This document shows, piece by piece, positions 1 to 56,418 of a DNA stretch of 56,418 bases. The notes beneath the pieces are model-generated. The model was not told where the DNA came from. It saw only the letters and a list, made by a program, of their open reading frames with translations, and did not search any database. Source of the DNA: a virus; the IMG/VR virus record IMGVR_UViG_3300048872_000176, positions 1-56,418 of that record. One strand, 5' to 3'. The position numbers were made by a program, and so were the translations under genes. Each line of letters starts with the position of its first letter. Position 1 is the stretch's first letter.

Positions 1-317
1 AAGACAGTGTACATTACTACCTCAAGGGAGTCAAGTACTTTCTCAAACTATTTCGTACTGGTACGTGCTGAAAACACGGGGCTTATAAGTCCTTTGTTTT
101 CATGTGGGAGTTAGCTATATAATTCCCAAAAAACTCGTTAGGTCTAGCCCCGTATGGATTCCAGATTATGGAAAAAAGGTACGAACGGGTTTGTGTGGAT
201 ATGTAATCTCATAGTGAGAATATGAAATCTCATATTGAGAATTCCCATAAACGGACAGTGTAATGTTTTAAACACACTTAACACGTATAACTCCAAACCA
301 CTTATTAACCGACAAGC
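1..317. other. structured non-coding left end
   Basis: I see no convincing gene here. The stretch holds several inverted repeats: CGTAC/GTACG at 54-65, an 8-bp pair ACGGGGCT (76-83) with AGCCCCGT (146-153), and nested inside it TGGGA (105-109) with TCCCA (124-128). Two operator-like dyads follow at 206-243. It lies downstream of the leftward gene group, so it may be its 3' untranslated end or a regulatory zone. Function is unknown. Confidence 0.5.
206..243. promoter_or_regulatory. tandem operator-like dyads
   Basis: Two near-identical palindromes, TCTCATAGTGAGA (207-219) and TCTCATATTGAGA (228-240), have the half-site TCTCA/TGAGA. Their centres are 21 bp apart, two helical turns, so dimers would bind the same face of DNA. 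This is the usual form of a repressor operator pair. The cognate regulator is not recognisable in the window. Confidence 0.5.
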
Positions 318-551
318 CTACTTCGGAAGCATAGGCCTATCAAAGTCTTGATCCGCTTGCCGTGCCTTTTCAGTGTCCGTATATCTGAAGTAATGCCAAA
401 GACTATCCTCAAGGCGAAAAGCCCTGTGTGAGCGCGTACGGCGCATTATAGACGGTCCTAGTAGAGCCCCAGAAGGCGTACAAAGCATCTCTGAGAGACC
501 TAGAGCGAGTATGAATACTGTCCGTATCCCATTATCTTTTCTCCTGTTCAT
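318..551 (-). CDS. hypothetical protein, 77 aa (doubtful)
   Basis: Open frame of 77 codons immediately downstream of the pentapeptide-repeat gene and on the same strand, 17 nt away. There is no good ribosome site before the ATG; the nearest purine run, TTAGGTAA, is too distant. The product is basic, with no recognised domain. It could be a coupled small gene or a chance frame in the 3' untranslated region. Confidence 0.3.
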   Translation of the reverse strand: MNRRKDNGIRTVFILALGLSEMLCTPSGALLGPSIMRRTRSHRAFRLEDSLWHYFRYTDTEKARQADQDFDRPMLPK

Positions 552-568
552 TCGCTGAATTTTGTTAC

Positions 569-1357
569 CTAATTATAGTTCTCTGCCTCAACGCGGGTTA
601 GAAAAAAATGAATACCCCCACCGCATTCGACGAAACGGTTTTCGTTCCATTTGTCACACTTGACTGTTTTTCCTTTTACGTACTTGAAATCCGCATTGTA
701 ATTTGAAACGCCTACTTCAGCATTAATAACCTGAAGTACTTTGGCATATTCAGCGCGGCATTTTCGGCTTGTCGCATTTGAACGTTTTGCCTTAGCAGGT
801 ATCAAAATTTGAACAAGTACGTTTTCTTGACATTTTTTCCAGCCCACAAAAGACCCGTGTTCAGGCACAATAGAAATTTGAGCCAATGACAGGGTACCGT
901 TTATAATATCTTTCAAGTTCGCGCCGCTCAGGTCCGCGTAGCGCAGGTCTGCGCCGCTCAGGTTCACGCCGCGCAGGTTCGCGTCGCTCAAGTTCGCGTA
1001 GCGCAGGTCTGCGCCGCTCAGGTTCGCGCCGCGCAGGTTCGCGCCGCGCAGGTTCGCGTCGCTCAAGTTCGCGCCGCTCAAGTTCGCGCCGCTCAGGTCC
1101 GCGTAGCGCAGGCCTGCGCCGCTCAAGTTCACGCCGCGCAGGGTCGCGTTGCTCAAGTTCGCGCCGCGCAGGTTCGCGTCGCTCAAGTTCGCGCCGCGCA
1201 GGTTCGCGTCGCTCAGGTCCGCGTAGCGCAGGTCTGCGCCGCTCAGGTTCGTCTTGGTTTGAATAGCGAGGGAAACTAGCGAGCTAAAAGATTCTGCCAT
1301 TCCTTCATACAGAATGCTATCTTTACTTCCGATTGCCGAAATCTTATAGTTTTTCAT
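569..1357 (-). CDS. pentapeptide-repeat protein with DUF5758-like C-terminus
   Basis: The product has 262 aa. Residues about 35-150 are uninterrupted A(D/N)Lxx pentapeptides such as ANLRG, ADLRY and ANLSD, which fold into a right-handed quadrilateral beta-helix. The C-terminal ~95 residues (from GWKKC, through RSNATSRKCRAE, to GGGIHFFLTRVEAENY) match the domain often called DUF5758 that follows pentapeptide repeats in phage proteins. A strong AAGGAG lies just before the ATG. Its role in phages is unknown; DNA mimicry is known for some family members. The DNA is a 15-nt tandem repeat (sense strand CTGAGCGGCGCAGAC and variants), so copy number could change by recombination. Confidence 0.9.
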   Translation of the reverse strand: MKNYKISAIGSKDSILYEGMAESFSSLVSLAIQTKTNLSGADLRYADLSDANLRGANLSDANLRGANLSNATLRGVNLSGAGLRYADLSGANLSGANLSDANLRGANLRGANLSGADLRYANLSDANLRGVNLSGADLRYADLSGANLKDIINGTLSLAQISIVPEHGSFVGWKKCQENVLVQILIPAKAKRSNATSRKCRAEYAKVLQVINAEVGVSNYNADFKYVKGKTVKCDKWNENRFVECGGGIHFFLTRVEAENYN

Positions 1358-1389
1358 TTTTTCTCCTTTTGTGTTTGCGCTCTTTGAAT

Positions 1390-1584
1390 TTAAGAATTTT
1401 CGTTCACTAACTGTACACGGTTGGCGTCAACCCAAACTGACCCTGAGCCTGATAAAGGTGTCACTAAATAACGTACGTTACCGTAAGAACGCTTAACGTC
1501 ACTGATACGGACATGGACGGACAAACCATTAAGAGTAACAGAGCCCGGTTGTCCGATGAATTTAGATAGTTCTAAGGTGTTCAT
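1390..1584 (-). CDS. small hypothetical protein, 64 aa
   Basis: A 64-aa product with alternating beta-type sequence (GSVTLNGLSVHVRISDVK, YLVTPLSGSGSVWVDANRVQLV), reminiscent of small SH3-like barrels, but no family can be named. A GGAAAGG ribosome site precedes the ATG. It sits between the 76-aa gene (6-nt gap) and the pentapeptide gene in one leftward unit driven from the promoter at 1903-1931. Confidence 0.7.
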   Translation of the reverse strand: MNTLELSKFIGQPGSVTLNGLSVHVRISDVKRSYGNVRYLVTPLSGSGSVWVDANRVQLVNENS

Positions 1585-1590
1585 GCGCCA

Positions 1591-1821
1591 CTACCTTTCC
1601 AATGCCCAGTACTCTTGTGTCTGGTATTCGATTGCTGTTCCGTCGACAGGACTCAACACACCATGTAGTCCAAGGAAGCGATAATAATAATCATCGTGCC
1701 GTGCATGCGCGAACAGTTTGTTTACCGCATCCTGCTCACCGCTCGCTTTTACGTTGGCCACTACTTCCCGCACTTCACCTGTCGCGCCGTTGAGTACTTG
1801 TACTGTAATGCGCTGCATCAT
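1591..1821 (-). CDS. small hypothetical protein, 76 aa
   Basis: A 76-aa product, MMQRITVQVLNGATGEVREV..., with no recognised family. An AGGAG lies 8 nt before the double ATG. Its start codon overlaps the stop of a tiny upstream frame by ATGA (see 1818-1883), which suggests translational coupling. It is the first clear gene of the leftward unit. Confidence 0.7.
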   Translation of the reverse strand: MMQRITVQVLNGATGEVREVVANVKASGEQDAVNKLFAHARHDDYYYRFLGLHGVLSPVDGTAIEYQTQEYWALER

Positions 1822-1883
1822 GTGTGTTGTCTCCTAGAGAAGATGAGAGTTAGCGCGTTTCCAATTCTGAAGTCTCGGTTCAT
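1818..1883 (-). CDS. leader mini-ORF, 21 aa (MNRDFRIGNA...)
   Basis: A 21-codon frame begins 6 nt after GGAG and ends in an ATGA overlap with the 76-aa gene. An in-frame ATG four codons upstream (1895) lies only 7 nt after the -10 box of the leftward promoter, so it could also be read as a leaderless 25-aa frame. Whether the peptide matters or only couples translation is unknown. Its short length leaves it open to chance. Confidence 0.35.
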   Translation of the reverse strand: MNRDFRIGNALTLIFSRRQHT

Positions 1884-1902
1884 TGTTGTCTCCATGTATG
1901 AG

Positions 1903-1931
1903 AGAATACGCTTATGCCTGTCAGTTGTCAA
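1903..1931 (-). promoter_or_regulatory. leftward promoter TTGACA-N17-TATTCT
   Basis: The minus strand reads TTGACA (1931-1926), a 17-bp spacer and TATTCT (1908-1903). It faces the leftward small-gene unit (1821 to 569) and is divergent from the promoter at 1996-2024. Confidence 0.75.
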
Positions 1932-1951
1932 GCACAATCTGCATAAATAAA

Positions 1952-1983
1952 GTACTATTTTAGTACCATGACAAAAAGTGTCA
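1952..1983. promoter_or_regulatory. inverted repeats between divergent promoters
   Basis: Two dyads lie between the divergent promoters: GTACTA TTT TAGTAC (1952-1966) and TGACA AAAAG TGTCA (1969-1983). Their position suits operators that control both directions, as in phage early-control switches. No regulator is identified. Confidence 0.45.
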
Positions 1984-1995
1984 ACGAACTAAGTC

Positions 1996-2024
1996 TTGAC
2001 AAACCAAAGAGAATATGGTAGGGT
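1996..2024 (+). promoter_or_regulatory. rightward promoter TTGACA-N17-TAGGGT, leaderless
   Basis: A perfect -35 TTGACA (1996-2001), a 17-bp spacer and TAGGGT (2019-2024). Only six bases separate the -10 box from the ATG at 2031, so transcription should begin at or next to the start codon. No ribosome site is present. Confidence 0.7.
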
Positions 2025-2030
2025 ACGTGC

Positions 2031-2237
2031 ATGAATAAATTGATTGTGATAGAAGAATGGACCGCACAAGGCATGGTTCGCTACATCCCAACCCCTGAAG
2101 GCAGACGAATAGTGCTCGACAGAAGCGAACTAATGCCCAGACCGTTCGTGAAGACAACGCTACAAGAATACCCGTTCGACGTAACAAGCCCGACACGAAC
2201 GCAATTAACAGACTGTTCACAAACTGACAAACCATGA
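2031..2237 (+). CDS. small hypothetical protein, 68 aa
   Basis: A 68-aa product, MNKLIVIEEWTAQGMVRYIP..., with no recognised domain. No Shine-Dalgarno is present; the ATG is 6 nt after a good -10 box, so a leaderless message is inferred. Its stop overlaps the next start as ATGA. It is the first gene of a three-gene rightward early-type unit. Confidence 0.6.
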   Translation: MNKLIVIEEWTAQGMVRYIPTPEGRRIVLDRSELMPRPFVKTTLQEYPFDVTSPTRTQLTDCSQTDKP

Positions 2238-2431
2238 AGCAATGCGAGAGATTCACGATACACCCAGAAGACCTACACCTTGTCAATTTGGCCAATCCGT
2301 GCGGATTACTGACAGGCGCAAGGCACGTACGATGCGAACATCCGGCCATAGAGAATAGTTCGTATTGCCGTTCACACACCGACAAAATTCCACACGAACG
2401 AAACCAAATAAGAGAACAGAGAAACCAGTGA
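2234..2431 (+). CDS. small Cys/His protein, 65 aa
   Basis: The 65-aa product has a C-x9-C-E-H...C-R-S-H arrangement (NPCGLLTGARHVRCEHP, SSYCRSH), which could bind one zinc ion. There is no ribosome site; translation is probably coupled through the ATGA overlap with the preceding gene. The C-terminus is charged and rich in Arg/Gln. The exact role is unknown. Confidence 0.6.
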   Translation: MKQCERFTIHPEDLHLVNLANPCGLLTGARHVRCEHPAIENSSYCRSHTDKIPHERNQIREQRNQ

Positions 2432-2434
2432 GTA

Positions 2435-2611
2435 ATGGCAACCCGTAAGAGAGACCTAAGACTAGCTATTGCCCGGCAAGCCGTGAAAGACCTGGAAGAT
2501 CAAGGTATCACTAGGACGGTCCAGGAGAGGCTGGAATTAATGAAACTAGTGGAAAGACTAACTCATGGTAAAAAGCCCCGCAAACCTCCTAGGAAGACCG
2601 TATTCGGGTAG
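2435..2611 (+). CDS. small basic helical protein, 58 aa
   Basis: A 58-codon frame opens 3 nt after the preceding stop: MATRKRDLRLAIARQAVKDL... and ends KKPRKPPRKTVFG. It is strongly basic and probably helical, with a Lys/Pro/Arg tail that suggests nucleic-acid binding. There is no clear ribosome site; its position suggests re-initiation. No family is recognised. Confidence 0.5.
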   Translation: MATRKRDLRLAIARQAVKDLEDQGITRTVQERLELMKLVERLTHGKKPRKPPRKTVFG

Positions 2612-3105
2612 TCTGGCGTGCGGCTCGAACGAATTAACGCTAAGTTATTGAGAACATGCCTGAGACGAATGGAGCGTGCGGCTTGTCCTTTTCTTCTCGA
2701 CCGTCTGAACGTTCAGTCATTTCTGTACAGACAGAACGAAAGTCTTCGTACTTCATGCGAACTTTTGCATGTTCTTTCGCATTGAGGAAGAATAACCCAC
2801 ATTGTTTGTATGACTTACTGGCGCTGTTTGAGAATGAGAAGAAACGCAAGCCCCCGGCAAACTCTCAAAGCCCCGCAATGATCCAAACCCCCACCAGAGC
2901 AGAACGTGTTGAGAACAAAGGAGTTAGGTTGTCCGCAGTGCAGTCAGACCGAGTGACTTGCCTGTAAGTTACTGATAACAAAGGGGGGACCCTATTTTCG
3001 CTTTTTGTTCGTAGGGGCGGGGCCCCCCAAATTTTCCTAGTAAGTTACAATATCTATTGCTTTTTGAGTATAAGGTTCTAGGGTCTTAGGGGCCCCAGAG
3101 GGTAT
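2612..3105. other. 494-base stretch without a firm gene
   Basis: Two weak rightward frames occur: a GTG-started 55-codon frame at 2618-2785 in phase with the preceding gene, and an ATG-started 103-codon frame at 2656-2967. Neither has a ribosome site or family signature, and they overlap. The 9-bp palindrome GTAAGTTAC occurs twice (near 2963 and 3041). The hairpin at 2983-3028 is listed separately. A GGGGCCCC palindrome lies at about 3088, just before the next gene. Confidence 0.5.
2983..3028. repeat. GGGGACCC-type hairpin, copy A
   Basis: GGGGGG-A-CCC (2983-2992) faces GGG-G-CCCCCC (3019-3028). This gives 6 + 3 G-C pairs around one A/G mismatch and a 26-nt apical segment. It is one of three related elements (also 3799-3845 and 4174-4218). 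It precedes the GIY-YIG gene at 3106. Confidence 0.6.
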
Positions 3106-3891
3106 ATGAAGTGTTCACACTGTGACAAGGAATTTGAACCCACATTGGGTCAGCTATACTGTTCTGGAGATTGTCGCCTTCGTGCAAGAAAATCACGGAA
3201 GCGAAACAAAAATACAAAGTTGTTCACATGTGAACAATGTGGACGTGAATTCTGGCGAAGTCCGGATAAAGGGCACGCTTATCGTTTTTGTTCGTTGCAG
3301 TGTTCAGGAGCGCATCTTCGTAAACCTGATCCCGAACCTTTAAGAAAACTTTGCGTGGGATGTGGCAAAGAGTTTTTTACGCCTTACCCCAACAAAAAAT
3401 ATTGTTCACCAAACTGTTCCTTAGATCGAACGTGCCACTATTGTTTGGATAGTTTTAAAGTCGCACCTAATGAACGATTGAAGGATAGGAAATGGTGTTC
3501 TTTGAAATGTTGGCAGCAATCTAAAAATCCGTCTGGTGTAGGAAGTCAAGTTTATATGTTGAAGACCGGACCTTACATCAAGCTGGGTTTTACAAGTCAA
3601 CCTTCTTTAGAGCATCGTCTCCACCAAATCCGGAACGCTTCGCCTTATCATATTGAGGTGCTTGCAGCCCGGCCAGGCACGTACGAGCAGGAGCAGGAAC
3701 TTCACCGCGGAGCGAAGCAGTGGAAACATCGCGGCGACTGGTACGAGGATTGTGCTGATCTCCGATTTTACGTTGACCGATTCTTCTTCTCAGAAGTAGG
3801 GGACCCTATAGAGGTTCCTGAGTCGGGGCGTACGGGCGGGTCCCCAAGTTTGTCGGTGAGTGAACAGGAAGCTTTGAATGAAACCAACTAA
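3106..3891 (+). CDS. zinc-finger GIY-YIG endonuclease (T5orf172/Mug113-like)
   Basis: A 261-aa product. Residues 1-135 hold four consecutive CxxC...C-S-x-x-C zinc motifs (CSHCDKEF, CEQCGREF, CVGCGKEF, CHYCLDSF). Residues about 148-228 form a GIY-YIG-type domain of the T5orf172/Mug113 family: VYMLKTG-PYIKLGFTSQ at its start, then EQELHRGAKQW and GDWYED. Such proteins are typical mobile phage endonucleases; zinc fingers give DNA specificity. GAGGG precedes the ATG. The last ~30 codons are read through hairpin copy B and look unlike the rest, as if the frame ran into an inserted element. Target site unknown. Confidence 0.8.
   Translation: MKCSHCDKEFEPTLGQLYCSGDCRLRARKSRKRNKNTKLFTCEQCGREFWRSPDKGHAYRFCSLQCSGAHLRKPDPEPLRKLCVGCGKEFFTPYPNKKYCSPNCSLDRTCHYCLDSFKVAPNERLKDRKWCSLKCWQQSKNPSGVGSQVYMLKTGPYIKLGFTSQPSLEHRLHQIRNASPYHIEVLAARPGTYEQEQELHRGAKQWKHRGDWYEDCADLRFYVDRFFFSEVGDPIEVPESGRTGGSPSLSVSEQEALNETN
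3799..3845. repeat. GGGGACCC-type hairpin, copy B
   Basis: GGGGACCC (3799-3806) and GGGTCCCC (3838-3845) form a perfect 8-bp stem with a 31-nt apical segment. It lies inside the 3' end of the GIY-YIG gene and shares GGTTCCT with copy C. Confidence 0.65.
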
Positions 3892-4165
3892 CAAAATCAC
3901 GCACTTCAAAAACGGCGGCAACTCCGTACTCGGCTTGCCCGTCTTCCAAGACGATACTGGCGCTGAGTTCGTGAACCACCAAGGGCGGTGGGTTCATGTT
4001 CAGGAGATGCCTTTGCCTCGTACGCACACGGTTGGGATTAGTTCAACCCCGGCTAAACGAGTGCCTACGTTTGTACGTACTCCGGTTGCTCCCGATCTTC
4101 CGGCTTTTAAGCCGACGAGTTCGGAGCAGCGAACAGCCCGTAAGGTTTTGAAACCAGAATGGTAG
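3878..4165 (+). CDS. hypothetical protein, 95 aa
   Basis: A 95-aa product, MKPTNKITHFKNGGNSVLGL..., with no recognised family. An AGGA lies 9 nt before the ATG, and the gene overlaps the end of the endonuclease gene by 14 nt. The middle has an aromatic motif (FVNHQGRWVHV); the C-terminal half is Pro/Thr-rich and probably disordered. It may be part of the disrupted structural operon that resumes at 4256. Confidence 0.65.
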   Translation: MKPTNKITHFKNGGNSVLGLPVFQDDTGAEFVNHQGRWVHVQEMPLPRTHTVGISSTPAKRVPTFVRTPVAPDLPAFKPTSSEQRTARKVLKPEW

Positions 4166-4173
4166 ATTAAGTA

Positions 4174-4218
4174 GGGGACCCTTTCTAAGGTTCCTACAGG
4201 CGTCCGGCACGGGACCCC
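4174..4218. repeat. GGGGACCC-type hairpin, copy C
   Basis: GGGG-A-CCC (4174-4181) faces GGG-A-CCCC (4211-4218): 4 + 3 pairs with one A/A mismatch and a 29-nt apical segment. It occupies the 90-nt gap between two genes and resembles copy B. Confidence 0.6.
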
Positions 4219-4255
4219 CAACATAATACCCCAACTTTCTTAGAGGTTTGTGCAA

Positions 4256-4588
4256 ATGAGTCAGCCCACGCAGGTAAAGTTTAATACGCCGAACACGGAT
4301 TTCTGTGTAATCGATAACGCAGCGGCCCCAGCCTTTCCAAGCCCGAACGCAGGGGCACTTCAAGGTTACGACACCACAACTGGGGCGGTCGCTCAGGGGC
4401 TGAATAGTTTCGCTGATACGGGCACGGTTTTGTTGGATTCAGTAAACGATACCGTGTATGCCGATCCTTCGTGCGCTACCTTTAAAGGTAATCCAGTTTC
4501 AGCCGTGCCACCTACTTTTGCGACAGTCAGCACCGTACTCAACGACAACCGCCAAGGTCTTCGTTTGCTCTGGAAGAATCCAGCCTAA
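4256..4588 (+). CDS. small virion-type protein with NPA tail
   Basis: The ATG at 4256, 9 nt after AGAGG, is preferred over an in-frame GTG at 4250, giving 110 aa. The product is rich in Ala, Thr, Ser and Pro and ends LLWKNPA. Two further small proteins (ending at 5057 and 8916) share the hydrophobic-x-NPA tail, so the three may be one family of capsid decoration or cement proteins. That role is inferred from composition and from neighbouring structural genes. Confidence 0.7.
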   Translation: MSQPTQVKFNTPNTDFCVIDNAAAPAFPSPNAGALQGYDTTTGAVAQGLNSFADTGTVLLDSVNDTVYADPSCATFKGNPVSAVPPTFATVSTVLNDNRQGLRLLWKNPA

Positions 4589-4595
4589 GGAATTT

Positions 4596-4805
4596 ATGAA
4601 CCCCCAAAAAGTAGCAAATTGCGCAGTGCTCGGAGACGGATCGAATGCTGCGGATCACGCGCACGTTTCGAAGAAAACTCCGATTGATATTAAACGTCAG
4701 GAACTGTCGGACAACAAACTTACTAATCCGGACGAAGACACACCTATGTTCCGAGAGACTGCCCGCTTACGCGCTCAGAAGCAAGGCCAAGTAAAACCTC
4801 TGTAA
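4596..4805 (+). CDS. hypothetical protein, 69 aa
   Basis: The start is the ATG at 4596, 6 nt after AAGGA; longer in-phase readings upstream would overlap the preceding gene. The 69-aa product (MNPQKVANCAVLGDGSNAAD...) has a hydrophilic, charged C-terminal half (KKTPIDIKRQELSDNKLTNP). No family is recognised. It sits between two NPA-tailed proteins and is probably cotranscribed. Confidence 0.7.
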   Translation: MNPQKVANCAVLGDGSNAADHAHVSKKTPIDIKRQELSDNKLTNPDEDTPMFRETARLRAQKQGQVKPL

Positions 4806-4817
4806 GAAAGAAATATC

Positions 4818-5057
4818 ATGGCAACCGCACAAGGCCCGGCTTCGGGTAATGCAGTTTTGTTTTTGGGTAATCCTCCGACCGCTTCGGTCGAAGTTCAAGT
4901 TCCGAACGGCCTCCCCAGCTTGGAGCCTTCCCGCGCTCCATATGTTGATCCAAGCGCGAATGCCTTCAACGTGAACTCCGTCCCGCTCACAGCAATCAAC
5001 ACTACTTTCGTTTTCGGAAACACGGGCGCGACGATTAGGTTTAGTAATCCTGCATGA
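4818..5057 (+). CDS. small virion-type protein with NPA tail
   Basis: A 79-aa protein of mostly beta-type sequence with small residues, ending TGATIRFSNPA. It is related in its tail to the products of 4256-4588 and 8713-8916. Its stop overlaps the ATG of the following GIY-YIG gene as ATGA, as though that gene was inserted directly against it. Decoration-protein role is inferred only. Confidence 0.7.
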   Translation: MATAQGPASGNAVLFLGNPPTASVEVQVPNGLPSLEPSRAPYVDPSANAFNVNSVPLTAINTTFVFGNTGATIRFSNPA

Positions 5058-5740
5058 TTCCTGAAGTCGCTCACATTTATGGTTTGTTCGATCCGCGGAT
5101 TTCAGACGTAATCTGGTACGTCGGCAAGACAAACAATGCCCGAACTCGACTGCAATACTATCGCAAGGACGACAGTACTACTCCAGTTTACAGATGGTTT
5201 CGTCGTTTACAATCCGAGGGTTCAGAGCCTCAACTCCACATCCTTGAGACTTGTCCGTTTAGTGAATGGCAAGAACGTGAGCGGGCACTAATAAATCTGC
5301 ATCGTAAAAAGAATCTCCTTCTATTGAACGTCTTTGACGGTGGAAACGGGACCGCGGTTAAAGGCCGCAAAGAGTTTTGTGAGTGCGGGGAGAAACGCAT
5401 TATTCTCTATCCCAGTGACGGAACGCTTCGATGTCCGGTTTGTAGAAAAGCTCAGCGCAAGGCATACGAGAAGAAGTGGGTTATCGAGAATGCGTCAGAG
5501 TACAAACAACAGCGTGCAGCGTATTACCTAGCCAACCAAGATCGAATCAAAAAAGCAGTGGGTGATAATAAAAGAAAACAGATTGAAAGTGGCTTGTGCG
5601 CACAAATAGGTTGTAAAACTGTTCCCACACACTACAAGAAAAAATGTCGTTTTCATTTAGACATGGATTCCGAACGAATGAGATTTCGTCGGAAAGATGT
5701 AACTCAAACTAATTCTAATCACGAGACGGGCCTCTACTAG
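5054..5740 (+). CDS. GIY-YIG homing endonuclease
   Basis: A 228-aa protein. The N-terminal GIY-YIG nuclease has IYGLF (residues 8-12) and WYVGKT (21-26), followed by R-x-R-x-x-YY and a catalytic-type Glu in the ERERAL segment. Next comes a zinc ribbon (CECGEKR...LRCPVCRKAQ, about 108-136), and a Lys/Arg-rich tail with another Cys/His cluster (CAQIGCK...CRFH). This resembles freestanding phage seg/mob-like endonucleases. It has no ribosome site of its own and starts by ATGA overlap. A hairpin encloses its stop codon. Target unknown. Confidence 0.85.
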   Translation: MIPEVAHIYGLFDPRISDVIWYVGKTNNARTRLQYYRKDDSTTPVYRWFRRLQSEGSEPQLHILETCPFSEWQERERALINLHRKKNLLLLNVFDGGNGTAVKGRKEFCECGEKRIILYPSDGTLRCPVCRKAQRKAYEKKWVIENASEYKQQRAAYYLANQDRIKKAVGDNKRKQIESGLCAQIGCKTVPTHYKKKCRFHLDMDSERMRFRRKDVTQTNSNHETGLY

Positions 5741-5752
5741 AAATAGAAGCCC
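5728..5752 (+). other. hairpin spanning the endonuclease stop codon
   Basis: GGGC-C-TCTA (5728-5736) pairs with TAGA-A-GCCC (5744-5752), eight pairs around one C/A mismatch. The TAG stop of the GIY-YIG gene lies at the 3' end of the left arm and the loop start. There is no T-run, so it looks more like an mRNA end or processing structure than a classical terminator. Confidence 0.35.
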
Positions 5753-5765
5753 ATCCCTAATCGCA

Positions 5766-5828
5766 ATGCCCCAAGGAGGCACCACAACTGGCGGAAGTGT
5801 ATCGCGAGTTGTGGGTAAACACGAATGA
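5766..5828 (+). CDS. mini-ORF, 20 aa, coupled to next gene
   Basis: MPQGGTTTGGSVSRVVGKHE ends in an ATGA overlap with the ATG at 5825. The only purine-rich ribosome-like site nearby (AAGGAGG, about 5774) lies inside this frame and is too far from 5825, so coupling could explain how the downstream gene is translated. It may equally be chance. Confidence 0.3.
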   Translation: MPQGGTTTGGSVSRVVGKHE

Positions 5829-6433
5829 TTTTGCAATCAACTATTAATTGCCAGGGAGAACTCTCTGCGGTTCTCTTCAAAGCTGACGGCACTCAGCGGA
5901 ACATCGGCATTCTTGCCCGAGATAATTTCTCGAAGGCGCTGAACAGGCTAAACCGCCTGCGTGCGCGTCTCGCTAAAATGATCGGGCCCGCCGCAGCTAT
6001 TCTCATGCTCGCGCACATGGCGAAGAGCGGTCACATTCCCATGCTGCCTATGGTGGGCATTGTCACAACCGCGGGCGTCAACTACATGGCATCCGACTTC
6101 GCCAGTGGCGGTGTGACTCCAACAATCAGCGGATTTAAATTCCACGCTAGCGGAACCGGAGCCACGGCTGCCGCGGTGACGGATACAACTCTCGGAACCG
6201 ATTCAGGAGTTGCCCGCGTTACAGGTACTCCCACGAACCCTTCCGCGAACCAATATCGTTCGGTCGCGACTATGGCGTACGTTTCAACGCTCGCAATCAC
6301 GGAGTGGGGTTTGTTCAGCGCGGTTTCGACGGGTACTTTGTGGGATCGGCGTGTGTTCACAGCTATTAACGTAGTCTCGGGCGACTCTATTCAGTTTACG
6401 TACACTCTGACAGTTAACAACGGCGGTTCTTGA
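5825..6433 (+). CDS. putative virion protein, 202 aa
   Basis: The N-terminal third is Arg-rich with a hydrophobic stretch (MIGPAAAILMLAHMA). The rest is Ser/Thr/Gly-rich beta sequence, including ITEWGLFSAVSTGTLWDRRVF and IQFTYTLTVNNGG, a pattern common in phage appendage proteins. No ribosome site directly precedes the ATG. The next gene begins with TGATG overlap. A structural role fits the operon but no family is named. Confidence 0.7.
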   Translation: MILQSTINCQGELSAVLFKADGTQRNIGILARDNFSKALNRLNRLRARLAKMIGPAAAILMLAHMAKSGHIPMLPMVGIVTTAGVNYMASDFASGGVTPTISGFKFHASGTGATAAAVTDTTLGTDSGVARVTGTPTNPSANQYRSVATMAYVSTLAITEWGLFSAVSTGTLWDRRVFTAINVVSGDSIQFTYTLTVNNGGS

Positions 6434-7008
6434 TGGCTCGGCAATACTTTAACGCGCAGCAAGTAGACCCGTTGGTTGTTGCTGCTTCGATAACTCCAAC
6501 TACAGTTTTTACCGCGCTCTTTAGTGCGAACCAAGCCCAGCTTTATTTTCCTATCGGAACGGGTGCAAATGCTCCATCGGCTGGGCAGGTTTATCGATTC
6601 ACGGTGGGCGGGTTGATTACAACTCCCGCGACAGGAACTTTAGTTGTCACCCCGATCATGGGTTTGACAACGGCGGGAACATCTCTCGGCGCTTCCGCGG
6701 CCCAAACGGTTACGGCTAGTTTGGCCAGCCAACCATGGCGGCTAGAAGGCGAAATTGTTTTCCGTTCTATCTCCCCGACTGCGACAACCTCAACGGCTTG
6801 GTTAACAGGTTCTTTCGAGAGTCAAGGCACGCTCGCAACAGCGGGCGGTGGATGGGGAATTGTTTTCGGTAGCACGGCAGCGGTTAACGTTGACACAACC
6901 GGAACTGGGTCCGCGAACACGTTCGGGGCTTTGAACTTTGGATTTACATTCTCGGTCACTGGAGCCACAGTCAGCGCCCAATACACATCGTGGCAATCTT
7001 TGAGCTAA
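6433..7008 (+). CDS. jelly-roll-like virion protein (paralogue 1 of 3)
   Basis: The ATG at 6433 shares a base with the preceding TGA, giving 191 aa. The product is beta-rich and Thr/Ala/Gly-rich. Its second half reads WRLEGEIVFRSIS...TAWLTGSFESQG...LNFGFTFS...QYTSWQSLS. The same order (W-x-x-E-x-E, S-T-x-A-x-x-T-G, phi-x-F-x-x-G, S-x-F-x-phi) recurs in 13167-13949 and 14013-14615, so I infer a three-member family of capsid or fibre proteins. Confidence 0.75.
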   Translation: MARQYFNAQQVDPLVVAASITPTTVFTALFSANQAQLYFPIGTGANAPSAGQVYRFTVGGLITTPATGTLVVTPIMGLTTAGTSLGASAAQTVTASLASQPWRLEGEIVFRSISPTATTSTAWLTGSFESQGTLATAGGGWGIVFGSTAAVNVDTTGTGSANTFGALNFGFTFSVTGATVSAQYTSWQSLS

Positions 7009-7017
7009 GGAGTTCCT

Positions 7018-8250
7018 ATGCCCGGAAACAGAAGTCGTGGTGGCATAGGCGTTGGTGCAGCAAGTCCGATCAAACCATTCAAATTTTTCGATCAAGTTAT
7101 CGCACCCGGTCCGATGTCCCAGACGCTAACTCTGTCCGCTTCGATGAGCACCTTTTCGGGTCTGATTAACAACCAAACTGGGAAAGCAATCGTCGCCGCG
7201 ATGTCTACTTTTGCAGGCGCGGTTGCGAAACAGACCAACAAGATTCTAAATGCAGCAGCAAGTACTTTCGACGCAATCCTGTCCGCAGTTAAGACGGGTG
7301 GGAATTTATTTTTGCAATCCCTTACGGCGTCGATGAGCACGTTCTCAGGTTCTGTCGCGAAGAACACGGCCCACTCTCTGGTAGCTTCCATGTCCACGTT
7401 CAGTGGCTCGGTCGCGAAGCTGACGACCCGAGTTCTAACATCCAGTATGAGCACGTTTGCGGGGACTCTAATTAAGAGAACCGCTCACGCGCTCACCGCC
7501 TCGATGTCTACTTTTGCAGGCGCAATTTCCAAGAGTGTCCGTAAGACCCTAACTGCTTCGATGAGTACGTTTGCGGGACTTCTAACCGCATCTCATTTAT
7601 TTATCAAGTCGCTTACCGCTTCAATGTCTACCTTCTCGGGCACCCTGACGAAGAGTACGTTGAAGTCTCTGACGGCTTCAATGTCCACTTTTGCCGGGTC
7701 TCTTGTTAAGCGTGTTGCGAAAACATTCGCCGCTTCCATGAGCACGTTCGCGGGCGCGGCCACGAAACAATCCTCTCGAATTTTGATCGCCAGCATGAGC
7801 ACATTCAGCGGGGCGCTCACTAAGCGAACACAGAAGATTCTGTCTGCCGCTATGAGCACGTTCGCGGGCGTTGTCAACAAATCAATGGCTTTCGCACGGG
7901 TATCCTTCCCGGCGAGCATGTCTACGTTTTCTGGATCGGTTGTAAAGCGTACCCAGAAAGCATTAGCCGCAGGGCTGGCTACATTCGCAGGCTCACTCGT
8001 CTCAACTCGAACGCTCCACATCTTCGGTGTCACGCGGGATTCGGCTAACGCACCCCTAGGGAGTTGCGTAGTTAAGTTGTTCAAGACCTCGACCGATACG
8101 GAAGTCGCCAGTACGACTTCGGATGTGAACGGCAACTACGGGTTCTTTCTCACCGGGTTTCTGATTACGGACTTCTTTTATATCGTAGCTTACAAAGCAG
8201 GAGCCACGGATGTTGCCGGAACTACGGTGAACACACTGGTGTTGTCGTGA
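7018..8250 (+). CDS. repeat fibre protein, 15 MSTF(S/A)G repeats
   Basis: The 410-aa product follows AAGGAG. After a Gly-rich head and a segment shared with tail proteins (KPFKFFDQVIAPG), residues about 38-330 are 15 tandem units of about 19 residues with consensus LTASMSTFAGSLVKRTxKx; two units are longer. The C-terminal ~78 residues (IFGVTRDSANAPLGSCVVKL, TTSDVNGNYGFFL) look like a carboxypeptidase-regulatory/SpaA-type beta-sandwich. The repeats probably form a fibrous beta-structure. Ser/Thr density and nearby glycosyltransferases make glycosylation possible. The next gene overlaps by 4 nt and carries two more repeats. Confidence 0.8.
   Translation: MPGNRSRGGIGVGAASPIKPFKFFDQVIAPGPMSQTLTLSASMSTFSGLINNQTGKAIVAAMSTFAGAVAKQTNKILNAAASTFDAILSAVKTGGNLFLQSLTASMSTFSGSVAKNTAHSLVASMSTFSGSVAKLTTRVLTSSMSTFAGTLIKRTAHALTASMSTFAGAISKSVRKTLTASMSTFAGLLTASHLFIKSLTASMSTFSGTLTKSTLKSLTASMSTFAGSLVKRVAKTFAASMSTFAGAATKQSSRILIASMSTFSGALTKRTQKILSAAMSTFAGVVNKSMAFARVSFPASMSTFSGSVVKRTQKALAAGLATFAGSLVSTRTLHIFGVTRDSANAPLGSCVVKLFKTSTDTEVASTTSDVNGNYGFFLTGFLITDFFYIVAYKAGATDVAGTTVNTLVLS
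7130..8010 (+). repeat. tandem 57-nt-type coding repeats
   Basis: The DNA encoding ASMSTF(A/S)G recurs about every 57 nt (forms such as GCTTCGATGAGCACGTTC). Synonymous changes between copies mean they are old, but the array could still expand or shrink by recombination. Confidence 0.7.
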
Positions 8251-8702
8251 CGAATGTATTTTTATACCCGAGCGCACCCAGCCCGAACGATGTAATTCTT
8301 TCCGATCCCACTCAACCCCGGAACGCAGGGCAGCTTTTCTTTCAAGCCTTTACCGCTTCGATGGCTACGTTTAGCGGCGGGCTAGTTAAGCGCACCGCTA
8401 AGTCTTTATCCGCGGCGATGAGCGTTTTTGTAGGAAGCATTACCCAGGCAACCGTTCTCGCATTCATTCATGAATCGGGCGGCGGCTTCACTCCGGTAGT
8501 GAACATCATCAACAACAGCTTCTATCCGGACAGCGTTAGGTTGTCCGCAGCCGTTGCCTTACTGCTACAACGCGACGTAATGAAACGAAATTGGTTCCGT
8601 GACCGCATGAACCCGATCGACGCCATGATAGGAAACAACATGGGCAATGATATGGGATTCAGAGGATACATCGAACGCGCTAAGAAACTTCTTTACCCTT
8701 AG
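8247..8702 (+). CDS. fibre-associated protein with two MSTF-type repeats
   Basis: A GTG start overlaps the preceding TGA by 4 nt and gives 151 aa. Residues 33-70 contain two degenerate repeats (FTASMATFSGGLVKRT, LSAAMSVFVGSITQAT) of the kind that fill the previous protein. The C-terminal half (RDVMKRNWFRDRMNPIDAM...YIERAKKLLYP) is helical and charged. The pair may be a split fibre, or the second may be a cap or adaptor. No family is named. Confidence 0.7.
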   Translation: MTNVFLYPSAPSPNDVILSDPTQPRNAGQLFFQAFTASMATFSGGLVKRTAKSLSAAMSVFVGSITQATVLAFIHESGGGFTPVVNIINNSFYPDSVRLSAAVALLLQRDVMKRNWFRDRMNPIDAMIGNNMGNDMGFRGYIERAKKLLYP

Positions 8703-8712
8703 GAGATTTATA

Positions 8713-8916
8713 ATGGCACGAGGATCACAAGCATCACTCGATACGACCGTTCACACAACGACCGCGGCAGTAGTGTTTCACAGCCCCGGCATGGTAGCTG
8801 ACGCGGTTGGCTCTAACCAAACCGCAGCGGCTGCGTCTAAACTTCCTGGTAATCCGAACGGCGCTGTAGTTGGCCGTGTTCCAGGAACCTCGATCATCTT
8901 TCGAAATCCAGCTTAA
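8713..8916 (+). CDS. small virion-type protein with NPA tail
   Basis: The ATG at 8713 lies 8 nt after AGGAG and is preferred over in-phase upstream starts inside the previous gene, giving 67 aa. The product is rich in Ala, Thr and Val and ends GTSIIFRNPA. It matches the tails of the products at 4256-4588 and 4818-5057. A capsid decoration role is inferred. Confidence 0.75.
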   Translation: MARGSQASLDTTVHTTTAAVVFHSPGMVADAVGSNQTAAAASKLPGNPNGAVVGRVPGTSIIFRNPA

Positions 8917-8929
8917 ATAAGGAGAAAAC

Positions 8930-9064
8930 ATGTTTCTTTTCATTTTGAAGTATGGTTTGATTTTGCTTGCAGGTGGGTTGGCGACTTCCTATGCGGAATA
9001 TCGGCTCAACTATAATCTTTATGATCTCATCAAAGACAAGTTGTTTCCCGCGAAGAAATCTTAA
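8930..9064 (+). CDS. small membrane protein, 44 aa
   Basis: A 44-codon frame with AAGGAG 6 nt before the ATG. Residues 2-22 (FLFILKYGLILLAGGLATSY) form one membrane segment, followed by a polar tail ending KDKLFPAKKS. It precedes the tRNA. The role is unknown; small single-pass proteins of this kind in phages include holins and superinfection-exclusion proteins. Confidence 0.65.
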   Translation: MFLFILKYGLILLAGGLATSYAEYRLNYNLYDLIKDKLFPAKKS

Positions 9065-9070
9065 CAGTTT

Positions 9071-9146
9071 GGCCGGGTAGCTCAATAGGCAGAGCAGTCG
9101 ATCTGTAATCGACATGTTGGAGGTTCGATTCCTCTCTTGGCCTCCA
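9071..9146 (+). tRNA. tRNA-Thr (UGU anticodon)
   Basis: A 76-nt cloverleaf. The acceptor GGCCGGG pairs with CTTGGCC (with G-U pairs), and U73-CCA is encoded. The D-stem is GCTC/GAGC, the anticodon stem GTCGA/TCGAC and the T-arm GGAGG-TTCGATT-CCTCT. The seven-base loop TCTGTAA gives anticodon UGU, for ACA codons. Position 33 is C instead of the near-universal U, which is unusual. A Tyr reading fails because the stem would not pair. It sits between two tiny membrane-protein genes. Confidence 0.85.
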
Positions 9147-9158
9147 ATTAGGAGAATT

Positions 9159-9248
9159 ATGATAGCTCTTGGTATAGCTGGCGTTTTCATTACCGCCGTG
9201 GTTGTTTATTTCGTTCGTCTCATCAAAAAGGGTTCGTATCGTGAGTAA
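9159..9248 (+). CDS. single-pass micro-membrane protein, 29 aa
   Basis: MIALGIAGVFITAVVVYFVR forms one membrane segment followed by a basic tail ending KKGSYRE. An AGGAG lies 5 nt before the ATG. It overlaps the GTG start of the next gene by 8 nt. Function unknown; short length but a clean ribosome site supports it. Confidence 0.6.
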   Translation: MIALGIAGVFITAVVVYFVRLIKKGSYRE

Positions 9249-9582
9249 TCTCGGTGGCATGACTGACGGGCAAGTTATCACTGCGTTCGCACTGGCCGTA
9301 GCTGCTGGCGGAAGCCTTCTAGCCGATGCGTATACAACCATGATTGGGTTGCAACACGGTTTGACGGAAGGCAACCCCCTAATGCGTTTACTGTTCAAAA
9401 AAGTCGGCCTGCCCTTCGCTACTTTTCTAAGTGGGAGTTTTACTTTAATTTTAGGCGCAGCCCTCAGTTCCTATTCCGTGTATGCGACCGATGCGTTTTT
9501 CGGGATCGTACTAGGCGTGGAAATCCCAGTCGTCCTGCGAAACTACCGATTACTAAAGGCGGCTAAAATCTCCTTGAAGTAG
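9241..9582 (+). CDS. membrane protein, DUF5658-like
   Basis: The GTG at 9241 is chosen (113 aa); an ATG at 9259 is an alternative. The sequence has three likely membrane segments (about 12-27, 51-70 and 78-95). The region LLADAYTTMIGLQHGLTEGNPLM, with a conserved-looking D...T...G...E-x-N-P, resembles DUF5658-type integral membrane proteins found in bacteria and phages. Molecular role unknown. It is the third membrane protein in a row, flanking the tRNA. Confidence 0.65.
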   Translation: MSNLGGMTDGQVITAFALAVAAGGSLLADAYTTMIGLQHGLTEGNPLMRLLFKKVGLPFATFLSGSFTLILGAALSSYSVYATDAFFGIVLGVEIPVVLRNYRLLKAAKISLK

Positions 9583-9585
9583 GAT

Positions 9586-9614
9586 TTGACTTTCCGTTCA
9601 TATTGTGATACGAT
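9586..9614 (+). promoter_or_regulatory. promoter TTGACTTTC-N14-TACGAT
   Basis: TTGACT (9586-9591), a 17-bp spacer ending TGA, and TACGAT (9609-9614) make an extended -10 promoter. The TTGACTTTC head is shared with promoters at 47149 and 48067. Transcription should start near 9621, inside the first codons assigned to the next gene by its longest reading. Confidence 0.65.
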
Positions 9615-9853
9615 GTTTTGGTTGCGGTGCAGTACTGGGGGGCACTTTGAAATCGTTCTATAGGGGTCATTCTCTAGAAGTCAACGCAGCACCGAACGGA
9701 ACTATCCTATTCGATGTTTTTGACCGCAGCCGCAGATATTTAATCGCAGGATTTTCATTGTCCGATCCCAACGAACAAACCGTGATGGACAGAATGCGAA
9801 CCCGAGTGGACGCACTAATCACGGAGCCACCCGTTAAGTTTGTAGAACGTTAG
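9605..9853 (+). CDS. small hypothetical protein, 82 or 68 aa
   Basis: The longest reading begins at GTG 9605 (MIRCFGCGAVLGG...), but that codon lies within a promoter whose start site would be near 9621. A TTG at 9647, just after GGGGGG, gives a 68-aa product starting MKSFYRGHSLEVNA and may be the true start. The rest is unremarkable (GTILFDVFDRSRRYLIAGF). No family is recognised. It opens the glycosyltransferase region. Confidence 0.55.
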   Translation: MIRCFGCGAVLGGTLKSFYRGHSLEVNAAPNGTILFDVFDRSRRYLIAGFSLSDPNEQTVMDRMRTRVDALITEPPVKFVER

Positions 9854-9883
9854 AACCTCTCATAAAGAGTTTCAGGAGAAATA

Positions 9884-10240
9884 ATGTCAGACGAAGCTTT
9901 GTTGATCGGGCAACCGCCCGCTGCACCGACGCCTCAAGGCGCAACCGGAATTCAAGTTCCTACCGACCGGGTTACAGTTTCTGTGTTCGGGGTTTTCAAA
10001 GATCAGATTCCGAACAGCGAGACAGGCGCTCTGGAAGATGAGTACGTGGAGCAGAAATTCCCGACTCAGGTTCCCCGCGGAACCCCGCATGACGATATTT
10101 GCCAGTTCATCTGGCTGAAGTTTCTACAGCAAGCCTGCTTGCGCTCCGCTGGTTCAGGCGGCGAGATTAACTTTTATCCCTTGGATCGATTTAAGCGTTT
10201 CACGATGACCGTTGGTGTTATAGTCGGAGTCGGTTTATGA
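9884..10240 (+). CDS. hypothetical protein, 118 aa
   Basis: AGGAG lies before the ATG. The first 25 residues are Pro/Ala-rich. The rest (VSVFGVFKDQIPN..., HDDICQFIWLKFLQQ, INFYPLDRFKRFTMTVGVIV) looks like a compact alpha/beta fold, but no family is recognised. It overlaps the cupin gene by 4 nt (ATGA), so the two products are probably made together. Confidence 0.7.
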   Translation: MSDEALLIGQPPAAPTPQGATGIQVPTDRVTVSVFGVFKDQIPNSETGALEDEYVEQKFPTQVPRGTPHDDICQFIWLKFLQQACLRSAGSGGEINFYPLDRFKRFTMTVGVIVGVGL

Positions 10241-10587
10241 ACAAGCCCCTCTTCGTAAAGAAGGCGTGGGGTTCTGAAAAATGGTTGGTGAACGAACCAG
10301 AATATTGTGCGAAAATCTTATGTATCAATCCTGGTTTTCGTTGTTCCCTTCACTACCATAAGATCAAGAAAGAAACCTTTATTGTTCAGTCCGGTGTTGT
10401 TCGCTTAGAACAGCGCGGCGTACGTGGCGAAGAGATTGACGAGACGCTGATTGAAGGTGACACCCGCACGATCATGCCGAAGACGCCACACAGGTTTTCG
10501 AGTTTCAACGGCGCAACGATTTTAGAAATTAGTACCCATCACGATGACGCTGATGTCGTTCGCTTAACGGACAGCGGAAAGATATGA
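10237..10587 (+). CDS. cupin, sugar-phosphate isomerase-like
   Basis: A 116-aa single-domain cupin. KAWGSEKWLV and INPGFRCSLHYHKIKKETFIVQSG match the start of mannose-6-phosphate isomerase type II cupins, with metal ligands H39, H41 and E46 in the HYH...E motif and a later His in MPKTPHRF. Such enzymes interconvert sugar phosphates or sugars feeding nucleotide-sugar synthesis. It is translationally coupled and lies just upstream of methyltransferase- and glycosyltransferase-like genes, so a role in glycan precursor supply is plausible. The substrate cannot be read from sequence. Confidence 0.75.
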   Translation: MNKPLFVKKAWGSEKWLVNEPEYCAKILCINPGFRCSLHYHKIKKETFIVQSGVVRLEQRGVRGEEIDETLIEGDTRTIMPKTPHRFSSFNGATILEISTHHDDADVVRLTDSGKI

Positions 10588-10588
10588 C

Positions 10589-11035
10589 ATGCGCAACGCG
10601 GAAGATATTCTCTCGTCCCTTAACGATGACCGACTGAAGATCATTGAGACAGGTTGCGTTGCTACTCGCAGTATCACTCGTTGGGTTTCGAATCATTCAG
10701 AGAGTGAATTCGTAAATGTTGATTTAGATTTTCCTCTTCAACTTGCTACGCACAAAGAACTGGAATGCGATGGGATCGCCCGGCACTGTACTTTTCTAAA
10801 TCAAGATCACGGGAAGTATCTTAGTACTCGCACTTGGGCAGATGTGATTTTTCTTAATCCTCCCGATCTTCAAAGTGGTGTAATGGAATTTCTATTAGCG
10901 GTTTCAACTGGAGCCCGATTAATCGTAATGAACGACTACCAGGCTCGAAGTGCTCTAGCAATCAAACGTGCCCGTGAAATTGGTTGGGAGTATGAATCTT
11001 CCGGTATGCAAAACATTTTAAAGCGGGTTAAGTAA
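10589..11035 (+). CDS. SAM-methyltransferase-like protein
   Basis: A 148-aa product. IIETGCVATRSITRWV resembles motif I of class I methyltransferases, EFVNVDLD matches the acidic post-motif II, and DVIFLNPPDLQSG resembles motif IV. It is shorter than most methyltransferases and lacks a clear full GxGxG, so activity is uncertain. It follows the cupin and its stop shares a base with the next ATG (TAATG). A role in modifying glycans or virion proteins is inferred from context. Confidence 0.6.
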   Translation: MRNAEDILSSLNDDRLKIIETGCVATRSITRWVSNHSESEFVNVDLDFPLQLATHKELECDGIARHCTFLNQDHGKYLSTRTWADVIFLNPPDLQSGVMEFLLAVSTGARLIVMNDYQARSALAIKRAREIGWEYESSGMQNILKRVK

Positions 11036-12225
11036 TGGAGGCGATGAGCCAAGAATATGCCCAGGCTAGAATTCCTGAGTTAGAAAGCATCGCGTTAGTT
11101 AGACCAACATCCATGTTGTTAGCCGATCTTGCTGGATGTTATTTTACTCTCGGCCAAACCGAACGTGCTCTTCCGTTGGCTCAAAAAGCTTGGGAGAAGA
11201 ATAAGAACTCCGGGATTGGAATGAATCTCGGCCTCATTTTAAAAGATTTAGGTCGTCATGATGAGGCATCTAAAGTTATTGAAGAAGCCTACTGGCTTAA
11301 TTCCGATGATGCTTATATTCGGTTAGGGTATGGGGAAGCTTTACTGAAAGCCGGACATTGGAAACAGGCATGGCCCGTTTACGATAACGCCCGCCCAACT
11401 CAGTTCGGTGCAGCATGTATGCTTCGGCTGCCTAGCAAGGTTCGTGAATGGGATGGAGAACCTCTTCCTGAAGGACACGAACTGATTGTCATAAATGAAG
11501 GCGGAACCGGAGACCGTTTTTCATACGCCCGGTATCTAAACAATCTTACTGTTCTTGGAATTAATTGGAAATTTTATCCGTTCGATGAATTGTTCAGTTT
11601 CTTTGAACGAATTTTTCCACGAACAAGATTGGTAAAAGATGGGGATGAAACAAACCCAACCCATTGGACAACCACCTTTTCGTTGCCCGCGAAACTTGAT
11701 GTAGGAGTGAGCGATGTTCCACCTCCACTTCCTCTGAATCCTAGCGAAAATGCTATTAAAAAATTCGCTTTACAGAAATCCGACAAAATGCCTATTGTCG
11801 GATTGTGCTATGAAGCGGCTGAGATGCACCAAGGGAATAGAAAAGTTCGCTCCCTAACCGAAGGTCAAGCCATGCGGTTGGTGTGCATGACCGGGGATAA
11901 AGTTCACTGGGTAAATTTGCAGCACGGTAAGATAATGCCTTTCCCTGTCTCAAATATAAACTTTGAATCGTGGGATGATACCGCAGGATTGATTCATAAT
12001 CTTGATGCCGTGGTTTCCGTCGATACCGGAGTCATGCACCTTGCAGGTGCTATGAGAAAACCAATGGCTGTTTTGCTCGGCGGTAATTCCTGCTGGAAGT
12101 TTTTACGTAAAGGAAAAAAACTCAATCTGTATCCATTCGCGACTTTTTATCGTAATCCAGATCGTGGTTTTGAAACAGCTATAAGTGAACTTGTCGCCGC
12201 AATACGCAATGGAACGGCTTGGTAA
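11035..12225 (+). CDS. TPR-GT9-like glycosyltransferase
   Basis: A 396-aa product. Residues about 10-120 form TPR-like helical pairs (LADLAGCYFTLGQTERALPL, GLILKDLGRHDEASKVIEEA). The C-terminal part has the GT-B fold signature of family 9: an N-terminal INEGGTGD loop near residue 151, and NLDAVVSVDTGVMHLAGAM (about 322-340), the nucleotide-sugar-binding motif of heptosyltransferases. The phage has a paralogue at 27405-28730. It starts by TAATG overlap and ends by TAATG overlap with another glycosyltransferase. Target glycan unknown. Confidence 0.8.
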   Translation: MEAMSQEYAQARIPELESIALVRPTSMLLADLAGCYFTLGQTERALPLAQKAWEKNKNSGIGMNLGLILKDLGRHDEASKVIEEAYWLNSDDAYIRLGYGEALLKAGHWKQAWPVYDNARPTQFGAACMLRLPSKVREWDGEPLPEGHELIVINEGGTGDRFSYARYLNNLTVLGINWKFYPFDELFSFFERIFPRTRLVKDGDETNPTHWTTTFSLPAKLDVGVSDVPPPLPLNPSENAIKKFALQKSDKMPIVGLCYEAAEMHQGNRKVRSLTEGQAMRLVCMTGDKVHWVNLQHGKIMPFPVSNINFESWDDTAGLIHNLDAVVSVDTGVMHLAGAMRKPMAVLLGGNSCWKFLRKGKKLNLYPFATFYRNPDRGFETAISELVAAIRNGTAW

Positions 12226-13106
12226 TGAAATCAGTAGTAATCGTTCCAGCTTATTTCCGGCCAGAGTTTCTTTATCTTTGTCTAGAATCTTTATCCGCAT
12301 GTCCTGAGATAACTGAGAAAGATATTTGGATTTGCCACGATCAGAAGTTTGGAGACACCACAAAATTTGCAGGGGAGTGGGAAGAAACTAGAGCAGTTAC
12401 AGATTATTGGAGTCGAGCTTTCGGAAATCGCCTTCGGTGCACTCTTCGCCCAGAGAACGGATTTTACGGAAACAGTTATAACGTTTTAGCTGCTTATTCG
12501 AAAGCCTTAGAAGAACAATACGAAAAAATTTATTTATTGGAAGATGATGTTTTAGTTTCTTCTGATTTTTTTAGATGGCATGATGCAGTACAGGCGGACG
12601 GAGATTATTTCTGTTCGGTAGCCGGACATTGCGAACGCAATATTGTTGTAGATGAAATAAACTCTTCAGAAGCGTATTTCAGAAGTGAACAATATGCTTC
12701 TCTTGGTGTTGCTTGGTCTAGAGAAAACCTAAGTCAAATTACCCACCATGCGGTTCGAGAATACTATCAAAACAACACTATCTATCTTTTGAAACAATTT
12801 CCGAAAAGCAAACTCGGAACCCAAATGATGGAACAGGATGGATTGATTCAACGGGTGATGGAACAGTCCCTTCAGCAAGCGGCTTGGCCACATATCCCTA
12901 GAGCATACCATGTCGGGGTGTTTGGGTATCATCGCGGAATCGGCCCCGAAAATATGAAGCAAGGCACGCTGTCCGAAAAAATAGAACAGTATCGCGTTGC
13001 GATCATGGACAAAGAGTGGATAAATAGAGTAGCTTATTTTCAAACAGACATCAAAATTCTTCCTAAAGAAATTCCGGGTTGGAATCGTTTAATCCTCACA
13101 AATTAG
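12225..13106 (+). CDS. GT-A glycosyltransferase
   Basis: The ATG at 12225 overlaps the preceding TAA by one base, giving 293 aa. VVIVPAYFRPEFLYLCLESL is the nucleotide-binding start of GT-A enzymes and KIYLLEDDVLVSSDFF holds the metal-binding EDD. The fold resembles family 2 and GnT-I-type enzymes. The central part (EQDGLIQRVMEQ) could hold the catalytic base. It likely adds a sugar to a host surface or virion target; the second fits, since virion genes follow directly. Confidence 0.8.
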   Translation: MKSVVIVPAYFRPEFLYLCLESLSACPEITEKDIWICHDQKFGDTTKFAGEWEETRAVTDYWSRAFGNRLRCTLRPENGFYGNSYNVLAAYSKALEEQYEKIYLLEDDVLVSSDFFRWHDAVQADGDYFCSVAGHCERNIVVDEINSSEAYFRSEQYASLGVAWSRENLSQITHHAVREYYQNNTIYLLKQFPKSKLGTQMMEQDGLIQRVMEQSLQQAAWPHIPRAYHVGVFGYHRGIGPENMKQGTLSEKIEQYRVAIMDKEWINRVAYFQTDIKILPKEIPGWNRLILTN

Positions 13107-13166
13107 CGCCTGCCTGTCAGCCGCCGTTTTCAAGAAACAATAAAGCAACATTCTAAAGGAAATATC

Positions 13167-13949
13167 ATGGAAATTCCAGCATTGAATTTGGTCGTTGTTG
13201 ACACGGCGCTCCACACTAATATTTTGGCTGCATATCAGGCTGCACAAGCAGCCCCTGGTGGGGCGGTTTGGATTCCGAATAGTTATGTCGGAACCGACAC
13301 AGTTCCTGTGAATCCGACTGTTCCTGTGTTTGATATGCGCAGTCAAGGAACTACGTATCTAGGTTCTTCTAGCTCTAACAATAACGTAGCAGCAACGGCT
13401 TCGGCTGCCGCGGCGGTTGTTGGTTCCACTGGTGGAACGTTCGTAACCACATTAAATCTTCCGGGTGGAAGTAAATTTAATGGTGTGCCTTTTAAAGTGA
13501 AAGCCGCAGGTTGGACTTCTTTCGGTGGCGGAACTTGGACAGCAACTATTGTTCCAGTTCTTTACGCGTCCGGGCTCGCTGGTTATACGGCGTCTGCTTC
13601 CGCTATTATTTTTACAGCCGCAGCCACGAACGTAACTATCGCCACTGCTCTTGCAGCTACTTTGAAATACGCAAATTGGGAAACCGAAACAGTTATTGAA
13701 GGTGATACTACGTCGGCTAAAATCACTGGACGGGTTAAAGGATCGATCAACAACGGAGCCGTAGCTTCGATTCCCGCGACCGCGGCGAACGGAACTTGGG
13801 ATGCTATTGCAAATCCTACCACTGTCGGGACATTGAATATGGCAGCAACCGTGCCTATTCAATTTTTGGCAGGAGTGATTCTCGGTGGGACACCCGATAC
13901 CGGGGCAGTCCAAACCAGTACTCTCACCTCTTTTTATATCCAATCTTAA
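13167..13949 (+). CDS. jelly-roll-like virion protein (paralogue 2 of 3)
   Basis: A 260-aa protein with AAGGA before the ATG. Residues 1-70 are an extra head. From about 90 on (GTFVTTLNLPGGSKFNGVPFKVKAAG...) the sequence is beta-rich and Thr/Ala-rich, with NWETETVIEGDTTSAKITGR and IQFLAGVILGG...SFYIQS. This order is shared with the next gene and 6433-7008. I infer a surface fibre or decoration protein, and a possible substrate of the neighbouring glycosyltransferases. Confidence 0.75.
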   Translation: MEIPALNLVVVDTALHTNILAAYQAAQAAPGGAVWIPNSYVGTDTVPVNPTVPVFDMRSQGTTYLGSSSSNNNVAATASAAAAVVGSTGGTFVTTLNLPGGSKFNGVPFKVKAAGWTSFGGGTWTATIVPVLYASGLAGYTASASAIIFTAAATNVTIATALAATLKYANWETETVIEGDTTSAKITGRVKGSINNGAVASIPATAANGTWDAIANPTTVGTLNMAATVPIQFLAGVILGGTPDTGAVQTSTLTSFYIQS

Positions 13950-14012
13950 TTTCTTCTCGCGCCCGCACAGCGTACGCACAGCAACACAAAAGAAACAAAA
14001 AGGAAAATAAAT

Positions 14013-14615
14013 ATGCAAGTTATTGCTCAAGCTCCCGCAGCGGCTAATATCACTGCTCTTAACGCTGGTGTGGCTACCGCTGCATTTACCGTTATCGCTG
14101 GTGAACCCGGCGCAGGTACACAGTGTAACCTAAACGTTCCTGGTTCAAATCGTCTGAACGGCCAGCCTTTCGTAGTTCGTGCCAGCGGGTTTCTTACTCT
14201 ACCTGCCGGAACATACACGTCCGCGGCGACCCCGCTTCAGTTCGTGTTGTTCGGTTCAAACACCGCATCTTTCTCTGTTTCGGTCGGTTCTGCTCTATTC
14301 TCTTCGACCGCATTGGCGATCTTTTCGGTCTCTTCTGCTACAGCGAAGACTTTCCCATGGGAAATTCAGGCAGAAATGGTGGGAGATAGTACTTCCGCTA
14401 TTATTACGGGCCAAGGTCGTGCAGTGTCTAGCAATCCGAACGGTGTTCAATTGGCAACTGCTCCGGTCGCGATTGGTACGAGTCCAGCAAGCGTCAACTT
14501 CGCTTCCGAGCCTCCTTTGCAGTTCTCGATTGGTATTACTACAGCGGCTGCAAACCTGTTGAGCATCGCAGGTGCGGTTACTGTTGGTCTCAGTTCTTTC
14601 CAACTCGAAGCGTAA
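14013..14615 (+). CDS. jelly-roll-like virion protein (paralogue 3 of 3)
   Basis: A 200-aa protein with AAGGAAAATA before the ATG. It aligns with the preceding protein over GTQCNLNVPGSNRLNGQPFVVRASG, FPWEIQAEMVGDSTSAIITGQ and LQFSIGITT...VGLSSFQLEA, and lacks that protein's N-terminal extension. Composition is rich in Ser, Ala and Thr. It is probably a trimeric or multimeric virion surface protein. Evidence is pattern-based only. Confidence 0.75.
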   Translation: MQVIAQAPAAANITALNAGVATAAFTVIAGEPGAGTQCNLNVPGSNRLNGQPFVVRASGFLTLPAGTYTSAATPLQFVLFGSNTASFSVSVGSALFSSTALAIFSVSSATAKTFPWEIQAEMVGDSTSAIITGQGRAVSSNPNGVQLATAPVAIGTSPASVNFASEPPLQFSIGITTAAANLLSIAGAVTVGLSSFQLEA

Positions 14616-14647
14616 GAAGTTCCATAAAACAAAAACAACTAACAAGG

Positions 14648-15370
14648 ATGGGGAGTTCGAAAGGACTCCCTGTTCACTTTCCACACATGCTTAAAATTCT
14701 TATTGCGATAAAATGCTGTCATACAAGACAGGAATTTGCAGAAGCATCTCGTCAGACGTGGGTTAGAAACATCCACGGCATGAATTACAGAATTTTTTAT
14801 GGACATGGACAGCACGAACTTAAACCCGACGAAGTTCAGTTAGATGTGCCCGATGGGTATGACGATCTCGCTAGTAAAATATACGAAATTTTTTCTTGGG
14901 CTCTGAAACATGAATATGATTATGTGCTTCAGGTAGATGATGACACGTACGTACGCCCTGAAAAACTTCTACAGAGTAATTTCCAGCAATACGATTTTGT
15001 CGCAGGTTCATCATTCGGTGTGGATGAATGCAACCGTCTTTTTCAGTACGTAGCGGGTCAAAGTTCCACAGGTCCCGGTTTTTGGCTGTCCAAAAAAGCC
15101 ATGAACGTTGTTGTCAATTCTTTACCTCCTAGCCATGGTCAGGCTGATGAACCGTGGATAGGGAAAGTTCTGAACCACCATGGAATCAGAGTTTACAGAA
15201 CAACTTCTATGGGGTGTTACGGAAATCTTCCCCACAGTGGAATAAAAGAACTTTGTCTTAACTGTTGGCTTCCGGAAACAGAGGATATTATCGCGGAATG
15301 GGAATACAACCCCGAACAAATGATTGCTGTTCATAAGCAATGGGAAACAGGAACTCGTACTCTTCCTTAA
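14648..15370 (+). CDS. galactosyltransferase-like (GT31-type) glycosyltransferase
   Basis: The frame gives 240 aa from ATG 14648; the domain itself begins at the internal ATG 14687 (LKILIAIKCCHTRQEFAEASRQTW), and neither start has a good ribosome site. CCHTRQEFAEASRQTWVRN and YVLQVDDDTYVRPEKLL (metal-binding DDD) match the beta-1,3-galactosyltransferase/Fringe family, as do GPGFWLSKKAM and DEPWIGKVLNHHGI. This is mostly a eukaryotic-type family, also found in large phages and viruses. A small GGGAGT/ACTCCC hairpin covers the first codons. Confidence 0.75.
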   Translation: MGSSKGLPVHFPHMLKILIAIKCCHTRQEFAEASRQTWVRNIHGMNYRIFYGHGQHELKPDEVQLDVPDGYDDLASKIYEIFSWALKHEYDYVLQVDDDTYVRPEKLLQSNFQQYDFVAGSSFGVDECNRLFQYVAGQSSTGPGFWLSKKAMNVVVNSLPPSHGQADEPWIGKVLNHHGIRVYRTTSMGCYGNLPHSGIKELCLNCWLPETEDIIAEWEYNPEQMIAVHKQWETGTRTLP

Positions 15371-15379
15371 GGATTAACC

Positions 15380-15544
15380 GTGGCTAAAAGCACGAAGGTG
15401 TCGGTCAAAGTTAAAGGATCGGCTGCGGGTGTTAAAAAAGCATTAGGTCATCTGTTGGATGCCCCTGTGGAAAAAGTAACGCCTTTAAGAGAAGCGGATT
15501 TTCGCACTCAACAAAAGAAAAAAGGTACTCAAGATGCCGACTGA
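15380..15544 (+). CDS. small basic protein, 54 aa
   Basis: The GTG at 15380 follows AAGGA by 7 nt. The product, MAKSTKVSVKVKGSAAGVKK... ending KKKGTQDAD, is Lys-rich and soluble. It overlaps the next gene by 11 nt and lies just upstream of the terminase. Small basic proteins here can be DNA-packaging accessories, but no family supports that. Confidence 0.6.
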   Translation: MAKSTKVSVKVKGSAAGVKKALGHLLDAPVEKVTPLREADFRTQQKKKGTQDAD

Positions 15545-16139
15545 TGATCCCGTTTCCAAAGCCTTAGCTGGTGCTAAGAATGCGCTTGCGAGCGCAAGAA
15601 ATTTTACGAAGTCCGCGGGCGATACTGACCCGAGTCGGTTCGCTGCAAAACCTGCGGCTCCTAAGCCCGCAGCGAAACCCGCATCAGGTGGTATGGCTAG
15701 AGAAGCCTCTGATGTTGGTAGCGGTCTGAGATGGCGGGCCGAACAGGTCAAAAATATCGGAGAGATGAAAAAAGGCGGAACGATTCCTAAGACAGGAAGT
15801 TACAAAATGCACAAAGGCGAGGAAGTCGTGACCGCGGATAAATCAAATCTTCAAGATGTGATAGAACGGGCGAAAGACTCACTCGGCGGGCCGATGCGTC
15901 CAGCGCACGGAATGCGTAGCACGAGAATCGATCATCATTCAAATGGTAGCCACACCGTAACGCACGTTCCGCACATGAATACGATGGACTCAAAATCGAA
16001 CGAAGACATTAGTTACGCCGTGAAGAATCACGCTGAACTAGCCAGCAAAATTAAAGAATACCTCGGTGACAAAGAAGAGATGGCCGAAGGTGATAAAAAG
16101 AAGGACTCTAAATCCGAGGAGTCCGCAGAGAAGGTTTAA
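15534..16139 (+). CDS. hypothetical protein upstream of terminase, 201 aa
   Basis: A Lys/Ala/Pro-rich N-terminal half is followed by MKKGGTIPKTGSYKMHKGEEVV, a short motif frequent in phage virion proteins. The C-terminus is highly charged (EEMAEGDKKKDSKSEESAEK). The His-rich stretch HHSNGSHTVTHVPHMN is notable. The position next to the large terminase would suit a small-terminase or capsid accessory, but the sequence does not show it. Confidence 0.65.
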   Translation: MPTDDPVSKALAGAKNALASARNFTKSAGDTDPSRFAAKPAAPKPAAKPASGGMAREASDVGSGLRWRAEQVKNIGEMKKGGTIPKTGSYKMHKGEEVVTADKSNLQDVIERAKDSLGGPMRPAHGMRSTRIDHHSNGSHTVTHVPHMNTMDSKSNEDISYAVKNHAELASKIKEYLGDKEEMAEGDKKKDSKSEESAEKV

Positions 16140-16141
16140 GC

Positions 16142-17986
16142 ATGGCTCCTTTCGATTTCGAGAAACTCTACAACGATGCTCGCATTGCGGTGGAACGCTC
16201 GGGGTCGGAAGAGGGCTGGAAGAAATACGACTATACTGATCCTAAAGTATGGGAAAAGGATTTCCGCAACGGGCAGACCGATCTTTACTGGTTGTCCACG
16301 GAACTTCTGAATCTCGCTTTAGTTGAAAGTACGCACCGCCCTATTACAGATGATTTTTTCATCAAGAAGAACCCGTATAAAGAAGCTAAGTCTTATAAAG
16401 AGTGTATCGGTAAACAAAGCACGGTGAAGAACCGCCTCTTGCTTTACCCTCGCGGCACATTCAAATCCAGCATAGACATGGCTGATGTAATCCAGTGGAT
16501 TGTGTGTTTCCCGAACATCCGCGTGATTTACATGACCGCGGAAGAAACTCTCGCTACGGATTTCGTACGTCAAACAAAGTCGTATTTTCAGATTCCTGAA
16601 TCTACAACGATGACGAAGTTTCAGATGTTATATTTCTCGCACTGTATTCCTGCTAAGAAAAAAGAAGCTGAGAATCAGTTTTTAAGTCCCGCTCGTACTG
16701 AGCAACAAGCCCAGCCAACTCTGTTGTCTCTTTCTCTTGGTATGAGCACGGCGGGTAAACACTCAGACGTTGCTAAGTTCGACGATTGCGTCTCCAACAC
16801 AAATTCAGGCCCCCGTGCTAATGCGGAGCAGCGTAAAAAAGTTACGGATGAAATTAAGCTGGCTCGTCCTCTGGTTGATCTTTATGGGTTTCGGGATTTT
16901 ATTGGGACCCCTTATGACCCTGCGGACGCTTATGCGTCGATTCAAGAATCAATGGCTGGACCAGACCTTAAAGTTTTAACCGCTCCTGCATGGACTGTAA
17001 AACCAGGGGCTCGGAAAAAATCAATCGAGCAGTTGAATGAAGATGACGTTGAACTTCTATTTCCTATAGATGGGCAAGGTGTTGAGCGTCTCACATTCAA
17101 AGCCTTGATGTCGGAATACCGCAGTGACAGTTTTATTTTTTCATGTCAGTACATGATTAATCCGGCCTTGACCAGAATGGTTAAGTTTACGGAGTATATG
17201 CTTCGGAAGTTGATTGTCGCGCCGGAAGATTTTCCCCAACCCGGAAGTTTTTTTACAGCGCAAGCATGGGATTTTGCGGTTACAGACGGCAGCAGTAGTG
17301 ATCGTTCTTTTGGAGCTAACGGTCAGTTTGTGACTCAAGGCCCGCTCGCCGGGCGCTTGTATGTGACCGATGTGGTCCGCGGACGTTTTGGGAAGTCTGA
17401 ACTTCCTTTTCAAGTCGCGAACTTAGCGAACCGTTGGAAGCCGCTGGAGAAGTTAGGAATTGAAAAATCACCAGGTGCGGATTTTTTAGAGAATGATATT
17501 ACCCGAGCGATGATTAAAGTTGGTTACAGTGATTGTCCGCCGATTGAATGGATTCCTGTTGATAACCAAAAAGGTGCGAAGAACGCCCGTGCTGAGGGTC
17601 TCGAAACTCTTTATCTCGAAGGCCGGATTCTCTTTTCATCCGCAATTCCAGAAGATGTGATGGATGAAGTTATAAAAGAACATTTGAAATTCAAAGCAGG
17701 TTCAAACCGTAAAGATGATTCTTTGGATGGTCTCGCACATCTCACACGCTATATTCCAAAAAATATTGTGATTCCACAAACTGAACAGGAAAAACAAACC
17801 GCTGCTTGGGATTTGTTAAAACAAAAACAACAGCACGAACGAATGTTTCCTCCGAACGAAGATAAGCAAACACCGACTTGGAAGCGCGATGGTTACGACC
17901 GTCAAGAACCAATCGCTGCTCCTCTCACACATTGGGAAGGGATGCCGATTTTAAGGCACTCCGAAGAACCTTACTACGGAACATAA
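16142..17986 (+). CDS. terL: terminase large subunit
   Basis: A 614-aa DNA-packaging motor. LYPRGTFKSS (about 101-110) is the adenine/Walker A-type loop with R and K, and VAKFDDCVS (210-218) is Walker B. The nuclease domain starts at AWDFAVTDGSSSD (about 375-387, first acidic residue D377), continues to the acidic cluster in VDNQKGAKNARAE, and ends near KDDSLDGLAHL. It pumps DNA into the procapsid through the portal (19597-21720). Length and motif order are normal for the family. Confidence 0.9.
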   Translation: MAPFDFEKLYNDARIAVERSGSEEGWKKYDYTDPKVWEKDFRNGQTDLYWLSTELLNLALVESTHRPITDDFFIKKNPYKEAKSYKECIGKQSTVKNRLLLYPRGTFKSSIDMADVIQWIVCFPNIRVIYMTAEETLATDFVRQTKSYFQIPESTTMTKFQMLYFSHCIPAKKKEAENQFLSPARTEQQAQPTLLSLSLGMSTAGKHSDVAKFDDCVSNTNSGPRANAEQRKKVTDEIKLARPLVDLYGFRDFIGTPYDPADAYASIQESMAGPDLKVLTAPAWTVKPGARKKSIEQLNEDDVELLFPIDGQGVERLTFKALMSEYRSDSFIFSCQYMINPALTRMVKFTEYMLRKLIVAPEDFPQPGSFFTAQAWDFAVTDGSSSDRSFGANGQFVTQGPLAGRLYVTDVVRGRFGKSELPFQVANLANRWKPLEKLGIEKSPGADFLENDITRAMIKVGYSDCPPIEWIPVDNQKGAKNARAEGLETLYLEGRILFSSAIPEDVMDEVIKEHLKFKAGSNRKDDSLDGLAHLTRYIPKNIVIPQTEQEKQTAAWDLLKQKQQHERMFPPNEDKQTPTWKRDGYDRQEPIAAPLTHWEGMPILRHSEEPYYGT

Positions 17987-17993
17987 GGATATC

Positions 17994-18161
17994 ATGCCTA
18001 CTTATACACAGCTTGCGGTCGATACATTTCACAGAGCAAACGAAAATCCAATCACTCCTGCTAACTGGACTACGCCGGGAATAGCTCTAGCTGCTTATGA
18101 AGACCTTTCAACAGATGCGTCTTTCTCTCACTTTGCCGCAGGCAGTATTTCGGTTTTTTAA
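17994..18161 (+). pseudogene. truncated copy of the lectin-like gene
   Basis: A 55-aa frame, MPTYTQLAVDTFHRANENPI..., closely matches the first ~30 residues of the next gene's product (MPTYTQLAQDTFIHANQNPI) and then diverges and stops at a T-run. A good AAGGAT site precedes it. I read it as the remnant of a tandem duplication; the full-length copy at 18183 has a poorer ribosome site. The fragment could still be translated. Confidence 0.6.
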
Positions 18162-18182
18162 TTTTTTGAAACTTAGAAATCA

Positions 18183-18998
18183 ATGCCGACGTATACGCAG
18201 CTCGCCCAGGATACCTTCATTCATGCGAACCAGAATCCTATCGATGCTGCGCACTGGACAACGTTTACACCTGGTTTTGCTGATTTGCAAATTCTCAGCA
18301 ATAAATGTCTTGCGGCAGCTACAGGACTTGCGGGGGCTGCCTACACCGGGATTTCTTGGCCAGCCAATCAATACGCAGAGATCACAATAGCAGTTTTATC
18401 GGGGGCGGCGTGCGAAGCTGATATCATTCTTCGATCAAGCGCCGATGGCAATAACTGCTATGATTTTGGAATAGTGGATAACGGAGATGGCACCGCTTTT
18501 GTTTTCTTTGAATCTATCGTTGGCGGGTTCGTTGTTGGCCTTTTTCAGAACGCGGCGGTTCCTTTTTCCGCAGGAGACATTTTCAGGGCCTCCGCGCTCG
18601 GTACAACCATATCATTCTTTCAAAACGGTATTTTACTAGGTTCCGCCATAGATTCAGCGGTTGCATCTGGTAATGCAGGCGTAAGCTTCTTCACTACTAC
18701 TTTAGTAACAGAAGCTCAACTATCTAACTTTGCAGGCGGCAGTGTTTCTTCAGGGACTCTTGACACTATTGGTAACGGTATCGCACGTCCCGCTATGATT
18801 TATGGCCGCGCCCCGAACGGTGTGATGTCCGCCGTAACAACGGATGGAAGCGGCAACATAGACCTGTCCGGACAAACCCCTTCTCTCGTGGATACTCTCG
18901 GAAATAGTATCTGCACTCCCGTCATGATTTATGGCCGCGCTCCAGATGGAACTCTCCAAGCTGTCACCACGGATGGTGACGGTCAACTAAATCAGTAA
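18183..18998 (+). CDS. concanavalin-like lectin fold protein with GRAPNG repeats
   Basis: A 271-aa product. Residues 1-185 have the pattern of phage lectin/laminin-G-like sandwiches: DTFIHANQNPIDAAHWTT, YTGISWPANQYAEITI, FFQNGILLGSAIDSAVASGNAGV and LSNFAGGS. The C-terminal part has two repeats of P-x-M-I-Y-G-R-A-P-(N/D)-G-x-x-x-A-V-T-T-D-G; a third is at the start of the next protein. A paralogue is at 37880-38488. Probable role is a glycan-binding virion protein. Confidence 0.7.
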   Translation: MPTYTQLAQDTFIHANQNPIDAAHWTTFTPGFADLQILSNKCLAAATGLAGAAYTGISWPANQYAEITIAVLSGAACEADIILRSSADGNNCYDFGIVDNGDGTAFVFFESIVGGFVVGLFQNAAVPFSAGDIFRASALGTTISFFQNGILLGSAIDSAVASGNAGVSFFTTTLVTEAQLSNFAGGSVSSGTLDTIGNGIARPAMIYGRAPNGVMSAVTTDGSGNIDLSGQTPSLVDTLGNSICTPVMIYGRAPDGTLQAVTTDGDGQLNQ

Positions 18999-19120
18999 TC
19001 AAGGAAAATATGACTGACCTTATCAATAATGGTGTGCCTACACCTATCCAACTTTTTGGCCGCGCCCCGAACGGACAGCTACAAGCTGTGACTACGGATG
19101 GAAGCGGAAACATCAGCATC
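18800..19120 (+). repeat. three GRAPNG-coding DNA repeats
   Basis: About 60-bp units beginning GGCCGCGCCCCGAACGG occur near 18805 and 19058, with a diverged copy near 18934. They join the end of one gene to the start of the next, so recombination between them could delete or fuse the two genes. Confidence 0.6.
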
Positions 19121-19591
19121 GTTGGCTCACAAAGTGGAACCGTAAGTTCCGGCACGGCGGGCCAGTTAGGGTATTACGCTACTACGTCTAGTACGATTAG
19201 CGGAAATGCCAGTGCCTCAGTTTCTGCTGGTGTAATCACTGCATCAGGTTTTACAACTACTGGGGCCGTTTCTGGAGCAACATACGCAACGGCTACGAAC
19301 GGATCGTCCCCGGCTTCGCCCGCAGTGTGTGGTTCTGCGGCGGCGGGCATTGTTCAAATTGCCGCGGTGGTCGGTGCAACTACTCTTGTTGTGAACACGT
19401 CCGCAGCAACAACCAACAGCCGTATTTTTTTGACGTACAGCACGGTCGGGATCACAGCGCCTGCGAACATCGCTACGACTCTTACGCAAGCATATGTTAG
19501 TGCAATTTCCAACGGCGTGAGTTTTACCATCTCAATCGGGGTGGGTCCCGTTACAAACCCAATCAACGTTTTCTATCACATTGTGAACTAA
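19010..19591 (+). CDS. virion protein with N-terminal GRAPNG repeat
   Basis: A 193-aa protein with AAGGAAAAT before the ATG. The N-terminal IQLFGRAPNGQLQAVTTDG repeats the C-terminal motif of the previous protein, which suggests a shared ancestor or interaction module. The middle (TISGNASASVSAGVITASGF) resembles phage fibre connector sequences, and the C-terminus is beta-rich (VSFTISIGVGPVTNPINVFYH). Appendage protein is inferred. Confidence 0.65.
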   Translation: MTDLINNGVPTPIQLFGRAPNGQLQAVTTDGSGNISIVGSQSGTVSSGTAGQLGYYATTSSTISGNASASVSAGVITASGFTTTGAVSGATYATATNGSSPASPAVCGSAAAGIVQIAAVVGATTLVVNTSAATTNSRIFLTYSTVGITAPANIATTLTQAYVSAISNGVSFTISIGVGPVTNPINVFYHIVN

Positions 19592-19596
19592 ATTAA

Positions 19597-21720
19597 ATGC
19601 GCATAACTCCCGATCAGGCCAACCCGCAGGGACAAATTGATATCAAGGATTTCCACAGTCCTGCGGAAGTAGAAAATTCAGGTGCTTTACAATTGTGTGT
19701 ACAGGACGCTGCGAACACGGAAGCCTGGTTGCAAACAAACTATTGGTCTCTACGGTGGCGGGAAGCTGACGGTCTTTATCAAAGTCCTCCTGGTATTCTC
19801 ATGTGGGAGGGTACTACGGTTCCACGGGCGAACGTAAATCGTTTTGTTGTGGCCGAAACAGTAAATGCAATTCATCCTCAAATCATGAATGGGTTGTTTT
19901 ATGAAAACCCACCGTTCGTTCTGCGTCCGCGCCCGAATCTCCAACAGAACACCAGCCGGGCGATTTCCTCAACTATCGCGATAGAACTTGACCAAATGAA
20001 CTTTCGACAGGAAGTTGATTGGGGTTTGTTCTCTGCGCTGAACTTCGGCACATCTATTTGGAAGTGGGGGTTCAAAAGCAGCATTAAGAAAACCATTAAG
20101 TACGAACCGCTCGCAAACGCCGTCACGATTAATTCATCCATTCCCGATACGCCGCCCGCGGTGCTCGACACTCCCGAGTCCATGACTTATAAAAAAGTCA
20201 CAGGCACTGAAGAAGTTCATACACCGACATTCGAGTATAAAGATATCCGCTACATTCTTGTTGATCCGGGCCTCAAGGTTCCAGACATCCGTAAAGCTAA
20301 GTTCGTGATTGACCGGATGTATCTTTCTTACAAAGACTTGGAGAAACTTGCGGACGAAGAGTACGTAGAGGAAGACCCGAAGACTGGTAAGCAGACGCTG
20401 AAAAAGCGTTACATGTTGCCTAGCAAAGATGAAATCAAGGAATGGTTTGCCCCTCCGAAGGAGAACCCTGCGACGGGGCCTCAGAGCGAAGCGAACGTGG
20501 TTCAAGGCACCTCCTTCGTTCATCATGCTAAAGCGGTTTTCCAAAAGTCCACGGAAGACCCACTGGATGAACCGCTGGAAGTTCTTGAACGCTGGGATAA
20601 CGATAAAGTCATCACGGTTTTGAACCGCGTAAAGTGTATTCGTAACGAACCGAATGAATTTGGGGCCAACCCCTTCCTGTCTCTCAATTGGTGGAATATC
20701 CCAGACGCTTTCTGGGGTCTCGGCCTTGGCCGAGTTATTGGTGTTGAGCAACGGGTTCAAGCAGGAATTATCAACGCCTGTCTCGATCTCGCCAGCCTTA
20801 TCGTAAATCCAATGTTCGTAAGGTTGCGCGGCGCGAATATTCAAGAGCAACAGATTCGTCAACGTATTGGTGGAATCATTGCTGTAGACGGCCCTGATGC
20901 ACAAAAAGCCATCAGTATGATGGAACAGCCGCATATCCCTGCGGAAGTCGTCCAGCAAATCGCTCTGTCTCAATCTCGCGTGGAGATGACTTCTGGCGCG
21001 AACCAGCAATTAACCATGGGCGCTTCCACTCAAAAAGGTGGAGCGATGCGCACGGGTACAGGTGCTGCGGGTGTTATTCAAGCCACAATGAATCGTATTG
21101 GCGGGTTCGCTGAAACATTCGTCCGCCAGGTCTACGAACCCTTTATCTATATTGTTCACCAACTGAACAAAGATAAGATGCCAATCAGTTATATCAAAAA
21201 ACTGTTAGGCGAACGTGAAGGCCCGAGCTTTAAGTTCGATGCTGCGAATTACCTAAATGGTCCTGCGGAATTTGAAGTTCTTGCCGGGTCACATCTCGCC
21301 GCGAAGTCTCAAATGGCGCAGTCCCTCTTCATGATGATGCAGATGTTTGAATCTCAGCCGATGATGGACCAGTTGAACAAGATTTCGAACAAGAAAGTAA
21401 ACATCGAAGAATTGTTCCACATGATTCATGACATCTCGGGTTGGAAGAACTACTACGATATCATTCAAGACATGACGCCCGAGGAAATTCAGAATCAGCA
21501 AGCGAACTCTCCTGCGGCCCAAATACAAATGAAGGTAGCGGCCCAGCAGAATTCTCAGAAAACTCAGTTCGATCAGAAGACCGCGATCATCGATCAAGAA
21601 AATGAAGCCCGTGCCGCACGCGACGTGTTCCGTATCATCGCGGAGAAATCCGCCGAGCCTGAAGCTCTGCTTGGTGCGACGGCCCCAACCCAAGGACTTG
21701 GTAGCAATACCACAGCATAA
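19597..21720 (+). CDS. portal protein
   Basis: A 707-aa protein. Evidence is its size, its place between terminase and capsid genes, and patterns typical of podovirus portals: WKWGF after a long N-terminal wing, VDPGLKVPDIRKAKFVIDRM, SLNWWNIPDAFWGLGLGRVI, GANQQLTMGAS, and a Gln-rich helical C-terminus (AAQQNSQKTQFDQKTAIIDQ) that may form the barrel. It forms the dodecameric DNA channel. No ribosome site precedes the ATG at 19597. Confidence 0.8.
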   Translation: MRITPDQANPQGQIDIKDFHSPAEVENSGALQLCVQDAANTEAWLQTNYWSLRWREADGLYQSPPGILMWEGTTVPRANVNRFVVAETVNAIHPQIMNGLFYENPPFVLRPRPNLQQNTSRAISSTIAIELDQMNFRQEVDWGLFSALNFGTSIWKWGFKSSIKKTIKYEPLANAVTINSSIPDTPPAVLDTPESMTYKKVTGTEEVHTPTFEYKDIRYILVDPGLKVPDIRKAKFVIDRMYLSYKDLEKLADEEYVEEDPKTGKQTLKKRYMLPSKDEIKEWFAPPKENPATGPQSEANVVQGTSFVHHAKAVFQKSTEDPLDEPLEVLERWDNDKVITVLNRVKCIRNEPNEFGANPFLSLNWWNIPDAFWGLGLGRVIGVEQRVQAGIINACLDLASLIVNPMFVRLRGANIQEQQIRQRIGGIIAVDGPDAQKAISMMEQPHIPAEVVQQIALSQSRVEMTSGANQQLTMGASTQKGGAMRTGTGAAGVIQATMNRIGGFAETFVRQVYEPFIYIVHQLNKDKMPISYIKKLLGEREGPSFKFDAANYLNGPAEFEVLAGSHLAAKSQMAQSLFMMMQMFESQPMMDQLNKISNKKVNIEELFHMIHDISGWKNYYDIIQDMTPEEIQNQQANSPAAQIQMKVAAQQNSQKTQFDQKTAIIDQENEARAARDVFRIIAEKSAEPEALLGATAPTQGLGSNTTA

Positions 21721-21728
21721 GGAAAACT

Positions 21729-22097
21729 ATGAATGGCTCCGAAGTTTTAAGTCGGCCCCCGACAGACAATAATTCATCGGAGTTGACCGACTCCGAAAAA
21801 ATGGATTTAACCGCGGGAGATGGAACTCCGTACGCGAACGCGATCAAGAAGTTGATGAAAATCGAAATCAACAAAGCTCGCGACGAAGCTATGGAGTGTG
21901 ATCCTTCAGACGAGAAGAAACAGCGGTCGTTGATGACGGTAGCTCACGCGATGGAGAAGTTTTACAAGAATTTGTTGGGCGCTATTGTTTTTCAACAAAC
22001 CAGTCACATACTTGATGTCCGGCAAAAAGCCCAAGAAGCTGAATTACAAGATAGAGATAAATTCGAAGAAGTGATTCTTTTCAACCAAACGCACTAA
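21729..22097 (+). CDS. hypothetical protein, 122 aa
   Basis: AAGGA lies 6 nt before the ATG. The product is helical and charged (KKLMKIEINKARDEAMECDP, MTVAHAMEKFYKNLLGAIVF, RQKAQEAELQDRDKFEEV). No family is recognised. Its place between portal and scaffold genes suggests a head-assembly role, which is inference. Confidence 0.7.
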   Translation: MNGSEVLSRPPTDNNSSELTDSEKMDLTAGDGTPYANAIKKLMKIEINKARDEAMECDPSDEKKQRSLMTVAHAMEKFYKNLLGAIVFQQTSHILDVRQKAQEAELQDRDKFEEVILFNQTH

Positions 22098-22126
22098 ACT
22101 ACCAACCGTCCCCCAGACGAGGGTTC

Positions 22127-22459
22127 ATGAAAATCCCATATTGTAGTTTGTTGTTAGGTCCCACCGCTCTGTACGCTCTGGGGTTTACTTTGAACGCGCT
22201 TGTTATGGCGGCAAACGGAAATCAAATGCCTGTACTCGTACCAGGCGGGTGCAACCCCATTACGGACATGGCTGAAGATTCTATTAACGCCTGTATGGTT
22301 GCTTCCACACATTTGAAATTCCTCGCAGACTGGATTGTTGTGCGTCACACGGGAGTTGCCAGTATCGGAGATTTTTTTGAATGGGCCGCGAATTATTCTT
22401 TCTGGCCTTCACTCGCAGTATGGATCGGATTCATCCTCAAAGATCATAACCAAAAGTAA
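22127..22459 (+). CDS. membrane protein, DUF5317-like
   Basis: A 110-aa protein with GAGGG before the ATG. It has two membrane segments (LLLGPTALYALGFTLNALVM and the C-terminal FWPSLAVWIGFIL). The pattern L-N-A-L-V-x-x-x-N-G-x-x-M-P-V, then LKFLADWIVV and ASIGDFFEW, resembles DUF5317 membrane proteins. Role unknown. It is out of character for a head-gene cluster and may be an accessory gene. Confidence 0.6.
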   Translation: MKIPYCSLLLGPTALYALGFTLNALVMAANGNQMPVLVPGGCNPITDMAEDSINACMVASTHLKFLADWIVVRHTGVASIGDFFEWAANYSFWPSLAVWIGFILKDHNQK

Positions 22460-22479
22460 TTCACTAACTGAACAACCAC

Positions 22480-22500
22480 GCGGTAATTAGCCGCAAGGAG
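22480..22500 (+). promoter_or_regulatory. leader hairpin abutting the ribosome site, copy 1
   Basis: GCGGTAATTAGCCGC (22480-22494) folds to a GCGG/CCGC stem directly against AAGGAG (22495-22500) before the ATG at 22507. The same arrangement, with CAACC upstream, recurs at 26559-26580. Confidence 0.55.
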
Positions 22501-22506
22501 AACTGT

Positions 22507-23430
22507 ATGACCGAAGCAGTTATCGCTGTAAAAGCATTAAAGTCAAAGTATTGGAATGAAGAAAAGCAGAAGTTCGTAACTTCTAAACAATTTAAGGATG
22601 AGAACGGCTTGCCAATAGGTCCTGTTCAATATTTCGAAGCGGACACGCTTGAAGAACTGCTCGAAAAGAAAGATAACGCGCACGAAAATGCGAGCGTTGC
22701 TCTTTATAAAACCCGTCAGAAGGTTAAGCTAGGGGAGATGCTAGAGCCTGATCCTGAGGAGCCGATCCTTACTTTCGAACCCCGGCAACTGACCGCGGAC
22801 GAGCGAGTTAAGTTGACGAAGGATTTGTCCGATCCAGCTAAAGCCGCAGACGCCCACAGACTTCTTCTCGAAGCGGAACTTGGCGCACCGATTGAAACCG
22901 TACGAGCGAACCTCCGAGAAAACGAAATTGCAAAACGTGTAACCACGATTCAGGCAGCAATCGCACAATTCAAACGCGAGACGCCGGAATACGTAGAATC
23001 GGAAAGTAACTCCGACAACATGAAGCGGTACATGGAGAAACATAATCTCCGGTATTCCGCTAAGAATCTCAAGATTGCTTTTGAAGACTTGTCCAGTGAT
23101 AGTTTACTCACCGTACGAGCCCCGAAAGCTGCACCTACCACGCCTGCTCCGGTAACTCCGGTAGCAGCCGCACCCGCTACGCCTGAGGTGATCCCTCCAG
23201 CGGCGACAACGACCCCGGTGATCCCGGTTCAGTCTACGGAAGTGCGCCCTAAGCTATCGTCCAGCGGATTAGGACGGGAAAACTCCACTGCAACACCCGG
23301 AGCCGAACCGACTAAGACCCTGGGGATAACTATAAGGGAAGTCAACGCAATGAGTGCTTCTGAGTACAACAAACGCCTACAAGACCCTGAATTTCGTAAA
23401 GCGATTGAAAAACTGTACGAGAAGAAATAA
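22507..23430 (+). CDS. putative scaffolding/head-assembly protein
   Basis: A 307-aa product encoded directly before the capsid gene. The N-terminal half is charged and helical (KALKSKYWNEEKQKFVTSKQ, AKRVTTIQAAIAQFKRETPEY). Residues about 208-250 are a low-complexity Pro/Ala/Thr segment, and the C-terminus returns to helix (SASEYNKRLQDPEFRKAIEKL). Such composition and position are typical of scaffolds. A strong AAGGAG is preceded by the leader hairpin. Confidence 0.65.
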   Translation: MTEAVIAVKALKSKYWNEEKQKFVTSKQFKDENGLPIGPVQYFEADTLEELLEKKDNAHENASVALYKTRQKVKLGEMLEPDPEEPILTFEPRQLTADERVKLTKDLSDPAKAADAHRLLLEAELGAPIETVRANLRENEIAKRVTTIQAAIAQFKRETPEYVESESNSDNMKRYMEKHNLRYSAKNLKIAFEDLSSDSLLTVRAPKAAPTTPAPVTPVAAAPATPEVIPPAATTTPVIPVQSTEVRPKLSSSGLGRENSTATPGAEPTKTLGITIREVNAMSASEYNKRLQDPEFRKAIEKLYEKK

Positions 23431-23473
23431 CTGCTGATTTCCCGGCACACAACTAAAGTAATTAGGAAGTTTT

Positions 23474-24413
23474 ATGGCCGGATACAATCCAGCTAGCAAC
23501 AATACTTCCAACTTGCCTCAATCTCGCGTTATTTATTATGACAAACGCTTTATTGAAAACCTGAAAGCTCAGACCCCGTTCGTTCGTTGCGCAGAGCGGC
23601 GCGAATTGCCTCTGAATTCCGGTAATCAGTTGGAACTTTTCATGTACAATACATTCGGTGCAAACACCTCTCAGGTGTCCGAAGGTACTGTACCTTCCGG
23701 TATTTCGGCTTCGGTCGGAACTACCACAGCGACGATTGGTGAATATGCCGATTACGCTAACTTTTCTTCACTGTCTTTGGCAACCGCCATCGATCCAGTC
23801 GTAGAGAACGTTGGCCGCGAACTTTCGTATCGCCTTGGACAATCTTTGTCCGCAATTACCCGTGCGGTTGCTGACGGCGCGAACAGCGTTGACAGTTCCG
23901 TTGCGGTTTCGATTGCTGGTGGTACGTCTCTCGCTCTTTCTAACGTTCGTTCCGCCGTTCAGTCTCTGGCTGGCCGAGCGGTTCAACCCTTCAACGAAGC
24001 CGAAGCTCTGATGGCTGGAGTAATCCATCCGTTTAGCGTTGGCGATCTGTTGAACGATTCTTCCAACAACTCCGCAATCGACGTTCTCAAGCACACCGTG
24101 CCTGGCCTCCAGCGCATGGATGACCTAGTTTCTATCGACCTGGCCGACACGCTTGAGTTCCCGGCTTCCGGTGTCGCTTTCTTCCAGTCCAACCTCGTCA
24201 CGCTGACAACGGCGTATCAGGGTTCGGCTGCGGGGGTGGTGGCTTACAGAACTTACATTTTCGGAAAAGACGGGGTAATTGCCATTAGGTTGGGTGGCAG
24301 AGGAGATAATGCTATCGAGGATGGTAATTGGCGAAATATTGAATGTAACATCGTTCAAAACGCCCCACTCTCGGTTGCGGACCCTTCTGGTTTGATTCCT
24401 GGATGGACCTCCT
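23474..24413 (+). CDS. major capsid protein, N4-gp56 family, exon 1
   Basis: Exon 1 encodes residues 1-313. LPLNSGNQLELFMYNTFGAN, SEGTVPSGISASVGTTTATI, DPVVENVGRELSYRLGQSLS and ITRAVADGAN match the N4-gp56-type major capsid family. Read without splicing, the frame ends in a TAA right after TGGACCTCC, truncating the protein. A group I intron (24414-25259) removes this: joining T24413 to 25260 gives ...GWTS-F-HYTASLPPDTTMR, total 338 aa. An AGGAAG lies before the ATG. It forms the icosahedral shell. Confidence 0.9.
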
Positions 24414-24598
24414 AAATCATAATAAAATTATGGGACGTACCGATGAAAGTCGGAATACGTTAATCTTCTCTGATTGACTTGAAAGCTGTGAAGCCAACAA
24501 GGGGCAAGCCGAAAGGCAGCCTGAGAGACTAAGTGAGAAGACGGCCAAAGTGCCGAAGCGATAGTCCGATCTTATGGGAATAAAGAACCATAAGGTGG

Positions 24599-24627
24599 TT
24601 GAACAAATTCTCAACCCATGAGATAAT
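24599..24627 (+). promoter_or_regulatory. intron-internal promoter TTGAAC-N17-GATAAT, leaderless
   Basis: TTGAAC (24599-24604), a 17-bp spacer and GATAAT (24622-24627). The endonuclease ATG is six bases further on and has no ribosome site. This would express the endonuclease apart from capsid mRNA, as is known for some intron endonucleases (for example in T4). Confidence 0.6.
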
Positions 24628-24633
24628 ATAAAC

Positions 24634-25254
24634 ATGAAAGCATATGCAGAAGAAATAAAACAAGAAGCACTAAGACTTTTACGTGAAAATCGCGGCCCGA
24701 AAGATATTGCTAAAAGATTGAATATTTCAATCGGTGCAGTTGAGGATTGGGCAAACGATTGGCGTAAAGACGGCTCTCTTAAAAGTTATAAGAGACCAGG
24801 CATGGAGTTTACAAACCGAGCGAAAGAGATTTCGAACGGTTACTACAAGAGTATTCGCAAACGCTATTTAAGTATGAAGTGGATAGACCATTTAGCGAAG
24901 CGCGAATGTGGGTTCAAAAGCCCAGTGGAAGCGATTCCATACTATCTTGATGAAAATAAAACTCCAAGAGTTTGTGCGTATTGTGGACGACAACCCTCAG
25001 ATGGAAAAGTTTGGGGATTAGATCGCCTCGATTCTTCTTTAGGCCACGTACCGGGGAACTTAGTTCCTTGCTGTGGCTTTCACAAAGAAGGAATGCAACT
25101 TTCATGTCAAGCTAGTAAGTCGAAGTACTCTCTATTTTCTTGGATGGAAATGAATATTTCTCGGTATTATGGGAGACCAGCTTCCACTCTCGAAGTAGAA
25201 GGACGTATTCGATTGGTTCAAGAACTAGCGAAAAAATTATCTCAAACACATTGA
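24634..25254 (+). CDS. intron-encoded HNH homing endonuclease
   Basis: A 206-aa product. Residues 1-50 form a helix-turn-helix (ALRLLRENRGPKDIAKRLNI). The nuclease part has CAYCGRQPSDGKVWGLDRLDSSLGHVPGNLVPCCGFHKEG (zinc Cys pairs around an H-N-H-like core with D, N and H). It would spread the intron into intron-less capsid alleles. The stop codon ends 5 nt before the 3' splice site, so it is wholly intronic. No Shine-Dalgarno; see the promoter just upstream. Confidence 0.85.
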   Translation: MKAYAEEIKQEALRLLRENRGPKDIAKRLNISIGAVEDWANDWRKDGSLKSYKRPGMEFTNRAKEISNGYYKSIRKRYLSMKWIDHLAKRECGFKSPVEAIPYYLDENKTPRVCAYCGRQPSDGKVWGLDRLDSSLGHVPGNLVPCCGFHKEGMQLSCQASKSKYSLFSWMEMNISRYYGRPASTLEVEGRIRLVQELAKKLSQTH

Positions 25255-25259
25255 TAAGG

Positions 25260-25336
25260 TCCATTACACTGCATCGCTTCCGCCTGATACTACCATGCGT
25301 CTCCGGTACATCAACGCGACCAGCGCCATCAGTTAA
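25260..25336 (+). CDS. major capsid protein, exon 2
   Basis: This completes the capsid gene. It supplies the last two bases of a Phe codon, then HYTASLPPDTTMRLRYINAT-SAIS and a TAA at 25334-25336. The protein-like sequence in the correct phase directly after the intron's terminal G is the main support for the splice boundaries. It is followed by a run of hairpins. Confidence 0.85.
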
Positions 25337-25345
25337 ACAATCTAC

Positions 25346-25449
25346 CCTGGTTCCAGGTTATAAACGGACGAATGCCGTTCTTGAGAAACGGATACTGCCC
25401 CGTGGAATTCGGGGCGCAAAATTGTCCAGACTTTCTAGAATATCTGGAC
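25346..25449 (+). other. run of hairpins after the capsid gene
   Basis: In order: CCTGG/CCAGG (25346-25357), then AACGG (25363-25367), CCGTT (25375-25379) and AACGG (25387-25391), where the middle arm can pair either way with a 7-nt loop. Next are GCCCCG/CGGGGC (25397-25415) and GTCCAGA/TCTGGAC (25424-25449). The terminator below follows. They may stabilise or process capsid mRNA. Confidence 0.55.
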
Positions 25450-25451
25450 GC

Positions 25452-25494
25452 GACGATGGGGTGATTTTCTAGAGTCACCCCTGACATCGTTTTA
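25452..25494. terminator. terminator after the capsid gene
   Basis: An ACGAT...GGGGTGA stem (25452-25464) pairs with TCACCCC...ATCGT (25475-25490) around a 10-nt loop and a short bulge, and is followed by TTTTAATT. It closes the capsid transcript and may also serve the convergent endonuclease gene. Confidence 0.6.
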
Positions 25495-25791
25495 ATTCAA
25501 ATATTTTTTTATGTTTTCAACAATCCAGGGCATTCGTTCGATGTTTCCGAGGATGGCGTTACACCAAAAACAAAGTAGTCCTCGGAATCTTTTTGTGCGG
25601 GGTTTGTGATCTGAAACAAGAATCATTCGGCGGGAGCAAATCTTACATCTCCCCTGCTGGTCTTTTTCAGCGATTAAATATCGCTTTAACCCAATCTGTC
25701 CGTATTTTTGCTCTATCCGATGGAGATATTTATCCCTTTCTAGGGCGAACAAAGCAGGTTCGTCCTGCCATTTTAAGAAAAAGTATTTCAT
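25492..25791 (-). CDS. endonuclease VII-like homing endonuclease
   Basis: A 99-aa leftward product. CKICSRRMILVSDHKPRTKRFRGLLCFWCNAILG (about 49-82) is the zinc-bound beta-beta-alpha-metal core of the T4 endonuclease VII family (CxxC, DH, RGLLCxxCN). The N-terminal half is helical. It is antisense within the head operon, has its own TTGACA promoter and no ribosome site, so a leaderless message is inferred. It probably acts as a freestanding mobile endonuclease whose target lies near the intron-bearing capsid gene. Confidence 0.85.
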   Translation of the reverse strand: MKYFFLKWQDEPALFALERDKYLHRIEQKYGQIGLKRYLIAEKDQQGRCKICSRRMILVSDHKPRTKRFRGLLCFWCNAILGNIERMPWIVENIKKYLN

Positions 25792-25797
25792 GAGTTT

Positions 25798-25826
25798 ATT
25801 GTTTCACAGACTGAAAAGATTGTCAA
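25798..25826 (-). promoter_or_regulatory. leftward promoter TTGACA-N17-AACAAT, leaderless
   Basis: Minus strand: TTGACA (25826-25821), a 17-bp spacer and AACAAT (25803-25798). The ATG of the endonuclease follows after exactly six bases, as at 2031 and 24634. The -10 is weaker than the -35. Confidence 0.55.
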
Positions 25827-25845
25827 GTGCCTTTAAGGAGCCACT

Positions 25846-26550
25846 TTGCCTAATTGTATTTATTGCGGGACTTCGATCCCACCTGACATCGGTATGCGTT
25901 GTGTGAAATGTAACTCCACAACCGCTACGCACAAAGATTATGATAAGGAATTTCAATACGCCGATGAAATAGAACCGAATGTCGCGAAAATTATGGAGCA
26001 GACTGAGCAACGTACGATCAGTCAGTCTTCCACGCAGGCGAGGGAAGAGTTCTACCGTTTGTACGAACAGAACGTGAACGCCCGTAAAGAGCACCGCTTT
26101 CGGGACCAAGAAGAACTTCACACGAAACGTACGGGTCATATTTATCACATGTCCGAGTTTCTTAGACTTTTAAAAAAAGCTCTCCCCGCGGGATACAACG
26201 CTTGGTACACCGATAAAGGTGGTATGGCTAACACTCTTGGTCTTTACGTCAGCCATCCGATTGGCCAGAGTCTGAATCCGCTTTGTTCGCACGAAAAAGA
26301 CCAGCCTCACTACGTAGGGTTCGTACAGGTTCCCTGGATGCAGGAGTTCGAGGAACTTCACTTCGACCGCTACAACATTCCGCTTGGTTCCAAACGCCGG
26401 GGATGGCGCACGATTTTGCTGAAACTAATCGAGTCTAAGGTTTTGTCTGAAACACAGGCGCACGAAGTTTTTGGTGCCCCTTTAGGTGACGTACTCAGCA
26501 GACGTTACTTATCGTATTTGCAGTTTTTAAGAAATAAAGAAGTTCAGTAG
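25846..26550 (+). CDS. zinc-ribbon protein, 234 aa
   Basis: It starts with TTG at 25846, 6 nt after AAGGAG. The N-terminus carries a zinc ribbon (CIYCGTSIPPDIGMRCVKC, residues 4-22). The middle is charged and helical, and the rest reads SEFLRLLKKALPAGYNAWYT, PHYVGFVQVPWMQEFEEL, LPLGSKRRGWRTILLKLI. No family is recognised, though similar proteins are seen in phage structural operons. Function unknown. Confidence 0.7.
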   Translation: MPNCIYCGTSIPPDIGMRCVKCNSTTATHKDYDKEFQYADEIEPNVAKIMEQTEQRTISQSSTQAREEFYRLYEQNVNARKEHRFRDQEELHTKRTGHIYHMSEFLRLLKKALPAGYNAWYTDKGGMANTLGLYVSHPIGQSLNPLCSHEKDQPHYVGFVQVPWMQEFEELHFDRYNIPLGSKRRGWRTILLKLIESKVLSETQAHEVFGAPLGDVLSRRYLSYLQFLRNKEVQ

Positions 26551-26558
26551 AAACAACC

Positions 26559-26580
26559 GCGGTAATTAGCCGCCAAGGAG
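26559..26580 (+). promoter_or_regulatory. leader hairpin abutting the ribosome site, copy 2
   Basis: CAACC then GCGGTAATTAGCCGC (26559-26573), C, and AAGGAG (26575-26580) before the ATG at 26587. It is nearly identical to 22471-22500, in front of an unrelated gene. Confidence 0.55.
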
Positions 26581-26586
26581 ATGTAA

Positions 26587-27111
26587 ATGAGTAACGAATT
26601 CGATAATCCAGATCTGAAGGATTTCACTACAGTTCTGGAAAGCAAAACCAACGCCGACGTTCTCGCTGAATTGTCCGCGCTGGAGCTTGAGGAAAAACAG
26701 CTTGATTTGGAAATCAAGCGTGAGTCCGTAGCGAGGATTCGTGCGCAGCGTTCCGCGAAGCTTGAAGAAGCCCGCGCTAAGATGATTGCGACGAAGCAGT
26801 TTCTGGCACAACGTGCAGCTAACCAGGAAAATTGCAACCACCGTAAAGGGGGAATCGGTGCGGAAGCCGTCATGCGCGGCCAAGGCACGGACGCGATGTA
26901 TTCCGTTATTAAGCACAAGCTGCCTTGCAACCGCTACTTTGTTTTGTGCGCACGATGCGGTAAAGAATGGCACCCGGCCCAGCCGTTGTTCGGTATTAAA
27001 GCTACGCCCGGTTACGATGAAGCTCTTCGTTTCCCGAGCGACAATACCCCGAGCGGGTCCAGCACTTTTATGTTCGAGCGGACGGAAGCAGTCTCCGCTT
27101 CACAGGAGTAA
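26587..27111 (+). CDS. coiled-coil plus zinc-ribbon protein, 174 aa
   Basis: Residues 20-85 are a strong coiled coil (LAELSALELEEKQLDLEIKR, EEARAKMIATKQFLAQRAAN). A Cys/His site follows: C-NHRKGG at about 88 with CARCGKEWHP at about 127. No family is recognised. It is expressed from the leader-hairpin ribosome site and followed 2 nt later by the next gene. Confidence 0.7.
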   Translation: MSNEFDNPDLKDFTTVLESKTNADVLAELSALELEEKQLDLEIKRESVARIRAQRSAKLEEARAKMIATKQFLAQRAANQENCNHRKGGIGAEAVMRGQGTDAMYSVIKHKLPCNRYFVLCARCGKEWHPAQPLFGIKATPGYDEALRFPSDNTPSGSSTFMFERTEAVSASQE

Positions 27112-27113
27112 GC

Positions 27114-27302
27114 ATGGCTAAAACCGTACAAGAGATGTCCGCAGCGGAGTATAAAGTTTGGATGCTCCAGAATCCGGACGAAGCTAAAAAACTGGACGCA
27201 CCAACCGCTGCTCCAATCATTCCAGTTGTTGTGTGGCGTAATGGTGTTGCTGTTCAGGTAGTGGACAACCATCAGGCTTCACAAAACGGAGTGATTCAGT
27301 AA
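27114..27302 (+). CDS. small hypothetical protein, 62 aa
   Basis: AGGAG lies before the ATG. MAKTVQEMSAAEYKVWMLQN has a short motif (MSAAEY-K) like the MSASEYNK in the scaffold-like protein (22507-23430). The C-terminus is a hydrophobic beta-type segment (IIPVVVWRNGVAVQVV). Function unknown. Confidence 0.65.
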   Translation: MAKTVQEMSAAEYKVWMLQNPDEAKKLDAPTAAPIIPVVVWRNGVAVQVVDNHQASQNGVIQ

Positions 27303-27328
27303 TATCTAAAATGGTAGACAAGAGTATC

Positions 27329-27384
27329 TTGCGAGATGGCTGGCGGGTCTCGCAATTAATTTCTGTCGATCGAAGTCCGCCAGC
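27329..27384 (+). ncRNA. H-type RNA pseudoknot in a 102-nt intergenic leader
   Basis: Stem 1: TTGCGAGA (27329-27336) with TCTCGCAA (27348-27355), 8 perfect pairs. Stem 2: GCTGGCGGG (27339-27347), lying in the loop of stem 1, with TCCGCCAGC (27376-27384), 8 perfect pairs plus G-U. Linkers are 2, 0 and 20 nt, good geometry for coaxial stacking. It ends 20 nt before the ATG of the GT9-like gene. It may be a translational regulator or ligand-binding leader; no known class is assigned. Confidence 0.65.
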
Positions 27385-27404
27385 AAAGTTTAGAAAGGTA
27401 GCCC

Positions 27405-28730
27405 ATGCAAGTGGCCTACAATCGTGCTCAAGTCGGAACCCGAGCGGCTGAATGGATCAACCCTAAACAGGGGGAGATTCTTATTCCGGATCGGGCAACC
27501 GCTTATAAGCACATCGAATCGTTCGAGCGCCAGCTTCTCGGGATTATGTCGAAACACAAACGTGCGGAACTTTTGATTGCCTGTGCGATGGTTTACGAAG
27601 CTATTGGCGATCAAAGAATGCTTCCCGCGGCGGAAGACGCCTTTCGGGTTACGAAAACAAGCACGACGGCCCATCTCATGGCCGTGGCTCACCATCACTT
27701 CGGACGAATCCAAGAAGCATGTAACTTTTACACTCTGGCTTACCGTTTTCCGCACGAAGATGGCTTTAACGTCGATTTAGCCTACACTCAAGCCCTACTC
27801 TTCCAAGGAAAGTGGTCTGAAGCGCACAGGATGACCCTAAGGCTCAAAAAGCGCATGGTGTATGCGGCTTACCTGCCCGAGTGGAATAAGCTTCCCTGCG
27901 ACCGCCTGAGCGTGATTTCCGAAGGTGGGTTCGGAGACTTAATCCAATGTGGTCGGTGGTTGCCCATCCTTCAGCAGATGTGCAAAAAGGTTACAGTCTA
28001 TCTTCCGCCGTTCTTTTTTGATGCTGGGTTCATAGACCTTTGGCGAAAACAACCCTGGTGTCCTGAAATCAAACTCCTGACGGAGTGTCCGCAAGACGTG
28101 CCCGCAGTCGGCTTCTTCGATCTACCCGCGGTGTTTGATGTTCAGCCGGATGAGCTTCCTCCGAGTCTGACTTTTAAAGCCGACCCTGTTTTGTCCGAAA
28201 AATACCGCTTTGTTCGGACGATGCGTTTTCCGAACGCTGATTTTCCAACCATCGGTTTTTGCGGAGTCGCTCGGCAACAAGAAGTTCCACTCGTGCCTGA
28301 CGGAATTTATAGAGCCTTGACGGAAGACCAGTCGTTGAAAATTCTCCGCGCCGGATTCGAACATGTTCGCTTTGTAAACCTCCAAAAAGATTTAGACATG
28401 GACCAGTTTCCCGGAATGCTTTTAGGTCGTCCGGAAATAAAATCCTGGGAAGACACCGCAGCGATTATCGAAAATCTAGACGCGATAATTACGGTGGACA
28501 CCGCGGTCGCACATCTTGCCGCCGCGATGGGCAAACCCACGTACATACTTTTATCCGGCGCAAGTGATTGGAAATTCGGTATCAGCGGAGAAACTTGTCC
28601 GTGGTATCCAAGCATGAAATTAATTAGAAACGATGGCTGGGGTTTTGACAACGCCGTCGAAAAGGTTATCAAGCTAATCGAAAATGGCGAATTCAACCAC
28701 CACCCTCGCGAAAATTGTACAGTTTGCTAA
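27405..28730 (+). CDS. TPR-GT9-like glycosyltransferase, paralogue
   Basis: A 441-aa paralogue of 11035-12225. The N-terminal ~150 residues form TPR-like helices (LLIACAMVYEAIGDQRMLPA, HHFGRIQEACNFYTLAY). The catalytic part has VISEGGFGDLIQCGRWLPIL (nucleotide-side loop) and NLDAIITVDTAVAHLAAAMG (about 373-392), the family 9 motif. It likely transfers a sugar to a virion or host glycan. It is preceded by a pseudoknot leader and overlaps the next gene by 47 nt. Confidence 0.8.
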   Translation: MQVAYNRAQVGTRAAEWINPKQGEILIPDRATAYKHIESFERQLLGIMSKHKRAELLIACAMVYEAIGDQRMLPAAEDAFRVTKTSTTAHLMAVAHHHFGRIQEACNFYTLAYRFPHEDGFNVDLAYTQALLFQGKWSEAHRMTLRLKKRMVYAAYLPEWNKLPCDRLSVISEGGFGDLIQCGRWLPILQQMCKKVTVYLPPFFFDAGFIDLWRKQPWCPEIKLLTECPQDVPAVGFFDLPAVFDVQPDELPPSLTFKADPVLSEKYRFVRTMRFPNADFPTIGFCGVARQQEVPLVPDGIYRALTEDQSLKILRAGFEHVRFVNLQKDLDMDQFPGMLLGRPEIKSWEDTAAIIENLDAIITVDTAVAHLAAAMGKPTYILLSGASDWKFGISGETCPWYPSMKLIRNDGWGFDNAVEKVIKLIENGEFNHHPRENCTVC

Positions 28731-29760
28731 AACCCATCCAGACATCGCTCCAATCGTACAAACCACTGCGGGCGGGAGTTCCCTCGAACCCGCGCTGACG
28801 ATTTGCAGCGACGTTATGATCGAGATTTGTTCGCAGGTTTTCAATTGGAAATGGAACAGGCTGGCCCTGCCTTTATTTTATACGAATTCTTTTCAGCAAG
28901 ACTACGCACTCAGCGTTGTGAATCTCGGTTGGCTTGAAGATGGGTTTTTGCTGGACATCAACAACACAGCTTATCCTCAACCTATCTGGCCCCTCGAAGT
29001 AGTAAAGTACGTGCCGCGGACTTCCACTCAATATGGAATGCCCGGTCAGGTTTGCTGGCTTCCGAACAACCAACTTTTCTACGCAACCTGGGGTGCTGTA
29101 AACATCGGTCAGACTCAGAATGGTGGGGTCGGGCCGAACCCTCAAGCTCTTCAAGCAATCACCAATCCTGTAGGACTCGCGACTGCACCGAACAACCCAT
29201 GGACCCAAGTAGCTGATGCGTTCGGTAACTTCTGGGTCGTGACTACGTATGGTACTACGGGCGCGACTACTCCGTTTGCTTCCAACCTCAATCCTGTTTT
29301 CCCAACCCCTAACAATCCATCCGTGACCGCAACGACCGTTACTGACGGGTCCGTTGTGTGGACTGCGGTCAATCCCTCAGGTATGGGTATTCGCTGCAAT
29401 CCTCTTCCACCTCAAACCGGGGTCACATATCAGTTTAATATTTTCGGCCAGTACCGTCCGTTCGCTTTTTCGAGCGGTCCTTTTACGCAGCTTTCTCAAA
29501 CCATCGAACCAGTGCCCGATGATTTCGCGAAACGTTTCCGTGATGGATTTATCGCTCTGGCTTATCAGCATTCACAAGACCCGAAACTGCGTGCGAAATC
29601 GCAGGAAATGTATGCGATGTGGATTCAATCCATGATGGCCGGGCTTCGTGCGGGGGATCGCGAACGAGACAACGAAGGATTTTATCCTAGTAATAGTATT
29701 TTGCAAGGCCCTACCGGAATATACCCAGGTCCTGCATACCCCTGGCCAATCTCATGGTAA
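28684..29760 (+). CDS. head-tail adaptor/tail protein, paralogue 1
   Basis: A 358-aa protein. The N-terminal part (SSLEPALTICSDVMIEICSQ, FNWKWNRLALPLFY, QQDYAL) and C-terminal part (VPDDFAKRFRDGFIALAYQH) share a plan with the product of 30609-31544, so the two are paralogues. Between them lies an inserted beta module (WTQVADAFGNFWVVTTYGTT...VTDGSVVWTAV) like modules in the large hub protein. Its place suggests a podovirus connector or tail-tube component. Confidence 0.7.
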   Translation: MANSTTTLAKIVQFAKTHPDIAPIVQTTAGGSSLEPALTICSDVMIEICSQVFNWKWNRLALPLFYTNSFQQDYALSVVNLGWLEDGFLLDINNTAYPQPIWPLEVVKYVPRTSTQYGMPGQVCWLPNNQLFYATWGAVNIGQTQNGGVGPNPQALQAITNPVGLATAPNNPWTQVADAFGNFWVVTTYGTTGATTPFASNLNPVFPTPNNPSVTATTVTDGSVVWTAVNPSGMGIRCNPLPPQTGVTYQFNIFGQYRPFAFSSGPFTQLSQTIEPVPDDFAKRFRDGFIALAYQHSQDPKLRAKSQEMYAMWIQSMMAGLRAGDRERDNEGFYPSNSILQGPTGIYPGPAYPWPISW

Positions 29761-30608
29761 AGGAAAACAAAAACATTCTGTTCGTTTTAGGCCGTCATGG
29801 TCGAACATCCGGAAACGAAAACAACGTTTACCGTGGACACTCAAACGCGGAGTTTGCGCAACTTGACGCTGGAGGCCGAAACGACGCCCGTGAAGAAGGT
29901 ATTTTCCTGCAAGGTACTGGATTGGTTTTTCCGCTAATTATAACGGATGATCTCGACCGGACTTTCGAAACCGCACAAATCATAGCCAGCATTTTAGGCA
30001 TTAAGCCTGAAAATATCATGCGCGATAAGCGTCTGCGACCCCTTGATATGGGGGATTGGACCGGAAAAAAGAAGGACGAACACCCGCTTGACTCTTTCAT
30101 GAAAGACAAGTCTAAGAAAATTCCTGGCGGGGATTCACTTAACAGTTTGAATAAACGACAGTCGGCAGCGTTCGCGGATGTTCTTGAAACTGTCGCGAAA
30201 CTCCATGCTCCTGTGCTTGTAATCGGTCACGGCACAAATGCTGGATTTCTTCATTCACATGTGAATAAAAGTTCTGAAGAAATCGGCTACGAAGGACTCA
30301 CACACCCAGGCGGCGTTTCGATTTTTACGAAAGAAGGAATCACGCCCGTTTATAAAAAGCGGGAGGGTGCTCCTCAACTTTTCAAAGACGGCACGGAAGT
30401 TTCAGGGTTTGTTACGGACGAAGAAAATCGCCCGCCTCGGGAGTGCTGGAATTGCCGAAATTTCGTGTCAGTAAATGGTCTCGGAGCTTGCACGCACACG
30501 CTCGTCCTAATCGATCCTAAACTCGCTGACCGCCGACAAGCAGATGGAAATGTAGCAGTTGGCGAACGGGACTGCTGCGATAACTTCCGTAACAAGATAG
30601 GAACTTAA
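29754..30608 (+). CDS. histidine phosphatase with Cys-rich tail
   Basis: A 284-aa product. LGRHGRTSGNENNVYRGH contains the catalytic RHG, and VLVIGHGTNAG the second catalytic His, both typical of the histidine phosphatase (phosphoglycerate mutase-like) superfamily, with DDLDRTFETAQIIASIL between. The C-terminal ~60 residues hold five Cys (CWNCRNF, GACTHTL, RDCCDNF) that could bind a metal cluster. It overlaps the previous gene by 7 nt and sits between two paralogous tail genes. Substrate unknown. Confidence 0.8.
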   Translation: MVKENKNILFVLGRHGRTSGNENNVYRGHSNAEFAQLDAGGRNDAREEGIFLQGTGLVFPLIITDDLDRTFETAQIIASILGIKPENIMRDKRLRPLDMGDWTGKKKDEHPLDSFMKDKSKKIPGGDSLNSLNKRQSAAFADVLETVAKLHAPVLVIGHGTNAGFLHSHVNKSSEEIGYEGLTHPGGVSIFTKEGITPVYKKREGAPQLFKDGTEVSGFVTDEENRPPRECWNCRNFVSVNGLGACTHTLVLIDPKLADRRQADGNVAVGERDCCDNFRNKIGT

Positions 30609-31544
30609 TTGGCTACCACCATCACGCTTTTGAATTCCATCGGTTGGGCTCAATCTTACACTGGGTTTAAATCACTGACTGTTGGTACATCTTCAGAGCC
30701 TGCGGTTAGTTCCATGAATATTTTGATTCAAACGGTGTTAGGTCCGCCCTTCTCGTGGAATTGGAATCGTTCGGCTGTTCCGCTCACTACGGTTGCGGGA
30801 ACCCAAGATTACGTCACGTCCGCCGCGTCTTTCGGTTTCATCGAAAAAGCCGACTACAAAATTCCTGCCGCTACGATTACAAATACATCTTTGACTTCGG
30901 GAATTGCGACGTACACTGCAACGAACACTTTTCAGGCGGGCGATTTAGTCACGATTACTGGGCTTACGAACAACCCAACCGTTTTGAACATTACAAATCA
31001 GACTGTTGTGGCTGCGACTTCCGCGCTTTTCACAGTCAAAATTAATAACGTAAATATCGTCTCTGGAGCAGACACAGGAACTGCGGTGGTTGGAACCACG
31101 ACGGAAATTAGTGAGACAACTACAATTTTAGGAACTGGTTCCGAGCGTGGCGCACCAAACAAAATCGCTCCGCAGGTGGACGACAACGCCAGTAACATCA
31201 CTTTTAGAATCTTACCTGTGCCAGATCGCGTTTACACAGTGAATGTGATTTTCCAAAAACGAATTCCCGCCTTAGTCACAACTACAGCGGGAACTTGGGC
31301 ACCAATCCCTGACCATTATTCCTACATCTATCAGTGGGGGTTTTTAGCTCTCATGCTCGCGTACAACCAAGACGGACGCTGGACTCAAGCGAATCAAAAG
31401 TTCGTAGCGGGACTTCTTGGCGCGGCTGAAGGGCTTACAGAAGAAGACAAAAACATTTTCCAAGCTGCGTGGCTTGGTTCGATTACTGAACAACAAACGA
31501 CGGGAATGAAAGCGCAGCAAGGCGTAGGAGCACGGTCTAGTTAA
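30609..31544 (+). CDS. head-tail adaptor/tail protein, paralogue 2
   Basis: It starts with TTG at 30609, 6 nt after AGGA. The 311-aa product shares SSEPAVSSMNILIQTVLG, FSWNWNRSAVPL, GTQDY and IPDHYSYIYQWGFLALMLAY with 28684-29760. Residues about 90-160 are an inserted module (TSLTSGIATYTATNTFQAGD...VSGADTGTAVV) that recurs three times in the following hub protein. Tail connector role is inferred. Confidence 0.7.
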   Translation: MATTITLLNSIGWAQSYTGFKSLTVGTSSEPAVSSMNILIQTVLGPPFSWNWNRSAVPLTTVAGTQDYVTSAASFGFIEKADYKIPAATITNTSLTSGIATYTATNTFQAGDLVTITGLTNNPTVLNITNQTVVAATSALFTVKINNVNIVSGADTGTAVVGTTTEISETTTILGTGSERGAPNKIAPQVDDNASNITFRILPVPDRVYTVNVIFQKRIPALVTTTAGTWAPIPDHYSYIYQWGFLALMLAYNQDGRWTQANQKFVAGLLGAAEGLTEEDKNIFQAAWLGSITEQQTTGMKAQQGVGARSS

Positions 31545-34500
31545 TGGCTAACGCACTCCAAGCGGTAGGGTCGCACGGCGATCACGACAGTGGCTGGGCA
31601 CCGATTTTTACAAATCGGTTTTTCCTCGGGCTGTGGACGAATCGTAACCCGCTGCGAGCCCCCACGGGGGTGATATACGAAAATTATTATAGGTTGGGTG
31701 GAACAGATGCGCTTATCGGCGGGAACAACGTAGAAATCTCCAACCGCCTTACCATTTGTCGGCGTCCGGGTAACACCGCAGGGCTTACGAATTTCGTCTC
31801 ATCCTCAAACATTCCTGATATTCCCGATTCATTTTATTCTTTCCACGAAATCGGTGGGACGATCCGGGTTTTTGCGGACACACCGACAGCACCATATTTG
31901 ATTGGTGGCTACACAAACGGGGCGGGCACTGCTTCGCAAGGGATAATTCCAATCTTTACGAAAGGTGCGGGCGTAGTCCAGTCTTTTTTCCAAGGCATTG
32001 GCCAATCTCTTTATTTCAGCGACACGGCGGAACAAGAGAAGTGGCTGGATTTTGGCTCGGGAAATCCCGGTAACAGTTTTTCCGTAATCACTGCGACTTC
32101 TTTGACAAGCAACGTCGCTACGATTACTGCGATTAATAATTTTGCAATCGGCCAAACTGTTGTAATCAGTCAAACTACGAACAACGCAGGAACGTTTAAT
32201 ACGACCGGAATCATCACGGCTGCTAACTCCAGTCAATTTCAATTTGCTTTAGTCCATGCAAATATCTCGCCAGCATCTGACACAGGATTTGCCAATGCTT
32301 GCTGGAACCTGGGGATAATTGCGCCCACAATCGCCCCGACTTTGAATATCGTTGCTAGCGGTGCCGCAGCGGTAGCGTGGCAGGCCAGCACTTATTTTTC
32401 CACAATGGGGTTGGTTGTTGACGGCAATAATAACGTTCAGGAACTGATTTCCGTCAATAACACTGGAACGAACACAACACCTTTCGGGACCAGCGGTGAT
32501 GGTCAGCCTCAGTGGAGTGCGACTCCCGGCGCTACGACTTCTGACAATACAGTGACGTGGACAAATTGGGGTCCGATTGTTCTGTGGACTGCGCACACGA
32601 CCTATTCTAACCACCGAACAGGTGGTGATTTAACGAACCCGGCGTACGTGTACGATCCGGTTTCCGACACGATTTGGGGAAACGATTCCGCTGGCGGGGC
32701 ATCTGGAATTTCGGGTGCGGCTAAACCCGCGTTCGCGAAGAGCAAAAAATTCATCGCGGATGGGTCGGTCAATTCCTGGATCAACGTTTCAGGCGTTGGG
32801 ATTGCAGCCAATCAAGGCACGATTTTCTTTTGGCAGCCGAATCATCTTTACAGCCCGTCTTTTTCAAGCACAAACAGAAATTATAATGCTGCGATTATCG
32901 AACCCATCGCGTTGCCCGCGCCATCTAATCAAGTTATTTTTTTCCAGGTTGCGACGACAGGTGGAACTTCTGGTGGTTCCGGAACCCCACCTTTCCAGAA
33001 TCTAGGCGCGGCAACTCAGACGTATGACAACGATTTAATTTGGCTGAACCTCGGCAGTGCGACTTGGGTTGCGCTTACGAACTACACTGCGTGGACGGGA
33101 ACGCAACCTGTTTTTAGTGTGATTCAAGATACAAACGGGAATATGCAGGTCTGCGTGGTGTCTGGCCAAAGCGGGGCGACTCAAGCTCACCAACAGTGGC
33201 AAGCGAACCACGCTTATTCAAACACAAATACAATCGTTGATACAAATGGGCGTTTGCAGACCGTTACATCGGCGGGTACGTCCGGCGCGGTTAAGACTCT
33301 CACGACTTCTGATATTACGTCCGGGGTTGCTACGTACACGACTTCAACCAACCATGGTTATGCGGTAGGCCAGCAAGTCACGGTTGTTACGAGCAGCCAT
33401 GATTCTGCTTTTAATGTAACGAATGCAATTATTACCTCACTTCCGACTGCGGCGAAATTCACAATCAATCTCGCGCATGATGATATTGTTTCAGCCGCCG
33501 ACACAGGAACTTCTTACGCTGGGCCAACTTGGGCACCTTCTGGTACGACTACGGATGGCGGTGTGACTTGGACTGCCGGGTCTACTACGACTGGATGGGG
33601 GGTTAATTACGGCGACACAACCCTGGATGGAACTGCGAAATGGGTTTGTGTAGGTCCTCCGATGGCTTGGGCCGCATCCACGCTTTACCATCTCCCGCCT
33701 CCAGGATTTGAACCGCCTTCGCCGTCGCAACCATTTGGTGGATCGGAAGTTATTTCAACCGGGTTCGTACAAGCTACAATTCGTTCGGGTAAGTCCGCAG
33801 CTTCGTTGCCGACTTTTTCAAACACGATTGGTAACTTTACAATTGACAATCCTGGGGCTAGTGAAATTATTTGGACGAACGCTGCGGCCTTCAGTCAAAA
33901 TTCGATTTCATGGACGAAGGGCTATGGTTATGTTTACGCTTACAAAGCGCGTGGTACTTTCGATCAGTATGCTCCGCTTCCTCTTGGCGGTGGACTTAAT
34001 CCTCAAGGCTCCGGATTAGGCACAAATCCCGCTTGGTCTGCGGGTTCTGGTGGTCTCACACCCACGGGTAGTGCGGATGGCAGCGTTTCAACCGCATCTC
34101 CCAGCGTTCAAATGGCTGTCGGGATCAATTCTGGTTCAGTAGTGAACATTTCAGGGTTGGGTAGCACTGATCCACAAGTTGATACGGTTTCGATTTTCCG
34201 TACGTTCGATGGTGGCGCGACTTTCTTCTGGTTGACGGACATAAAAAATCCCCAATCTATTGGTGGAATCGCCCAACCATGGACCTTCCAAGATTTCTTG
34301 CCCGACATTGCTACGGATTTGTTCCTTGGTTTGAACACCCTCGTTCTCGCACCTATTAATCACTCGAATGACCCTCCGCTTGCAGGCATGATTAATCTTA
34401 CGCAGTACTTCGGACGCATTTTCTATAGTGTTGGGGCGACTGTGTATTGTTCGCAAGGTCCGAACGTAGGTGGACCGAGCCAACCTCCAGGCAACGGTTA

Positions 34501-35746
34501 CACTGCGTATAACCCAGGTCAGTTTTGGACTTTTACTTCCCCAGTAACCCGACTGGTGCCGACTACGGTAGGGCTGCTGGTTTGGACTACTTCCGATCTT
34601 GGAATTATTCAAGGCGGGCCGCAAATCACGACGCTGTTCAATAATATTTATGTGCCCGGCCTCGGGCTCACTTCTTTCAACGCACTAACCGTAAATGGTG
34701 GGCTCATTGATTTGTTCACTGCGGATAGTCAAGTAGTACGATTCGATCCCAACATGGGTGTGTCGAAAATCGGTGTGCCTATTGGAGACCAGTTTTTTAA
34801 ATACGGCGCACAGACTACGACTTTTTCGCCAGCAACTGCTTATGTTACTTTCCACACCCAGGGTTTAAACGATGAGGCTTTATTTGTAGCGGATGGTTCA
34901 ACAGGCTGGTTTCGTGGTGTACCAAACCTCGCTCCGGACGCTGCGATCTCTGGTCCTGTGTGGAGTCCGAAAGCCACGGTTGTTGGCGGCTGTAAAGCTA
35001 TTCAATCCCTTGAAGTTCAACCTGGCCAACACGCTTTGCTGATCGGAGCTACGTCCGCGAATCATCCGGTGCTCGTGCGAGATTCGACGTACACCACCTT
35101 CACGGACAATTCTTCAGCTTATGCCGCGAATTTTATTTTCGGTTCTATGGTGTTGGCGAATCCAGGGCAGCTTGCGGAACTCGGTTTTATCACATGTGAA
35201 TTCATTAAAACAGGAACCTCCCCAATCTTGTCTGTCATGCTGGATGAACTCGCGGACTCCGTGATGGTAATTTCCGCGGCACTGAAGAGTGGAAACAACG
35301 TCATTTACACTTATACTCTGACCACTGGTTATGCTGTAGTACCTGGTTCGGGTGTGACAATCACAGGAATGGCGGATGCTGCGAACAACGGAACCTTTAC
35401 TGTTACTGCGGTCGGAGCGGGAACCTTCACCGTTGTGAACGCCGCGGGTGTGACTCGTGCGGTTCAAACCGGAGCGGGAACTTTATTCGAAAGTTTGTCC
35501 GGGTATGTTTCCGCCGTCACTAGTTTGCCACCGCAGGATGCACCAACCGTTTATGGTTTGCAGTTCACTCCTGCGAGTACATACGCGAACCGTTATTACT
35601 TCGCACAAAGTGTGAATGGAGTTGTTCCTCCACAAGGCGTGGATTGCCGTCACATGCAAGTGAAACTGGATTTCGGCTCAAGCGATATCATTCAAAACGA
35701 GCTTTTAACAATGAGTATTTTCGGGAAACATTGGCAGGAAGTCTAG
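31544..35746 (+). CDS. large tail hub/stabilisation-type protein, 1400 aa
   Basis: The ATG overlaps the preceding TAA by one base. The start (FFLGLWTNRNPLRAPTGVI, NNVEISNRLTICRRPGNTAG) resembles podovirus DNA-stabilisation/tail hub proteins of the P22 gp10 kind. The protein contains repeated beta modules: two or three S-x-V-A-T-x-T-x...D-T-G-x-A units and several W-x-A-x-T-x-Y...D-G-T-V-T-W units typical of carbohydrate-binding tail modules. It is all beta-rich, with no membrane segment. It is the largest protein of the window and probably the tail hub. Confidence 0.65.
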   Translation: MANALQAVGSHGDHDSGWAPIFTNRFFLGLWTNRNPLRAPTGVIYENYYRLGGTDALIGGNNVEISNRLTICRRPGNTAGLTNFVSSSNIPDIPDSFYSFHEIGGTIRVFADTPTAPYLIGGYTNGAGTASQGIIPIFTKGAGVVQSFFQGIGQSLYFSDTAEQEKWLDFGSGNPGNSFSVITATSLTSNVATITAINNFAIGQTVVISQTTNNAGTFNTTGIITAANSSQFQFALVHANISPASDTGFANACWNLGIIAPTIAPTLNIVASGAAAVAWQASTYFSTMGLVVDGNNNVQELISVNNTGTNTTPFGTSGDGQPQWSATPGATTSDNTVTWTNWGPIVLWTAHTTYSNHRTGGDLTNPAYVYDPVSDTIWGNDSAGGASGISGAAKPAFAKSKKFIADGSVNSWINVSGVGIAANQGTIFFWQPNHLYSPSFSSTNRNYNAAIIEPIALPAPSNQVIFFQVATTGGTSGGSGTPPFQNLGAATQTYDNDLIWLNLGSATWVALTNYTAWTGTQPVFSVIQDTNGNMQVCVVSGQSGATQAHQQWQANHAYSNTNTIVDTNGRLQTVTSAGTSGAVKTLTTSDITSGVATYTTSTNHGYAVGQQVTVVTSSHDSAFNVTNAIITSLPTAAKFTINLAHDDIVSAADTGTSYAGPTWAPSGTTTDGGVTWTAGSTTTGWGVNYGDTTLDGTAKWVCVGPPMAWAASTLYHLPPPGFEPPSPSQPFGGSEVISTGFVQATIRSGKSAASLPTFSNTIGNFTIDNPGASEIIWTNAAAFSQNSISWTKGYGYVYAYKARGTFDQYAPLPLGGGLNPQGSGLGTNPAWSAGSGGLTPTGSADGSVSTASPSVQMAVGINSGSVVNISGLGSTDPQVDTVSIFRTFDGGATFFWLTDIKNPQSIGGIAQPWTFQDFLPDIATDLFLGLNTLVLAPINHSNDPPLAGMINLTQYFGRIFYSVGATVYCSQGPNVGGPSQPPGNGYTAYNPGQFWTFTSPVTRLVPTTVGLLVWTTSDLGIIQGGPQITTLFNNIYVPGLGLTSFNALTVNGGLIDLFTADSQVVRFDPNMGVSKIGVPIGDQFFKYGAQTTTFSPATAYVTFHTQGLNDEALFVADGSTGWFRGVPNLAPDAAISGPVWSPKATVVGGCKAIQSLEVQPGQHALLIGATSANHPVLVRDSTYTTFTDNSSAYAANFIFGSMVLANPGQLAELGFITCEFIKTGTSPILSVMLDELADSVMVISAALKSGNNVIYTYTLTTGYAVVPGSGVTITGMADAANNGTFTVTAVGAGTFTVVNAAGVTRAVQTGAGTLFESLSGYVSAVTSLPPQDAPTVYGLQFTPASTYANRYYFAQSVNGVVPPQGVDCRHMQVKLDFGSSDIIQNELLTMSIFGKHWQEV

Positions 35747-35913
35747 CATGCGGACACCCATTTACGCCAACCCACGGGATGTCTTCCGCGGTATAACTGA
35801 AGCAACCGAAAGCATTCTTTGCACTGAGTTGCGATTTTAGATTTCCGCCCGCCACAGCGACATTCGTCAGTCATGTCAGGTCGGAGTTCATACGTTCTCA
35901 TTGTGGTTTTCAC
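35743..35913 (-). CDS. small zinc-ribbon protein, 56 aa
   Basis: The leftward GTG at 35913 follows a strong AAGGAGGT. The product, MKTTMRTYELRPDMTDECRC..., has a CRCGGRKSK...CKECF zinc ribbon and a basic C-terminus (RGRHPVGWRKW). It overlaps the end of the hub gene by 4 nt, antisense. It has its own promoter at 35937-35964. DNA binding is likely; function unknown. It may be a moron or a reduced mobile endonuclease. Confidence 0.7.
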   Translation of the reverse strand: MKTTMRTYELRPDMTDECRCGGRKSKIATQCKECFRLLQLYRGRHPVGWRKWVSAC

Positions 35914-35936
35914 TTAGCACCTCCTTGTCGAATCTA

Positions 35937-35964
35937 AGAATACTAATTTTAAGGATTTTGTCAA
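35937..35964 (-). promoter_or_regulatory. leftward promoter TTGACA-N16-TATTCT
   Basis: Minus strand TTGACA (35964-35959), a 16-bp spacer and TATTCT (35942-35937). It is followed by AAGGAGGT and the GTG of the 56-aa zinc-ribbon gene. Confidence 0.7.
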
Positions 35965-35970
35965 GCACGA

Positions 35971-37437
35971 ATGCCTTCAATCGAATCGAACCGTCAAGCA
36001 GGGAAAACAGCCCGCGAACAAGGAAACATTAAGCCCGTTCAGTCAGTAAACGCGGTGAATCCTGTTCCTCCGATCCCGACTTATCCTTCTGCGCCTAACC
36101 CGGATTTACGGACAACGCTTCCGGCTTCGTATGTTCAGCAACCAGACCAGCAGCGTCAATGGCAAACAGGAGCAGTTCGGCAACAACGTATTCCACCCAC
36201 TTCCGCAACCGGAAACGCGATTGTCGGAGCGCAAGCCGCATCGCAAAGTATTGTTTCTGCCCGCAGTGGTTCGGGAGGAGTTTTGTTCGAAACGGACAAT
36301 ATTCCAAACGCTCTACAAAGTGTTCTGAACCTTATCGCGGGTACGGGCACTACTTTAACTGCGGACTCTCAGGGTGGCGTAACCATCACGGGCGGGGGGT
36401 CGATTATTCCGAACCCGCAAACCGGGACCGAGTACATTGTTTTACTTACGGATTTCAGCAAACTTATTAGTGTGAACAATCCGGCAGGCGGAACCGTTAT
36501 TTTGCCTGGCCCATCGGCGGGGTCTTTTAGTTTCATTCAGGCTGTGAACTTTAATGCAGCCGCTCAATCAGCCAGCACGACAATTACAAACACAATCCGA
36601 AATTTAATGATTTTGTCCGTGAAAATCAGCGATGGTGGAGCGTCCGTTCCTACCGTAGTGGACACGAACGGGAATGTTTGGACGATGATTGCGACTGAAC
36701 CTGATGGTGGAAACATCCCCACGTCGTTTTGGTACGCTTTTAATATCGCGGGCGGACCAAATACGATCACTGTTACGAACCCATCTAGCTCGGTTTTTTG
36801 TTTACCAACGGTGTTGGAATACGCGGGGTTCGACCAGAACGATCCGCTCGATACTTTTACGATTCATGAAGCTGCGGTTGCCGTTGTAACCACCGGATTT
36901 CCGAACTGTTTAGTTTACAACGGAATTCGGTTTAACACGACGCAAAACCCCACAGCAGGCTCGGGTTTCCTATCACGCTACAACGATACTCAAGAAATCG
37001 ATCAGGACCAACTTGTTGCGACACTGGGAACCGTAGTGACGGGAGACAGCGTTCCCACCGTTATCGGTTCCGGAGCCGTTTGTTTCACAGCGAGTTTTAA
37101 AACCGCTACCGGACCTTCAAGCGATGGATTTCCAGTTGGCTGGTATACGTACGTAGAAAATCGTGGACCAGGAACCTTCATCGTAACTTCGTCCGCTATG
37201 ATTGATGGTGTTGTTCAAAACATAACACTGCCGCCAAACACGGGCGTGCTGTTTGCTTTTGATGGAACTGATTGGTTCACTTTCCGTGGTGATCCGCAAC
37301 TCACTATTCCCAGCACCGCAGTTGTAGAAATCAACGGGGTTGGAACTTCACAAGATAAACAATTTTTCATAAATGGCGTCTTCGACGGTTCAACCGTTTG
37401 GGGCGTTGATATTAACGGTACCCCAGATGGAGGGTAA
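35971..37437 (+). CDS. tail fibre-type protein, 488 aa
   Basis: The N-terminal ~110 residues are Pro/Gln/Ala-rich (NAVNPVPPIPTYPSAPNPDL). The phage-fibre motif DNIPNALQSVLNLIAGTGTT and GGVTITGGG follow, then beta-sandwich sequence with two apparent halves and NGVLFAFDGTDWFTFRGD. The ATG lies 15 nt after AAGGA, an unusually long spacing. It is probably the base fibre onto which the next two receptor-binding-type proteins assemble. Confidence 0.65.
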   Translation: MPSIESNRQAGKTAREQGNIKPVQSVNAVNPVPPIPTYPSAPNPDLRTTLPASYVQQPDQQRQWQTGAVRQQRIPPTSATGNAIVGAQAASQSIVSARSGSGGVLFETDNIPNALQSVLNLIAGTGTTLTADSQGGVTITGGGSIIPNPQTGTEYIVLLTDFSKLISVNNPAGGTVILPGPSAGSFSFIQAVNFNAAAQSASTTITNTIRNLMILSVKISDGGASVPTVVDTNGNVWTMIATEPDGGNIPTSFWYAFNIAGGPNTITVTNPSSSVFCLPTVLEYAGFDQNDPLDTFTIHEAAVAVVTTGFPNCLVYNGIRFNTTQNPTAGSGFLSRYNDTQEIDQDQLVATLGTVVTGDSVPTVIGSGAVCFTASFKTATGPSSDGFPVGWYTYVENRGPGTFIVTSSAMIDGVVQNITLPPNTGVLFAFDGTDWFTFRGDPQLTIPSTAVVEINGVGTSQDKQFFINGVFDGSTVWGVDINGTPDGG

Positions 37438-37439
37438 CA

Positions 37440-37880
37440 GTGGCATCAAACTTCAATGACTCGACTCCAGCGGCCCCCGCAGGATCACTTAATGTAATTT
37501 GGAATACAGATGGGGCGGGAAACGATTCTGCTTCCTACAACGCTTCGGTGGATGTGGGAGTTTCTTGGGATGGCGTAGGAGTTAACTCCCAACATCTCAT
37601 TTATCTAAAAATGAATCGGGCTATCACGTTTCCTGCGAGTGCTACTAATTCTCACGCGAGCGCGGCTGTGGCAGCTACAGGTTCAACCACCTTTACTTAT
37701 AAAAAAGCCGGGTCTTCTTTTGCTACGGTTGTTTTTTCAGCCAGCGGCACAACAGGTGCTTTTACTCAAGCGTCCGATGCTGTGTTCGCATCAGGTGACT
37801 TGTTGGAACTAGTAGGCCCAGCAACAGCCGATGCTACTTTAGCAACGTTCGGGTTTAATCTCGCGGGATATAAGACTTAA
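37440..37880 (+). CDS. fibre tip-type beta protein, 146 aa
   Basis: A GTG start 2 nt after the previous stop. SLNVIWNTDGAGNDSASYNA and TFTYKKAGSSFATVVFSASG are typical of small phage fibre-tip beta-sandwiches. It is joined to the next gene by TAATG overlap, so the three proteins probably form one receptor-binding complex. The receptor is unknown. Confidence 0.65.
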   Translation: MASNFNDSTPAAPAGSLNVIWNTDGAGNDSASYNASVDVGVSWDGVGVNSQHLIYLKMNRAITFPASATNSHASAAVAATGSTTFTYKKAGSSFATVVFSASGTTGAFTQASDAVFASGDLLELVGPATADATLATFGFNLAGYKT

Positions 37881-38488
37881 TGGCTCGTACAACTTTAGTA
37901 TCGGATAATTTCAATCGGGCGGATTCCAATCCTCTTGACGGAAATTGGACTCAACTAGCTTCGGGTGGTGGTTTCGGCCCTGCGCAATTAGTTTCTAACG
38001 CTGTTGAGGGTGCAACTGCGGGCGTTAACGCGGACTCTTGGAACAACGGTATTTCTTGGCCGAACGATCAGTGGGCACAAGTAACCGTCACGGCTCTAAA
38101 CAACTCCTTCATCGGAATTTCTCTCAGACAAAGTTTAATCGGGGCAGAAACGGCTTATCGGTTTGTTTACGGCCAGGGATCAACGGGTGGGAGTGTACCC
38201 TATATTATTCAAAAAGCGGTTGCTGCTTCCTTCAGCACCTTGAAAAGCGGAAGTTCAACTCTCAACAACGGAGATGTAATTTCCGCTGAAGCAATCGGTA
38301 CTACGTTAAATCTGTATGTCAACGGGTCTTTGATCGACACAACATCAGATGGTGCGATCACCTCGGGTGCGGGAGGTTTTATGATCGCCCCCATCACGAG
38401 CGCAGCGAATGCAATTTTGGATGATTTTTCTGGGGGTGGATTTTCTTCTCCGGTCACTTCTAAACCAGTTATGTGCATTATTCAATAG
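37880..38488 (+). CDS. concanavalin-like lectin fold protein (paralogue)
   Basis: A 202-aa protein aligned with 18183-18998: DNFNRADSNPLDGNWTQLA, NGISWPNDQWAQVTVTALN, TTLNLYVNGSLIDTTSDGAI and ILDDFSGGG. It lacks the GRAPNG tail. As the last gene of the fibre cluster, it is a good candidate for host glycan recognition. Confidence 0.7.
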   Translation: MARTTLVSDNFNRADSNPLDGNWTQLASGGGFGPAQLVSNAVEGATAGVNADSWNNGISWPNDQWAQVTVTALNNSFIGISLRQSLIGAETAYRFVYGQGSTGGSVPYIIQKAVAASFSTLKSGSSTLNNGDVISAEAIGTTLNLYVNGSLIDTTSDGAITSGAGGFMIAPITSAANAILDDFSGGGFSSPVTSKPVMCIIQ

Positions 38489-38542
38489 CATTTTAGTACC
38501 TTAGCGCGTCCCCCGCACTAGCATAGAAATTTAAGGAACCCC

Positions 38543-38785
38543 ATGAATGGTGATGCTCTAGAACTAATGCAAAAACTTGGAGAAATCCATGCGGATTTGA
38601 AGGAAGATATTGGTCGAGTCAAAACTGAAATGGCCGAATTTAAAGGCGAGTTCAGGGTTCGTCTCAGCACCATCGAAAAAAACGCGGACAACGATAAATA
38701 TTGGCATAATGTAAAAACTTTTGTAGTGATTCCAGTTACATTTGCACTTCATAAAACAGCGAGTATGTTGGGATTCAAGATTTAA
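38543..38785 (+). CDS. small coiled-coil/membrane protein, XhlA- or holin-like
   Basis: An 80-aa protein with AAGGA before the ATG. Residues 5-50 form a coiled coil (IHADLKEDIGRVKTEMAEFK), followed by one hydrophobic segment (VKTFVVIPVTFAL). This matches the plan of XhlA-type haemolysin/holin accessories, but the segment is weak. It lies away from the endolysin. Confidence 0.5.
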   Translation: MNGDALELMQKLGEIHADLKEDIGRVKTEMAEFKGEFRVRLSTIEKNADNDKYWHNVKTFVVIPVTFALHKTASMLGFKI

Positions 38786-38798
38786 TCCAAGAGGTGTT

Positions 38799-39185
38799 AT
38801 GCTCAAATCGCGCTCTGTTACTGAACAAGACCGCATTAAATTAGAACAATGGATTGCCGCTGACCCGGATCACGTTGGTCGGGGTAATCCAGATTTTTGG
38901 ATAAAATCAGAACCTCATGTTCGGCAGTTCGTTATGCAAGACTCCTGTGGCGACATTTTTTTCGTGCGAGCGGAAAACGTTCTCCGTCTCCACATTCAAT
39001 TCGCACCCGATCAGAAAATTAGAACTGCCCGAGCTATTGATGAATTCACACCTTTGATTGCGGTCGGCGCGAAAAAAGAACATTACAAACAATTGATTTT
39101 TGAATCAGTTTTTCAACCTCTTATCGGATTTTTAGAAAAGCGCGGCTTTCATTCCAGCCCCGCAGAACAAGTGATGGAGTTATAA
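38799..39185 (+). CDS. GNAT-like protein 1, 128 aa
   Basis: The ATG at 38799 follows AGAGGTGTT. Its plan (IFFVRAENVLRLHIQFAPDQ, ARAIDEFTPLIAVGAKKEHY, FQPLIGFLEKRGFHSSP) resembles reduced GNAT acyltransferase folds, ending in the usual LEKRGF. It lacks a clear acetyl-CoA-binding R/Q-x-x-G-x-G/A. It is adjacent to a paralogue. In phages such proteins are often encoded near internal virion genes. Substrate unknown. Confidence 0.55.
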   Translation: MLKSRSVTEQDRIKLEQWIAADPDHVGRGNPDFWIKSEPHVRQFVMQDSCGDIFFVRAENVLRLHIQFAPDQKIRTARAIDEFTPLIAVGAKKEHYKQLIFESVFQPLIGFLEKRGFHSSPAEQVMEL

Positions 39186-39563
39186 ATGATCCGCGTTCAG
39201 AAAGTAACCAAGACCGATCCAGAAGCCGCGATGATTGTTGAATGGCTTTTGAAAGATGAATACCACCAGGCAATAGGATTGAAACCTGAACAAATCTGGG
39301 ATGGAGATGTGGCTCTTGTTTATGACGAAGATGGACCAATCATGGCTGTTAGATTTCAACGTGCTCTTCGAGCAGCGGTGCAATTCAACCCTGCTACCCG
39401 GCTCCGGAATGCTCGGGCCGGACGAGAAGTATCTAAATGGTTTCAAGATGTCGCTGGAAACAGTGGATGCAAAGAAGTGATTGTCCGCGCCGGGGGTCCT
39501 GCCAAGAATTTTGTGGAGCGCCTCGGGTTTGTGGAATTTGTAGGGCAATACCTAGGAGTTTAA
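39186..39563 (+). CDS. GNAT-like protein 2, 125 aa
   Basis: A paralogue of the preceding gene: MAVRFQRALRAAVQFNPATR and VERLGFVEFVG match its LHIQFAPDQKIRTAR and LEKRGFHSS. GGAG precedes the ATG with no gap after the previous stop. Acyltransferase function is inferred; the acyl-CoA loop is not obvious. Confidence 0.55.
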   Translation: MIRVQKVTKTDPEAAMIVEWLLKDEYHQAIGLKPEQIWDGDVALVYDEDGPIMAVRFQRALRAAVQFNPATRLRNARAGREVSKWFQDVAGNSGCKEVIVRAGGPAKNFVERLGFVEFVGQYLGV

Positions 39564-39566
39564 AAT

Positions 39567-40220
39567 ATGTGTGGAGCATCAGGCGAAGAGAAGACAGCGT
39601 TCGCGAACGAAACTAAAGTATCGAATCTTTTGACAAATCAGTTTCAAAAGTTCGCAGGCGACAACGCAGCGATTCTGAGTGAATTGACTCATAATCTAAC
39701 ACCTATTCAATCTGCGGGACCCGGCCAATTCGGGTTCACTCCTAGCGAAGAAGCCGCTATACGTACGGGTACCGCTGAACAATTGAACGCCGCGAGCGCA
39801 AACGTTTCTAATGCCGTCCGTAGTGCCGTCGCTTCAAAGGGTGGGGGCACGACTTATATGCCCAGCGGGTCTGAAGCTTCGATTATTGGTTCGCTTGCCC
39901 AAGATTCTGCCGTGAAAGAAGCTTTAGCTCAGTCCGCGATTACTCAAAAAGGATTTGATGTAGGCCGTCAGAACTGGGAGTTTGCAACTGAAGGACTTAT
40001 GAAAGCTCCAGGCGAGCTTGAAAACCCGGTTACAGGGGCTGGTGAAGGCGCTCTTGGTGGCGCTAAGGCTGAGATGGAAGGCGGACAAGCCATTACGTCT
40101 GCAAATCAAGCTTGGATGCAACCAGTAGGCGCGATTATTGGTGGAGTAGCAGGCGGCGCACTTGGTAAAATTCCTAGTTCTGGTGCGACGAAGCCGAGCG
40201 GTGGCGGCGGAAACGTTTAA
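39567..40220 (+). CDS. internal virion-type protein, 217 aa
   Basis: AGGAG lies before the ATG. The start MCGASGEEKTAFANE and the Ala/Gly/Ser-rich helical body, ending in a glycine-zipper hydrophobic segment (PVGAIIGGVAGGALGKIP), match podovirus internal or ejection proteins that enter the host envelope with the DNA. No specific family is named. Confidence 0.6.
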   Translation: MCGASGEEKTAFANETKVSNLLTNQFQKFAGDNAAILSELTHNLTPIQSAGPGQFGFTPSEEAAIRTGTAEQLNAASANVSNAVRSAVASKGGGTTYMPSGSEASIIGSLAQDSAVKEALAQSAITQKGFDVGRQNWEFATEGLMKAPGELENPVTGAGEGALGGAKAEMEGGQAITSANQAWMQPVGAIIGGVAGGALGKIPSSGATKPSGGGGNV

Positions 40221-40234
40221 ATAGAGAAACGATC

Positions 40235-40666
40235 ATGATACGCTTCGAAATGCTTGCGTTAGCAATAGGAAAAAACAATGGAAGTTTTGACGACCCCGAA
40301 AGCCGCGCTTTCAAACTGCGGAATCCACTTCTGCTTAAAACTTATCGTCCTGAGAAAAAATTCGATTCGGAAAACTACAGAATTTTTACCAGTTTAATGG
40401 GTGGATTCAAGGCAGGTATTGCAGACCTGCAAGCGAAGTGCAGTGGAAAAAACAACCGTCTTAGTTCGGAAAACATCCTAAAGGATTTACTAGCTGTGTA
40501 TGGATTCTCGAACGAAGCAACTGCTCGTAAGCTGGTGCTTTTTTTGCGTCGGGCTTTACTAGATGAATCAGTTTCATTGAATACCCCAATCTGTTGGTTT
40601 TTAGAAATTCCTGTAACAGAAGTAGAAGAAGCAGAGGAGACCGTAAATGCCGGAAGTCGATCCTAA
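40235..40666 (+). CDS. hypothetical protein, 143 aa
   Basis: MIRFEMLALAIGKNNGSFDD..., mostly helical and charged, with ALRRALLDE-like helices near the end and an acidic C-terminus (VTEVEEAEETVNAG). No family is recognised. It overlaps the next gene by 20 nt. The start codon lies in ATGATACGCT, similar to the -10 region of two promoters, but no matching -35 box is present. Confidence 0.65.
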   Translation: MIRFEMLALAIGKNNGSFDDPESRAFKLRNPLLLKTYRPEKKFDSENYRIFTSLMGGFKAGIADLQAKCSGKNNRLSSENILKDLLAVYGFSNEATARKLVLFLRRALLDESVSLNTPICWFLEIPVTEVEEAEETVNAGSRS

Positions 40667-42800
40667 AACATCAGCAGCAATCGCCGGGGGTAGTAATATT
40701 CGCCCGAACGTATCGTTCGCTTCCGAACAACCTGCTCCCGCTGCGCCAGAGATGGTTTCTACTGCGGTCGCACCAGCGGCTCCTGCTGCGGCTGAACCAC
40801 CTCCTCCGGTTGCTACATCAAAAAATCCAGCCCTCCATAATCTGATTGGTTCGGTTCTAGGTGGCCTGGCTGGGCATCCACCTCCTAGTTATTCGTACGA
40901 TGACAACGGAAAGCTAATTATTACTGCCGCTCCTCCACAAAGTTCCGCGGACAAAATTCGCAGAATCGCTGCGAACGCACTGACTGGTCTCGCGGCTGGC
41001 GGCGGTCCTGAAAAGAAAAGCGGCCTTGCGAACGCTCTTTCTGGATTTGGTGAAGGCGCGGATGCCGTGCAGAAAAAAACGGCTGGTGATGATGTTTTGA
41101 AACGTGCTCAAGCTAAAGAGAATTTCGAGCAAGAACAACAAACAAAACTCCGTCAACATGAAATCGCCCGCTCGAATGCTTTGACACTTTCCACTTATTA
41201 CGGCGCTAAAAAGGCTGCAAATGATCTCGATCCGCACTTCAAACAAAATGAAAGTCTGTTTGATGCAGTGAAGGCTTCACCTGAACTCGGGGCGCACGCT
41301 ACGGAAATGTCTGATTCACAACTCGAACAAGAAGTCGGAAAAAATCCTGAATTTGCAACTACTCATATTGTGAAACCGCTTGGCTGGGCTCCGGAAGTAG
41401 ATGAAAAAGGCCAGCAAGTAATGGTGAATGGCGAGCCTAAGTTTTACATGCGCATGGCCGTCATTGATGGCACGAAAGACGGTAAGGTTCAAGTTACGCC
41501 CGAAATGGCTGCGGATTTCAAAAATTATGGGCCGATGGCTCGCATTCCTAACGCGGGCGACATCAAAGCAGGTGACTCGTACGATCTTGCCCAACTCTTG
41601 CCTGCAATGAATAAAGTAGAGGAGCAGCGTAAAGTAGTAATGGAAGGCTGGCAAAAATCCGAACTCGGCTGGATTACGGACAAAGACGGAAACGAAGTTC
41701 CGGTTGAAACCAACAAAATGATGCCTCCTGACATGCAGGGACGGACTCGTCCGCTCACCGTCACTCCAATGGCGATGAAATCAGAAGAAGCCAAGTCCGA
41801 TCAGCAAGAAGCTGCGGCTGAAAAAGATCGTGCGGACGCGAAGAAAGCTCTGGCTGAAGCCGCCCTCACAGCATCTTTAGTTGGTGCGAATGGTGGCCAA
41901 AGTATTCCCGCTTACATGGATGCGATTAGCAAGCTTCCTCAAACTTCACAAACTATTTTGCGTAACGTTTCTCCTGCGGAACAACTTGCCCTTCTGAAAG
42001 TCGCGAACGGTGACGCCGATCTCAGCAAATTGTTTCCTACCCGCGTAACTAAAGGTAGCGGACAACGTGATGCTCGCCACGCCGCGAATTTTGTGTCTTT
42101 GTTGAATCCTCAGTGGACTGAACAACTCTACGCCACTAAACAAAAGGCTTTGTCCGACTTTTCAACGGGCGAAGACGGAAAAGCAATCGCTTCGTTCAAC
42201 CAGTTCCTCGTTCACGCAGACGATGCCCGTATTGGTTCTGAACGTCTACAACGTACGAATAGTCCTTGGCTCAACGAACCTATCAACAAAATTCGCAGCA
42301 AGGGTATGGGCGATCCCGGTGTTCCCGGTTTGATGACGGATATTATGGCTGCTCGTTCTGAGTGGCAGAACTTTATCAAAAACGGACACGCTTCAGACGT
42401 AGCTGATACAGAGGCTTCCCGGCAAATCATGAGTGATACTTCTTCGCCCGCACAGGTGATGAAGGCACTTCAAGAAATGGGTAAGCAAGCGGTTGGCCGT
42501 CTCGACCAAATCGATGCGAAGTGGCGTCGGACTTGGGGCGGACATTATCCTGGAATCGTGTCGGATTCCGGACGAACCGCTGCGAATAATCTTGGTCTCG
42601 GGGACCAAATTAAAATGTATCCTTCTGAGTCTGGTGCGTTCGGTGGGGTTCAACCCAACAGTGGACAAATGCAGTCCCCGGACAATCCGGCTCAACGTCC
42701 GCAGGGCGCGACAGGTATTGCTCCTGGTAGCGACGGAAAAATGCACTATCACGACATCAAAGGTAACGATCTAGGATTAGCGCCAGCGAGCGGACAATAA
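40647..42800 (+). CDS. internal virion-type protein, 717 aa
   Basis: A long helical protein with AGGAG before the ATG. The N-terminus is Pro/Ala-rich (PAAPEMVSTAVAPAAPAAAE). Then come glycine-rich helices (NLIGSVLGGLAGHPPP, NALTGLAAGGG) and charged coiled-coil regions (KENFEQEQQTKLRQHEIARS, DQQEAAAEKDRADAKKALAE). With the proteins on either side it fits an ejection-protein set of a short-tailed phage. No enzyme domain is seen. Confidence 0.65.
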   Translation: MPEVDPKTSAAIAGGSNIRPNVSFASEQPAPAAPEMVSTAVAPAAPAAAEPPPPVATSKNPALHNLIGSVLGGLAGHPPPSYSYDDNGKLIITAAPPQSSADKIRRIAANALTGLAAGGGPEKKSGLANALSGFGEGADAVQKKTAGDDVLKRAQAKENFEQEQQTKLRQHEIARSNALTLSTYYGAKKAANDLDPHFKQNESLFDAVKASPELGAHATEMSDSQLEQEVGKNPEFATTHIVKPLGWAPEVDEKGQQVMVNGEPKFYMRMAVIDGTKDGKVQVTPEMAADFKNYGPMARIPNAGDIKAGDSYDLAQLLPAMNKVEEQRKVVMEGWQKSELGWITDKDGNEVPVETNKMMPPDMQGRTRPLTVTPMAMKSEEAKSDQQEAAAEKDRADAKKALAEAALTASLVGANGGQSIPAYMDAISKLPQTSQTILRNVSPAEQLALLKVANGDADLSKLFPTRVTKGSGQRDARHAANFVSLLNPQWTEQLYATKQKALSDFSTGEDGKAIASFNQFLVHADDARIGSERLQRTNSPWLNEPINKIRSKGMGDPGVPGLMTDIMAARSEWQNFIKNGHASDVADTEASRQIMSDTSSPAQVMKALQEMGKQAVGRLDQIDAKWRRTWGGHYPGIVSDSGRTAANNLGLGDQIKMYPSESGAFGGVQPNSGQMQSPDNPAQRPQGATGIAPGSDGKMHYHDIKGNDLGLAPASGQ

Positions 42801-44533
42801 TGGCCGACGAACAAGTTCAGGATCAACAGCAACCACCTGTAGCGGATGCTGCAAGCGCGTCTCAAATCAAACTTGATCTGAGTAAATCCCAGCCTTTGCC
42901 GCCTGCGGTTACTCTAGATATGAGTAAGTCCAAGCCTCTTACGGATGCTAATCCTGCGGCTCAACCTGGCGCGATTCAATCTAAAAAAGGTGGACCTGTT
43001 CAGAATGTGAACAACATGCCGCTTCCGAATCGTGCGGACGAAGTAGCAGCCGCTCAAGCCGCGGGTCACGCTACCGCTTCAGTTACTCCGGGGGGCGAAT
43101 TAGCAGTAGGCGCTATAAAAGGTTTGTACGAAACAGGGTTGGGTGGAGCGAAATTACTTTCTAAAGCTGCGAACGCACTCGGTCTCCACACGGACGAAAC
43201 TGATGCACTCGCTCATGATAATGTTTCTGCGTTTTCCGAAGCGATGACAAAACCCGAAGGTGCTGGCCAAACTATTGGTTCGCTCGGAGAAGGAATTGCT
43301 GAGTGGGCAGGCGGGGATGAAGTTTTGAAGGGCCTCACTAAACTCGCGAAAGTGCCCGAAGCTGTTCTGGCGTTAGCTGAAAAATATCCGAAGATTGCTA
43401 AACTTCTGACTGCTGGCGCTAAAGGTGCTGCGGTTGGTGGAGTGCAAGGGGCGCTTAAAGAAGGCTCCGTTGAGGGAGCCGAACACGGCGCTGAAGGCGG
43501 TGCGATTGGTGGAGCCGCGGGTGAATTGACGGGAATGGTTGCAAAGCCTATTCTAAAAGCTGCTGGGATCGGTACGTCCGCCGAAGAAGATATTATGCGG
43601 GCCGCACAACCCGGAAAACGAAATGATAGATTCCTAAAGGATTGGGCTACCGCGAAAGATAGAATTGTTGAGGAAGTCGAACAAAGCGGGAAATTCAAGG
43701 ATATGGGTGAGGCTGCGGATCGCATTGGCGATGTGCGCCGCGCAATCTGGACTGACGAAGTGATGCCCGTAATTGAAAAACACGCTGACGAAGTTTTCGA
43801 TACTACCGGAGTCGCGAACAGAGTTCGCAAACTAGCTGATTCGCCTGCCCTCCAAAAGAATTTTCCGGAAGATGCTAAGTTTCTGCATGACTTCGCGGAT
43901 AAATATACGAGTGGGACTCCGCTTTTTAGCGGCAAAAAAACTGTAGCGGAAGCCGAAAAAGAAATTGAACTCTACAATTCCAAGCTTGCGAACGAGGGCT
44001 ATTGGAAAAAAACTCCGAAAGAACGCGCTGTCATGGAGAAAGCAAATCCTAAAATTGCTGCGTGGCGGGCTGCTTCGGATGAGATTCGGGATGGACTGTA
44101 TAAACATCTTGGAAAAACTGAAGAAGGTATTGCTGCTCTTAAAAATGAATACGGAGCGGTTGGTAACATCGAAAACGAAATTCGTGGCCAGGTGAATGTA
44201 TCAGGTCGGCAACGTCCGTTGAGTTTGAAACAAATTGTCGGGTTAGCGAGCGGGCATCCTATCGGAATTGCTTCGGCTTTTCTCGACAAAATCTATAACG
44301 CGCCGGAAGAACTTCTAAACCGTGCGGTCTCGAAATCCGCTACTCCTGGTCCGGTTAAAAACGTGGTTCAAAATGCAGTGAAATCCGGAACAGAATCTGC
44401 GGGCACAGCAGGTGCCATCGCAGGGTCAAACCTCATCCGCTTCATTGCCAGCGACGGGTCTGTTCACTCAGTGAACGCCGACCAACTGGATGCCGCGAAA
44501 CAAATTGATCCGGGGCTTAAAGTTCAGGAGTAA
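42800..44533 (+). CDS. internal virion-type protein, 577 aa
   Basis: The ATG overlaps the previous TAA by one base. The N-terminus is Pro/Ala/Lys-rich with a repeated LDLSKSQPLP/LDMSKSKPL motif. Residues about 205-260 are glycine-zipper hydrophobic (KGAAVGGVQGALKEG, GGAIGGAAGELTGM), a membrane-insertion hallmark of ejection proteins. The C-terminal half is helical. Its last 17 nt overlap the antisense xylanase gene. Confidence 0.65.
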   Translation: MADEQVQDQQQPPVADAASASQIKLDLSKSQPLPPAVTLDMSKSKPLTDANPAAQPGAIQSKKGGPVQNVNNMPLPNRADEVAAAQAAGHATASVTPGGELAVGAIKGLYETGLGGAKLLSKAANALGLHTDETDALAHDNVSAFSEAMTKPEGAGQTIGSLGEGIAEWAGGDEVLKGLTKLAKVPEAVLALAEKYPKIAKLLTAGAKGAAVGGVQGALKEGSVEGAEHGAEGGAIGGAAGELTGMVAKPILKAAGIGTSAEEDIMRAAQPGKRNDRFLKDWATAKDRIVEEVEQSGKFKDMGEAADRIGDVRRAIWTDEVMPVIEKHADEVFDTTGVANRVRKLADSPALQKNFPEDAKFLHDFADKYTSGTPLFSGKKTVAEAEKEIELYNSKLANEGYWKKTPKERAVMEKANPKIAAWRAASDEIRDGLYKHLGKTEEGIAALKNEYGAVGNIENEIRGQVNVSGRQRPLSLKQIVGLASGHPIGIASAFLDKIYNAPEELLNRAVSKSATPGPVKNVVQNAVKSGTESAGTAGAIAGSNLIRFIASDGSVHSVNADQLDAAKQIDPGLKVQE

Positions 44534-45581
44534 GCGCACTCTTAACTGCGACTAACGCGGGTTTCGGGGTGTAACTTGCATCGAAAAGATTAGCATCTTC
44601 GTAACGTCCAGCGGTGTTTCCTGGAATCCAAGAATGCTTATCCGTAAAACCCCACACTTGGATCGCCGTACAACCTTGTGTTTCCAGACAAGCTTTGAAG
44701 ATAGATTGATAAACTCGTGCTTGGCGGGCATATCCAAAAACAGCGTGTTTAGGGATGGCAACGTCAAGTTCAGTGATGTGAACTTCTACTCCAAGCGCAA
44801 CGAAACGTTCCATGTTTGCTCGAAAAGATTGGATATTCAAACCCTCCAGCGTAAGATGAGTCTGAAATCCAACACCGTCAATTGGAATTCCGCGGCGTTT
44901 GAAATCCTTAACCATCGCATAAATCGCATCTGACTTTGCATTTATTTCTTCCGCTCCGAAATCATTGTAAAAAAGTTTCGCGGATGCATCCGATTCACGA
45001 GCCCATCTAAAAGCCATTTCGATATACGCGGTTCCAGGACCAACATTGATTCCCGGTCTGTTATACCAATGAGAGTTTTCCAGACTCCCGTTGCTTGCGA
45101 AAGCTTCATTAACAACATCCCAAGCAAATACGCGCCCGCGATAGTGACTCACAACAGTTCGGATGTGATCGTGAAGAACTTGGTCCATCTTTAAATCCGC
45201 CGCGCCAAGCCATTTCGGAAGCGCAAGACGCCAGAGCAGGCAGTGACCGCGGGTTTTCATTCCATGTTTTTCCGCGAAATTAAGAAGATCATCACCAGCG
45301 CGAAAATCGTAGATGTTTTTTGCAGGGTGAATTGTCGCCCACTTCATCGAATTTTCGGCTTCGACCATATCAAATTCCTGGACCAGAGTGAAGATGTATT
45401 GTGATTCACTAAGAAGCGCCGGGTCTACAGCCGTACCGATCAAAACGCTGTGCCCACGCATCGGAGATTCCTTTACAATTCGATCCTGATAAGCGGAATA
45501 ACAGATAAGTAGGAAAATTTCAACTAAGAGAATAACCGCAACGATGGGGCTTGCGAATTGCACTATCCGGTCGGTTTTCAT
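44517..45581 (-). CDS. GH10 endo-1,4-beta-xylanase, membrane-anchored
   Basis: A 354-aa leftward enzyme. Residues 8-30 are a signal-anchor (FASPIVAVILLVEIFLLIC). The GH10 barrel follows: ENSMKWATIHP, HCLLW (His113), AWDVVNEAF with acid/base Glu159, FYNDFG, FQTHL, HITELDV with nucleophile Glu271, and VWGFTDKHSW. All catalytic landmarks are intact, so it should cleave beta-1,4-xylan or a related polymer. It is antisense among virion genes and has its own TTGACA promoter, the mark of a moron. It may act on a host or environmental polysaccharide. Confidence 0.92.
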   Translation of the reverse strand: MKTDRIVQFASPIVAVILLVEIFLLICYSAYQDRIVKESPMRGHSVLIGTAVDPALLSESQYIFTLVQEFDMVEAENSMKWATIHPAKNIYDFRAGDDLLNFAEKHGMKTRGHCLLWRLALPKWLGAADLKMDQVLHDHIRTVVSHYRGRVFAWDVVNEAFASNGSLENSHWYNRPGINVGPGTAYIEMAFRWARESDASAKLFYNDFGAEEINAKSDAIYAMVKDFKRRGIPIDGVGFQTHLTLEGLNIQSFRANMERFVALGVEVHITELDVAIPKHAVFGYARQARVYQSIFKACLETQGCTAIQVWGFTDKHSWIPGNTAGRYEDANLFDASYTPKPALVAVKSALTPEL

Positions 45582-45605
45582 AACTTCTTCTTATCCTCTA
45601 TGTTT

Positions 45606-45634
45606 TTAATACCACAGAATTGCTAGGTTGTCAA
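45606..45634 (-). promoter_or_regulatory. leftward promoter TTGACA-N17-TATTAA for the xylanase
   Basis: Minus strand TTGACA (45634-45629), a 17-bp spacer and TATTAA (45611-45606). A leader with GAGGA leads to the ATG at 45581. Confidence 0.7.
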
Positions 45635-45641
45635 GAGAAAA

Positions 45642-46868
45642 ATGCCTGATGAATCTTTAGTCCAAACCGTCAAGAGAAACCTGACTCCTGACCCTGTTAA
45701 CTCAAATGCTGCGAAGGGCCCCGGCCATGAGTTTGATTCAGGCTCCCCGCAGGCTGAAGGCGAAGCGCAATATAAAGAAAAATTCGGATCGCCCCAGGAA
45801 ATAGCCTACGGAAAGCTGAAGAATTGGTTGTCCGAACATGAACAACATTTTTCGGACAAAGTTTTGAAACCTTTTCGTGCCGGGCTTGACAATATGGCCG
45901 AAGACTTGCAAACGGCTGCGGAAACAGGGCATACTAAATCAGGCGGGCAAATGAATCCCGTTACTCGGGCGCTCACGGGAGCCGCTGGTGAGGCTTTGAA
46001 AATGGTTCCGGTCGGGAAAGATGTGAAGGAATCCGCTGCTTTGATGGTGCCTATGGATTTTGGAAGCTTAGAAGGTCACACTCTAATCGAACGCGCCCCG
46101 AAAATTCTTCACGAACCCGGCGAAGCAACAAACATTGTTCGTCTTGCACAAGGCGATAAAACTCATGGTATGGTAAAGTACACGATGGGTGAAAACAATG
46201 AAGCAGCGATCACCGCGGCTAATCTCAACCCGGAAATGCGGGGTAAAGGTTTTGGCAAGAAAATGTATGAAGAAGCCGCCCAGCAAGCGAAGGCTAAAGG
46301 CGCAACCGCTATCACTTCCGATCTTGCTGGCACCGATTCGTACGATTCAGGACGAGTTTGGGATAGTTTGATGAAAGACCATCCGGACGAAATTACTAAG
46401 ATTGCGTCCAAGCCGGGCTCTCCGGGTTATCGGTGGGAGTTGAATTCACCCAAAGCGTCGCCTAAAGACGTGATTGAAAAAGCCGGACTCGTCTACAAAG
46501 GTGAAGTTTCAAAAGGTACAGGAGTTCATCAATTTGAGCATCCTGGCCACCCTGGAAAAACCGCTGCGTTAAAGGAATCTGACATCACACCCGAAGGTGT
46601 GAAAAATCACATGGATTCTAAGCTGAAGGATTTCCGCGAAGCTGAGGCTAAGAAAAAAGCCGTGGAGAAAGGCTCGGAAGGCCTTCAGAAAAACATAGAT
46701 TTTAAAGCAACCGCCAAAGACGCGAAGTTGCCGGAATCCGACAAGAAAACGCTAACGCCTGCTTATCTTTTAAAGCACGAAAATCATTTCGATCCGAACG
46801 TAGTGACGCCGGAACAACTGATCGACAAAGGCGTTTTAACGGGTATGAAACCAATGGTTAAGACGTAA
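45642..46868 (+). CDS. virion-type protein with internal GNAT domain
   Basis: A 408-aa protein. The N-terminal ~150 residues are helical and charged as in the preceding internal proteins. Residues about 165-260 contain a GNAT acyltransferase core: AAITAANLNPEMRGKGFGKK (R-G-K-G-F-G-K acyl-CoA loop) and MYEEAAQQAKAKGATAITSD. The C-terminal third is Lys/Glu-rich. Such enzymes embedded in ejected phage proteins can modify host proteins early in infection; that is inference here. Confidence 0.7.
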   Translation: MPDESLVQTVKRNLTPDPVNSNAAKGPGHEFDSGSPQAEGEAQYKEKFGSPQEIAYGKLKNWLSEHEQHFSDKVLKPFRAGLDNMAEDLQTAAETGHTKSGGQMNPVTRALTGAAGEALKMVPVGKDVKESAALMVPMDFGSLEGHTLIERAPKILHEPGEATNIVRLAQGDKTHGMVKYTMGENNEAAITAANLNPEMRGKGFGKKMYEEAAQQAKAKGATAITSDLAGTDSYDSGRVWDSLMKDHPDEITKIASKPGSPGYRWELNSPKASPKDVIEKAGLVYKGEVSKGTGVHQFEHPGHPGKTAALKESDITPEGVKNHMDSKLKDFREAEAKKKAVEKGSEGLQKNIDFKATAKDAKLPESDKKTLTPAYLLKHENHFDPNVVTPEQLIDKGVLTGMKPMVKT

Positions 46869-47082
46869 CCGTTAAAATTCTCTGATGAATACTGTGGGCG
46901 ATATACTTGCTCACGAGTTGTTCGTCCGTCAAGCTGTTCAGTATCCGAACAAACCTGTCGGTCGGTTCATAACCCTGTTTAGCTTTTCCTCTTGTTTGAA
47001 GTAAACCTCTCCTCAAACTAGCCGCTAAATGCGGGTTCTTAATCAACCGCTCTTGGATCGCGTTCGTAGCCTCGTTTTGCAT
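46858..47082 (-). CDS. small basic protein, 74 aa
   Basis: The leftward ATG at 47082 follows AGGAG by 6 nt; longer in-phase readings would overlap the endolysin gene and have no signal. MQNEATNAIQERLIKNPHLA... is helical and basic (LRRGLLQTRGKAKQGYEPTD). It has its own promoter at 47099-47127. No family is recognised. It overlaps the end of the GNAT gene by 11 nt. Confidence 0.7.
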   Translation of the reverse strand: MQNEATNAIQERLIKNPHLAASLRRGLLQTRGKAKQGYEPTDRFVRILNSLTDEQLVSKYIAHSIHQRILTVTS

Positions 47083-47098
47083 GTTTTCTCCTACCCAA

Positions 47099-47127
47099 AC
47101 TCTATCAACCTCCCCAAACCATGTCAA
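47099..47127 (-). promoter_or_regulatory. leftward promoter TTGACA-N17-TAGAGT
   Basis: Minus strand TTGACA (47127-47122), a 17-bp spacer ending TTGA, and TAGAGT (47104-47099). It drives the 74-aa gene and is divergent from the lysis promoter at 47149. Confidence 0.7.
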
Positions 47128-47148
47128 GTTTTTTCTTTCAGAATTTAG

Positions 47149-47177
47149 TTGACTTTCAAGACAAACTAAGGTACTAT
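47149..47177 (+). promoter_or_regulatory. lysis promoter TTGACTTTC-N14-TACTAT
   Basis: TTGACT (47149-47154), a 17-bp spacer and TACTAT (47172-47177), 23 nt before the endolysin ATG. The TTGACTTTC head is shared with the promoters at 9586 and 48067. Confidence 0.7.
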
Positions 47178-47200
47178 GATGTACTAGGAAAAAATTATAC

Positions 47201-47650
47201 ATGCAAGGATCATCGTTTATTGCCGCAGAACTGGCCCGATTAGCTTGGCTGGACGCGCACGAAGAGGGACTTTTAGGCATGTTAGGGGTTTGTTTTACCA
47301 TCAGAAATCGAGTTCGGGCCGGATGGTTTTCAGGGAACTGGGTGGAGGTACTCTCGAACCATCGCACATACTCAGCTAAAACAGAACCTTACCCCGATAC
47401 GGTGCCTGACCCACGAGTGTATGCGTTTCAATGTTTGCTCCAGGACATCGACGCTATTTTTTCCGGGCAACGAGTAGATGACGTGACGATTCCGGCCAAC
47501 CCTTCTTTCGCCATACAGGCTTACAAACCCGCTCTTTATTACGGACGTTTGGACCAAATCACGAATCCTTGGTTTCTCGAAAACATTGCCCGTCAACCTG
47601 AAATTCACCCGCGTGTAGCGCAGGTAGGAATGATGTACTTTTTCGCATGA
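47201..47650 (+). CDS. SleB-like cell-wall hydrolase (endolysin)
   Basis: A 149-aa protein of the cell-wall hydrolase (SleB/Hydrolase_2) family. LARLAWLDAHEEGLLGMLGV-CFTIRNRV matches the family core with the catalytic-type Glu; YYGRLDQITNPWFLENIA resembles its later part. It probably degrades host peptidoglycan at lysis. No signal peptide is present, so a holin would be needed; small membrane proteins are encoded just downstream. It has its own promoter. Confidence 0.8.
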   Translation: MQGSSFIAAELARLAWLDAHEEGLLGMLGVCFTIRNRVRAGWFSGNWVEVLSNHRTYSAKTEPYPDTVPDPRVYAFQCLLQDIDAIFSGQRVDDVTIPANPSFAIQAYKPALYYGRLDQITNPWFLENIARQPEIHPRVAQVGMMYFFA

Positions 47651-48078
47651 CCGCTTCTAATGCCTATTTTTTACGCCAGTATGGAATTACTTTAGCTGAA
47701 CGAGCCGCAATTGTTGAGGAACAAGATAACAAATGCGCAGCATGTGGACGGATTTTTGATGAAGCTGTTCGCATGGAAGTAGACCATGACCACACCATGG
47801 CACGAACAAAATTAATTATTGAGCGTCTTCCAGACTGGAATTGGGCCGCTTTCCTAAATAAAACCGACACTTCTTGCATTGCAATTGGGACCACTAGAGC
47901 AGAAGCCCGAAAGAATGGGCAAAGAGTTTTGCGGCGCAGGTCTGTTCGAGGCGTTTTGTGTGGGGGTCGGTATGCTGGATGTAACCGAAAAATGGGTAGA
48001 ATCGATAAAATCCCGTGGTTACAAGCTGTTACCGCCTACCTGCAAAATCCCCCCGCGAGAAGAATCTTGACTTTCTAA
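47647..48078 (+). CDS. endonuclease VII-like homing endonuclease
   Basis: A 143-aa protein. CAACGRIF (about 31-38) and VDHDHTM (about 46-52) are followed by RRSVRGVLCGGRYAGCNRKMGR (about 97-118) and IPWLQAVTAYL. The order matches the endonuclease VII family, but ~45 residues separate the DHDH from the RGVLC, far more than in its two relatives here. It starts by ATGA overlap with the endolysin. It splits the lysis genes, and a promoter in its 3' end restarts transcription. Confidence 0.85.
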   Translation: MTASNAYFLRQYGITLAERAAIVEEQDNKCAACGRIFDEAVRMEVDHDHTMARTKLIIERLPDWNWAAFLNKTDTSCIAIGTTRAEARKNGQRVLRRRSVRGVLCGGRYAGCNRKMGRIDKIPWLQAVTAYLQNPPARRILTF

Positions 48079-48095
48079 CACGTCCATGATACGCT
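48067..48095 (+). promoter_or_regulatory. promoter TTGACTTTC-N14-TACGCT
   Basis: TTGACT (48067-48072), a 17-bp spacer ending TGA, and TACGCT (48090-48095). The start site would be near 48102, within GGAGG, which fixes the next gene's start at ATG 48110 and not the upstream in-phase ATG 48086. Confidence 0.65.
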
Positions 48096-48109
48096 TTTTT
48101 TGGAGGCTT

Positions 48110-48421
48110 ATGGGACCACTGATTTTAGCAGCAATCACAGGCGGTTTGATCCTTTTACTTTTTCTAACTCTTCTTAATTACCGGGGACGGGCTATCAATG
48201 CGGAAAATAAACGAGACGAAGCCATAACTATTTCTGCTCGGGCGCTCGAAGCAAAATCAACCGCTGAGGAAGGTTTTCAGAAAATGAAAACTCTCTTTGA
48301 TGAGAAGATGAAGATGCCTGTAGTCGCTTTCATGACTGACGAACAAATCAACACCATCGCGAACTACCTAGCCGAAAAACTTTTTATGTCGAATACTCGC
48401 TTAACGAGTAAAACCCAATGA
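48110..48421 (+). CDS. small membrane protein, spanin/holin-like
   Basis: The start ATG 48110 follows GGAGG and suits the promoter; an ATG at 48086 would lie inside that promoter. The 103-aa product has one N-terminal membrane segment (GPLILAAITGGLILLLFLTL), then a coiled coil (INAENKRDEAITISARALEA). This N-in, C-out plan fits an inner-membrane spanin or a holin-like protein of the lysis cassette. It overlaps the next gene by 4 nt. Confidence 0.65.
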   Translation: MGPLILAAITGGLILLLFLTLLNYRGRAINAENKRDEAITISARALEAKSTAEEGFQKMKTLFDEKMKMPVVAFMTDEQINTIANYLAEKLFMSNTRLTSKTQ

Positions 48422-49119
48422 ACTTCGCGGCGGATTTTGATTGGCTCAAACATCATGTAATTTTACTTTTATTGGTTGTAGGATTAGTGATTGGGTCAAT
48501 CTACGGTATCGAATCCGTAATCGCTAAACACGATCACGAAAAAGATGTTCAGATGCAAACGCTGGCCCAAACGATGGTTCAGCAAAACCAGCTTTTTCAG
48601 CAGCAAACTAAGGCTGAAATCGATACGCTCGTGCAACAGAATGCAGTTTTGATTCAACAAAACACGGCTCTCGCCTCCGCAATCACCTCACGGGATGCTC
48701 AGTTGCGTACGCAGCAATCTCAGGTTCCGCAACTCAACCCCGATCAATTATCCGTCGAGTGGCAAAAAAGCATCAAAAACGCGGGTAACATAAAACCTGC
48801 TACGGGCGGGTATCTTGTAGATCAATCCGCAGCGGTCGCAAGTCTTCAGGCCATTGAAGCGGTGCCCGTGCTTCAGCAGGACGTTATCGATCTGCAAAAG
48901 TCAAACGCGAACCTTTCTGTTCAGTTAGGGAACGAAACTTCAATATTTCTAGCGGAACAAAAAGCGCACGCTTCGGATAATGCGTCGAATACCGCCGTAA
49001 TCTACGCAAAAGATGCGGAGATTAAAGATGTGAAAGCGCAGTGTCGGAAAAGCAAAACGAAGATTGCGGCTATTGCTGGTGTGATCGGTTTCATTGTTCG
49101 GCATTTTGTGGGATTTTGA
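48418..49119 (+). CDS. membrane-anchored coiled-coil protein, 233 aa
   Basis: One N-terminal membrane segment (HHVILLLLVVGLVIGSIYGI), a long Gln-rich coiled coil (TMVQQNQLFQQQTKAEIDTL, VLIQQNTALASAITSRDAQL), and a short C-terminal hydrophobic segment (IAAIAGVIGFIVRHFVGF). It could be a spanin-like or envelope-spanning lysis protein; two membrane ends make a unimolecular bridging role possible. It is coupled to the preceding gene by 4-nt overlap. Confidence 0.6.
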   Translation: MNFAADFDWLKHHVILLLLVVGLVIGSIYGIESVIAKHDHEKDVQMQTLAQTMVQQNQLFQQQTKAEIDTLVQQNAVLIQQNTALASAITSRDAQLRTQQSQVPQLNPDQLSVEWQKSIKNAGNIKPATGGYLVDQSAAVASLQAIEAVPVLQQDVIDLQKSNANLSVQLGNETSIFLAEQKAHASDNASNTAVIYAKDAEIKDVKAQCRKSKTKIAAIAGVIGFIVRHFVGF

Positions 49120-49562
49120 TGATCGTTCAAGCAAAAATCCGACTTTACATCCCTTGTGGAACCTGTACAGAAGGTTCTTGGCGAGTAGACCACTTAGCTA
49201 TTGGGTTCAAAACTCACTGGGCTTGTGAAAATTGCCGTCGTTATTTCAACATAAAACGAATTAGCGAGACGGATTTTCAGGTTTCTTTACGCCCAGAAAT
49301 GGAGACGCCTGTTACCGTAACTTTAGAGTCTGTGACGGTTCCAAAAATTACCGTGAAGTTGAATGCTTGGAAATACGGTCACAGTCAAAACGAAACAAAA
49401 GAAGAGTACGAATCGCACCAACAATATTACTACGACGAACATGCTTGCCCGACGAACTGGACGAGTCAGATCGAACAAATTATTTTTGACGGCGACACCG
49501 ATCCACACGGTGTTTTCCAATTCGTTTCAGTAGAAGATGGGCATTTCAAAGACCCAAACTAG
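49119..49562 (+). CDS. zinc-binding hypothetical protein, 147 aa
   Basis: The ATG at 49119 overlaps the previous TGA by one base. CGTCTEGSW (about 13) and CENCRRYF (about 36) form a zinc site with the intervening residues. The C-terminal part is acidic and Tyr/His-rich (EEYESHQQYYYDEHACPTNW). No family is recognised. The next gene also begins with a zinc ribbon. Confidence 0.65.
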   Translation: MIVQAKIRLYIPCGTCTEGSWRVDHLAIGFKTHWACENCRRYFNIKRISETDFQVSLRPEMETPVTVTLESVTVPKITVKLNAWKYGHSQNETKEEYESHQQYYYDEHACPTNWTSQIEQIIFDGDTDPHGVFQFVSVEDGHFKDPN

Positions 49563-49569
49563 GAGACTC

Positions 49570-50730
49570 ATGGCTGGTTATTCCATCAGACGGTGCCCGA
49601 ATTGTAAAGAAACAAAAACATTCCGGAAAGATTGTTTGACCTGCGGGTGTGTGAAAAATGTTTGGAAAGGTAAGCAACCACTCGCGCCTAGTGTAGTTCC
49701 GACTACGCCTCCAACACCGCAGCAACAAGTAGACATTGAACTTGAAAAACTCAGAGTGAAAAAAGAGGGTGGTAATGAAAAAATTTCTATCCTGCAAGAG
49801 TTGGTGTTAAAACTCGAAAAAGAGAATGATGCCCTTTTGAGTATTTCGAGCGCGACTCCGCAGATTATTGATGTACTACCGAAGGCTGCTACGAACAAAT
49901 CCGAGTCCGCCGCCGTTTTAGTCTGGTCGGACTGGCATATTGAAGAAGAAGTTCGCGCCGAAGCCGTCAGTAATAAAAATGAATTCAATTTGGAAATCGG
50001 AGATCGAAGATTCACAAATCTTCTGCACGGCGGGCTAGCCTGGTACAAAATCGAAAGTCAGAAAACCACGATCAAGACGATTGTGATTGCCGCGCTCGGT
50101 GATTTTATCACAGGCAGCATCCACGAAGATTTGGCCGAAAGCAATTTACTGCCGCCCGTCGAAGCGATCTACAAGGCCCAAGGAATGCTTATCAGCGGGA
50201 TTAAATTCATGCTGGAGAACACGCCTACGGATGTAGAACTTATTTTCGTTGGGCACTCGGGCAATCATGGAAGAATGACTAAGAAACAGCGGATCGCAAC
50301 CGAAGCTGGAAACTCGCTAGAATTATATATGTACTATACGATCCGCGATTTTTTCAAAAACGAAAAGCGATTGAAGTTCGTAATTTCTACAGGCTATCAT
50401 TCGTTCGTACGATTCTTTGGCGGACAGTATGAAGTTCGTTTCCATCATGGTCACATGGTGAACTACCAAGGAGGTGTTGGTGGAATCACCATTCCTGTCA
50501 ACAAAGCAATTGCGCAATGGAATAAAGCTCATCCAGTTAATCTTGACGTGTTCGGACATTTCCACACCCGTTTTGACGGCGGAAACTTCATCGCGAACGG
50601 CTCACTCATTGGCTACAATGCGTATGCAGTCTCTATCAAAGCTTCTTACGAGAAGCCAAGCCAAACCTTCTTTTTAATCAACAAAGAGTATGGAGAAAAA
50701 ACCGTAGTGGCCCCGATCTTCCTCGATTAA
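49570..50730 (+). CDS. calcineurin-like metallophosphoesterase with zinc ribbon
   Basis: The ATG at 49570 is 5 nt after AGGAG, giving 386 aa. Residues 8-28 are a zinc ribbon (CPNCKETKTFRKDCLTCGC), then a coiled coil. The phosphoesterase core has all motifs: SDWH (with D and H), GDFI, GHSGNHG, HHGH and GHFHT. It probably hydrolyses a phosphodiester, perhaps in DNA or RNA metabolism, as its position beside RecA suggests. This pair is common in phage replication regions. Confidence 0.85.
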   Translation: MAGYSIRRCPNCKETKTFRKDCLTCGCVKNVWKGKQPLAPSVVPTTPPTPQQQVDIELEKLRVKKEGGNEKISILQELVLKLEKENDALLSISSATPQIIDVLPKAATNKSESAAVLVWSDWHIEEEVRAEAVSNKNEFNLEIGDRRFTNLLHGGLAWYKIESQKTTIKTIVIAALGDFITGSIHEDLAESNLLPPVEAIYKAQGMLISGIKFMLENTPTDVELIFVGHSGNHGRMTKKQRIATEAGNSLELYMYYTIRDFFKNEKRLKFVISTGYHSFVRFFGGQYEVRFHHGHMVNYQGGVGGITIPVNKAIAQWNKAHPVNLDVFGHFHTRFDGGNFIANGSLIGYNAYAVSIKASYEKPSQTFFLINKEYGEKTVVAPIFLD

Positions 50731-50745
50731 GGAACATCACTAATC

Positions 50746-51732
50746 ATGAAAAAAGAACTGTCTGAAGCTATAGCGACAATTCAAAAGCAACACGGTAAGA
50801 TGGCGGTTTTCCCTCTCGGATCGAACGCCAAGCTTGACGTGGCAGTCATTCCATCCGGATCGTTGTCCGTCGATATAGCTCTCGGAATTGGCGGATTTCC
50901 CCGCGGGCGTGTGATCGAAATTTACGGTCCTGAATCCGGTGGAAAAACCACTCTTACTCTTCACCTCATCGCTGAAGCTCAAAAACTCGGAGGGACCGCC
51001 GCCTTCATCGATGCCGAGCACGCACTCGATCCTAAGTATGCTCGTGCATTGGGCGTAGACACGGAAAATCTACTCGTGTCTCAGCCGGACAACGGCGAGC
51101 AAGCTTTGGAAATTGCTGAAACCCTCATCAAATCCGGAGCCGTGGACGTACTCGTCATCGATTCCGTAGCCGCTCTCGTCCCGCGGGCGGAACTTGAAGG
51201 CGAGATGGGCGATCCCCAAATGGGTCTTCAAGCCCGTTTGATGTCTCAAGCTCTTCGTAAACTCACAGCAATCTCCGCGAAGTCTAAAACCTGTCTTGTT
51301 TTCATTAACCAAATCCGCGAAAAAATAGGTGTTATGTTCGGCAATCCAGAAACAACCACGGGTGGCCGGGCTCTAAAGTTCTACGCATCCATCCGCGTGG
51401 ACGTACGCAGAATCGGTAAACCTACTGAAACCGATGGAGTGAAAACCTCCAATCCCATCAAAATCAAAATCGTGAAAAATAAGCTTGCGGCCCCATTCTG
51501 CGAGGTGGAAACTGAAATTATTTACGGCGAAGGAATTTCTAAAGAAGCTGATCTCGTCACGTACTCCGTCGAAAACAACTTGATTGAAAAGTCCGGAACG
51601 TGGTATTCTTTTAAAGGCGAACGAATCGGTCAGGGCGCGGAACAAGCTAAGAATTTCCTGAAGGCTAATCCTGAGATTCGTGCGCAACTAGAGGCCACGC
51701 TCCGTAAAAAATACTTTCCGGAGGCGAAATGA
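50746..51732 (+). CDS. recA: RecA recombinase
   Basis: A 328-aa bacterial-type Rec[10 protein letters not shown] (61-69) is Walker [21 protein letters not shown] covers Walker B and the L1 region, and [22 protein letters not shown] contains motif 4 and L2. The C-terminal domain is short. It catalyses strand exchange in phage recombination or repair. It lies between the metallophosphoesterase and the nucleotide genes, and overlaps the next gene by 4 nt. Confidence 0.95.
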
Positions 51733-52130
51733 GTACGCCGACCCCTTACAAGTTTTGTGATCTTCACTTCAAAGTCTCTTGTCCTATTTGTATTCCCGGC
51801 GCGGCGCAGCCAACTCCTGTGAATGACGAACCTGTTCAGAAAATGTCTAGCTCAATAAAAATCGGAGAAACAACGGTTGTTGCCGGGCAGGAAATTATAG
51901 TAAGCGTTGCGGAACCCGTACTTACCGATCCTGCTGCTCAGAAAATCGTAGAATCGGCCCACAGTTACGCCCGTGCCCGAGAAGCTGTTTCGATTATTAG
52001 TGTTCAAGTTTCGGAGACCCGACAACTTCTGGCCGCGCTGGAAAAGAAGTTAAAAGAAACCATCGAAATTTCTGAAGCCGCCCAGGATGAACTTAGAAAT
52101 GCGACAACCAAAACAGTTAATCCTGCCTGA
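51729..52130 (+). CDS. hypothetical protein with Cys/His head, 133 aa
   Basis: An N-terminal [12 protein letters not shown] motif (about 10-21) could bind zinc. The C-terminal half is helical coiled coil ([40 protein letters not shown]). It begins by ATGA overlap with recA. No family is recognised. Confidence 0.65.
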
Positions 52131-52278
52131 ACCTTGCGTTCAATTTATGAACAGGCGAAAACAAAAACTAGCTGGCCCCATGGAGTTCGACAAAACTCTC
52201 GCGTACGATGGCCTCCTTCACATAACTCATATTCCCGCAACTTGCCCGCGAGAGGAACATATTGATGCTCGTAATTGA
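52099..52278 (+). CDS. small hypothetical protein, 59 aa
   Basis: The ATG at 52099, about 10 nt after AGGA, gives [20 protein letters not shown]...; an upstream ATG at 52087 is also possible. It overlaps the genes on both sides (32 nt and 14 nt). No family is seen. The tight packing and lack of another product between the neighbours support it modestly. Confidence 0.45.
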   Translation: MRQPKQLILPEPCVQFMNRRKQKLAGPMEFDKTLAYDGLLHITHIPATCPREEHIDARN

Positions 52279-52945
52279 ACCCAGCTTCGAAATCCTGACT
52301 CCTTTCGGTTCACTAAATGAACAAGGTGGTATTCAGTTACTTCAGTTTATTGAGAAAATGGCTCGTATTTCACACCGTTCGGAAGACAAACAAACGGACG
52401 ACTCTTGGCAACGGTTCATAAAAGCAGTAGTGCTCGAACACGGTGATTGGTCGGTGGTAGAGCACGCATCTCTCACCGTAATTTTCAGAGTTGACCGCGG
52501 CGTCACGCACGAATTAGTCCGCCATCGTCTCTTTAGTTTCACTCAGGAATCCACAAGGTTTGTGAATTATGCAAAGAAAGCTGATTTGGAATTCATTATC
52601 CCAGCCGAACTCAAGGATGGGGAAAGTGTCACGTCTTCAAAATTTTTGTGGTCGAACGCTATCGGAGAGTCCGAACGCACGTATCTTGATTTGTTGCGCA
52701 ACGGAGTCCGTCCGCAAGAGGCTCGAAGCGTACTTCCTAACGCATTGGCCGCAACTATCGCCGTCACAGGTAACTTACGAAACTGGAGGCACATTCTCTT
52801 AATGCGCTCTTCTAAGGAAACGCATCCGGATTTTCGCCGGGTGGTTGACCCGCTGTTGAAGGTTTTTCAAACGAACATACCTTTACTTTTCGATGACATC
52901 GAAGCCGGACAACGCCAAATCGAAAATCTTAGGAAGCCGAGATGA
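52265..52945 (+). CDS. thyX: flavin-dependent thymidylate synthase ThyX
   Basis: The ATG at 52265 follows GAGAGG. The 226-aa product has the ThyX signature RHRLFSFTQESTR (86-98; RHRxxS...S-x-R) and VLEHGDWSVVEHASLTVIF ahead of it. It makes dTMP from dUMP with FAD and methylene-tetrahydrofolate. With the dCMP deaminase (54164) it makes a dCMP-to-dTMP route. It is the first enzyme of the nucleotide module. Confidence 0.95.
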   Translation: MLVIEPSFEILTPFGSLNEQGGIQLLQFIEKMARISHRSEDKQTDDSWQRFIKAVVLEHGDWSVVEHASLTVIFRVDRGVTHELVRHRLFSFTQESTRFVNYAKKADLEFIIPAELKDGESVTSSKFLWSNAIGESERTYLDLLRNGVRPQEARSVLPNALAATIAVTGNLRNWRHILLMRSSKETHPDFRRVVDPLLKVFQTNIPLLFDDIEAGQRQIENLRKPR

Positions 52946-53766
52946 AATCTCCTCAACAGAAATGGAATAGTGCCCATCCCGAAGCGATGGCTACTAATTC
53001 TAAAATATGGCGGCAACGGCACCCTGAGAAGGTTGTTGTTCAAAATCGGAAAAAAGATCGCCGTTTTCGAAAATATGGAATTGCAGCATCGGAATTTTAT
53101 GCTGCGTTGATTCGTCAACACTATAAATGTTTGGGCTGTCTGTGCGAGATAAACGAAAAAACCGCCAATATCGATCACAAACATGATGGGTCTAATCCTT
53201 TCCGTGGATTACTGTGTCGAAACTGCAACTGGGCTCTTGGAATGGTTTACGAAAACTCCAGTACGCTACGACGACTCATGGCTTATTTAGACTACGACCG
53301 TAAAAAAACCCACGTATATTTGATCGGCGCTCTAAAAAACAAACGAGTTCCTGAAATTGGAAATCACATTCGAGCAGAAGGTTTTGATGTTATGGACGAA
53401 TGGTTTACGCCGGGAGAGTTTGCTGACACCAATTGGCAGGAATATGAGAAACAACGCGGACGTACCTATTCAGAAGCGTTGCGGGGCCGCGCTGCAACGA
53501 ACATTTTTCTTTTTGACCAATCATACCTAGACCTTTCCGATATAGTTATTTTGGTGGCCCCCGCAGGCAAATCTGCGATGATCGAACTTGGGTATGCCAA
53601 GGGTCGAGGAAAGAAAACCTGCATTTTGTTAGATGGGATCGACCCTGACCGTTACGACATCATGCCAAATTTTGCAGATGAGATTTTTATGACTGAAGAC
53701 GCTTTGATTAAGCATTTAAAAGAGTTGACAAATACTGGAGTCTATGGTATAATCCCAATCACATGA
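52942..53766 (+). CDS. endonuclease VII fused to deoxyribosyltransferase-like domain
   Basis: A 274-aa fusion. Residues about 45-120 are an endonuclease VII core (YKCLGCLCEINE, NIDHKHDGSNPFRGLLCRNCNWALG). From 123 on is a nucleoside 2-deoxyribosyltransferase-like domain (THVYLIGALKNKRVPEIGNH, YSEALRGRAATNIFLFDQSY, LSDIVILVAPAGKSAMIELG with a Glu at the nucleophile-like place). It starts by ATGA overlap with thyX, and the next gene encodes another transferase of this type. The endonuclease probably inserted in frame at the enzyme's N-terminus. Confidence 0.8.
   Translation: MKSPQQKWNSAHPEAMATNSKIWRQRHPEKVVVQNRKKDRRFRKYGIAASEFYAALIRQHYKCLGCLCEINEKTANIDHKHDGSNPFRGLLCRNCNWALGMVYENSSTLRRLMAYLDYDRKKTHVYLIGALKNKRVPEIGNHIRAEGFDVMDEWFTPGEFADTNWQEYEKQRGRTYSEALRGRAATNIFLFDQSYLDLSDIVILVAPAGKSAMIELGYAKGRGKKTCILLDGIDPDRYDIMPNFADEIFMTEDALIKHLKELTNTGVYGIIPIT
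53725..53753 (+). promoter_or_regulatory. consensus promoter TTGACA-N17-TATAAT, near-leaderless
   Basis: A perfect sigma-70 consensus: TTGACA (53725-53730), a 17-bp spacer and TATAAT (53748-53753). The ATG at 53763 is nine bases on, leaving a leader of about 0-3 nt. It lies inside the 3' end of the fusion gene. Confidence 0.8.
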
Positions 53767-54167
53767 AACTCTATCTCGCAGCCGCGTTCAGCCGTCAGGA
53801 AGAAATCAAGCTAATTGCTGTTCGTCTTGAAAGCAAAGGCTTGACGATCACTTCCCGTTGGTTGGAGGTAAAAAAAGAACGTCTCGAAAATGCCTTCATG
53901 GATGTTGAAGACGTACGCAGAGCGGATATACTTGTTCGCTTTACGGACACGGTACAAAGTTCTTTAATAACTATGACTGGATACAACGAACCGTACGTCC
54001 CTGCCCGTCTAATTTCCGGTGCCCGGCATTTTGAAACCGGACTCGCCTGGGAACGCGGAATTCCAATCATCGTTGTGGGTGGTAAGCAAAACATCTTTGA
54101 CGAATTTCCTAACATCACGCACGTCGATTCAGTTTATGATCTAGAGAAGATTTTAGGAGTAGCATGA
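53763..54167 (+). CDS. nucleoside 2-deoxyribosyltransferase-like protein
   Basis: A 134-aa protein. MKLYLAAAFSRQEEIKLIAV is the start of the family's Rossmann-like fold (Y-L-A-A/G...F). DVEDVRRADILVRFTDT holds the D-x-x-x-x-D-A-D-type motif, and ARHFETGLAWERGIPIIVVG carries the Glu expected as nucleophile. It would exchange or hydrolyse bases of deoxynucleosides or nucleotides. It is read from the consensus promoter and overlaps the deaminase gene by 4 nt. Confidence 0.75.
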   Translation: MKLYLAAAFSRQEEIKLIAVRLESKGLTITSRWLEVKKERLENAFMDVEDVRRADILVRFTDTVQSSLITMTGYNEPYVPARLISGARHFETGLAWERGIPIIVVGGKQNIFDEFPNITHVDSVYDLEKILGVA

Positions 54168-54598
54168 TTTCTGAAAAATGGGATCGTCGGTATCTTGAAC
54201 TCGCCCAGCATGTCGCTAACTGGAGCAAGGACCCGTCTACAAAGACTGGTGCAATCATCGTTTCGCCGGACAATTTCGTTGTAGGTATGGGTTACAACGG
54301 TTTTCCCCGAGGCGTTGATGACACTGAAGAGCGTCTTAACGACCGTGAAATTAAGTACAAAATGATCGTCCACTGCGAGCGCAACGCGATTATTTCAGCC
54401 CGGCGCGATCTCGGCGGTAGCACTTTATACACTTGGCCGTTCATGTCTTGCGCTCCGTGCGCCGGAATGGTCATTCAAGCCGGGATCAGTCGCTGCGTTT
54501 CATATGAAAATAACAATCCCCGCTGGCAGGCGGATTTCGAACTCACCAAAAACATGTTTTTTGAAGCAGGCGTCGTACTAAAACTCTATTCACTCTGA
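54164..54598 (+). CDS. dCMP deaminase
   Basis: A 144-aa zinc deaminase. HCERNAII (70-77; zinc His70, catalytic Glu72) and CAPCAGMVIQAG (96-107; zinc Cys96 and Cys99) are the signature, and KTGAIIVSPDNFVVGMGYNG FPRG the substrate region. It converts dCMP to dUMP, the substrate for ThyX upstream. ATGA overlap with the preceding gene. Confidence 0.9.
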   Translation: MISEKWDRRYLELAQHVANWSKDPSTKTGAIIVSPDNFVVGMGYNGFPRGVDDTEERLNDREIKYKMIVHCERNAIISARRDLGGSTLYTWPFMSCAPCAGMVIQAGISRCVSYENNNPRWQADFELTKNMFFEAGVVLKLYSL

Positions 54599-54605
54599 GG
54601 AAATT

Positions 54606-54962
54606 GTGTCTACTGACAAGGAAGATGTACGTCTACTCGGTATTGGCGGGGCTCCAACCCGCGCAACAACACTGCCAGCAGGGGCGACCGAACGTAAGCA
54701 GTTTCCTATCGCCAGCGGCTTCATGGATTATTTCCCGGACGCGATTGTAGCGGTCGCGCATATTTCCTACCGCGGGAATCAGCAACACAATCCGAACAAA
54801 CCCTTACACTGGGATCGTTCGAAGTCCGGAGACGAAGCCGACACTCTTTTGCGGCATTTTCTACAGCGTGGAACTCTCGATACGGATGGTGTCGCTCATT
54901 CAGCAAAATTAGCGTGGAGAGCTATGGCCCTCCTTCAAAAAGAAATTGAATCGAAGTCCTAA
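54606..54962 (+). CDS. dATP/dGTP diphosphohydrolase-like protein (DUF5664)
   Basis: A GTG start after GAGGAAA gives 118 aa. FPIASGFMDYFPDAIVAVAH, QHNPNKPLHWDRSKSGDEAD and HSAKLAWRAMALLQKE match the phage family named dATP/dGTP diphosphohydrolase N-terminal or DUF5664. It is all-helical with conserved Asp/His. It may trim purine dNTP pools. Related enzymes occur with 2-aminoadenine DNA synthesis, but the key PurZ is not in this window. It meets the convergent polymerase gene with no gap. Confidence 0.75.
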   Translation: MSTDKEDVRLLGIGGAPTRATTLPAGATERKQFPIASGFMDYFPDAIVAVAHISYRGNQQHNPNKPLHWDRSKSGDEADTLLRHFLQRGTLDTDGVAHSAKLAWRAMALLQKEIESKS

Positions 54963-56418
54963 CTACTTTTTATAGTACCTACCTTCCCAACCTTCCGCTC
55001 CCAAGAATAACCCTTCAGCCCACTCAGGTGTAGATTCCATACAATTTTTCAAATCAGAAATTCCGAAAGAAAATGGATCATCGTCTTCCTCACAAACGAT
55101 TTCATCGTGGGAGTGAAACACTATATTTGCACCCATCTCGTCGGCTAGAAACATTCCATTTACTTCAATATCTCTGGCAACTCCTTGGTCGTCGTTTTCT
55201 GTGATTTTACCACCATATGTGTATACTTGACCCCAACCCTGAACAATCTGCCCGACACCGTGGCCAATTCCATCATACATAATTTTCTTACGGTCATACT
55301 CTTCACCGTCCGACTGGCGTTTTACAGTTTCTAGTTCGATTCGAGCATTAATATAGTGAAGTCCACGCCCGCTCGGAAGTTGAATTCGTAAAATAAATGT
55401 TCCATCCTTGCGCTTCCTGCGTTGAAACAAAACAACCCCCACCCTAACAGCAACACCAGTTTCTAAAACTTTGACTGCGGCTTTTTCGTACTTCTTCCAC
55501 AACTGAACAACTTCAGGATACGATTTTCTAAACGTCTCCCAAGCTAAGTAAGCTTGTTCCGCAGTTAATTTCACACCCATGTTGGCTGCGTAACCCATCA
55601 GTCCAGTCATGGTTTGATTTCCATAACGATCCATCACATACAAAATTTCGTATGTACCATCAGCATGCTTTTTCACACCAGGTCCAAGTCCGTATCCAGC
55701 CCCAAGCACTGCGGGTTTCGCTACCTGGCGTTTCGCCGCGGCACCCGCATCCTTCGGTTTGTGAACACCATCCACGATTTTAATTAAGGACTCGTACGGA
55801 ACGTTGTACATCCGGGCAGCGAAATCAAGATAAGCGTCACGCCCATCCCTGAAAACCTTAAGAATCGCATCACACCCGGCCAGCCAACCAAGCACCCGGT
55901 TTTCGATAGAACTAAGATCGCAAACAACCAACTTTTTGCCGGGATGAGATTGAATCGCAGATCGTACGCACGAAACAGTCATCCCAATAACTGATGGAAA
56001 TTCTTTCTCGGCGGCATCGTAATCTCCAGCTTCAATAATAGCAAGCGCTCGGTCATAGTTTTTTTCAACTTCTTTCATAGGCCGGGCAAGGTTTTGAACT
56101 TGAGCATCCTTACCTGCCCATCGCCCAGTGCGGGAAGCACCCATAAAAGCAAATTGGTTCCGCAACCGATCATCGTCAGACAGAAGATTTAGAATAGTCT
56201 CGAATTTCGTATGAGAAGTTTTCGAAGCTTCTTGCCGCAGCTTCAAAGCCGTGCGGAGTTCGAGTGTGATTCCGGAATCTTGCGCGAGTGCCGAAACAAC
56301 GAAATTTTTTCCGAGCGACAGGTGCGGATAATTGTGTTTTTGCGCCCAGCCTAGAAATTGGTCTCGGGAGTTGGGATTCACAAGCCCGGTCATTTCCTTC
56401 AATTTCGCCGCCAACCGT
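54963..56418 (-). CDS. family A DNA polymerase, C-terminal part (partial)
   Basis: A leftward frame open to the window edge; the first codons seen are not a reliable start, so the N-terminus lies beyond. MGASRTGRWAGKDAQVQNLAR is the family A template/primer motif. VVCDLSSIENRVLGWLAG is motif A with its catalytic Asp. KRQVAKPAVLGAGYGLG is motif B, with K...YG. FHSHDEIVCE is motif C with HDE. This is the replicative phage polymerase. No 3'-5' exonuclease part is visible in the seen region. Confidence 0.93.
   Translation of the reverse strand, partial: RLAAKLKEMTGLVNPNSRDQFLGWAQKHNYPHLSLGKNFVVSALAQDSGITLELRTALKLRQEASKTSHTKFETILNLLSDDDRLRNQFAFMGASRTGRWAGKDAQVQNLARPMKEVEKNYDRALAIIEAGDYDAAEKEFPSVIGMTVSCVRSAIQSHPGKKLVVCDLSSIENRVLGWLAGCDAILKVFRDGRDAYLDFAARMYNVPYESLIKIVDGVHKPKDAGAAAKRQVAKPAVLGAGYGLGPGVKKHADGTYEILYVMDRYGNQTMTGLMGYAANMGVKLTAEQAYLAWETFRKSYPEVVQLWKKYEKAAVKVLETGVAVRVGVVLFQRRKRKDGTFILRIQLPSGRGLHYINARIELETVKRQSDGEEYDRKKIMYDGIGHGVGQIVQGWGQVYTYGGKITENDDQGVARDIEVNGMFLADEMGANIVFHSHDEIVCEEDDDPFSFGISDLKNCMESTPEWAEGLFLGAEGWEGRYYKK

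Follow-up and report, generated by a model that had tools for sequence, protein, structure and literature searches.

The window analysed here, i.e., a phage fragment of 56,418 bp that makes up one IMG/VR virus record, carries a GH10 endo-xylanase-like gene on its minus strand (44517..45581; 354 aa, ATG start). We consider it likely that we are dealing with an auxiliary gene of the moron type, i.e., a GH10 gene of old Acidobacteriota origin that was inserted in antisense orientation between two late genes of a Tunturi_3-like acidobacterial podovirus and has a host-type promoter of its own. An exported xylanase is the likeliest reading of the product, for which we infer expression, export, xylanase activity and benefit. 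A previous annotation made from the letters only (the sequence-only reading) had placed the feature at 44517-45634. The ORF accounts for 44517-45581, while the stretch up to 45634 is leader and promoter.

The protein comprises an N-terminal hydrophobic helix (residues 4-37) and a catalytic domain (residues 45-350). A Pfam search matches residues 45-348 to PF00331 (Glyco_hydro_10; E=3e-97) and covers profile positions 10-310 of 311, i.e., the full-length domain. The closest solved structures by sequence are those of Thermotoga xylanase 10B (Xyn10B; 1vbr and 3niy, E ~8e-87). Both H113-CLL-W117 and W310-GFTDKHS-W318 are found in the ORF, and the residues E76, K80, H113, W117, N158, E159, Y205, N206, Q240, H242, E271, W310 and W318 are invariant across the 15 GH10s of our alignment (A1). 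The two catalytic glutamates are part of an NE motif (N158-E159) and a TE motif (T270-E271). On the minus strand, the Glu159 codon (GAA, within WDVVNE) is at 45105..45107 and the Glu271 codon (within HITELD; computed from the ORF start at 45581) at 44769..44771. They align to E134 and E240 of 1vbr, which we take to be acid/base and nucleophile, respectively. The AlphaFold2 model computed from the alignment of the 15 GH10s (mean pLDDT 86.9, pTM 0.82) is a (beta/alpha)8 barrel. When compared with the PDB using Foldseek, its best matches are GH10 xylanases (top four with rmsd 1.5-1.6 Å and 44-46% identity; E 7e-38 and rmsd 1.6 Å for 3niy). BFVD provides no near structural match, the best ones being GH5 at 15% identity. 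That is, the intact GH10 with Glu159, Glu271, HCLLW and WGFTDKHSW of the sequence-only reading is borne out by Pfam, A1, the 1vbr alignment and the model.

A GH10 phylogeny had been suggested as a check to find the donor lineage, and it points to Acidobacteriota. In a scan with one genome per species, the best 22 loci listed are all from Acidobacteriota MAGs (45-53% identity, tblastn), ahead of Streptomyces. Within a tree of 87 rows, the phage GH10 is placed in a clade that otherwise consists of Acidobacteriota only (support 100/91), as sister to the main acidobacterial group. Its branch is long (0.99), and a second tree of 34 rows with the longest branches pruned gives the same placement (support 94/88). 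We regard these supports as good, but not decisive given the long branch. Three further loci (L167-L169) that are 27-29% identical to the phage GH10 were left out of both trees. A Streptomyces or Bacillota donor is ruled out by both trees, and the other viral GH10s included (L082/L083, L084, L085) group elsewhere, which excludes a phage-only clade. The acidobacterial grouping along with the intact active site thus differs from the old, phage-only and non-catalytic clade that would have spoken against the proposed enzyme. Grouping with Acidobacteriota GH10s also implies that the gene is by origin a cellular metabolic gene, as expected for an auxiliary metabolic gene. We read it as probably borrowed long ago from Acidobacteriota, with an active site that appears to have been kept since the transfer, across the long branch.

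The relatives from this clade are secreted endo-1,4-beta-xylanases (e.g., L002 from Chloracidobacterium sp. UBA6041 and L006-L009 from Acidobacteriaceae MAGs) that share fold and catalytic residues with the phage protein and are 48-54% identical to it in the aligned part. They differ from it in two respects, i.e., they have shorter, ordinary signal peptides in place of the longer and more hydrophobic phage helix, and their GC3 is 0.59-0.90, compared to 0.41 for the phage gene (GC 0.46). In codon usage, GH10 is nearer to the phage average than any of the 35 other phage genes compared. Phage-like codon usage and low GC3 suggest that the transfer is old, or went via another phage, and argue against contamination. 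As the window stems from a metagenomic virus record, its GH10 could in principle be a bacterial gene joined by mistake to phage sequence. Beside the codon usage, the phage genes on both sides, the exact gene-boundary junctions and a coding overlap of 17 bp contradict such an assembly chimera, and no other bacterial metabolic genes are seen around GH10. We consider contamination or misassembly nearly refuted on these grounds and extremely improbable.

The window encodes a terminase, a portal and an adaptor of SU10 type (PF23899 and PF24175), a UvsX recombinase, an exonuclease, a thymidylate synthase and a DNA polymerase, the latter cut by the end of the stretch. No lysogeny gene was recognised in the scanned proteins of the 56 kb. 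Among isolates, Tunturiibacter phage Tunturi_3 (PP885686; PMC11924767) is the best relative; it is a podovirus of 97.6 kb with an acidobacterial host. Both phages have terminase (30% identity), portal (37%), capsid protein (64%), tail and recombinase genes (UvsX, 63%) in common, with homologous terminase, portal and capsid protein genes in the same order. The overall identity is low (30-64%), and GH10 has no match in Tunturi_3. Tunturi_3 is the nearest relative for portal, capsid and terminase, and an acidobacterial host is therefore probable here as well, an assignment we infer from the phage relatives together with the donor lineage.

Next, we consider the insertion site, for which two related virus records of about 95 kb are informative: G008 (95.5 kb; G012 is identical to it where compared) and G414 (94.4 kb). 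These are the only relatives that cover the site. Relative to them, the window carries 1108 bp of additional DNA (44534..45641), whose first base directly follows the stop codon (TAA) of the upstream gene and whose last base directly precedes the start codon (ATG) of the downstream one; over 17 bp, the 3' end of GH10 is shared with the upstream gene. The left neighbour (42800..44533, plus strand; 577 aa) is conserved in the related phages (57-59% and 40%). The right neighbour (45642..46868, plus strand; 408 aa) has a GNAT-like middle domain. GH10 is absent from both G008 and G414. In G008, whose late module is collinear with the window and whose capsid protein is 97% identical, the homologues of the flanking genes abut directly (...GTGCCG TAA ATG GCC...), and in G414 (capsid protein 93%, left flanking gene 40%) they overlap as TAATG. 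As a side observation, the G414 homologue of the right neighbour, a putative injected protein with an acetyltransferase-like middle, aligns only at 3-161 and 275-336. This alignment at both ends only points to a possible domain swap.

Both neighbours are plus-strand genes of the late module and are located between tail-module homologues and a homologue of Tunturi_3 gp26, which is annotated as endolysin. We found no annotated homologue for either of them and no convincing homology to Tunturi_3 gp24/gp25. The antisense position within the late module supports the earlier placement of GH10 among internal virion genes, with a virion role of the two neighbours being putative. The absence of GH10 from G008 and G414 indirectly suggests that it is dispensable for phage replication, as auxiliary metabolic genes are.

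In lambdoid phages, morons are extra genes that bring their own promoter and separate two genes which are neighbours in relatives. GH10 resembles them in its extra-gene placement, a candidate promoter is correctly placed in front of it, and the earlier assignment as a moron is supported by the missing gene and the abutting neighbours in two related phages. In contrast to lambdoid morons, no terminator-like site was found just 3' of the GH10 stop, and the odd base composition that is a common but not strict feature of morons is lacking, as the codon usage is phage-like. A further difference is that no lysogeny gene was recognised in the scanned proteins.

The promoter-like site (45606..45634, minus strand) is of sigma-70 type and matches 10/12 consensus bases. 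It is composed of TTGACA (45634-45629), a spacer of 17 nt and TATTAA (45611-45606), and lies 25 nt before the GH10 ATG. The leader in between (45582..45605, minus strand), read directly from the sequence, contains a purine-rich putative ribosome-binding stretch (AGAGGATAAGAAGAAG). The sequence agrees exactly with the promoter facing GH10 that had been proposed. The exact pattern TTGACA-N17-TATTAA occurs once in the window, and equally good sites are found 14 times when considering both strands (112.8 kb of strand), i.e., about 0.007 times per 60-nt leader, such that the position of the site is unlikely to be due to chance. A stricter promoter scan omits it because its -10 box does not have the conserved final T. 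We thus treat it as a candidate promoter with an imperfect -10 box. Elsewhere in the window, a perfect sigma-70 consensus (TTGACA-N17-TATAAT; 53725-53753, plus strand) is located close to where an endonuclease VII-like gene ends.

In the late module, GH10 is accompanied by two further ORFs that are antisense as well and have promoter-like sites. The first is an endonuclease VII-like gene (25492-25791, minus strand; promoter-like site 25826-25798) that is absent at that site in G008. It is part of about 1.25 kb of inserted DNA that separates the capsid gene from the late gene following it and is missing in G008 as a whole; this insert also encodes an HTH protein (24634-25254, plus strand), one part of which is Cys-rich and HNH-like. 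The second is a Cys-rich ORF of 56 aa (35743-35913, minus strand; promoter-like site 35964-35937) between two tail-module genes; at this site, the antisense ORF of G008 is a different one (309 aa; L106:17617-18546). Two more antisense genes lie between late genes of G008 (L106:4949-6685 and L106:9973-10383, both minus strand), an AAA ATPase (PF00004) among them. Given these ORFs, phages of this group seem to carry antisense cargo between their late genes habitually, a pattern drawn from two phages. The window also encodes glycosyltransferase-like genes at 11035-15370 and 27405-28730 (both plus strand; GT9 with TPR, GT2-like, galactosyltransferase-like). The gene at 11035 and the G008 counterpart of that at 27405 match at 29%, which places one of a related pair inside the late module.

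Such varied cargo also fits a passenger, i.e., a host gene captured intact by illegitimate recombination without useful expression, and so do the absence of GH10 from the related phages and the single copy of this phage GH10 that is known. A neutral passenger would be expected to decay, whereas GH10 combines phage-adapted codon usage with a whole active site kept over a long branch. Furthermore, the insert is placed cleanly between stop and start codons and has a promoter-like leader. We consider a mere passenger improbable. At the other end, the antisense promoter-gene units might be interchangeable cassettes that form a cargo system of acidobacterial phages, here loaded with an inner-membrane-anchored xylanase for periplasmic xylo-oligosaccharide processing during phage growth. 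We put this forward as a speculation with a rather small chance of being correct.

For the favoured moron-type auxiliary gene, we envisage the following route. Host sigma-70-type polymerase would read GH10 from TTGACA-N17-TATTAA, independently of the plus-strand late operon. The N-terminal helix would then route the protein through Sec and either be cleaved or remain in the inner membrane as an anchor (N-in, C-out). Residues 4-37 are predicted as one long helix in the AlphaFold2 model, and the hydrophobicity over 19 residues (KD19) reaches 2.72 at residue 9, compared to 1.1-2.2 for the signal peptides of eight acidobacterial homologues. Both predictions agree with the N-terminal anchor of the sequence-only reading, and we regard a membrane anchor as likely. 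A lipoprotein is ruled out, since LLIC before the only cysteine of the hydrophobic helix does not fit a lipobox, and a signal-peptidase site read by eye (CYS/A) is a weak candidate.

Acidobacteriota have two membranes. In an acidobacterial host, an inner-membrane anchor would thus let GH10 face the periplasm, a consequence that was absent from the earlier reasoning and that weakens the simple view of xylan being digested outside. That is, an anchored periplasmic enzyme could not directly contact polymeric xylan, which counts against our favoured reading. The catalytic barrel would end in the periplasm, or outside after release, and would use the retaining two-step mechanism, with E159 as acid/base and E271 as nucleophile, to cut internal beta-1,4-xylosidic bonds. 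The resulting xylo-oligosaccharides might be taken in or released locally and feed the infected cell, or the neighbourhood after lysis; this is the least certain step. The substrate of the enzyme may be periplasmic xylo-oligosaccharides, the polymer once the enzyme is released, or a barrier polysaccharide.

The last of these leads to a different role, namely a depolymerase made during infection that is displayed or released and cuts an exopolysaccharide or plant-matrix barrier for progeny spread, or that blocks or clears a receptor glycan. The position in the late module near the gp26 (endolysin) homologue is in line with this, as is the case of L083, an unrelated temperate siphophage of low GC (with tape measure, Dit and integrase) in which a GH10 (L083:9959-11056) is flanked by tail spike and endolysin. 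Exported enzymes seem to recur as well: the lysis region of G008 encodes a trypsin-like protease (PF13365; L104:8622-9395, plus strand) with a signal-peptide-like N-terminus, for which no counterpart is seen in the window. On the other hand, GH10 is antisense with its own promoter-like site, i.e., outside the late operon, and its closest relatives are ordinary secreted xylanases for plant polymers. It has no tail, virion or binding domain and no PHROG match, which rules out a tail or virion enzyme. We also know of no xylan-like exopolysaccharide of the host. Altogether, a depolymerase seems unlikely to us.

Other phage GH10s were sought by IMG/VR pattern scans of low sensitivity, which found few. 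Exact peptide patterns gave no close relative of the phage GH10 in viral_contigs, and a phage collection provided GH10-like matches in nine unannotated human-gut contigs at 25-35% identity. One of the loci left out of the trees (L169) is a terminase-bearing phage or prophage whose GH10 (29% identical; L169:7938-9026) adjoins a lipase gene. Since the GH10s of L082/L083, L084 and L085 are placed apart from that of the window, phages probably acquired GH10 more than once.

A literature phrase search for phage or viral xylanases found no paper. Nevertheless, related genes are known from soil and rumen viruses: 14 conservative cases of soil viral glycoside hydrolases with a GH5 endomannanase (Stordalen) proven active (PMC6786970), a mangrove viral gene list that includes a GH10 xylanase with an assigned Firmicutes host (PMC6460857), the active soil viral chitosanase V-Csn (PMC9485262) and GH5/GH9 cellulases of rumen viruses that were shown to be active (PMC10465536). 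For tundra vOTUs, two glycoside hydrolases for xyloglucan oligomers are reported with no mention of GH10 or xylanase (PMC11924767). Like the gene studied here, the former encode plant- or biopolymer hydrolases in phage genomic context, several of which proved active. Ours differs in being a GH10 of acidobacterial ancestry (in contrast to the Firmicutes host of the mangrove xylanase) with two exact empty sites and an antisense orientation with its own promoter-like site. Given the soil-virus cases (PMC6460857, PMC6786970) and the unrelated GH10s in other phages, the claim that plant-polymer hydrolases are rare in phages was overstated. Intact catalytic residues, anchor-like N-terminus, promoter-like sequence and moron status all stand. 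As this kind of gene is already known from soil viruses, what we add is a clear further example of a viral helper gene, not the first.

The present case, a xylanase gene that is intact, adapted in codon usage and acidobacterial by ancestry, with its insertion site mapped exactly, is better supported than most auxiliary-gene calls from metagenomes. In acid soils and peat, Acidobacteriota rank among the main degraders of polysaccharides, and only a small number of phages are known for them. The phage GH10 provides a testable link between phage infection and the breakdown of plant fibre. If the cassette-cargo reading were true, it would mean that viruses take over the feeding on plant polymers in one of the major decomposer phyla of soil.
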